Shown: positions 1 to 28,911 of the stretch, piece after piece
How positions within the stretch are numbered: the stretch's first letter is position 1
Layout of the letters: each line of letters starts with the position of its first letter
Source of the DNA: a virus
IMG/VR virus record: IMGVR_UViG_3300021138_001229
Location: 1-28,911 of that record
Length of the DNA stretch: 28,911 nucleotides
Strand: one strand, 5' to 3'
Made by a program: the position numbers and the translations under genes
Notes under the pieces: model-generated
What the model was told of the DNA's origin: nothing
Database searches by the model: none
Seen by the model: only the letters and a program-made list of their open reading frames with translations

Positions 1-1
1 A

Positions 2-259
2 GTAAGAGTATGTCGCATAGTTGATCGCAAAGAAATGTCTGTAAACGAACTTACTGGCTGGATTAAGCGAGGCTGTAATCTAAAAGACAACTATCGACAC
101 GATCCTACTATCTATTCCTTTACTAATATCAATACTAACGAAACTGTTACCGCTACTAAACGAGAAATGATTGAGCGATACAATTTGGATCAAAGTGCTA
201 TGAGTAGAGTGTTGAACGGAAAGTTAAAATCTACTAAGGGCTGGTCTTTAACTTTGTAA
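2..259 (+). CDS. Homing endonuclease, C-terminal part (5' end outside window)
   Basis: The frame is open from the first bases of the window, so this is the 3' end of a longer gene; the ATG at 35 is internal. The visible segment reads CRIVDRKEMSVNELTGWIKRG, then a C-terminal helix-turn-helix block (about TATKREMIERYNLDQSAMSRV, NGKLKSTKGWSL). This is the type of NUMOD1-like DNA-recognition tail found behind HNH or GIY-YIG nuclease domains in phage homing endonucleases. The catalytic domain is not in the window, so its class cannot be told. The gene is on the opposite strand to its neighbours and its stop lies inside the 3' end of the exonuclease gene (12 bp convergent overlap), the arrangement also seen for the endonucleases at 10950 and 13838. 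Confidence 0.72.
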   Translation, partial: VRVCRIVDRKEMSVNELTGWIKRGCNLKDNYRHDPTIYSFTNINTNETVTATKREMIERYNLDQSAMSRVLNGKLKSTKGWSLTL

Positions 260-1249
260 CGATCCGGTGTAGCACTTGTTAAGCCAGTTACCAAACGACT
301 CTGCGTTTTCGCTGACCTTATTGAGCTCGTATTTTCCACAGAACTGTAAAAATCTTACGCCTACTTGCCCAACATCTTTGTGACTTACTTGTTCACGAAT
401 TGCTGTGTCTATTACTAGTTTAACATCTTCAGGTTGTGCTGTCAAGTCTACTAACATACGATTCCGTTCATAGTCATCTAATACACGATGTTCTACACCA
501 TCGGGATCAACCCAACGCTGTAACATCATATTGTTCCAATTATATCCTTGTTTAGTGCGATCTTCAAATGCTTCCATAAGTCCTATTTTGTTTTTGGTAC
601 CTTTTGTACGAACTCCAGGAAATGCGGAAAAAACATTATCAGTCGGGTCGCCTCTAACTATTTTTTCAAAAAGCAACCATTCCGGATTGGGTATTGTCTT
701 AGGTTCTTTAGTTTTTTTGTCGATGACTGGTCGACCTTTCGCATCAAATATTCCCTCTACTGTTATCAATTCGTCAGTAATGCCATTGTACTGTTTGACA
801 TTTTCTGCTAATAACTGTACGAAATCTGTGTCACTGCTTATAATTACGTGTTCATCTTGTGGATGTAAAGCAATCCACCTTGCTATAATATCATCAGCTT
901 CGGCTGTGGCACAGCGTATTACACTACAGTTTGTTTTTTCAGAAAGATATTTAGTTAAAGCGTCAAACGTTTCCCAAAACATTTTATCTTCTTCTTGTTC
1001 GGCTTCTGTTAATGCTTGTCTTGCCACAGTACGATTAGCTTTATAAGGCTTGTAAACATCTTTACGCCAACTGCGTCCTTCTAAGGCAAAAACCACATGA
1101 TCTGCTTCAAATCTACGGGCCATTTTGTTAGCCGCCATTAGTGTTACATGAAGGGCAAATCCTACTTTTTCCCAAGTATCACTAGCACGAAAAGCACCGT
1201 GTCTAGCTCTAAAGAACAGATTAGCAGTATCAATCAGCACGTATTTCAT
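248..1249 (-). CDS. rnh: 5'-3' exonuclease / RNase H (T4 Rnh-like, FEN family)
   Basis: This is a flap-endonuclease-family nuclease that in T4 removes RNA primers and short flaps from Okazaki fragments. The acidic metal-binding residues are in the expected order: D7 in VLIDTANLFF, E57 in the FALEGRSWRK segment followed by the YKPYKANR helical-arch residues, E117/D119/D120 in AEADDII, D140/D142 in SSDTDF, and D201/D204 in GDPTDNV ahead of the helix-hairpin-helix PGVRTKG. At 333 aa it is slightly longer than T4 Rnh (about 305 aa). It starts with ATG and lies 7 bp after the SGNH-like gene, so it is probably the last gene of that operon. Its last codons overlap the antisense endonuclease gene, so the C-terminal tail (about residues 325-333) may have been altered by that insertion. 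Confidence 0.9.
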   Translation of the reverse strand: MKYVLIDTANLFFRARHGAFRASDTWEKVGFALHVTLMAANKMARRFEADHVVFALEGRSWRKDVYKPYKANRTVARQALTEAEQEEDKMFWETFDALTKYLSEKTNCSVIRCATAEADDIIARWIALHPQDEHVIISSDTDFVQLLAENVKQYNGITDELITVEGIFDAKGRPVIDKKTKEPKTIPNPEWLLFEKIVRGDPTDNVFSAFPGVRTKGTKNKIGLMEAFEDRTKQGYNWNNMMLQRWVDPDGVEHRVLDDYERNRMLVDLTAQPEDVKLVIDTAIREQVSHKDVGQVGVRFLQFCGKYELNKVSENAESFGNWLNKCYTGSLQS

Positions 1250-1256
1250 ATAAGCC

Positions 1257-1835
1257 TTAAATTAATTTGTTAGCAACAATGTATTGTAACATAAAACGAT
1301 TAAAAAAGCTATGTGCATCTCTACCAAAATGACGTGAATTGGGAGCAACTGTGTCTATTTTATTGGCATTTAAGATATTTGAATAGGTCATAGTTGGATT
1401 ATAAGGTTCGATAAAATTTACTCCCCAATTATATCGATTGATATTAATACCAAAACATTCTTCACTATTTAAAAAAACATGTCGTATATCTGCTTCTTTA
1501 AGCAATTGATGAAATTTATAAATGTCTTCGTGTTCTGACGATTCATTTTCAAAATTACACCATTGTATTATAACTAATTTATTTTGATTTTGATTTTGAT
1601 GAATCCATTCCTGTGTATCATTAATAACTTTAGTGTTAGTGTTACTTTCTATCACTCCACAGTGAAATCCCGATCTTAATGCTACACTTAATAATTTACC
1701 CCAACTCACTGCCAAATTATGTGGATGTGGCAAATGCCCTAAATGAACTAACCCAGGATCTTGATAAGCAAAACTATATTGATTAACAGCTTCGGCTGCT
1801 CCAGCATGACTACTACCGTTCACATATAACATCAT
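1257..1835 (-). CDS. SGNH/GDSL-hydrolase-like phage protein
   Basis: The 192-aa protein opens with YVNGSSHAGAAEA, resembling SGNH block I with the nucleophilic serine, and ends with HFGRDAHSFFNRFM, resembling the block V Asp-x-x-His pair. Between them are SWGKLLSVALRSG and a GVIESNTNT segment that could be the Asn-containing block, then the strand LVIIQWCNF. This order fits small phage SGNH-like proteins often found near sugar genes, which may act as esterases or acyl-transferring enzymes on glycans. The assignment rests on motif order only. The ATG overlaps the stop of the upstream cytidylyltransferase-like gene by 4 bp (ATGA), so translation is coupled. The start has two Met codons in a row; either could be used. 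Confidence 0.5.
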   Translation of the reverse strand: MMLYVNGSSHAGAAEAVNQYSFAYQDPGLVHLGHLPHPHNLAVSWGKLLSVALRSGFHCGVIESNTNTKVINDTQEWIHQNQNQNKLVIIQWCNFENESSEHEDIYKFHQLLKEADIRHVFLNSEECFGININRYNWGVNFIEPYNPTMTYSNILNANKIDTVAPNSRHFGRDAHSFFNRFMLQYIVANKLI

Positions 1836-2308
1836 TTTTGTTTAAGTAGCCTTTCAGTTTCAGCTTCTGCCACACGTTTACGTAAACTGCTTGAACTAAA
1901 ACTGTGATCTCGGCCATTAAATATTAATTCAATGCCACGGTGGTAACACTCATGCATTCCGGTAAAATCTTTATCTTGATATTCTACACCTAAAATACGA
2001 ACGTTTACTGGCAATATTAAAAGTAAATCAACTAAGTCTTGTTCTGTTTGATATACTACAACTTCGTCTACATATCGACAGGCCGCTAACTGTATTTGAC
2101 GTTCTACAATACTTTGTACTGGAGGATTTTTAGTATCGGGTCTATTGATAGTTGGATCTGTTTGTAAACCAGCAATTAAATAATCACAGTGATTTTTAGC
2201 TTCGGCTAGCATGGCTACATGTCCAGCATGGAATAAATCCCATGCGCTAAATGTAATACCAATTTTTTTGCCTTCTGCTGTTAATTCTTTAATTTTATTA
2301 AATATCAT
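1832..2308 (-). CDS. Cytidylyltransferase-like nucleotidyltransferase (TagD/HldE-C type)
   Basis: A 158-aa single-domain nucleotidyltransferase of the HxGH superfamily: FSAWDLFHAGHVAML (HAGH at residues 27-30) is the nucleotide-binding signature, and the SSSSLRKRV segment near residue 140 corresponds to the second ISTTxIxxR-type motif. Length fits the glycerol-3-phosphate cytidylyltransferase or ADP-heptose/FAD synthetase-like family. Such enzymes join a phosphorylated small molecule to CTP or ATP, giving an activated precursor for a surface polymer. The substrate cannot be read from sequence. It is coupled to both neighbours (TAATG upstream, ATGA downstream), pairing it with the SGNH-like protein. 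Confidence 0.8.
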   Translation of the reverse strand: MIFNKIKELTAEGKKIGITFSAWDLFHAGHVAMLAEAKNHCDYLIAGLQTDPTINRPDTKNPPVQSIVERQIQLAACRYVDEVVVYQTEQDLVDLLLILPVNVRILGVEYQDKDFTGMHECYHRGIELIFNGRDHSFSSSSLRKRVAEAETERLLKQK

Positions 2309-2685
2309 TAACTGACCTCACTAAATCCATCGCCTACATCACGGCTTTTAACCACACGATTATTCATTGCTTCGTATTGTTCATAAGTTTCTAAAACAAC
2401 ATTTCTACAAACTGCTGTAAACCAACGATCGACAATGTCAGCATCTGTATCTCTAGGATCCATTTGGTATCCGTGCCTTACTAAGTCTGCTACAAATTTA
2501 TCATTCCAGTCTAATTCAAATGATCCATTCTGCATGTCATTAGGATCAATTTCCATACTGATAATATTAACGTATGCTTCACCTTTTTCTGTGGCAATTT
2601 CCTTGGCAGTTTTTTCTTTAGGTTTGGGTGTTTCTGTAATTCTAACTGTTGTTGGTTTCTTTTTAAATATATCTAATAGTCCCAT
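2308..2685 (-). CDS. Conserved phage protein of unknown function (125 aa)
   Basis: It begins MGLLDIFKKKPTTVRI, a short amphipathic or basic segment, followed by a charged linker KPKEKTAKEIATEKGE. The folded part is acidic and aromatic (SFELDWNDKFVADLVRHGY, then DIVDRWFTAVCRNVVLETYEQ). I know this pattern from T4-like marine phages, where it has no assigned role. No catalytic motif or membrane segment is visible. An AAGGA ribosome-binding site sits 8 nt before the ATG at 2685, and the stop overlaps the next start as TAATG. Confidence 0.75.
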   Translation of the reverse strand: MGLLDIFKKKPTTVRITETPKPKEKTAKEIATEKGEAYVNIISMEIDPNDMQNGSFELDWNDKFVADLVRHGYQMDPRDTDADIVDRWFTAVCRNVVLETYEQYEAMNNRVVKSRDVGDGFSEVS

Positions 2686-2686
2686 T

Positions 2687-2923
2687 TCATTTTCCTTTTA
2701 ATAACCATATCATGTGTTCAACACTACTGTGATATTTTGTTTCATAAACAGGCTCGCCCGGGCCAGTCCACATGGCTACGCCTTTGTATGCCCAGCAGAA
2801 CCATAACCGTTGACCTGACAAGCTACAGCGTTTAGGCCACCATATGTATTGTACTTGCCATTTGGCACGTGTACACCAATGCCAATCTCCATCTATTTCT
2901 GCACGTGGGCTTGGCATCGGCAT
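2687..2923 (-). CDS. Small tryptophan-rich conserved phage protein
   Basis: 78 aa from the ATG at 2923, chosen because it forms a TGATG junction with the stop of the upstream zinc-ribbon gene; a TTG three codons earlier is possible but less likely. It has about nine Trp residues and positively charged aromatic patches (WHWCTRAKWQVQYIWWPKRC, then MWTGPGEPVYETKY and a C-terminal MIWLLKGK). No signal peptide or enzyme motif is seen. The aromatic and basic composition could suit nucleic-acid or protein contact, but that is a guess. Confidence 0.65.
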   Translation of the reverse strand: MPMPSPRAEIDGDWHWCTRAKWQVQYIWWPKRCSLSGQRLWFCWAYKGVAMWTGPGEPVYETKYHSSVEHMIWLLKGK

Positions 2924-3141
2924 CAATAACAACTCCCAGGTTGTCCAGGTTCATTGCTGTTGGTACAGGTTAATCTATGATCTGTAGCTCGTGGGCAACG
3001 CTTGTTACCACAATCTGGACACAGTATCATGCGTTGTGCCAACCAGGGCCATCCACGTTCGTCTGTTTTATCTTTAAGACACATATGACAGTTACCACAG
3101 TTGTCGGCATTGATTCTGTCTTCAGTGGTAAATGTGGTCAT
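2923..3141 (-). CDS. Small zinc-ribbon protein downstream of queE
   Basis: 72 aa. The start at 3141 is preferred because its ATG overlaps the queE stop (TAATG); an ATG four codons earlier would be the alternative. It has at least three cysteine groups: CGNCHMC, CPDCGNKRC and later single cysteines (RLTCTNS, GSCY). The first two CxxC-type knuckles should bind one zinc. The product resembles uncharacterised zinc-ribbon proteins of T4-like marine phages. Placement after queE suggests co-expression with deazaguanine synthesis, not a shown role in it. Confidence 0.7.
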   Translation of the reverse strand: MTTFTTEDRINADNCGNCHMCLKDKTDERGWPWLAQRMILCPDCGNKRCPRATDHRLTCTNSNEPGQPGSCY

Positions 3142-4001
3142 TAGGTACCCCATTCGTTCTTAAAAAGCGGAACCTGAAGTCTATCACTGTATCTCCAACC
3201 ACGTTTCATGGCTGCCCCGGCTACATTACGTGCGTTAAGCGTGTATACACTTTCGACACCGCCTACTGGCATTAGATAAACTGGTCCTCGAAATCCCGCC
3301 GCCCGATAAGCACCTACCGCGCACTCTGCGTCGGCAACATCTTGCTGTGTTGCTACTACAAATTTGAGATATGTTGTACCAACTTCTTCATATTCACAAA
3401 CGATTTCGGGCTTAATTGCTTCTTCCCAACGTTCACCTGATCCAGGCAACTTTGCACTGACACTAAAAGTTACTTCGTTGGGATAGCCAATACCATCTAA
3501 TTGCCAATTAGTCAAAAAGTTTTTAAATTCTTCTGACAATTTTTGTGTACCATTTGTTTCAAATGTAATTTCTTTAAGACCTGCCATGATTGGATGCTCT
3601 AATAGATCTGGATAAGCTCGTTGCCATCCCAACAATGGTTCGCCGCCGGTTATGACTAAATGCTCATCGCACCATTCGTTATGTGGCAATATTTCCATGA
3701 TACGATTGGCAATAGCATCTGTTTCTAACATTGGACTTAGGTCCTTAAAGTCAGGATGCCAACTCGCATAACTGTCGCAGCCAGTTGAGACCAATGGAAG
3801 ACTTTCATATTTTGGATAAGGATACAATGAATGTATCGCGGCAAGATCATCTGCTTCAGTACTTAACATAGGCCTTTCCATACCAAACCCGGCGCATTTA
3901 AAATTACAGCCAAAAGTTCTTAGGAATACACTAGGCACTCCCATATATCTGCCCTCACCTTGAATACTATAAAATAATTCTGCTACTTTAATTTTACTCA
4001 T
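3141..4001 (-). CDS. queE: 7-carboxy-7-deazaguanine (CDG) synthase, radical SAM
   Basis: Converts 6-carboxy-tetrahydropterin, the QueD product, into CDG, the third step from GTP toward 7-deazaguanine bases. The N-terminus has the QueE signature FYSIQGEGRYMGVPSVFLR with G15-E16-G17, then GCNFKC. The SAM-binding segment ITGGEPLLGW follows near residues 117-126, with the partial TIM-barrel behind it (ITFETNGTQ; FSVSAKLPGSGE). The cluster ligands look unusual: C32 and C36 are CX3C, but the next cysteine is C75 (GCDSYASW), giving CX3CX38C with an insertion. At 286 aa it is longer than the usual 210-240. It overlaps the MazG-like gene by 8 bp and is coupled to the zinc-ribbon gene. Confidence 0.85.
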   Translation of the reverse strand: MSKIKVAELFYSIQGEGRYMGVPSVFLRTFGCNFKCAGFGMERPMLSTEADDLAAIHSLYPYPKYESLPLVSTGCDSYASWHPDFKDLSPMLETDAIANRIMEILPHNEWCDEHLVITGGEPLLGWQRAYPDLLEHPIMAGLKEITFETNGTQKLSEEFKNFLTNWQLDGIGYPNEVTFSVSAKLPGSGERWEEAIKPEIVCEYEEVGTTYLKFVVATQQDVADAECAVGAYRAAGFRGPVYLMPVGGVESVYTLNARNVAGAAMKRGWRYSDRLQVPLFKNEWGT

Positions 4002-4266
4002 ATATTTTTGACCATTTACGTAGTTTGTTAAATTTATTTTGTTTTGCTATAGTTAATTCTAATTCTGATACAACACCATGATCTTTTAGTAAATCAATCA
4101 TAGCTACTACATCTCCGATTTCTTTTACTAGATTTTCACGTTGTGTGCCTGTGCCATTTAGATATTGATTGTCTAAACCAAAACGTCTACACTTACTGAT
4201 ATTCTGTATAACTTCAGCACATTCTTCTTGTAATATATCTAGTATCTCAGTTATTTTATTATTCAA
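3994..4266 (-). CDS. MazG-like nucleotide pyrophosphohydrolase
   Basis: All-alpha NTP pyrophosphatase that would hydrolyse (d)NTPs to monophosphates. The metal site is EExxE (E14, E15, E18 in LQEECAEVIQ) plus ExxD (E49, D52 in VKEIGDVVAMIDLL). I start it at the TTG at 4266: it overlaps the phosphoribosyltransferase stop as TTGA, has GGAAG just upstream, and gives a normal 90-aa domain. Another TTG at 4305 would extend it by 13 residues inside the upstream gene. It sits between a phosphoribosyltransferase and queE, so it belongs to a nucleotide-metabolism operon. Confidence 0.8.
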   Translation of the reverse strand: MNNKITEILDILQEECAEVIQNISKCRRFGLDNQYLNGTGTQRENLVKEIGDVVAMIDLLKDHGVVSELELTIAKQNKFNKLRKWSKIYE

Positions 4267-4799
4267 TTCTTCCACCAATCTTCCCAGGGAAATATGATCC
4301 AACAATCTTCATCTGCTTTGTTTATTGTAACAGAAGAATATGTAATGTCAAGTTCAGACTTACTCGATTCATTATCATAAAGCACAGCTACTCTTACATT
4401 ATGTCCCCAAATTTCATCAATCCAACGAGGATCATAAGGTAAACAGCTTGACTTCCAATCTTCTTTAATCCAGTTCAGTGTTGCTCCGGAATCATTTATA
4501 TCATCTACAATAAGAATTTGCTTGCGCTCGTCTCCTGACGCCGCAGTATCGTCTACAGTATATCCAAAAGCATCTGAAGCTAGAGCACAATTACTGACAG
4601 TATCACCACCATCACGTAAACTTACGTCTAAACTAATCATCTTAACTCCTAAATATTGACTTATTAACACAGCAGGAGTAAGTCCACCTCTACCAATGCC
4701 TACAATATAATCAGGTCTCCAAAAATCTTTTGTAATTTGTCTAATGATTTCTTGGCAATGATTTTCAACATCTTGCCAGCTTAGAAATATTTTTTTCAT
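4263..4799 (-). CDS. Purine-type phosphoribosyltransferase
   Basis: A type I PRTase of 178 aa. The PRPP-binding signature ILIVDDINDSGATL (D99-D100) is intact, and the PPi loop region YIVGIGRGGLTPAVLIS is in place near residues 31-46. The fold is closest to xanthine/guanine or hypoxanthine phosphoribosyltransferases, which form a nucleotide from a base and PRPP. The base is unknown. It is the first gene of the operon running to the exonuclease: a consensus sigma70 promoter lies upstream and the leader ends in AGGA, 7 nt before the ATG. The region around residues 60-90 (DGGDTVSN to TAASGDERK) is less typical of the family. Confidence 0.78.
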   Translation of the reverse strand: MKKIFLSWQDVENHCQEIIRQITKDFWRPDYIVGIGRGGLTPAVLISQYLGVKMISLDVSLRDGGDTVSNCALASDAFGYTVDDTAASGDERKQILIVDDINDSGATLNWIKEDWKSSCLPYDPRWIDEIWGHNVRVAVLYDNESSKSELDITYSSVTINKADEDCWIIFPWEDWWKN

Positions 4800-4808
4800 G
4801 TTGTTTCC

Positions 4809-4845
4809 TATAGATAGTGTATTTAGATATTATAAACTATCTATA
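4809..4845. repeat. 10-bp inverted repeat bracketing the -10 (possible operator)
   Basis: TATAGATAGT (4809-4818) and ACTATCTATA (4836-4845) are exact reverse complements, with arm centres 27 bp apart. The -10 hexamer lies between them; one arm is in the promoter spacer and the other just downstream of the expected start site. Since one arm is not transcribed, a DNA-level site such as an operator for a dimeric protein is more likely than an RNA hairpin. Confidence 0.6.
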
Positions 4846-4857
4846 GAAATTTGTCAA
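4829..4857 (-). promoter_or_regulatory. Consensus sigma70 promoter for the phosphoribosyltransferase-queE-rnh operon
   Basis: Read on the minus strand, TTGACA (4852-4857) and TATAAT (4829-4834) are both perfect and are separated by 17 bp. Transcription should start near 4822, giving a leader of about 22 nt that contains AGGA. The -35 overlaps the stop codon of the epimerase gene upstream, so the operon boundary is compact. Confidence 0.85.
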
Positions 4858-5744
4858 CTTAATATTTGCCGAATTCCTGCTTCAAAACTCATAGGTTCAT
4901 AATCGGGCATTAGACTTCTGAGTTTAGAAATATCTGGGCGACGATTAGCCACTGATCCGGGCAAACTTGGTAGTTGTTCAAAATTAGCATCAGGATGACC
5001 AAGTTCTTTGGCAATAACTTTCACAGCATCACCAATAGTGATTTCTCTATCGTTACCGATATTGACCAATTGTCTATTTACATTTTCGGCAATGTATATA
5101 GAAGCGGAAATAGCGTCGCTTACGTGACAAAATGAACGTGTTTCCTGTGCGCCAATAACACTGAAAATACCACTACGTATTTTAGTAATTTGGTCACCTA
5201 AGAAATGCCCTTGTTTACTATTTTCACCATAGACATTGAAATAACGTAACATAACATATGGTAAGTTACTATTAGCCAAATAGTTTTCGCTGGTAATTTT
5301 AGCAAGTCTATAACTCCATCGAGCGTTGTGTATGTCTTTAACAACGACGTCTGTGTTTTCTGGTACTGGGCTAACAGGATCATCTGCTACTACCTCAGAA
5401 CTTGAAGCATATACTAATCGTTTTAAATTCCCGCATTTACGAGCAAAATTAAAAACATTTAAATCACAAACAAAATTATTTTCCAATACCTTATTAGGCA
5501 TTTTGTAAAAGTTAGTAGTACCATTAATAGCACCATAATGGTATATGTAATCAAAATCTGTTGGTAGTTGATTTAACTCATCTACATTATTCAAATCAAT
5601 TCTAAACCATTCATCGCAAGATGGAATAGTGTTACTGCGACTATGATTATCTACAGCATAAATTATGTGTCCAGCTTCTTTTAACTGACGACAAAATTCA
5701 GTGCCTAATAATCCGCTAGCGCCTGTTACTAGTATTTTACTCAT
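4854..5744 (-). CDS. NAD-dependent epimerase/dehydratase (extended SDR)
   Basis: 296-aa extended SDR acting on nucleotide sugars. The NAD-binding GxxGxxG motif is GASGLLG (residues 8-14), the catalytic Ser lies in YASSSEVV (about 112-119), and the YxxxK pair is Y145/K149 in WSYRLAKIT. The C-terminal RYFNVYGE and SFCHVSDA segments are typical of UDP-glucose 4-epimerase or related dehydratases. The exact sugar cannot be told. It ends the six-gene sugar operon (ATGA overlap with the dehydrogenase gene upstream). Its stop coincides with the promoter of the next operon. Confidence 0.85.
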   Translation of the reverse strand: MSKILVTGASGLLGTEFCRQLKEAGHIIYAVDNHSRSNTIPSCDEWFRIDLNNVDELNQLPTDFDYIYHYGAINGTTNFYKMPNKVLENNFVCDLNVFNFARKCGNLKRLVYASSSEVVADDPVSPVPENTDVVVKDIHNARWSYRLAKITSENYLANSNLPYVMLRYFNVYGENSKQGHFLGDQITKIRSGIFSVIGAQETRSFCHVSDAISASIYIAENVNRQLVNIGNDREITIGDAVKVIAKELGHPDANFEQLPSLPGSVANRRPDISKLRSLMPDYEPMSFEAGIRQILS

Positions 5745-6514
5745 TTTGTTAAACCTTTGTTATCTTCTTGTACAGCATCAATCATAGAATAGTTCAATCC
5801 AAGATTTTTTACTAAGTTAGCCCAAGCACTAGTGTCTTTTGGTAAACAGTGTCCACCAAAACCACGTAAATTTTCATTACACATTAAGTAAGCTGGATTA
5901 AAACATTCACGTTTAATAATAGCATTATAGACATTATCATAACTGACACCTAATGCTTTACAAACATCATAGGCAATGTTAGCAAAAATAATCTGTACAC
6001 TATGATTAACATTATTGAAATATTTGATAACTTCAGATTCTGCGGGCTTAACACAAGCTACATTCTTTGGCAAATTGCCATGTATTGCTTTAACTATAAT
6101 ATAGTCTTCTTCTCTATGACTACCAATGACTAGTAGGTCATGGTTATACATAAAGTCAGCTAGAGCTGTTTTAGCACGTAAAAATTCTGGAACTGAACAT
6201 ATACGTAAGTTAGGATATTGTGCTGATAATTTATCGCTAGTGCCTGGAACTACTGTACTTTTAATACCAATCAATCCTTTATATCCAGCTTGATTTAATT
6301 CATCAATGACTTTTTCTACAATACTAGTATCGCAGTCGCCGTTGTCTGCTTGATTAGTTGGTACACAGATGAAAACACACTCTGTGTCTAATACATCGTT
6401 TAATGTAGATCCTTCGTAAGCTGGATCAAAAAAACTCATTGTGTGGCCTAAATGATTTAAACCTTCATAAACTGCTTTTCCTACTGTGCCTTTTCCTATA
6501 AGACCAATTTTCAT
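5741..6514 (-). CDS. Short UDP-glucose/GDP-mannose dehydrogenase-like protein
   Basis: Members oxidise a nucleotide hexose to its uronic acid with two NAD+. The protein has the N-terminal Rossmann motif IGKGTVGKA, STVVPGT (86-92), E110 in SVPEFLRA, the Lys in SEVIKYFNN (K164) and the nucleophilic Cys in GFGGHCLPKD (C223). All core catalytic positions are therefore present. It is only 257 aa against roughly 390-450 for the family and stops soon after the central domain, so the C-terminal UDP-binding domain is missing. It may be a minimal active form or work with a partner. ATGA overlaps couple it to both neighbours. Confidence 0.8.
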   Translation of the reverse strand: MKIGLIGKGTVGKAVYEGLNHLGHTMSFFDPAYEGSTLNDVLDTECVFICVPTNQADNGDCDTSIVEKVIDELNQAGYKGLIGIKSTVVPGTSDKLSAQYPNLRICSVPEFLRAKTALADFMYNHDLLVIGSHREEDYIIVKAIHGNLPKNVACVKPAESEVIKYFNNVNHSVQIIFANIAYDVCKALGVSYDNVYNAIIKRECFNPAYLMCNENLRGFGGHCLPKDTSAWANLVKNLGLNYSMIDAVQEDNKGLTK

Positions 6515-7098
6515 AAATATTCCTCAAATGATAATTCTTTACAACTACTTGTGGTAGTTTCTGCCGTATCTACAATTTCGCAAGCAACAACTCGGGGGTC
6601 TAAATAATCTAGATTTGAATCGTATGGTGCTACCATTTTTGTTCTAACACGAACAGGATGTACGATATTTACCGTAGTTTCAGTGCCCTTAAAAAAATCT
6701 CTGGCACCTTCCCATAAATTATGTAGTGCGGCTTTACTGGCAGAATACAACATATAATTTTTTTTACCAGACTTGTAAGATGAACTGCCCACCATTACAA
6801 TTTTAATAGGTTTTCTTTCAAAGTGTAGATAATGATTAATAATAAACCAATTTGGCGTAAAATTAACATTCATCATTTTATAAACATTTTCGTGATTATC
6901 GCCAAATATACCAGCACAATTTATTATAATATCTGGATCCATTTCAATTAGAGTTTTTGTAATTTTATCACCAAATCTAACATCTAAGAAATCAAGGTCT
7001 CTTGCTGCCGGACAGACATTATACCCTCTGTCTAGTAGTTCAGAGACTACGTGCTTTCCTATGTCGCCAGTGGCTCCAAAAATTATAACATTTTTCAT
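6511..7098 (-). CDS. Short-chain dehydrogenase/reductase (classical SDR)
   Basis: 195 aa with the cofactor loop FGATGDIGKH (7-16), NCAG (60-63), the Ser cluster VGSSSYK (about 104-109) and the YxxxK pair Y118/K122 in YSASKAAL. The HPVRVRT segment after the catalytic site matches the SDR PG-type turn. The protein is short and would be a ketoreductase or sugar-modifying reductase. Within the sugar operon it probably reduces or epimerises a keto-sugar intermediate. TAATG and ATGA overlaps link it to the cupin and dehydrogenase genes. Confidence 0.8.
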   Translation of the reverse strand: MKNVIIFGATGDIGKHVVSELLDRGYNVCPAARDLDFLDVRFGDKITKTLIEMDPDIIINCAGIFGDNHENVYKMMNVNFTPNWFIINHYLHFERKPIKIVMVGSSSYKSGKKNYMLYSASKAALHNLWEGARDFFKGTETTVNIVHPVRVRTKMVAPYDSNLDYLDPRVVACEIVDTAETTTSSCKELSFEEYL

Positions 7099-7502
7099 TA
7101 GGGTATGATTGAGTCTACTCGAATAGTATCAGTTTCATAATCTTCGCCACCACGTGGGCCTTCGGCAAACGCAATGAATGTACAACCTTCTTCGCCGGCT
7201 TTCATAGCGTGAATTTCTAATGGATCACTTATAATAAAGTCACCAGGCATAGCAAAAAATATTTCTACTGGTTTGGATTTATCAACTGGTTGACTATAAT
7301 AAGTTAACTTTCCAGAAATCACATAAGTGTATTGAATAGTTTTATTGTGATAATGATTGCCACGCACAGCTCCTGGTGTATTGGTAATGATACAACCATG
7401 ATTGATAGATTTTTTATAAAAGATATCAATGATAGTTCCACGCGGATCGCAGTGGGCGCCTAAACCTTCTTCTTTGTTTTCGTTAATATTGTAGTATCTC
7501 AT
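7098..7502 (-). CDS. Cupin, dTDP-keto-sugar isomerase/epimerase-like
   Basis: 134-aa single cupin. The first cupin motif is AVRGNHYHNKTIQYTYVISG (H50, H52), and the second is around PGDFIISDPLEIHAMKA. Overall it resembles RmlC-like or FdtA/WxcM-type enzymes, which isomerise or epimerise dTDP-4-keto-6-deoxy sugars, and less so metal-dependent oxygenases. The C-terminal GPRGGEDYETDT is seen in phage members of this group. ATGA overlap with the methyltransferase gene upstream and a 1-bp overlap with the SDR gene downstream. Confidence 0.72.
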   Translation of the reverse strand: MRYYNINENKEEGLGAHCDPRGTIIDIFYKKSINHGCIITNTPGAVRGNHYHNKTIQYTYVISGKLTYYSQPVDKSKPVEIFFAMPGDFIISDPLEIHAMKAGEEGCTFIAFAEGPRGGEDYETDTIRVDSIIP

Positions 7503-8722
7503 TGTGATAAAAACCTTGTATTTGGATTGATTTTAAGTAATGCTTGTTTAAGTGGGTCGGCTATGTTCCAACTTAATATTAAAGCATAGGGATTATTATA
7601 TTCAGCAAATTCATTGTCTGACATAATTGGAATACGACTTAACGGTGTATACTTACCTTGTTTGAATTCGCTGGCATCTGTAATACATTTGATAACTGTT
7701 CTGTTAAGCCCATAAAAATTTAACCAAGTATTTGCTTTGGCTGCCGCTCCAACTCCTATAACAACTGCTTCAGGATCTTCTTCAATTAACTTATAAAATT
7801 TAGCTAACCATTTGACTTTGTCTGTTTCTAATTTCTGTTGTAGACTTTTGTAAAAATTAATGTCAAATAATCCTTTATCAGTTTCCTGCTGAATGGCATC
7901 TCTAACTTTGTCAGTAACAGCGTTACCGTGACATGCAACAATACGTAAACTTTGACCATGATAATTAACTAAATCGTAGTCAGCAATAGTTAATCCTGCG
8001 GCAAACAATAAAGTCTGTGCCATCTTAACTGTAAAATAAGTTGGATGTTCATGATAAGTCATATCTGGAAATTTTCCATTAGTTACCATCCATCCCCAAT
8101 AAGGAACTTCAAAAATAAACACACCATCTGAAGCTAAAACTCTAGCTATACCGTTGGTAAAATCCAACGGATCGTTAGCATGATTATAAACATTATTGGC
8201 CATAATAACTTTGGCAGTACCATACTGATTACAAATAGATTCAGCTGACGTACTGTTAAATAGTCCTTTGACAGTTTCTACACCACGTGCTTTAGCCAGC
8301 TCACACATACTGGCACTTGGATCAACACCCACCGCGTGTGTTAATGGCAAGTTAAAATGATTAATGAGATATCCGTCGTTGCTGCCAATTTCTAATACAA
8401 ATCCTTGTATATTAAATTTACTTTTTACAGTATTGGCATATTCATCCCAGTGATCTCGACTAGTTTTACTGTTACTTGATGTATAGCTATATGCGTATAA
8501 ATTGTATCTATCTTCGGCATCACTAGCATAGCCTAATTGTACACTGCCTGATTCAGAATTCATATAAACTTCCAAAGGAAATACAGGTTCGGATAAGTGT
8601 AATTGGTCTTCGGCTATAAATGTATCAGCATAAGCGTGTTGCCCAAAGTCTAATATTTTAGTAACAGGATTATTAGTTATTAAACATTTGTCAATACGTT
8701 TACTATGTGTTATATCACTCAT
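7499..8722 (-). CDS. Sugar C-methyltransferase-like protein (NovU/TylC3 architecture)
   Basis: 407 aa with three parts: an N-terminal domain (about 1-75), a class I SAM fold (motif I VLEIGSNDGYL, E111-G116), and a C-terminal domain with YGVGAAAKANTW-like sequence (IGVGAAAKANTWLNFYGL) near 325-345. This is the layout of C-3 methyltransferases of deoxysugars. The N-terminal module normally binds zinc through four cysteines; here only C13 remains (KCLITNNPVTKILDFGQHAYADTF then PLEVYMNSESGSVQLGYASD), so the zinc site looks lost. It might keep the fold without the metal or act on a different substrate. Confidence 0.8.
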   Translation of the reverse strand: MSDITHSKRIDKCLITNNPVTKILDFGQHAYADTFIAEDQLHLSEPVFPLEVYMNSESGSVQLGYASDAEDRYNLYAYSYTSSNSKTSRDHWDEYANTVKSKFNIQGFVLEIGSNDGYLINHFNLPLTHAVGVDPSASMCELAKARGVETVKGLFNSTSAESICNQYGTAKVIMANNVYNHANDPLDFTNGIARVLASDGVFIFEVPYWGWMVTNGKFPDMTYHEHPTYFTVKMAQTLLFAAGLTIADYDLVNYHGQSLRIVACHGNAVTDKVRDAIQQETDKGLFDINFYKSLQQKLETDKVKWLAKFYKLIEEDPEAVVIGVGAAAKANTWLNFYGLNRTVIKCITDASEFKQGKYTPLSRIPIMSDNEFAEYNNPYALILSWNIADPLKQALLKINPNTRFLSQ

Positions 8723-9546
8723 AATGACCTTTGATATTGAACCATTTGCTTATTAATATCATTTTGTTTGAGTTTTTCCCAGGGATCTTGTTTACCTAAT
8801 TTTACATTTTCCCAAAATGTAAGGTTAGCACCTTTGGATCTTAAATAATTCGCAATTACTTCTGAATCTACTATTCTTCCATTGGCATAGGAAATGTGAT
8901 GAAAATCTCTTGGACTGCTAGGATCACCTTCTAGTATTTTACGATTTTTGTAAGTAAGATCTGAATTGCTACCAGTTAAATCATGTCTATCATGAGTAGC
9001 GTAAATTTCAACAATTTCCATAATATCTAACATATAAGCAATTTGACTCAATTCGGCATCAATCATTTGGTGACGAGAGAAAAATCCAAATAAATCAAAC
9101 CATTCTTTTGGAACTATAGGAAAAATTGAGTAAGGATGTTCTCTATGAACATGTATTTTAAGTAACTTAAATTCTTTTGTATGTTTGGCAATAATTTTAT
9201 CCCAACCAGTAGTTTCCATAAGGGCATCGTCATTCCATACCATTAACCAGTCAGCTGAAGTTTCTTCTGCTAGTTTATTGTAGTAGGAATTTAAATTTTC
9301 ATAACCCATGGGTTCAAACACTATAACAGTATAATGAACTCCTTTTTCCTGCATCCAAGGCTGTATCGATTCCGCAAAATATTTTAATCCTACTTCATCA
9401 TCATTATCAAAACCAAGTAAGATTTGAACTTTATTGATGTCAAGTACTCGATTGAAAAGACTGATAACACTGAGTTTTAATGCTGTGGTTCTTCCTCTGG
9501 TAGGAAGCATTACTGCTACACTATATTCGTTTTTAGATTTGGCCAT
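8719..9546 (-). CDS. GT-A glycosyltransferase (GT2-like)
   Basis: 275 aa. The N-terminal strand SVAVMLPTRGRTTALKLSVISL begins a nucleotide-sugar-binding GT-A fold, GFDNDDEVG follows, and the likely DxD-type metal site is MVWNDDALM (D106-D107). The C-terminal half contains RHDLTGSNSDLTYKNR. It is the first gene of the sugar operon and presumably transfers the sugar made by the genes behind it. Donor and acceptor are unknown. The ATG at 9546 is preceded by GAAAGATCACA, a weak ribosome-binding site, and a perfect 10-bp palindrome GTAAATTTAC lies at 9558-9567. Confidence 0.8.
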   Translation of the reverse strand: MAKSKNEYSVAVMLPTRGRTTALKLSVISLFNRVLDINKVQILLGFDNDDEVGLKYFAESIQPWMQEKGVHYTVIVFEPMGYENLNSYYNKLAEETSADWLMVWNDDALMETTGWDKIIAKHTKEFKLLKIHVHREHPYSIFPIVPKEWFDLFGFFSRHQMIDAELSQIAYMLDIMEIVEIYATHDRHDLTGSNSDLTYKNRKILEGDPSSPRDFHHISYANGRIVDSEVIANYLRSKGANLTFWENVKLGKQDPWEKLKQNDINKQMVQYQRSL

Positions 9547-9608
9547 TGTGATCTTTCGTAAATTTACCTATCTATTTACAAGAATTAACTGGATACTTAA
9601 AATTTTTA

Positions 9609-9782
9609 TTAATTCCAGTGTTTGATTACTCCGGCGATTATGAAAAAATTGGTAATAATATAAATTAACACAATTATTGTTCTTACACAGGCAATACGAT
9701 CTGCTTCTTCGTCTGTATTGCCTGCTTTTTCACCTAGAGCTTTGGCCCAAAGACGCCAAATTTTATGCAAATAAGTCTTCAT
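9609..9782 (-). CDS. Small membrane protein (57 aa)
   Basis: The start at 9782 is an ATG inside the last codons of queD (20-bp overlap); a longer reading from 9908 would bury 42 residues in queD and is unlikely. The N-terminal half is soluble and charged (KTYLHKIWRLWAKALGEKAG, then NTDEEADRIACVR) and the C-terminal half is one hydrophobic helix (TIIVLIYIITNFFIIAGVI). Similar proteins occur in T4-like marine phages with no known role. It ends the queD operon, and 62 bp without a gene separate it from the sugar operon. Confidence 0.7.
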   Translation of the reverse strand: MKTYLHKIWRLWAKALGEKAGNTDEEADRIACVRTIIVLIYIITNFFIIAGVIKHWN

Positions 9783-10290
9783 TCCATTCTCTATGACCTT
9801 CTCTAAAAGCCATATTGCTTTGTGTTTCTCGTACTTCCACACGATAACACCATAAACGATTGGCTTCACTTGGTCCCCATAAGTCTGGAATATAAACCCC
9901 GTTAACATATTTGTAAAGCATGTCAGCTAGTCCTTCGCAACCTAATTTAGGTAGGATAGTGAGTTTAGCCATTTTCTTTTCTTGTAGAAGTTTGTATGTT
10001 TCAAGTTCCGGGTCATCAGAACTGACCAGTAAAGTATGATCAAATTGATCTTCTAGTATACCTTTGAGCTCTTTCAATCCACCATAGTCGGCTGCCCAAT
10101 TACGTACATCTAAATCGTTTGTACCAAAATAAAATTTCATACTAAAGCTGTATCCGTGTATTAGATTACAGTGACTGTCTGCTCGCCATTGCCTGTAGGC
10201 ACAGGGAAATGCGTCGTGGTATTCTTTGGTACTGACATATCGGTATGCGATTGGTACTACTTGATTTCCTACTGAGTATATTTCTATCAT
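9763..10290 (-). CDS. queD: 6-carboxy-5,6,7,8-tetrahydropterin synthase
   Basis: A QueD/PTPS-family tunnelling-fold enzyme making 6-carboxytetrahydropterin from dihydroneopterin triphosphate, the FolE product. The active segment ADSHCNLIHGYSFSMKF has the catalytic-type C41 with H40 and H45; the position of the second zinc His in the usual HGH is Tyr (Y47). FDHTLL (83-88) and RVEVRET near the C-terminus match the remaining PTPS motifs. At 175 aa it is longer than bacterial QueD (about 120). AGGAG precedes the ATG by 6 nt and overlaps the edge of a palindrome (10300-10322), which could affect translation. Confidence 0.88.
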   Translation of the reverse strand: MIEIYSVGNQVVPIAYRYVSTKEYHDAFPCAYRQWRADSHCNLIHGYSFSMKFYFGTNDLDVRNWAADYGGLKELKGILEDQFDHTLLVSSDDPELETYKLLQEKKMAKLTILPKLGCEGLADMLYKYVNGVYIPDLWGPSEANRLWCYRVEVRETQSNMAFREGHREWNEDLFA

Positions 10291-10299
10291 GCTTATTCT

Positions 10300-10322
10300 C
10301 CTATGTTAAATTTTAGCATAGG
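10300..10322. repeat. 23-bp near-perfect palindrome at the queD ribosome-binding site
   Basis: The sequence begins CCTATG and ends CATAGG; ten of eleven pairs match around a central base, with one T/G position. It overlaps the AGGAG of queD. As RNA it could fold and hide the ribosome-binding site; as DNA it could be an operator. On the minus strand it contains TGCTAAAAT, which resembles an extended -10. The half-site TATGCTA recurs in the palindrome at 26571-26589. The rest of the 80-bp gap (10323-10370) shows only a short GC-rich repeat (GCCGAAAAGGC) and no clear terminator. Confidence 0.6.
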
Positions 10323-10370
10323 CCTGCAGAATTTGTATAGCGGGATGAATGCCGAAAAGGCCGCTTGCTA

Positions 10371-10577
10371 CTATTTAGTTTCATGCGAATTCTGTTCGCA
10401 TTTCCATAATTTTTCTTTGGCTTCGTTTAGATCTCGTTTTAGGCTTACATTTAAATTTTCTGCTATAGTTAAGCGTTTTTGTAGTTCAGTATCAAGAACC
10501 ACAGGCTTAGGTCGAGATTTAGATTCCATAGTTATTCCTACTGCTATGCCTAATACAAAAAATATTAATGCTATCAT
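10371..10577 (-). CDS. Small membrane-anchored protein with coiled-coil tail (68 aa)
   Basis: An N-terminal hydrophobic helix (IALIFFVLGIAVGITM) is followed by a basic stretch (ESKSRPKPV) and a charged, helical segment (ELQKRLTIAENLNVSLKRDL, then NEAKEKLWKCEQ) with heptad character. It has the shape of a single-pass inner-membrane protein or a spanin-like/inhibitor protein, but no family is recognised. Its ATG overlaps the stop of the folE-tail fragment as ATGA, which implies that it originally sat directly behind a complete folE. A plus-strand ORF over the same bases is a shadow. Confidence 0.65.
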   Translation of the reverse strand: MIALIFFVLGIAVGITMESKSRPKPVVLDTELQKRLTIAENLNVSLKRDLNEAKEKLWKCEQNSHETK

Positions 10578-10675
10578 CTTGGGGCAAAATCCTGTTGAAG
10601 TTTGATATTATCCATGAATTCTTTTTTAGTACCCATGTCTGTATTAAACGCACCTTTAAGTACAGTAGTTTTCAT
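10574..10675 (-). pseudogene. Duplicated folE 3' end (33 codons)
   Basis: The reading frame ends in NIKLQQDFAPR, exactly the end of the full folE at 11533-12282; over 32 residues 27 are identical (substitutions at positions 1, 3, 6, 11 and 20 after the Met). The similarity begins abruptly at the TxVL codons; upstream of that the DNA encodes an unrelated small protein. GGAG lies 5 nt before the ATG, so a 33-aa peptide could still be made, but it lacks every catalytic residue of FolE. The stop forms ATGA with the next gene, the original operon junction. It is most simply a leftover of folE displaced by the endonuclease gene at 10950-11564. Confidence 0.85.
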
Positions 10676-10676
10676 A

Positions 10677-10799
10677 TCAACTCCAAAAAATGTATTTTAC
10701 ACAGGCTGCGATGATGGCAAATCTCATCAAGCCCAAAGTCCAGGTATTAGTCCAGAACTTTACTTTTTCCGAAAATTCATACTGTTCAAGAATGTTCAT
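10677..10799 (-). CDS. Tiny membrane protein (40 aa)
   Basis: An ATG frame of 40 codons, too short for ordinary gene callers. It starts MNILEQYEFSEKVKFWTNTW and continues into a hydrophobic run around residues 23-38 (LGLMRFAIIAACVKYIFWS). An AGAGG-type site precedes the ATG. The stop lies 1 nt before the ATG of the folE-tail fragment (TGATATG), and its start overlaps the preceding small gene by 14 bp, the packing seen elsewhere in this genome. Function unknown. Confidence 0.55.
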   Translation of the reverse strand: MNILEQYEFSEKVKFWTNTWTLGLMRFAIIAACVKYIFWS

Positions 10800-10893
10800 T
10801 TTTCTTTGCCTCTCTTATAATCGGTCTAAGCGTAAACACCCATACAGCGTGACTAATCCACCCAACAATGATACCGTATATAAATTCATTCAT
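10786..10893 (-). CDS. Tiny membrane protein (35 aa)
   Basis: A 35-codon ATG frame beginning MNEFIYGIIVGWISHAVWVF, one hydrophobic helix, followed by a basic tail (TLRPIIREAKKNEHS). Very similar short one-helix proteins are found in T4-like marine phages. It overlaps the 40-aa frame by 14 bp. No strong ribosome-binding site is visible (GTGAAAA before the ATG). A promoter-like sequence at 10922-10950 would begin its transcript about 22 nt upstream of the start. Confidence 0.55.
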   Translation of the reverse strand: MNEFIYGIIVGWISHAVWVFTLRPIIREAKKNEHS

Positions 10894-10916
10894 TTTTCAC
10901 AACATCCAGTTTATTT

Positions 10917-10924
10917 AATAAATA
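10917..10924 (+). promoter_or_regulatory. Late-promoter-like box for the HNH endonuclease
   Basis: AATAAATA matches the T4 late -10 box TATAAATA at 7 of 8 positions. It would start a transcript about 20 nt before the endonuclease ATG at 10950. The region is AT-rich, so chance matches are easy; the exact match upstream of the endonuclease at 13838 makes it worth listing. Confidence 0.35.
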
Positions 10925-10950
10925 ATAACATATTACAACAGGCTTCGCAA
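10922..10950 (-). promoter_or_regulatory. Sigma70-like promoter for the small-protein/queD operon
   Basis: On the minus strand TTGCGA (10945-10950) and TATTAT (10922-10927) are 17 bp apart. The -35 matches 4 of 6 and the -10 matches 5 of 6 consensus bases. It overlaps the start codon of the antisense endonuclease gene and would restart transcription toward queD beyond the inserted gene. A perfect 7-bp-arm palindrome, TTATTTA-A-TAAATAA, occupies 10911-10925, covering part of the -10. Confidence 0.5.
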
Positions 10951-11564
10951 TGTTTTTGAACAACAAATACACTACACTTTACTACAAGATTATTAATCGT
11001 GCGATAGAACGCAATCATAATAAACAGCGACACGACGGATTTCAAATACATCATATTATCCCTCGCTGTTTTGGCGGAACTGACGACGCTACTAATCTTG
11101 CTACGCTTACTTACAAAGAACATCGTGTATGCCATCGATTATTGATTAATATGACTACTGCTGACGCCAAATACAAAATGATGCATACCTACAAATTGTT
11201 TAACAAATACTACGATGCTTCAGGTGCTCCGTCTCCGCAAATCTACTGTACTTCTGACTCTTACATTAAAATGGTAGAGACTCGTAAACGCAAAGGCAGT
11301 TACAAAACTGGCAAGAATAATATTTTTTCAAGTCCTGAGATTATTAAACAAGTTCGTCAACGAATGACTGACAATAATCCAATGAAGCGACCTGAACAAC
11401 GAGAGCGTATGAGCTTTAACAATAATAATCCTTATGTTAAACCTATTACAGTCGACGGCATCGATTTTCCTACTATCGGAGCCGCCGCACGTCATTTTAA
11501 TACTACACCTTACCTACTCAAAAAACGCTACACTATCGTGGTGCGAAATCCTGCTGTAGTTTAA
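10950..11564 (+). CDS. HNH homing endonuclease, antisense insertion at folE
   Basis: 204 aa. The HNH core is FQIHHIIPRCFGG (H34/H35), then DDATNLATLTYKEHRVCH with N49 and H58/H62. The middle is basic (about 90-135, with GSYKTGKNNIF and NNPMKRPEQRERM typical of NUMOD3-like DNA-contact repeats), and the end (TVDGIDFPTIGAAARHFN, TTPYLLKKRY) is a NUMOD1-like helix-turn-helix. It is therefore a free-standing homing endonuclease. It lies opposite to all neighbours, its last 32 bp run through the 3' end of folE, and a second copy of the folE tail lies on its other side, which suggests that folE is its homing site. Confidence 0.85.
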   Translation: MFLNNKYTTLYYKIINRAIERNHNKQRHDGFQIHHIIPRCFGGTDDATNLATLTYKEHRVCHRLLINMTTADAKYKMMHTYKLFNKYYDASGAPSPQIYCTSDSYIKMVETRKRKGSYKTGKNNIFSSPEIIKQVRQRMTDNNPMKRPEQRERMSFNNNNPYVKPITVDGIDFPTIGAAARHFNTTPYLLKKRYTIVVRNPAVV

Positions 11565-12282
11565 TATTGTCAAAGAATTCCTTCTTTGTTCCCATATCTT
11601 CATTGAATGCTCCGCGCAACACAGATGTCTGTGTTAAACTACTGTGAGCCATAATTCCTCTATTTTCGCAACATCCGTGCTGGGCCTGTATATAAACACC
11701 TACATCTTTGCTATCTGTAGCCTTCATTATTTCTCTAGCGATGTCATTACACAATTCCTCTTGAAGAGTACCACGCCGAGCACACCATTGAGCAATCCTA
11801 GTATACTTACTAAGACCAATAAGTTTTTGGGCGGCAATAATTCCGATATAAGCCACACCTGAAACAGGTTGATGATGATGACTACACATACTACGCAATT
11901 CACTACGTACAACCAACATACCTTCATATCTATCCTCCGAATCATTTGGAAACGCTGTCGCATCTGGAGCAGGCTCGTATCTACCCGCCATTATTTCATT
12001 AAAATACATTTTAGCAAGACGTCTAGCTGTGCCCTTTGAGTTTGGATCTGTTTCTCTATCAATTAGTAACGCATCCAACACACCTTCGAACGCACGAGTA
12101 GCATCATCAATTAATGTTCTTCTAACAGAGTCGTTATTAACGTATTCACTTATATTGTCTCCTGCCCAAAATCTTTTACCATTACGCTTCATTGTATTGC
12201 GTAATACTTCTGCTAAGTTAGGAGCATTTTCATGTTTCCACGTTGTATTCTCGTTTTCCCTAAAATCTTTATCGTTACTCAT
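11533..12282 (-). CDS. folE: GTP cyclohydrolase I
   Basis: Opens the 7-deazaguanine pathway by converting GTP to dihydroneopterin triphosphate, the QueD substrate. The zinc site is seen as C133 in SMCSHHHQPVSG with the following histidines and C204/C205 in AQHGCCENRGI; the GTP-binding LIGLSKYTRIAQWCARR segment lies between. The phage form has the characteristic tail HSSLTQTSVLRGAF. At 249 aa it is full length and starts directly after the stop of the upstream gene (TAAATG). Its last ten codons are shared, antisense, with the endonuclease gene, and the same tail is repeated at 10574-10675. Confidence 0.92.
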   Translation of the reverse strand: MSNDKDFRENENTTWKHENAPNLAEVLRNTMKRNGKRFWAGDNISEYVNNDSVRRTLIDDATRAFEGVLDALLIDRETDPNSKGTARRLAKMYFNEIMAGRYEPAPDATAFPNDSEDRYEGMLVVRSELRSMCSHHHQPVSGVAYIGIIAAQKLIGLSKYTRIAQWCARRGTLQEELCNDIAREIMKATDSKDVGVYIQAQHGCCENRGIMAHSSLTQTSVLRGAFNEDMGTKKEFFDNIKLQQDFAPR

Positions 12283-12678
12283 TTATTCTTCCTGTTTCAG
12301 TCGATTTAATATTTCTTCTTGCTCTTGTTGTTTTAATAAGTTAATATCATATTTTTCTAATCTATAGCCATACTTCATAGAAGGCATTAATGCTACCTTT
12401 TCAAACATATCTATTTGTTCTTGTTTGACACTATATACATATCCTTGAAAAGATTCTAATGTATTTTCTTCATTTTGTAATTTACAGTTACTTTTATTTT
12501 TGCCTCTAAGTTTTGCTCTCCAATTATAATACTCTCTATCAATATTGGAATCAAAATCAATTAATTTACTGTCGTCGCTTTGTTTAGCCCATGCTATATA
12601 CAAATTGTCAGACTCAAATAAAGAATCATATTCTTTTTTAGTAGAACTTAATTTATCAAGGCGTTCTTGTAATATCAT
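12283..12678 (-). CDS. Hypothetical protein, first gene of the folE operon
   Basis: 131 aa, charged and mostly helical: LQERLDKLSSTKKEYDSLFE, then SNIDREYYNWRAKLRGKNKS and a Gln/Glu-rich C-terminal helix (NLLKQQEQEEILNRLKQEE) that may form a coiled coil. No enzyme motif, signal peptide or membrane helix is visible, and I do not recognise a family. It is immediately followed by folE. The ATG is only 6 nt from a perfect -10 element, so its mRNA may have almost no leader. Confidence 0.65.
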   Translation of the reverse strand: MILQERLDKLSSTKKEYDSLFESDNLYIAWAKQSDDSKLIDFDSNIDREYYNWRAKLRGKNKSNCKLQNEENTLESFQGYVYSVKQEQIDMFEKVALMPSMKYGYRLEKYDINLLKQQEQEEILNRLKQEE

Positions 12679-12684
12679 AATAGT

Positions 12685-12713
12685 ATTATATGTATTATTT
12701 AGGTCAATGTCAA
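12685..12713 (-). promoter_or_regulatory. Consensus sigma70 promoter for the folE operon
   Basis: Minus-strand TTGACA (12708-12713), 17-bp spacer, TATAAT (12685-12690); both hexamers are perfect. Only six bases separate the -10 from the ATG at 12678, so the expected start site falls on the start codon. The -35 sits just past the stop of the glycosyltransferase gene upstream. Confidence 0.85.
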
Positions 12714-12715
12714 TG

Positions 12716-13786
12716 TTATTGGATATTTTTTAATAAATTATTTGCTGAAAAGAATTGTTCAGTTAAATCTATTGTCTGTTTATGTAATTTAGTAACAAAA
12801 CGGTCATAGTTTGTCATATATTGAATTATTTTGGCACAAAGTTCGGGTCTGTGAGCTTCATATGACTCATAATTTTCTGTCCATTCACTTGGATATTTAA
12901 AAGTGTCATAGTACATTTCTGTGTAGCTTAATCTGTCTGGCACTAATGGTATAGCATCAACTAACGCACCTTCATAACAACTAATTCCAAGTGTTTCTTG
13001 TAAATTGGCACTGAATACTATTTTTGCTTCACTCAGTAAAGAATGATATTCATGTTTTGATAATTGCTTATCTTGACAAACTACAAATTCATATCGAGGC
13101 AATTTAACAGATAAATCTCGAAAGATCTCAACTTGTTTTTCAGGAGCTATTCTATGAGGGAAAACTATAAGATCTCTTTTAGGTATATTTTTATATCTAT
13201 TCAATACGTTAGCCATATACTCCATGGGCCAACCTGTTCTTACTATCTTATTGCTTAATATACGTTGTTCTTTGTCATTTACAAATGTTTTACAGAATAA
13301 ATTAATGTGGAAGTCTGTAGCAAAGTAGTTATGATCAAATGCGTGAAAGAAACTTATCTCAGCATGTCGAACCCACGGGGCATCACCAATAAGACGTCCA
13401 AGAAAGTCTTGAGGATCATAACTGCCGGCATGGAACATACCATGGAGAGTCCAATTGAACCCTAAAAGATCTTTCATATATTTGAGTTGAATAACTGTCG
13501 GATTCCACGCATCAGTAAAAATAATATGATCATTGGTTGATGTTTCGCCATTGTTGTGATGATCTAAAAAATTACATAACTGCGAACTTTTCCAATAGTT
13601 AGTATCGGAGAAATTTAAAAATGCTCCGGGTGTAACTGTACTATTTTTTTGAATGCCATCTATTTGAACTACATTAAACTTATCGCCTAAATTGCCAGCT
13701 ACTAGTTTAGGAAAATGCTCATGCCATTGTGCGGTATATCGTGTCTCGATAGGTTCAAGTGAGAAGATCCAGATTGTAGGTTTCAT
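12716..13786 (-). CDS. GT-B glycosyltransferase (GT4-like)
   Basis: 356 aa. The C-terminal nucleotide-sugar half contains FPHRIAPEKQVEIF (R212/K217 contacts), a VVCQDKQLS strand and the EX7E-type motif SANLQETLGISCYEGALVDA (E264, E272). The N-terminal half (1-180) is the acceptor domain, with HIIFTDAWNPTVI. It would act in the cytoplasm with an NDP-sugar donor; the target is unknown. Transcribed alone from the promoter at 13816-13844, with a leader of about 20 nt containing CAGG before the ATG. It is followed at once by the promoter of the folE operon. Confidence 0.78.
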   Translation of the reverse strand: MKPTIWIFSLEPIETRYTAQWHEHFPKLVAGNLGDKFNVVQIDGIQKNSTVTPGAFLNFSDTNYWKSSQLCNFLDHHNNGETSTNDHIIFTDAWNPTVIQLKYMKDLLGFNWTLHGMFHAGSYDPQDFLGRLIGDAPWVRHAEISFFHAFDHNYFATDFHINLFCKTFVNDKEQRILSNKIVRTGWPMEYMANVLNRYKNIPKRDLIVFPHRIAPEKQVEIFRDLSVKLPRYEFVVCQDKQLSKHEYHSLLSEAKIVFSANLQETLGISCYEGALVDAIPLVPDRLSYTEMYYDTFKYPSEWTENYESYEAHRPELCAKIIQYMTNYDRFVTKLHKQTIDLTEQFFSANNLLKNIQ

Positions 13787-13810
13787 AGTTTTTGCCTGCG
13801 TGCCATAATA

Positions 13811-13818
13811 TATAAATA
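13811..13818 (+). promoter_or_regulatory. T4-type late promoter box for the endonuclease gene
   Basis: An exact TATAAATA, the T4 late promoter -10 sequence, lies on the plus strand. A transcript would begin near 13825, giving a 12-nt leader to the ATG at 13838. It overlaps the -10 of the opposing sigma70 promoter, so the two may compete. Confidence 0.5.
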
Positions 13819-13844
13819 ATATATGAAATAAGTGAAAATGTCAA
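13816..13844 (-). promoter_or_regulatory. Sigma70 promoter for the GT-B gene
   Basis: Minus-strand TTGACA (13839-13844) is perfect and TATTAT (13816-13821) is 5 of 6, 17 bp apart. The -35 lies inside the possible N-terminal codons of the divergent endonuclease gene, so the two transcription units share these bases. Start expected near 13809. Confidence 0.75.
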
Positions 13845-14674
13845 GCATTATGAATACACGCGAAATAAAAAATTTGATAGAAAGTTATCCAGATAGGATA
13901 ACTAATCTCAGAAAAACTATTGAACAATATATGATTGGTCGAATAGAGGTCTATCCAAAATCTTGGCCGTTGTTTCAGTGTGTTTATCATGAATTGTATT
14001 TAGGTAAATCTTCTACTATAGTATTATGTCCGGTGTGTAATCTAAAACCGTTATCGTTCAACGGAATACGAAAAGGATATCGGCAAAATTGTTCAGCAAG
14101 TTGTCGCAACCGCAGTCCTGAGTTTCTTAAAAAATATAAAGATACTTGTTTAGAAAATTTCGGCACAGAATTTGCGTCTCAATCAAAAAAATTTAAGAAA
14201 ACGGTTGAATCTACTAACATAAGGAAATATGGTGTTGATAATCCTATGAAGGTTACTAAATTTAAAGATACACATAGGAAATCTTGTATGACAAAGTACG
14301 GAGTTGATAATCCGTCTAAAGCTCAAGTAGTAATTAATAAAATTAAAGAAACAAGAGTATCTTCAGGAGATTGGATAAGTGATGATAGTAAAAGTGATTT
14401 AGAAAAATATCGATTAGCAGTAAAGAAAATAACTGCTAAATCATATCACGATCATTACTACAAAATCAATCCTAATAACTTAACTCGTTCAAGATATCAA
14501 TACCATGTAGATCATATTTTTTCAGTAGAAGAAGGATTTAAACAAAAAGTTCCAGCCGAAGTTATTGGTCACTGGACTAATTTAAGAATGTTATGGCATT
14601 TAGATAATTCTATTAAAAATACTAAATGCCATACCACCTTAAAACAACTACTTGAACAATACAAGTTAAATTAG
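13838..14674 (+). CDS. HNH-type homing endonuclease with zinc finger and repeat region
   Basis: About 278 aa. Possible starts are GTG 13832, ATG 13838 and ATG 13850; none has a strong ribosome-binding site, and I use 13838 because it suits the late promoter box. An N-terminal zinc finger (CPVCN, then CSASC) is followed by three similar blocks containing FGTEFASQS, YGVDNPMK and YGVDNPSK. The C-terminal nuclease reads YQYHVDHIFSVEEGF, then HWTNLRMLWHLDNSIKNTK, an HNH-like metal site with the final Asn/Lys motif. It is antisense to its neighbours; its stop overlaps the next minus-strand gene by 9 bp. Confidence 0.8.
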   Translation: MSSIMNTREIKNLIESYPDRITNLRKTIEQYMIGRIEVYPKSWPLFQCVYHELYLGKSSTIVLCPVCNLKPLSFNGIRKGYRQNCSASCRNRSPEFLKKYKDTCLENFGTEFASQSKKFKKTVESTNIRKYGVDNPMKVTKFKDTHRKSCMTKYGVDNPSKAQVVINKIKETRVSSGDWISDDSKSDLEKYRLAVKKITAKSYHDHYYKINPNNLTRSRYQYHVDHIFSVEEGFKQKVPAEVIGHWTNLRMLWHLDNSIKNTKCHTTLKQLLEQYKLN

Positions 14675-14887
14675 TCTACCCAATCTACGAGCGTCTTCGA
14701 CCCACATATTCTTGGCATTTTTGCCTTGAATAAATTTGTTGTACTGTTGCCAAGCATAACTTTTAAAGTTATATAAATCGGCTTCATTGTATCTATAGCC
14801 GTAGTCTTGACAAAATGACAAAAATCTGTTTAAGTCATCATGAACTGCTAGTGCGCGAGCACTGGGTTTGTAGTGTTGCTTACCCAT
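14666..14887 (-). CDS. Hypothetical protein (73 aa)
   Basis: Small basic helical protein: SARALAVHDDLNRFLSFCQD, then RYNEADLYNFKSYAWQQYNK and a C-terminal VEDARRLGRLI. No known family. It follows the tunnelling-fold-like gene after 9 bp, with AAGGAAAACAA before its ATG. The last codons are shared with the antisense endonuclease gene, so the C-terminus may have been rewritten by the insertion, as seen for folE. Confidence 0.6.
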   Translation of the reverse strand: MGKQHYKPSARALAVHDDLNRFLSFCQDYGYRYNEADLYNFKSYAWQQYNKFIQGKNAKNMWVEDARRLGRLI

Positions 14888-14896
14888 TTGTTTTCC

Positions 14897-15355
14897 TTAA
14901 ATTTTAATATTGAGGTTAGGGCGAGAAAGTTCATACTTAATGAGGCATCCGTTCTCGCCGTCTTCGGATATTTCAATCCATACTGCACGTTCTGGATAAC
15001 GTGCCGCAATCTGTACATATAAGTCATCGGCTATCATTTCGCAAGATTTAAAATCTAACTGTAAAATATCTTTGCTGTACAAACTTTCTAACCAGCGTTT
15101 AAATTGTATGAACTCTAAATCTCTATTTGAATGCCAGACATCAATCCAAACTTTAAACCAGAAAATATGACGATGAGGACTAGCTAAGAAGCTGACATCA
15201 TATTCATCTGCTGAACATAAATTAGGATCTGTAGCCGCTGCCGGATATCTATGTATGCCTTCTTTGCGAAATGTAATCCAAATTTTACGTTCGGCGGCAT
15301 GGCTAATGCGTGTGATTTTTTCTGCTAGTGCTTCTAATCTTTGTGGCTGTTCCAT
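14897..15355 (-). CDS. Phage protein resembling a tunnelling-fold (QueD/QueF-like) enzyme
   Basis: 152 aa. I do not know an assigned function for this conserved phage family, but its layout echoes T-fold enzymes of pterin and deazaguanine chemistry. H61-x-H63 (PHRHIFWFKVWIDV) resembles the zinc HxH. EFIQFKRWLESLY (E81, K86) sits where QueD/QueF have an acidic-Lys helix. SCEMIADDLYVQIAARYP (104-121) resembles the PTxENIA helix, and WIEISEDGENG (E131, E134) could supply the base-binding Glu. It lies near dpdA and the other deazaguanine genes. The claim is an inference from pattern order. Confidence 0.45.
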   Translation of the reverse strand: MEQPQRLEALAEKITRISHAAERKIWITFRKEGIHRYPAAATDPNLCSADEYDVSFLASPHRHIFWFKVWIDVWHSNRDLEFIQFKRWLESLYSKDILQLDFKSCEMIADDLYVQIAARYPERAVWIEISEDGENGCLIKYELSRPNLNIKI

Positions 15356-15356
15356 A

Positions 15357-15638
15357 TTAAACCTTTTTTAACATTTCAAAAGTAACAATTTTACCAATGC
15401 TTTCTGCGACGTCATTGCCATCGGGTATAACGTGTAGAAAATATACATTTTCATCTTTCTTAGGGTCATAACTTCTTACTTCCACTACTGTACCACCCGA
15501 AGCTTTTTGTATTGAAAATCTCAAAGGATCTCGCAAATCAATAGTTTCTCGATCACATACACTTAATGAATATGCTTTGATATCGCGACCGTAATCATAA
15601 CCCCATTTACATAACTTAGACCATAGTAATCTAATCAT
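15357..15638 (-). CDS. Conserved phage protein (93 aa)
   Basis: The start at 15638 is chosen because the ATG overlaps the stop of the upstream gene (ATGA); a longer form from 15671 would be buried in that gene. The N-terminus is basic and aromatic (IRLLWSKLCKWGYDYGRD), followed by a beta-rich region (TVVEVRSYDPKKDENVYFLH). No motif is recognised. One base separates it from the tunnelling-fold-like gene. Confidence 0.65.
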   Translation of the reverse strand: MIRLLWSKLCKWGYDYGRDIKAYSLSVCDRETIDLRDPLRFSIQKASGGTVVEVRSYDPKKDENVYFLHVIPDGNDVAESIGKIVTFEMLKKV

Positions 15639-16153
15639 TTTATTTCTGTATCCTGTGTATATTGATCCCAATATGTATATTTGTCTTTACTCATGAGATC
15701 ATGTAGTTGATGAGTCCACACACCTGGATTTGTTTTCCCCCAAGTAACATCATCTAGTTTTAGTGTGGCGTTATAATTAAACTGATTAATGTAAGGCAAT
15801 TTAACACTAATCATTGGTACAAATCTAGGATATTCACTGTATCCAGATTCAATTACTCCTTCTGTGTGACCGACATCAAAATCTAATGTAACCCAGTAGT
15901 CGGCTTTTAAACAGGGCACAATAACATCATCCCAGGGTTTGTATTCTTCCTGTGATATTGACTTAGGATTAAAACTTTGGCTAGTGCCAAAATAAATGTG
16001 ATTAACTTCTGCTTCTGCGGCTTTGGCAAAAATTTCACATATATCTGGAGTACCAACAACAAACAATGTTTTCATACCATGACAAATGGTATGTTCAACT
16101 TCGTATCCTGTAAAGTAAACAACACCTTGACGTTCTTCAGTGTTTAAAGCCAT
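15635..16153 (-). CDS. Conserved T4-like phage protein of unknown function (172 aa)
   Basis: The protein resembles a family I know from marine T4-like phages, with the segments EVEHTICHGMKTLFVVGTPD, NHIYFGTSQSFNP, DYWVTLDFDVGHTEG, FVPMISVKLPYIN and FNYNATLKLDDVTWGKTNPG. The C-terminal GVWTHQLHDLMSKD is also typical. The His, Asp and Glu positions could form a metal site, but none is established. It overlaps the alcohol-dehydrogenase-like gene by 10 bp and the 93-aa gene by 4 bp. Confidence 0.75.
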   Translation of the reverse strand: MALNTEERQGVVYFTGYEVEHTICHGMKTLFVVGTPDICEIFAKAAEAEVNHIYFGTSQSFNPKSISQEEYKPWDDVIVPCLKADYWVTLDFDVGHTEGVIESGYSEYPRFVPMISVKLPYINQFNYNATLKLDDVTWGKTNPGVWTHQLHDLMSKDKYTYWDQYTQDTEIK

Positions 16154-17040
16154 TTGATATAACCTCTACTATAACCGCTTGGACGAGCCAACCCATCCGC
16201 AAACGCTTGTTGCCACTCTGTATCTCTATTATACGCTTGAGTCCAAAAATTGTCAACATTAAGTTTGCCAGAAGTTATCCATTCTTCTGCTTTTTTCATG
16301 TACTTGATAAAGTCTGGATTACGTGGACTTGGGAATATCATTGTACAGGCTTTCCACAATAAATTTGCAAAATCTGTTGAGATCATTTTTTGCGATCCCA
16401 TAATTATCAAAGCATTGGTTTGAAGTATGTCAGAGTTAAATACCAAATCACTACTGCCAAGATCCACAACAACATCATATTTTCCCAAAGGATTAGGCGA
16501 TAGTTTGTCTCCCCACAGATCTCGATTGGAATTGCCTACTACATCAATTTTTATTTCATAGTTATCAATTTGTAATGTATGATGTGCTACCCAAGCTAAA
16601 AACCCGCTACCCAATATTAATAATCTACTGTTTGGCCCACATCTTTTGTTTATTTCCTGTCTTGCTTGTTTTATAATATTAACTCCACAAGCCACTGGCT
16701 CTAAAATATATCTAGGATGTAATTCTGGTACTTTTACGTATTCATTTTTTCTAACATTATAATAATCAGCATAAGCAGGTTCGCCACGTGTAGCCACATA
16801 ATCACCTACTTTAACATCATATACATGATGCCCCACCTTTGTTACTATACCAAGTCCTTCGTGTCCCTGCATATTCAACGGTAATGGACCAAAACTGCCT
16901 GTCATCATATCAATGTCACTACGACAAACTCCCGTCATAACTGCCTGTACTTCAATTTCAACTAAATTTAAATCTGGTTTATCGTATTCAACTTCTTCAA
17001 AATTGCCTTGGCCAGTAGTTTGTAAACACCTAACTTTCAT
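16144..17040 (-). CDS. MDR-family (zinc alcohol dehydrogenase-like) oxidoreductase
   Basis: 298 aa from the ATG at 17040, whose ATGA overlap with the upstream stop decides the start. The catalytic-zinc positions are C34 in TGVCRSDIDMMTG and H52-E53 in MQGHEGLGIVTKVG; a further Cys or Asp in EPVACGVNI may complete it. KVGDYVATRGEPAYADYY follows. The structural four-Cys zinc loop is absent. The Rossmann half has LLILGSGFLAWVAHH. The family reduces or oxidises alcohols with NAD(P). It is coupled to the Gfo/Idh/MocA gene and dpdA. Confidence 0.8.
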   Translation of the reverse strand: MKVRCLQTTGQGNFEEVEYDKPDLNLVEIEVQAVMTGVCRSDIDMMTGSFGPLPLNMQGHEGLGIVTKVGHHVYDVKVGDYVATRGEPAYADYYNVRKNEYVKVPELHPRYILEPVACGVNIIKQARQEINKRCGPNSRLLILGSGFLAWVAHHTLQIDNYEIKIDVVGNSNRDLWGDKLSPNPLGKYDVVVDLGSSDLVFNSDILQTNALIIMGSQKMISTDFANLLWKACTMIFPSPRNPDFIKYMKKAEEWITSGKLNVDNFWTQAYNRDTEWQQAFADGLARPSGYSRGYIKWL

Positions 17041-17915
17041 AAATTCTCTATCTTTCCGTGTATCCATATATCTTTGTCTAGTTGATCCTGCCAAAAGTCA
17101 TTATTGTTTATATTGTTATACGCATCTCTAATCATATTTAGATAAGCACTTTCGGGGCACCATCCTAATTCAAATTGCTCTGTACTGTTGTCAGGCATAA
17201 CAAAATTAATTGAACTACTTTCAATATTCATACTACGCCAATTAGCTAGACATTCCCATTTATTGCCAAATCCAATATGACACATATCATCTACATCATA
17301 CGTACCATTATAGTTTACTACACCATACTCTGTGCTGTCAATATCTTTTAATTGCCATTGCATCAAAGCGCCTTGCCCGTTCACTGAGTCAGTACGCCAG
17401 TTGGGATTCATAGCTATATAAAGACTCAACAAATGTGGCATTAAATCTCTACTTACCCCACCAAAAGCTAATTCTCTTGTAGTAAACCAACTTCCAGGAT
17501 TAGGAATACAGTTGCGTCTTATCCATTGTATGTCTACCTGTTTAGCCCGTTCGGCTAAGATTTGTAATTCACTTATATTGTCACGCCACATGTTATTTTT
17601 CACCATCATAAAACGAGTGGCAGGAAAAGTATCGACTAGTTGTAGCCATTCTTTGCTAGTCTTTACACCTGGCTTTTCTACAAACACAATACGACCACTC
17701 TGTGCTACTCTAGAGGCCAAATCAAAATGTGTATAGTTTGGAGTACAGATGTGTACAGTATCAAATATGCCATAACTGGCAATGGCGGAAACAACGTCGG
17801 TAAAGTCAGCTTTCTTATTGACATCAGCATCTACAGTTACTATTGTAGCACCTAATTCAGTTAATACACTATGGTATAACTGCCCAATTCCCATGCCTAT
17901 AATTAAACTTTTCAT
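17037..17915 (-). CDS. Gfo/Idh/MocA-family oxidoreductase
   Basis: 292 aa. The N-terminal NAD(P)-binding motif is IIGMGIGQLYHSVL (7-14), HICTPNYTHF (57-63) is the nicotinamide-side loop, and VFVEKPG (E80-K81-P82) is the family's catalytic-Lys motif. The C-terminal domain is the usual beta sheet. Most relatives act on sugars, inositols or bile pigments. TAATG couples it to dpdA upstream, and ATGA to the MDR gene downstream. Length is at the low end of the family (330-370). Confidence 0.8.
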   Translation of the reverse strand: MKSLIIGMGIGQLYHSVLTELGATIVTVDADVNKKADFTDVVSAIASYGIFDTVHICTPNYTHFDLASRVAQSGRIVFVEKPGVKTSKEWLQLVDTFPATRFMMVKNNMWRDNISELQILAERAKQVDIQWIRRNCIPNPGSWFTTRELAFGGVSRDLMPHLLSLYIAMNPNWRTDSVNGQGALMQWQLKDIDSTEYGVVNYNGTYDVDDMCHIGFGNKWECLANWRSMNIESSSINFVMPDNSTEQFELGWCPESAYLNMIRDAYNNINNNDFWQDQLDKDIWIHGKIENL

Positions 17916-19519
17916 TATTCAAACAGTACGTTAAATTGACTCATTGAGTTTTTAGATTTCTTTCCTGTATATCCACGTGTACCAATTATATTCATCCAGT
18001 ATCTGTCATAGTATTCAATAATATCTAATGCGTCATCTTTATTATTGGCTGAAAAAATAGCGTCGACAATATCTTTAAACATCATACCGTCGCCAGGTAT
18101 ATTTCGCATCATCTTTGGCCAACTGCCATTATCATATTCGCGATTAGCACGTTGTACTGATTCTAAATGTAGCCAAACATTATGTGCCATTAGTAAAGCA
18201 TAGCTAAAACTATCCCAAGAAGTTTTACCTTCTTTGCCAATTTTGTTTAACATTCCTGGAGCGTATATACAAACATCTTTTATTAATAAATTTTTACTAA
18301 CTGGACTTTCATCAAAATGATCAATTAATTTATCTTGTAATACAGCATCTCGATATGTACGTGTGTCATTGGCATACTTTTTATCATCGGCAATAGCACT
18401 CATTCTGTAACACCATTTGCCATCATGAGGTAAGTCAATATGATGATAAACTTGACCATTGGCAGTTGCTAAGAAAGGACTAGCACAATCAAAAGATATA
18501 GTAAAAGCCGGATTTACATACTTGCGAATAGCACGTTGTATATCTGTTAATAACATAGCCCATTCTAATTTACTAGTGCCCAAAAAGTGCATCCAATCAT
18601 GTTGCCCTTCTTGTAGTAAGCCGTCAAATTTTAATACTACCAATCGTTTCAATATAAGATGGATGTCACACATATTTTGACCACCCATAGCCCAGCCATT
18701 AAACGCTTTATTGCCGTAGACTTTGGGATCACAAAAATCTTTCATTTGATTGTACCAGTCATCCGCCTGACTATGATTCTCGCCTTGTAATACATTTAAG
18801 AATTTACAAGCGCCTGTACGATGTTTAATCCAATACTCATTATTATATCTTGTGGCATTTACTGCCTGCTGATAACTTTCGATACCAGTAGCAGTACGTC
18901 CTTCGGGGCTACGTTCTACCCATGCTGGAATATCTAACACCATACCATAGTCCATGTACGTGTCCATCCAAGTCAACACTTGACTACGCTTTTTTTGTGC
19001 CGCATCTAATTTGTCTTGATAGTTTTTAACATGATCAATTTTAACATACTTTGCGTTGCCATTTTTATCGTGTTTAGGTTTACCTGTTTTATCAAGCGCC
19101 GGTACATGTTCAATACCACGAGCAACAGCTTCTGCCATTTTAGCCGCAACTTCCGGACCATTAGGATCACGCCATTCGCCTTCCCAAACACCTTTACCAA
19201 TTTGGAAACCGCCTGAATCACCTAGTACAAAACTATTTGTGCGATCACGACCACGAACCATGTCTTCATTCCAATCGTGTTTTGTAGTATCAAGATTAGC
19301 GTGACCGGCAGAGTACAAACTCCATCTATAAGGAAATAAACCTTTTTGTGGATTGAGCCAATTTAACATTTCCATATCTTGTATACCTTGTGGCATGCGA
19401 GATTTGGGAACTCCACTCCCGCTACGTTGTTTGCCAATATAAGTAGCATAGAATCCGCTGAGTGCTGGGAGAAACAATGCGTAATCGGATTGTTTTGAAG
19501 TTAAGTTATCTTGTGTCAT
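17915..19519 (-). CDS. dpdA: DpdA-like DNA 7-deazaguanine transglycosylase
   Basis: A TGT-superfamily base-exchange enzyme. Phage DpdA replaces guanine in DNA with a 7-deazaguanine base. The TGT active-site blocks are in order: LGDSGGFQIG (D101, general acid/base), VLDIPAW (D196), NVLQGE (Q245), GWAMGG (275-280) and FDCASPF (D344, the covalent nucleophile position). After the nucleophile I see no CxCxxC-x-H zinc site as in bacterial TGT; C423-type residues in DVCIYAPGML and H-rich helices are the nearest. At 534 aa it is longer than bacterial TGT (about 375). Overlaps by 1 bp with genes on both sides. Confidence 0.82.
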   Translation of the reverse strand: MTQDNLTSKQSDYALFLPALSGFYATYIGKQRSGSGVPKSRMPQGIQDMEMLNWLNPQKGLFPYRWSLYSAGHANLDTTKHDWNEDMVRGRDRTNSFVLGDSGGFQIGKGVWEGEWRDPNGPEVAAKMAEAVARGIEHVPALDKTGKPKHDKNGNAKYVKIDHVKNYQDKLDAAQKKRSQVLTWMDTYMDYGMVLDIPAWVERSPEGRTATGIESYQQAVNATRYNNEYWIKHRTGACKFLNVLQGENHSQADDWYNQMKDFCDPKVYGNKAFNGWAMGGQNMCDIHLILKRLVVLKFDGLLQEGQHDWMHFLGTSKLEWAMLLTDIQRAIRKYVNPAFTISFDCASPFLATANGQVYHHIDLPHDGKWCYRMSAIADDKKYANDTRTYRDAVLQDKLIDHFDESPVSKNLLIKDVCIYAPGMLNKIGKEGKTSWDSFSYALLMAHNVWLHLESVQRANREYDNGSWPKMMRNIPGDGMMFKDIVDAIFSANNKDDALDIIEYYDRYWMNIIGTRGYTGKKSKNSMSQFNVLFE

Positions 19520-19881
19520 TAGTATGTGTCGGTTAATTTTAATACAATATCAAGTTGTTCTTGTGCGTGTTTTACATTTTCTAAAGCATTAGCAACAGTA
19601 GTATTCTTTTTAGCCAGTTCATTCAAACGATATTCTTCATCGCGCTTGGCTCGAGCCCAATCTAATAAATTGACTGCCTCGCTGGATAATTCTACTGTAG
19701 CATGGCTGGCAGCCATCTGTACCCAATTGCTGCCATCATATATTTCTATATTTTGAGTACCGGTGTTAAATCTCATATTACCGACACCTTGGGCGCCGGC
19801 ATAGTGATTGATGTAATTGGTACCAGTACTACCTCCAATAGCTTGGATGTAGCGACCAGAAGAACTTATACTTTTTATCAT
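19519..19881 (-). CDS. Small structural-like phage protein
   Basis: 120 aa. The N-terminal half is Gly/Ser/Asn-rich (ISSSGRYIQAIGGSTGTNYI) and contains MRFNTGTQNIEIYDGSNWVQ, a motif recurring in tail-fibre and other appendage proteins of marine phages. The C-terminal half is a charged helix (ARAKRDEEYRLNELAKKNTT, then ANALENVKHAQEQLDIVL) likely to form a coiled coil. It could be a small virion or appendage component. It is coupled to the clamp and dpdA genes by 1-bp overlaps. Confidence 0.6.
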   Translation of the reverse strand: MIKSISSSGRYIQAIGGSTGTNYINHYAGAQGVGNMRFNTGTQNIEIYDGSNWVQMAASHATVELSSEAVNLLDWARAKRDEEYRLNELAKKNTTVANALENVKHAQEQLDIVLKLTDTY

Positions 19882-20603
19882 TACTTGCTTTGTGCCGGTA
19901 ATATAAAGTTATAAACAGCCAAGCCTGAATTAACAGTAATCATGGCAGCACCTTCGTCACTGATATTCATTACTTTGTCTCCGTAGAGATCTAAGATACT
20001 GATAACAGTTTTAATAGGCCAACTCCATGTACGCTTTAATACGCCACTGACATCTGGATGGAATACAAAACTACCAGCGTGTGTACTATGATCGCCAAAG
20101 AAGAATTTTAAATCTCCATCTTCTGTTTTTGCTTGAAAGTTATTTTCTTCAGCGTTAGCCTGTGCCTGCATCTTTAAACGTTGAATAGCAGTAGCAGATG
20201 GCTCAAACGAAATATTCCAATTAGCACCTTTGAACTTAACAGTTTTCAGTTTTTCAGTAATCATTTCAGATGACATAAATCTATAACTATTTTTAAAATC
20301 CCCAACAGAGTTTTCAAAATTAAGTTGTTCTGGTTCATTAGTAGCTTTACGACTGATAGCTAATTTGGCATTTTCTTTATATTCTTGTAAGTTTAACAAG
20401 ATTTTTAGTTTAGATAAATCTGGCATACCAAATGTACCAATGAATTCTGCTACTGGATTCGTAAATTTTCCTTCTACTACAACTGAACGGTCTTCTGATA
20501 AGCCGTTAATTGTAGTTTCTGTATCTGTTCCATTAATTCTAATTAATCCAATACAGCCTAAGTCAAAAGTATGACTGACTAAATCTAATAAGTGATCACG
20601 CAT
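19881..20603 (-). CDS. DNA polymerase sliding clamp (gp45-like)
   Basis: 240 aa, close to T4 gp45 (228). It has the beta-rich repeated pattern of a trimeric clamp: DLGCIGLIRINGTDTETTIN, PVAEFIGTFGMPDLSKLKI, a second-domain strand VKFKGANWNISFEPSATAI, and the typical end KVMNISDEGAAMITVNSGLA. It would ring the DNA and tether the polymerase made by the gene next to it. Identification rests on length, fold pattern and position beside the polymerase, not on a catalytic motif. ATTTCCTTTAA on the plus strand shows an AAGGAAAT site before the ATG. Confidence 0.7.
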   Translation of the reverse strand: MRDHLLDLVSHTFDLGCIGLIRINGTDTETTINGLSEDRSVVVEGKFTNPVAEFIGTFGMPDLSKLKILLNLQEYKENAKLAISRKATNEPEQLNFENSVGDFKNSYRFMSSEMITEKLKTVKFKGANWNISFEPSATAIQRLKMQAQANAEENNFQAKTEDGDLKFFFGDHSTHAGSFVFHPDVSGVLKRTWSWPIKTVISILDLYGDKVMNISDEGAAMITVNSGLAVYNFILPAQSK

Positions 20604-20630
20604 TTTATTTCCTTTAAGTAATGTTGTGTT

Positions 20631-20659
20631 AGTATAACAAGTATATTTAGGTTCTACAA
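20631..20659 (-). promoter_or_regulatory. Possible sigma70 promoter for the clamp-dpdA operon
   Basis: Minus-strand TTGTAG (20654-20659; 4 of 6) and TATACT (20631-20636; 5 of 6) are 17 bp apart, the spacing of the strong promoters in this window. It would start about 20 nt before the clamp start. The 77-bp gap between polymerase and clamp holds nothing else. Confidence 0.5.
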
Positions 20660-20680
20660 CTCTTTTGATACAATTTTCCG

Positions 20681-21702
20681 TTAAAATTCAAATAAAGTTT
20701 GGAAAGTATTTTCAGTATTCGTGGCACTGGCTAAGTCCCACTCTAGGACACTGAGTAAGTTATCTATTTTTTGATCTACAATAGTTGCTTCCATTAGACT
20801 GTTATCAAATGGTAATTCTTTAAACCATTCAGGAAGCCTTTGTTCATCTGTTGGATAACCAATACTGTTCCATCCCATTGGATTTTGTTTTAATTTACAC
20901 ACAATAGTTTTCATACCGTCAACTATAGCCATAGAATAATTGTCCCCATTCATTCTACGTAAATTATTCCAATTTAATGCTGCACGAACGTGTCCGGGCA
21001 TATTGGCTTTGCCTTCTGCTTCTTCTTTCTTACCATACATAGTAAGATTGTTCACACGTTTTGGAGTGCCTTTTTCCCAAGCTGGTCGATCTTTAAACGC
21101 ATATTTAAATTCACGTATACGTTCAACGATTTCTTCTCTGCCAGTTCCTGTCAATACTTTCTCAAGTATTTCATATAAAAAATCCTGTATAACTTTAGGA
21201 GTGTCGGAACGTTTTAAATCTAGGCCCATGGCTTTAATTTTACCAGACTTGCCATCAACATCCAAACGTTTGCCTTCTAAGTCAAATATCAGTACAGCAT
21301 ATCGTTTCTTAGTAATGAACAAACTGTTGGATCCAATCAATTCACGTCCCGCTTTGATTAGCTCACCGGCTTCTCTTGGACAGTGAAATGCCTGTTCCAT
21401 AAACGCAGGAAAACTGGCATTTACTTGATCAGCTATGGAGTCATACAACTGTATACACATTTCTTTACTCCATGGCATAGTGCCTTTGGCAACATCATCT
21501 TTAATCATGGGCCAAGCAGTAAAGTAACAACTGTCAGTATCGCCGTATACAATAGCATCACCTAAGTGATCCTTAACACCAGTAATACATTCATTGATAT
21601 AGCCAGCCATATGTCTAGCAATACTACGTCCTGTTAGTGTAGTTGACTGTCCAATACGTTTGTCCGCAAATCTACAATGCGGATTAAGAATTGCTCCATA
21701 CA
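20681..21702 (-). CDS. DNA polymerase C-terminal part, second exon
   Basis: Encodes the 3' exon of the family B polymerase fragment that begins at 22157. It starts mid-motif B with Tyr-Gly-Ala, then NPHCRFADKRIGQSTTLTGR, and the motif C catalytic aspartates in VYGDTDSC. KKRYAVLIFDLEG and the thumb domain follow. Joined to 21971-22157 it gives 1209 bp, 402 codons plus stop in frame. The last residues TNTENTFQTLFEF resemble a clamp-binding tail. A free-standing start at 21715 (MNINVYG) would come from intron bases and is not real. Confidence 0.9.
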
Positions 21703-21970
21703 CATTTATGTTCAACTAACTTTGCTAATGCTAGTTCGTTTATTTTACTAAACTGCCTTATATTTCTATAAGGATCAGACTATATCACCATCCAATGTTA
21801 TTTTTGGATGCTCCCCATTTCGATTCGCTTGAATCTACGTCTTTCGACTAGTCGTTGAACCTTCATATTTCTATGCTTGGCTGCTGATTGTCTTCAACTT
21901 AATGGTCAGAGTTTCCAGCAATTAAAGGAGTTATTCAACTATTGTTGCCAATAGAGGTCGCAGTATCTTT
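21703..21970 (-). ncRNA. Group I self-splicing intron in polymerase motif B
   Basis: A 268-nt intron without an ORF. On the minus strand the 5' exon ends in AAATTCGT with the last U at 21971, and the intron ends with G at 21703. Core elements in order: P-type GCTGGAAACTC (21909-21923 region), Q-type AATCAGCAGCC (21879-21889), R-type GTTCAACGACTAGTC (21846-21860), S-type GATATAGTCTGA (21775-21786). P1 pairs exon UCGU with GCGA near the intron start, leaving U-G at the splice site; AUAC just before it pairs with GUAU of the 3' exon (P10). P9 is a 7-bp stem with a GAAA loop (21756-21773). The elements resemble the T4 td group IA2 intron. Confidence 0.93.
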
Positions 21971-22157
21971 ACGAATTTAAATTAATTTTCTTAACTAGTT
22001 GGCGCTTGTCCCAAAACGCTACTTGTTTTTTTACTTCATCTAAATTTTTGTGGAAGATTTTATTATCACTAATAATAAGATCATTTTGTGCACAAAAATC
22101 CTCCAACTCGCCCCTAGTACCGTTTTCTAGAATTGAGTTGAGATCTTCAATATTCAT
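21971..22157 (-). CDS. DNA polymerase C-terminal part, first exon (with own start)
   Basis: 62 codons plus one base. The end, FWDKRQLVKKINLNS, is polymerase palm motif B (its Lys contacts dNTPs), and it breaks off at the intron; splicing restores NSLYGA. The earlier residues (LEDFCAQNDLIISDNKIF) look like the linker before motif B. The ATG at 22157 lies inside the last codons of the endonuclease gene, 11 bp before its end, with AGAGAGG 5 nt upstream, so this half is translated independently. The ORF alone would stop at the TAA formed at the intron border. Confidence 0.88.
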
Positions 22158-23127
22158 AGATTCCTCTCTTGTTTAAAATATGTTTTGTGTGCTTATTTTG
22201 TATTTCTTTGCTTTCAAAAATAATTTCAGGACACCAATTATCAGAAGATATACGTATAAGCCGGATATCTTCTTCAACACATATTTGGTGCTTGACAATG
22301 TCATTCTTAATTGATGATTCTTTTCTATGCCAATATTCTCCGTCTACCTCTACTAATAATAACATATCTAGTAAGTAAAAGTCAAACTTCTTCTCTCTAA
22401 TTGGATGTTGTGTGACATATCTAATATTGTTATCGTTTAAAAATTGTTCAAAAGAAATCTCTAAACTTGTTTTTTCTTTATTTGGAAACGTTAACCCGTT
22501 TTCTTTTAAATATTTTTTGCGTATGATGCTTGCTTTTGCTCGATATTTTTCAAATTCAACTTTATCTTCTTTGCGACTTTCCCACGCCTTTTTTTGATTA
22601 AGTGTTTTTTGTTGTTTTGCAGCGGCTGATAAATTAATAGTTTTGCCTGTTTTCATAATAGATAAGTCTTTTTTGGTTTTTGCGGAATGCACAACTCCTG
22701 TATGACCAATCCTTGACTTATGATAACATTTTTGACATTGCGTCCCGTCTAAAAAATTCCCTAAACTCACTTTATAATTGCCGTGCGACGAGCACATTAC
22801 TTCTATAACATCTGTTCGAGTTAATACTTTGTTTGGTAGACTAACTACAGTATAATCGGTCGTTTCTGCGTTATGTATTTCTTCTAGCGATATAATATTA
22901 TTTGTATTTGTATGTTTACGGCATCTAATATTATCGTTGGTATCCCGGAATCGTTTAGTTATAGATACAGGGTTGTCACAAATTTCGCATTTAGGAGTAG
23001 GATCACCTCGTAAATACATTTGGACTGCGGCATACACATCAAATATGTTTTTTCTGCCGCCGTAATACTCTATTAATCGCTTAAATTGACGAGGATATTT
23101 TTTCTTAAATACGTTAACAAAATTCAT
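22147..23127 (-). CDS. EDxHD/Vsr-like homing endonuclease splitting the polymerase gene
   Basis: 326 aa, same strand as the polymerase. The C-terminal domain (about 220-300) is a Vsr-like PD-(D/E)xK-type fold: KTSLEISFEQFL, KKFDFYLLD, LVEVDGEYWH (D262, H267) and IRLIRISSDNW; this matches EDxHD homing endonucleases. The N-terminal half holds zinc-knuckle cysteines (CEIC, later CSSHG and CQKC) and a basic helical linker (KQQKTLNQKKAWESRKEDK). An AAGGAAAT site precedes the ATG. It occupies nearly all of the space between the two polymerase halves, leaving no room for a second intron. Confidence 0.85.
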   Translation of the reverse strand: MNFVNVFKKKYPRQFKRLIEYYGGRKNIFDVYAAVQMYLRGDPTPKCEICDNPVSITKRFRDTNDNIRCRKHTNTNNIISLEEIHNAETTDYTVVSLPNKVLTRTDVIEVMCSSHGNYKVSLGNFLDGTQCQKCYHKSRIGHTGVVHSAKTKKDLSIMKTGKTINLSAAAKQQKTLNQKKAWESRKEDKVEFEKYRAKASIIRKKYLKENGLTFPNKEKTSLEISFEQFLNDNNIRYVTQHPIREKKFDFYLLDMLLLVEVDGEYWHRKESSIKNDIVKHQICVEEDIRLIRISSDNWCPEIIFESKEIQNKHTKHILNKRGIYEY

Positions 23128-23157
23128 AATATTTCCTTTATATTATTTATTCTGTTG

Positions 23158-24795
23158 TTATTGAGATTGATTTTTTTGACTAACTGTCAATCGCTCCGGT
23201 AATTTAATACCGCTTGATAAGTTATTCCATAAGTTCTTAGTTTTCTGTAGCGTTTTTCTCTCAGCATACCAACGTTCTAATAATCCTGGAACAACACCTT
23301 TGCGTTCATACGTAACAATAGTACCGTTGGCAGTTAACATCCAAGGTTGATTACTGTTAAAAATCATATGCCAAATATCAGCGGCACTGTGTACTGTTGA
23401 ATCTCCGTCCTGCCAGTCAACAGTTATTTCTGTGCCTTTTTGTTGTTCCATAACAGCAGTATATTCTAAAGTGGCAAATACACCTTCCCAAGCTGCCGCA
23501 AAAGTTTTTCCTTTGTCAACTATTTCATTTATATAACGATCAGTCATTATAGGACGTAGTTGTCCGATAACAGTTTCCATTCCCATATTCAATGCTCGAA
23601 TAGCTGACGGATACAGTGAATTAATGTCAACTGCTCCCACCCACTGATGTGTACCTTTTTTAGGATACGCTACATAAGCACCAGCTGCCGCAGTATCATC
23701 ATCAGTTAATCTCTGTCTACGATTAGGAACTACCAATCCTCGTTCATGTGCTTCAACAATAATAGCCTGCTCTGTTACCGCAACTGCGCCCATTGTTGTT
23801 GGAATTAATACAGTATTAGCGTGTGCCAATTCATTTGCCAAATCAATAAATTTTAATTTATTGTCTAGTTTATTAAGCAATAGTGTATCTTGCCTATTGT
23901 ATTCAATAAACTTTTTAAAATTTTGATTATATAATTGATCCAGTGTACCTTCATAGGCAGTTTTGTGTTCGCCAAGTTCATATTCACCAATGGCATCTAA
24001 ACTATAACTGTGTCTTTCTTCATAGGTATATTTTCTATACAGTTGCATATAGTCCATGTGTACACGACCAACAATATCATAAGTTGTACTAGTAGCGCCA
24101 AATCTTTCAAACTCACGTTCTTTAGGATACTGTCCCCATAGACAAAATCTACGTGTGTCATCTTTGCTGAGTACACGTTTGATACGATTTATAGTATAAG
24201 GTATATCATAACCTTCACTGTTCCAACCTGACAATACATCAGCATCTTCAATTAGATCAAGAAAAGTTTTTAACATTTCCGCTTCGTCGCTAAACACAAT
24301 ACAGTTTTCAAAGTCAGCGGCAACTTCCTTGCCAGTTTCCATACTCATATGTTTAGGTGGGATAACTAGTGTAACTAATTGTTCCATCCACTGTAAGTAA
24401 ACACTAATGGCAGTTATAGCATTAAATGGATCTGTAGTTGGCGAAAATCCTCGTTCTTTATGAAAGTCTACTTCAATGTCGAAAAATGCTGTTTGTAATA
24501 TTGGCGCATCGACACCTTTGTAATTTTCCTCCAAGCAACGGAATATGGGATTAATATCAGCTTCGTATAACTGTTTGCCTTTTTGTATAGCCACTTCTCG
24601 TCTAAACTCTTTGGCTGTACGGGCAGAAAATCTACTTACAGGTGTGCCGTAAATAGATTTAAATTTACCCCTAACATCGTCATAATAAAATATATATTCT
24701 GCTGGGTATTCTTTGTAAACACGTTCACCGTTGATTCGCTCAACTACATGAATTCTATCGTGTTCACGATCATATAGTGCGTCTACAAATGACAA
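23158..24795 (-). CDS. Family B DNA polymerase, N-terminal part (gp43-like)
   Basis: 545 aa. The proofreading exonuclease motifs are intact: FFDIEVDF (D106, E108), SGWNSEGYDIPY (D197) and YNRQDTLLL (D303). The palm motif A follows as AVDINSLYPSAIRALNM (D390), and the fragment ends after ERKTLQKTKNL in LPERLTVSQKNQSQ, short of motif B. It therefore holds the exonuclease and one palm aspartate and needs the second fragment (22157 on) for activity. The start is a TTG directly behind the DsbA-like stop (TAATTG), with GGAAAG 11 nt upstream; no early ATG exists. Confidence 0.92.
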   Translation of the reverse strand: MSFVDALYDREHDRIHVVERINGERVYKEYPAEYIFYYDDVRGKFKSIYGTPVSRFSARTAKEFRREVAIQKGKQLYEADINPIFRCLEENYKGVDAPILQTAFFDIEVDFHKERGFSPTTDPFNAITAISVYLQWMEQLVTLVIPPKHMSMETGKEVAADFENCIVFSDEAEMLKTFLDLIEDADVLSGWNSEGYDIPYTINRIKRVLSKDDTRRFCLWGQYPKEREFERFGATSTTYDIVGRVHMDYMQLYRKYTYEERHSYSLDAIGEYELGEHKTAYEGTLDQLYNQNFKKFIEYNRQDTLLLNKLDNKLKFIDLANELAHANTVLIPTTMGAVAVTEQAIIVEAHERGLVVPNRRQRLTDDDTAAAGAYVAYPKKGTHQWVGAVDINSLYPSAIRALNMGMETVIGQLRPIMTDRYINEIVDKGKTFAAAWEGVFATLEYTAVMEQQKGTEITVDWQDGDSTVHSAADIWHMIFNSNQPWMLTANGTIVTYERKGVVPGLLERWYAERKTLQKTKNLWNNLSSGIKLPERLTVSQKNQSQ

Positions 24796-25056
24796 TTAAA
24801 GAGTCTTTCCAACTGTTGTTAAAATCTGCTCTAAGAGATTATGATCATCTTGTGTGCGACCAAATTCTGCTTTGTGTGCTACTTTGATTGCTTTCTTTAA
24901 AATACCAGGTTTGATTTCTAATTCTTCAGCAATGGCTTTGATAGTGTCATTTAAGCCTGTTGTCAAAGTTTCAATTTCAAATGTCACTGCCATTCCTTCA
25001 TTGATAATTTGAGTTAGTTTTGCTGTTTGTTCTGCTGTAAATATGCGATCTGACAT
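24796..25056 (-). CDS. DsbA-like dsDNA-binding protein
   Basis: 86 aa, alpha-helical and charged: AEQTAKLTQIINEGM, then LNDTIKAIAEELEIKPGILK, AIKVAHKAEFGRTQDDHNLL. Its length and layout match T4 DsbA (89 aa), a double-stranded DNA-binding protein tied to late transcription. There is no catalytic motif, so the call rests on size and pattern. AAGGAG lies 7 nt before the ATG, and its stop is followed directly by the polymerase TTG start, so the two are co-translated. Confidence 0.6.
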   Translation of the reverse strand: MSDRIFTAEQTAKLTQIINEGMAVTFEIETLTTGLNDTIKAIAEELEIKPGILKKAIKVAHKAEFGRTQDDHNLLEQILTTVGKTL

Positions 25057-25076
25057 AAATTCTCCTTTAATAAAAC

Positions 25077-25082
25077 ATTATA
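25077..25082 (-). promoter_or_regulatory. -10 element before the DsbA-like gene
   Basis: A perfect TATAAT is on the minus strand 20 bp before the ATG at 25056, with the AAGGAG between. No matching -35 is seen 16-18 bp upstream, so it may be an activated (middle) promoter or a chance match. Confidence 0.4.
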
Positions 25083-25123
25083 CATGATGTTAAACCTATT
25101 TGCTACGAATTTGGCTACTTTTA

Positions 25124-25198
25124 GATATTTTGGTAGCGAATCAAAATATCAGGGCAGTAGCGGCCCAGCCTACGGTAACTGGTACCGGTCCTAAGGCT
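25124..25198. repeat. Two inverted repeats in the 145-bp gap between GT-B and DsbA-like genes
   Basis: GATATTTTG (25124-25132) and CAAAATATC (25142-25150) are exact 9-bp inverted arms around a 9-base centre. A second, GC-rich hairpin spans 25167-25198: outer arms AGCCT/AGGCT and inner arms CGGTA/TACCG with a 5-base loop. No T-run follows in either direction, so these are not plain terminators. They may stabilise the mRNA end of the glycosyltransferase, form a processing site, or bind a protein. Confidence 0.45.
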
Positions 25199-25201
25199 AT
25201 T

Positions 25202-26572
25202 CTATTCAAAAGCAAATAATGTTCCAAATGGATCTGCTGAATCATCTGGCATTAGATTGCTTCCTTTAGTTCTATAATAAGTTTCGTTATAACTGTGTAA
25301 TACTTCTATAGTTTCAACGCAGGGAATCTTAAGCATTTTATAAATTTCATCTGTACAAAATGATGACTGTGCTTGAGTAAAATCTTCATGTTTTATAAGT
25401 CCCAATTTATCTAATTCTTTATAAAAATTATTTTTTGGAACAACCCCTGTTGTTTCACGCTCTGCTAGTTTAGATAACAACTGTCGTATATCTTGATTAC
25501 GTTTCACTAAACTTTGTTGTACAGGTTCTATAACCCCTGCTCCATATACATCTCGAAGTATGTCAGCAACTTCGGATTCATCTACAATTATAGCATAATC
25601 CTTATGTGCTTGACTCCACGCATTTTTGGATAACAGTACAGTAGGGCAAGTGTGTGCTGTTTCCAAAGCGCCTAATCCAAATGTTTCGCTTACTGCTGGA
25701 TGATACGCCGCTCCAAGACTTTGTATAATACGTGCCTTTTCAATGCCGGTTACGCCAACGTGTATTTTATATTCAATTTTTTCTTTTCGAAAACGCTCTT
25801 CGAATTTCTTAGCACTGGATTCAGATGGTACTAGTACCACTCCTGGTAAGCCCGAAGCTTTCAATGCTGAGATATAAGCTTCAGGATTTTTGCGTGGCTC
25901 CCAAGGTCCTATAAATCCAACACCCCAACGTTCTTTGGGCAGTGAATCAAAGTCTAAGAGTTCTTGTTCTGGTACTAATGGTGGCACTACTAATATGTCT
26001 TCTTTAGCTTTGTTACTATATTGTTCAGCGGCATGTGTCTGTATCCATTCACTTTGGCAAGCTAATATAACATCAGGCAAGTTACACAATGCTCTATAAT
26101 GATCAGTTACTCCCGGTGAAAATATATCATGTAATACTTTCACACCAGCTTCTGATTCATGATGGGTGGCATGTAACACAGTACAGTATTTGTGTACACC
26201 AATACCAGTTACAGCATCCAAAGCTTCACCAACGTTAGTTATAATCATATCATAAGTATGTCTACGTAATGCTTTAACCAAACTGTTGCGAAAATTTAAA
26301 CTTAGTGTGGTATCAAACGGTTTACTAAATGAACTAAGTTCTTTGTATACAGAATCAACGATAGTTTCATCTGGCTCTATCCATTGTACTCGTTTTTTAT
26401 AAGCTGTAAACAATCCATTGTCTCTTACTGCTGAATCAGATATTATGTCAATATAGTATCCTGCCGCTAATGCCCAATCAATAATACTTTTAGCATAAGC
26501 GCCAACTCCTCGATAAACAAAGTTATTGCGAGCTACCAACATACCGATTCGTTTAGTTTGTTTTACAGTCAT
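25202..26572 (-). CDS. GT-B glycosyltransferase (GT4-like)
   Basis: 456 aa. The N-terminal domain has the Gly-rich loop RNNFVYRGVGAYAKSI (16-30) used by GT4 enzymes, the C-terminal domain FIGPWEPRKNPEAY (R227, K228) and the EX7E motif HPAVSETFGLGALETAHT (E296, E304). It transfers a sugar from an NDP donor; acceptor unknown. The C-terminal extension (about 375-456) is unlike the family core. The start at 26572 is 5 nt from the predicted -10; the next Met (residue 11, 26542) is the alternative start if a leader is needed. Confidence 0.8.
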   Translation of the reverse strand: MTVKQTKRIGMLVARNNFVYRGVGAYAKSIIDWALAAGYYIDIISDSAVRDNGLFTAYKKRVQWIEPDETIVDSVYKELSSFSKPFDTTLSLNFRNSLVKALRRHTYDMIITNVGEALDAVTGIGVHKYCTVLHATHHESEAGVKVLHDIFSPGVTDHYRALCNLPDVILACQSEWIQTHAAEQYSNKAKEDILVVPPLVPEQELLDFDSLPKERWGVGFIGPWEPRKNPEAYISALKASGLPGVVLVPSESSAKKFEERFRKEKIEYKIHVGVTGIEKARIIQSLGAAYHPAVSETFGLGALETAHTCPTVLLSKNAWSQAHKDYAIIVDESEVADILRDVYGAGVIEPVQQSLVKRNQDIRQLLSKLAERETTGVVPKNNFYKELDKLGLIKHEDFTQAQSSFCTDEIYKMLKIPCVETIEVLHSYNETYYRTKGSNLMPDDSADPFGTLFAFE

Positions 26573-26606
26573 ATGCTATGTTAGCATATTTATCTTGAAT
26601 TGTCAA
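26571..26606 (-). promoter_or_regulatory. Sigma70-like promoter with palindrome over the -10
   Basis: Minus-strand TTGACA (26601-26606) is perfect; TAACAT (26578-26583) matches 4 of 6, with a 17-bp spacer. The -10 lies at the middle of an exact palindrome, ATATGCTA-ACA-TAGCATAT (26571-26589, 8-bp arms), which also covers the start codon. This is the geometry of a repressor operator. The half-site TATGCTA is shared with the palindrome before queD. Confidence 0.6.
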
Positions 26607-26699
26607 CTATACAGGAGCAAATGGCAAAACTGGGCTGTCGTTTTCGGGATATTCTTGATTGGGTTCTGGATAAACAGGATATGGATATTGACTATCCAT
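26607..26699 (-). CDS. Pro/Tyr-rich microprotein (30 aa)
   Basis: A 30-codon ATG frame starting MDSQYPYPVYPEPNQEYPE and ending PVLPFAPV. Eight of thirty residues are Pro and four are Tyr. Its ATG overlaps the stop of the modular protein by 8 bp, and its stop touches the -35 of the next promoter, so it fills the gap exactly as a real gene would. Likely an unstructured tail or adaptor peptide; no function known. No strong ribosome-binding site is visible. Confidence 0.5.
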   Translation of the reverse strand: MDSQYPYPVYPEPNQEYPENDSPVLPFAPV

Positions 26700-28911
26700 T
26701 ATGCGGTTCCCATGAATAATCTACATTTACTACCACTTTGTTTTGTTTGGCATAATAGGCTTTTGGATCAAAGTTGTCTTTGGTAACTTTGATTTTTTTA
26801 TGTGTGCCGTCATCGAAGAAGATTTTCCAAATATAATACTGTCCTGGTTGCAAATTACTTTTTTCTACGGCTTCGTATAGCATAGCATCAAATTGTTCTT
26901 GACTTTCACAGTGCCATTTACGTAATGATTTATTAATACGTGAATTTGGATCGTGTGCTGTTTTACTATTAGTATTGTGTTTTTTCATGCCCTTCATGCG
27001 AGCACAAAAACTTTTACGACGTTTGGCTGCTTTACTTCCTGGTTTAAGTTTACTAGGTTTGGTAGTTACAGCAGTTTGTAATTTTGAACCAGGATGGCTA
27101 CGACGATAGCTGGCAACGCCTTTTTTGTTTAACCCACCGTTTTTGTTTTTTCCTTTACTAGTTTGCCAAGCTTCAGCTTCGTCTATACTTTCGTTTGGCA
27201 CACAGTTACGTACTTGGCCACCGTTCTTGCCCCGTTTAGTACCTTCTGCATGTTTGCCAGGCCAGCAACTAGTATAACCATTGGCATCCTTTTGACCTTT
27301 TTTAATTTCATTGATATTGCCATGTGTTTTGCACATGCCACAGTCAGGGCAGGTCATTTCCATAGTTATGTCTTCATTGTGTTTCTTTTTGCCAGCACAG
27401 TGAGCACGTTGACTGAATCCTTTTGGATGACTACAGTTAATACTGCGTTTGTATTTTTCACTCCAGGCGTCTTCGTCGTTGATAAACTGATCATCGTATT
27501 TGCCTTCCGGCAATACATCGTCTTGTGGTTCATAATACCAGCCCATGCCAGGATCATCGGCGCCGGTGCGTTGAGGATTATTCCACTTGAAATAGGCAAT
27601 TTGTTTTGGTTGACCGTCATAATCCCAATAGCCTCGGAACTCGCCTGTGGCGTCATTCATATCTTCCTCGTCAAAATGGTCTGCTTCGAATTGACCAAAG
27701 AAATCTATACTACGACGATAGTGTTCTGGTTTAGGATACTTGTATGGATCATCACCAGGGCCTTCTTCTCTGCCATCGCGACTGCGAACAAATTCTTTTA
27801 GAGAGCCCTCTGCCACACCTTGCTTCTTCATATACTTCTTACGCAATTTTAAGTCTGCTGGCGTTGCTTTTCTGATTAAATTCAAATATTTGTTTACTGG
27901 AACTGCTTTTATCTCAATGGGTTTGATGCCTTTGACACCAGGAATAGAATGAAACTCTCTGCTATTGCCACCTTGAACAAACTGCGGTTTTCCATCTGGG
28001 CCGTTGAATGGTAATTTATGTAGATACACATATTCACCTTTTCTAATCTTGCCACTGAACAAAACCATTTGTGGATCATTGGGGAACATACCTGTATCAC
28101 TGCCAGGAGTAGTAAGTCCCATTGCAATGGCAACTTTAGGATCGCTGGTAGCATAGATAGCATTTTGATTACTACCAGCCGCACCACCTGTGTCTACAGC
28201 TTGGCGTGGTTCTAACATAGGAATCTTTTGTCTTGACCCATGCCAAAGATAGGTATTAATAACTTTGCCTTCCGCCACACCTTGCTCGTCTATTTCCAAA
28301 TCTAAGCTGTCCCAGATTCTACTTTTGACTTGTTCTACAACATCATCAGTATATGTTTTTTCCAGATTTGATTCCAAGTTGTAAATTACTTCATCTATGT
28401 CTTCACCTTGGGCTATTTGTTTTTGAACTTGATCAAGCCATTGGTAGAACTCTTGTCTAGAATAAGATTCTTTTTTTGGTTTTTTCTTGAATCTATCAAA
28501 AATACCTTCCGCCACACCTGACTTATAACTTGGTTGTGTTTTTGCATCAGTTGCTTGGACCGCGGCCACTAATAATTTGTTTCCAGCGGCAATGGCATTG
28601 TCTAATGCGTCTTTTCTACTGGTAGCTACTTGACCAGCATCTTTGAATATCGCAGGATTGCGAACATTTACAGTGGGATTGGGCAATGGTTTGTTGTTTA
28701 TAAAATATTCTTCATTATTGGCATTAGCGGCTATCCACTTGTTTACCTCATACCTATCTTTTAAGAATTGTAATTTGCCTACTCCGTCTTTGCCATCAGT
28801 GGGATCTAGTCCCGTCTGTGCCAGTTGTTGTGCAAATTTTTCTTGATTCTGTGGATAAGCATCCATGTGTTGAACTAACAACCAGGCCGCATAAGGAGCC
28901 GCAGGATACGA
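26692..28911 (-). CDS. Large modular protein with GVAEG-separated units, N-terminus outside window
   Basis: Open to the window edge: ten residues before the TTG at 28881 continue the frame (SYPAAPYAAWLL), so it is a C-terminal piece of at least 739 aa. Residue numbers count from 28881. Unit 1 (to 122) resembles a DUF6624-type VQHMDAYPQNQ segment. Unit 2 (126-200) is helical. Unit 3 (205-350) has YLWHGSRQKIPMLEPRQ then NAIYATSDPKVAIAMGL, an ADP-ribosyltransferase-like pattern. Unit 4 (360-456) is acidic. The last part (461-729) has CSHPKGFSQRAHC, CPDCGMC, SYRRSHPGSKL and SFCARMKGMKK basic zinc-type modules. Unit borders carry GVAEG or LPEG. Confidence 0.75.
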   Translation of the reverse strand, partial: SYPAAPYAAWLLVQHMDAYPQNQEKFAQQLAQTGLDPTDGKDGVGKLQFLKDRYEVNKWIAANANNEEYFINNKPLPNPTVNVRNPAIFKDAGQVATSRKDALDNAIAAGNKLLVAAVQATDAKTQPSYKSGVAEGIFDRFKKKPKKESYSRQEFYQWLDQVQKQIAQGEDIDEVIYNLESNLEKTYTDDVVEQVKSRIWDSLDLEIDEQGVAEGKVINTYLWHGSRQKIPMLEPRQAVDTGGAAGSNQNAIYATSDPKVAIAMGLTTPGSDTGMFPNDPQMVLFSGKIRKGEYVYLHKLPFNGPDGKPQFVQGGNSREFHSIPGVKGIKPIEIKAVPVNKYLNLIRKATPADLKLRKKYMKKQGVAEGSLKEFVRSRDGREEGPGDDPYKYPKPEHYRRSIDFFGQFEADHFDEEDMNDATGEFRGYWDYDGQPKQIAYFKWNNPQRTGADDPGMGWYYEPQDDVLPEGKYDDQFINDEDAWSEKYKRSINCSHPKGFSQRAHCAGKKKHNEDITMEMTCPDCGMCKTHGNINEIKKGQKDANGYTSCWPGKHAEGTKRGKNGGQVRNCVPNESIDEAEAWQTSKGKNKNGGLNKKGVASYRRSHPGSKLQTAVTTKPSKLKPGSKAAKRRKSFCARMKGMKKHNTNSKTAHDPNSRINKSLRKWHCESQEQFDAMLYEAVEKSNLQPGQYYIWKIFFDDGTHKKIKVTKDNFDPKAYYAKQNKVVVNVDYSWEPHNG
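27805..28518 (-). repeat. Three GVAEG-encoding repeats at unit borders
   Basis: Copies lie at 27805-27819, 28267-28281 and 28504-28518. The DNA is conserved as well as the peptide: minus-strand CAAGGTGTGGCAGAGGG, CAAGGTGTGGCGGAAGG and TCAGGTGTGGCGGAAGG. The peptide context V-A-E-G fits the T4 prohead-protease rule (hydrophobic, any, Glu, then Gly/Ala). LPEG at residues 457-460 is a further site of the same kind. Confidence 0.7.

Follow-up and report, generated by a model that had tools for sequence, protein, structure and literature searches.

A mosaic phage gene family with units joined by an in-frame DNA word that encodes a candidate capsid-protease site

Boundary or linker sequences have been proposed for mosaic phage genomes. 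The idea is mentioned in PMC3233612 and PMC3029335. The literature on phage T4 already describes internal proteins that carry a capsid-targeting peptide and are cleaved and injected: the published cleavage rule of the T4 protease gp21 is L/I-x-E, Asp at P1 blocks gp21 processing, the N-terminus of the internal protein IPIII is MKTYQEFIAE|A (AF158101), and T4 proteins that begin in this way are taken into the head and injected. For polyvalent proteins, which are multidomain chains, injection followed by processing into units has been proposed (Iyer et al. 2017, PMC5512222). Here, we have analysed a gene of a large T4-like phage, marked by a short linker, that looks like a means of filling the virus head with exchangeable proteins to be delivered to the host.

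The window, i.e. the whole stretch of DNA that was analysed, is an entire 28.9-kb virus fragment (IMGVR_UViG_3300021138_001229, 28,911 nucleotides), and the gene is located at its edge, with the reading frame open at the 5′ end because the contig stops there. A preliminary description of the window had noted a modular protein with three GVAEG words and one LPEG word at the borders of distinct units. These positions have been verified (GVAEG at residues 132-136, 211-215 and 365-369; LPEG at residues 467-470), and the pattern has proved to be more general: the protein contains six sites of the form [ILVM]xE[GAS], compared with 1.4 expected (P(>=6)=0.004), two of which, IDE|A at residue 578 and LYE|A at residue 680, had escaped that description (Table 1). 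All six sites are borders of units that recur elsewhere beside other neighbours, so the protein is modular as claimed. The number of GVAEG words expected from composition in a protein like this one is 0.001, only 2 of 2000 shuffles gave any pentapeptide three times, and the three words are copies of a single DNA word. The same description had proposed a search for GVAEG in other proteins; the other long open reading frames of the window do not contain it.

Table 1. Features of the modular gene in window coordinates; the vertical stroke of the site names is replaced by a slash, and P1 is the residue that precedes it.
Feature	Position	Strand	Remarks
Modular polyprotein gene	26692..28911	-	739 codons; 5′ end missing at contig edge
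Unit S1, aa 1-135, start incomplete	28507..28911	-	Homologues L026 (87%) and L028 (70%) stop at same site; continuations differ
Linker word 1, SGVAE/G, P1 = E135	28504..28524	-	18/21 consensus bases
Unit S2, aa 136-214	28270..28506	-	Flanked by two linker words; relative search found none
Linker word 2, EQGVAE/G, P1 = E214	28267..28287	-	20/21 consensus bases
Unit S3, aa 215-368, ADP-ribosyltransferase-like (HGS, YAT, conserved Glu)	27808..28269	-	48 loci, many different neighbours
Linker word 3, KQGVAE/G, P1 = E368	27805..27825	-	19/21 consensus bases
Unit S4, aa 369-469	27505..27807	-	Homologues in L016 and L144 stop at same place
Site LPE/G, P1 = E469	27502..27513	-	Border by recurrence
Unit S5, aa 470-578, Cys-rich, basic	27178..27504	-	42 loci; homology stops at same residue, continuations differ
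Site IDE/A, P1 = E578	27175..27186	-	Window protein motif
Unit S6, aa 579-680, DUF6321 (PF19846)	26872..27177	-	Pfam, 66 bits
Site LYE/A, P1 = E680	26869..26880	-	Window protein motif
Unit S7, aa 681-739	26695..26871	-	Comes after KGVAE in L007

Relatives of the gene have been collected by a protein search of viral contigs, which returned 63 loci, and by a fully degenerate DNA pattern for KQGVAEG, which returned at least 120 stretches; a large mosaic protein family joined by (K)QGVAEG is thus found at no fewer than about 180 related phage loci, with up to about ten units per protein among the matches listed. Splitting the linker-bearing proteins among these matches at the linker has given 608 segments of 35 residues or more, which belong to 390 families. 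Three or more members are known for 38 of these families, and every one of the 38 is found beside two or more different neighbours on one side. Internal homology ends within five residues of a GVAE site in 34-36% of cases, compared with 9% for shifted sites, and the peak coincides with the site itself: homology ends at E|G and starts at Q-G. The GVAEG genes of one 354-kb contig (G001) form a single cluster at 131-137 kb, and the DNA polymerase of the window is common to 21 of 22 large contigs, at 57-77% identity. It was also observed that linker genes often run off their contigs, 48 of 158 at the 5′ end and 13 of 158 at the 3′ end (e.g. the window at 28911, L034 and L115), which is partly due to the sampling of short contigs; repeats or allele mixtures may break assemblies within these genes.

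The linker is conserved as DNA as well as peptide, a point that the preliminary description had not made. Its family consensus is the 21-nt word AAGCAAGGTGTGGCGGAAGGC, conservation spans positions -6 to +14 with sharp ends, and all 255 distinct copies of GGTGTGGCGGAA among the matches listed occur in the GVAE frame. Among 366 distinct instances in these matches, the linker codons are GGT in 95%, GTG in 85% and GCG in 88%, compared with 45%, 23% and 12% in the overall usage of the same genes; this fixation is not a search bias, because the sampling pattern allowed every synonym. In homologous stretches with 30-40% protein identity, the third bases of four-fold codons agree in 89% inside the linker and in 36% outside it, i.e. 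the third bases of the linker are about 0.9 identical although the other silent sites of the modules have been randomised. The usage and silent-site comparisons rule out codon bias alone and common descent of the modules alone as the source of the fixed codons; the linker is therefore either younger than its modules or homogenised independently of them. Modules are shuffled at the linkers: in three alleles whose flanks are about 99% identical (L053, L061 and L056), whole modules have been gained or lost exactly between linkers, with an alignment overlap of 17-21 bases that is the linker itself. Two exact matches of the word in cellular genomes have been judged to be chance (one in a 38-codon frame, the other in an unrelated bacterial protein).

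The linker peptide is under selection at exactly the positions of the gp21 rule, P1 and P3. This was examined codon by codon in drifted linkers, defined as those that keep at least 14 of the other 18 bases, where the ratio of nonsynonymous to synonymous changes, obtained from opportunity-corrected simple counts rather than a fitted model, is 0.07 at the P1 Glu and 0.39 at the P3 Val, compared with 0.91 at P2, 1.27 at P4 and 0.89 at P1′. A strict set, with one copy per junction from 417 junctions without a similar flank, gives the same picture (P1 0.10, P3 0.60, P2 1.15, P4 1.29 and P1′ 1.00), and the difference in constraint between P1 and P2 holds in both (p=2e-5; strict set, p=0.0015); P2, P4 and P1′ drift near neutrality. 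Most changes of the P3 Val, 37 of 41, are to M, L, I, F or W, and none of the 13 changes at P1 in the drifted set is to Asp, with two such changes in a looser set. The view of the preliminary description that these are gp21-type sites is thus upheld by the constrained Glu and the hydrophobic P3, as in L/I-x-E. Two observations count against it: P3 of the linker is mostly Val, whereas the T4 rule names Leu or Ile, and the modules show no internal depletion of hydrophobic-x-E, which could have been a sign of exposure to the protease.

The start of the window gene is missing, but those of its relatives can be set against T4 IPIII and IPI (AF158101): the modular proteins begin with MRATEFIVE|G, MRAQEFITE|G, MRANEFIVE|G, MRAIEFLTE|A and similar peptides. 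A strict capsid-targeting-like pattern is present in 22 of 108 modular proteins, compared with 8 of 671 other open reading frames (p=4e-14), and three of these eight adjoin linker genes. DUF6321, which is internal in the window and follows IDE|A, elsewhere stands alone right behind MKITEIIVE|, MKINEILVE|, MKFEEIVTE| or MRASEFIIE|. Similarly, MKKFSEIIE|A precedes the cytidylyltransferase unit of a Methylophilales phage, a module that occurs in L007 and L011 as a fusion with linker modules; the cyanophage family of this unit has been detected in the S-SM1 virion, according to the literature, and from their annotation, the cyanophage matches appear to belong to the same gene cluster, T4-GC190. 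No enrichment of the late-promoter-like sequence TATAAATA/G has been found upstream of the modular genes, although the promoters of these phages may have another sequence. By eye, a metallopeptidase-like protein (MRASDFLIE|G), a stand-alone DUF6321 protein (MKFEEIVTE|T) and a Dps-like protein adjoin linker genes in L086 (10410-11166 and 11142-11612, minus strand) and G001 (130-132 kb). In two cyanophages (L237, 9422-9742; L238, 7862-8170), the gene after DUF6321, located between terminase subunit genes, starts with MKSFNQFLSE|S, which strongly resembles the T4 capsid-targeting sequence.

A gp21-type S77 protease, the presence of which had been proposed as a check, is encoded by 12 of the 42 relative contigs, and none of the three above 340 kb lacks it (most of the others are fragments); it keeps the catalytic His and Ser motifs GExxHP and GVSSRG; the 28.9-kb fragment carries no protease gene, and the protease of the window is therefore assumed from relatives with a 57-77% identical DNA polymerase. 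The capsid protein gp23 is found in 6 of 18 relative contigs, and in five of these six, L-x-E occurs just ahead of the shell region, where the cut presumably takes place.

With respect to the contents of the modules, Pfam domains from no more than 15 families were detected across 35 linker proteins, among them ParB_N, cytidylyltransferase, GNAT, cytidine deaminase, polbeta and LysM, and together with the recurrence of the units these reveal several unrelated effector-type domains within one chain. An embedded peptidase domain was found neither in the window protein nor among the Pfam matches of the 35 relatives. For the unit at residues 215-368, the preliminary description had noted an ADP-ribosyltransferase pattern, HGS...YAT (placed there at residues 205-350); no sequence match for the unit was found in Pfam or the PDB, but its HGS, YAT and Glu (H, Y and E) are invariant across relatives, and the best Foldseek match of its predicted model (pLDDT 72) is the rifampin ADP-ribosyltransferase Arr (E 0.004, TM 0.42), so that the unit probably adopts an ADP-ribosyltransferase-type fold.

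We consider it probable that the gene encodes a head-packaged effector polyprotein that is cut by the gp21-type protease and has been built by recombination at the linker DNA. An N-terminal capsid-targeting peptide, known from relatives and lost here with the 5′ end, would take the chain into the prohead core, where the protease would cut after Glu at every hydrophobic-x-E border; the freed modules (the probable ADP-ribosyltransferase, the Cys-rich unit, DUF6321 and others) would remain in the capsid and pass into the host together with the DNA. Because the nearly invariant 21-nt word always has the same reading frame, an exchange between one linker and another would insert, delete or replace entire modules in frame, and the cleavage site would be kept. 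Besides the P3 Val and the lack of depletion inside modules, the missing gene start and protease gene of the fragment and the lack of enrichment of late-promoter-like sites weigh against this reading. The preliminary proposal of a head-packed polyprotein released as several effectors is supported in part, as regards modularity, the selected sites, the protease, gp23 and capsid-targeting-like N-termini of relatives, and the probable ADP-ribosyltransferase fold; for cleavage, packaging, injection and the functions of the modules, we infer them from these elements. We give about even chances to the wider claim that the word serves as both in-frame recombination joint and capsid-protease site, such that a phage-wide pool of hundreds of modules could be combined freely, without a dedicated recombinase, into injectable polyproteins from which the maturation protease would release the units.

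The linker could instead be merely a recombination joint, i.e. a short DNA repeat that spread along with its modules and encodes a harmless flexible hinge in a multidomain protein of the polyvalent type that acts uncut: silent-position conservation and module exchange between linkers require no protease. We regard this as unlikely, since it leaves unexplained the P1 Glu and the hydrophobic P3 that are kept in drifted copies, the hydrophobic-x-E form of the non-GVAE borders of the window, and the initiating peptides that end likewise ahead of the same module. It is quite unlikely that cleavage at the linkers yields, instead of injected effectors, products that act solely in the producing cell or as prohead scaffold or core: enzyme domains are recognised in many modules (ParB_N, GNAT, cytidylyltransferase, deaminase), their high turnover between close relatives is better suited to host-directed functions, and T4 proteins with such N-termini are injected, although gp22, gp67 and gp68 of T4 are cut to peptides by gp21 without being effectors, according to the literature, and several modules are short, basic or low in complexity. 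Lastly, the fixed 21-nt sequence with sharp ends and one orientation, repeated directly on both sides of modules, would suit active shuffling of the modules by a dedicated recombinase or homing endonuclease that recognises this site; we hold this to be improbable, as neither tyrosine integrase nor serine resolvase was found in eight large genomes of the group, many linker copies at borders are degenerate, and the homing-type endonucleases of the window have no tie to the word.

Several other features of the window have been noted. Its family B DNA polymerase (20681-24795, minus strand), a single open reading frame of about 890 residues in relatives, is split in two by a group I intron (core at 21756-21980; Rfam RF00028, 78.8 bits) that carries a restriction-endonuclease-like open reading frame (22147-23127). 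QueE-, QueD- and GTP-cyclohydrolase-like genes occur together with a gene for a 534-aa protein (3141-4001, 9763-10290, 11533-12282 and 17915-19519, minus strand); this protein has no family match but by eye resembles tRNA-guanine/7-deazaguanine transglycosylase, and the set suggests 7-deazaguanine modification of the phage DNA. Two plus-strand open reading frames in this minus-strand fragment, for an HNH endonuclease and a DUF7487 protein (10950-11564 and 13832-14674), are probably free-standing homing endonucleases.

If our reading is true, capsid targeting, once a device for individual internal proteins, has been developed by T4-type phages into an open-ended toolkit of shuffled modules. The 390 families from a small sample would be a source of candidate anti-defence and host-takeover proteins, whose modules can be excised computationally because their borders are marked, and the linker offers a direct test of in-frame phage gene shuffling. 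In the open-access literature searched, we have found no description of a chain whose capsid-protease borders are encoded by one shared exchange-joint DNA word, and searches for GVAEG, DUF6321 and T4-GC 119 gave nothing. As in T4 IPI-IPIII and Alt, many relatives have a short N-terminal M-K/R-x-x-E-F-I-x-E before a small residue, and related genomes also encode gp23 and a gp21-type protease; as in Alt, an ADP-ribosyltransferase-like unit is among the cargo. However, each T4 protein consists of a single cargo unit and a propeptide, to which Alt adds another at its C-terminus, whereas here many units are chained, and the site found at each border is encoded by a conserved DNA word. Polyvalent proteins likewise combine ART, ParB-like, GNAT and nucleotidyltransferase domains in multidomain phage chains, but their release has been ascribed to an embedded peptidase domain, with T4 Alt-type ARTs excluded (PMC5512222), whereas in our family a capsid-protease rule marks every border and no such peptidase was found in the window gene. 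Finally, the linker resembles those of mosaic genomes, where module joints also have a short sequence in common and homologous exchange is thereby made possible; those sequences sit between genes, whereas this one lies inside a single gene, always in frame, and encodes a candidate protease site.
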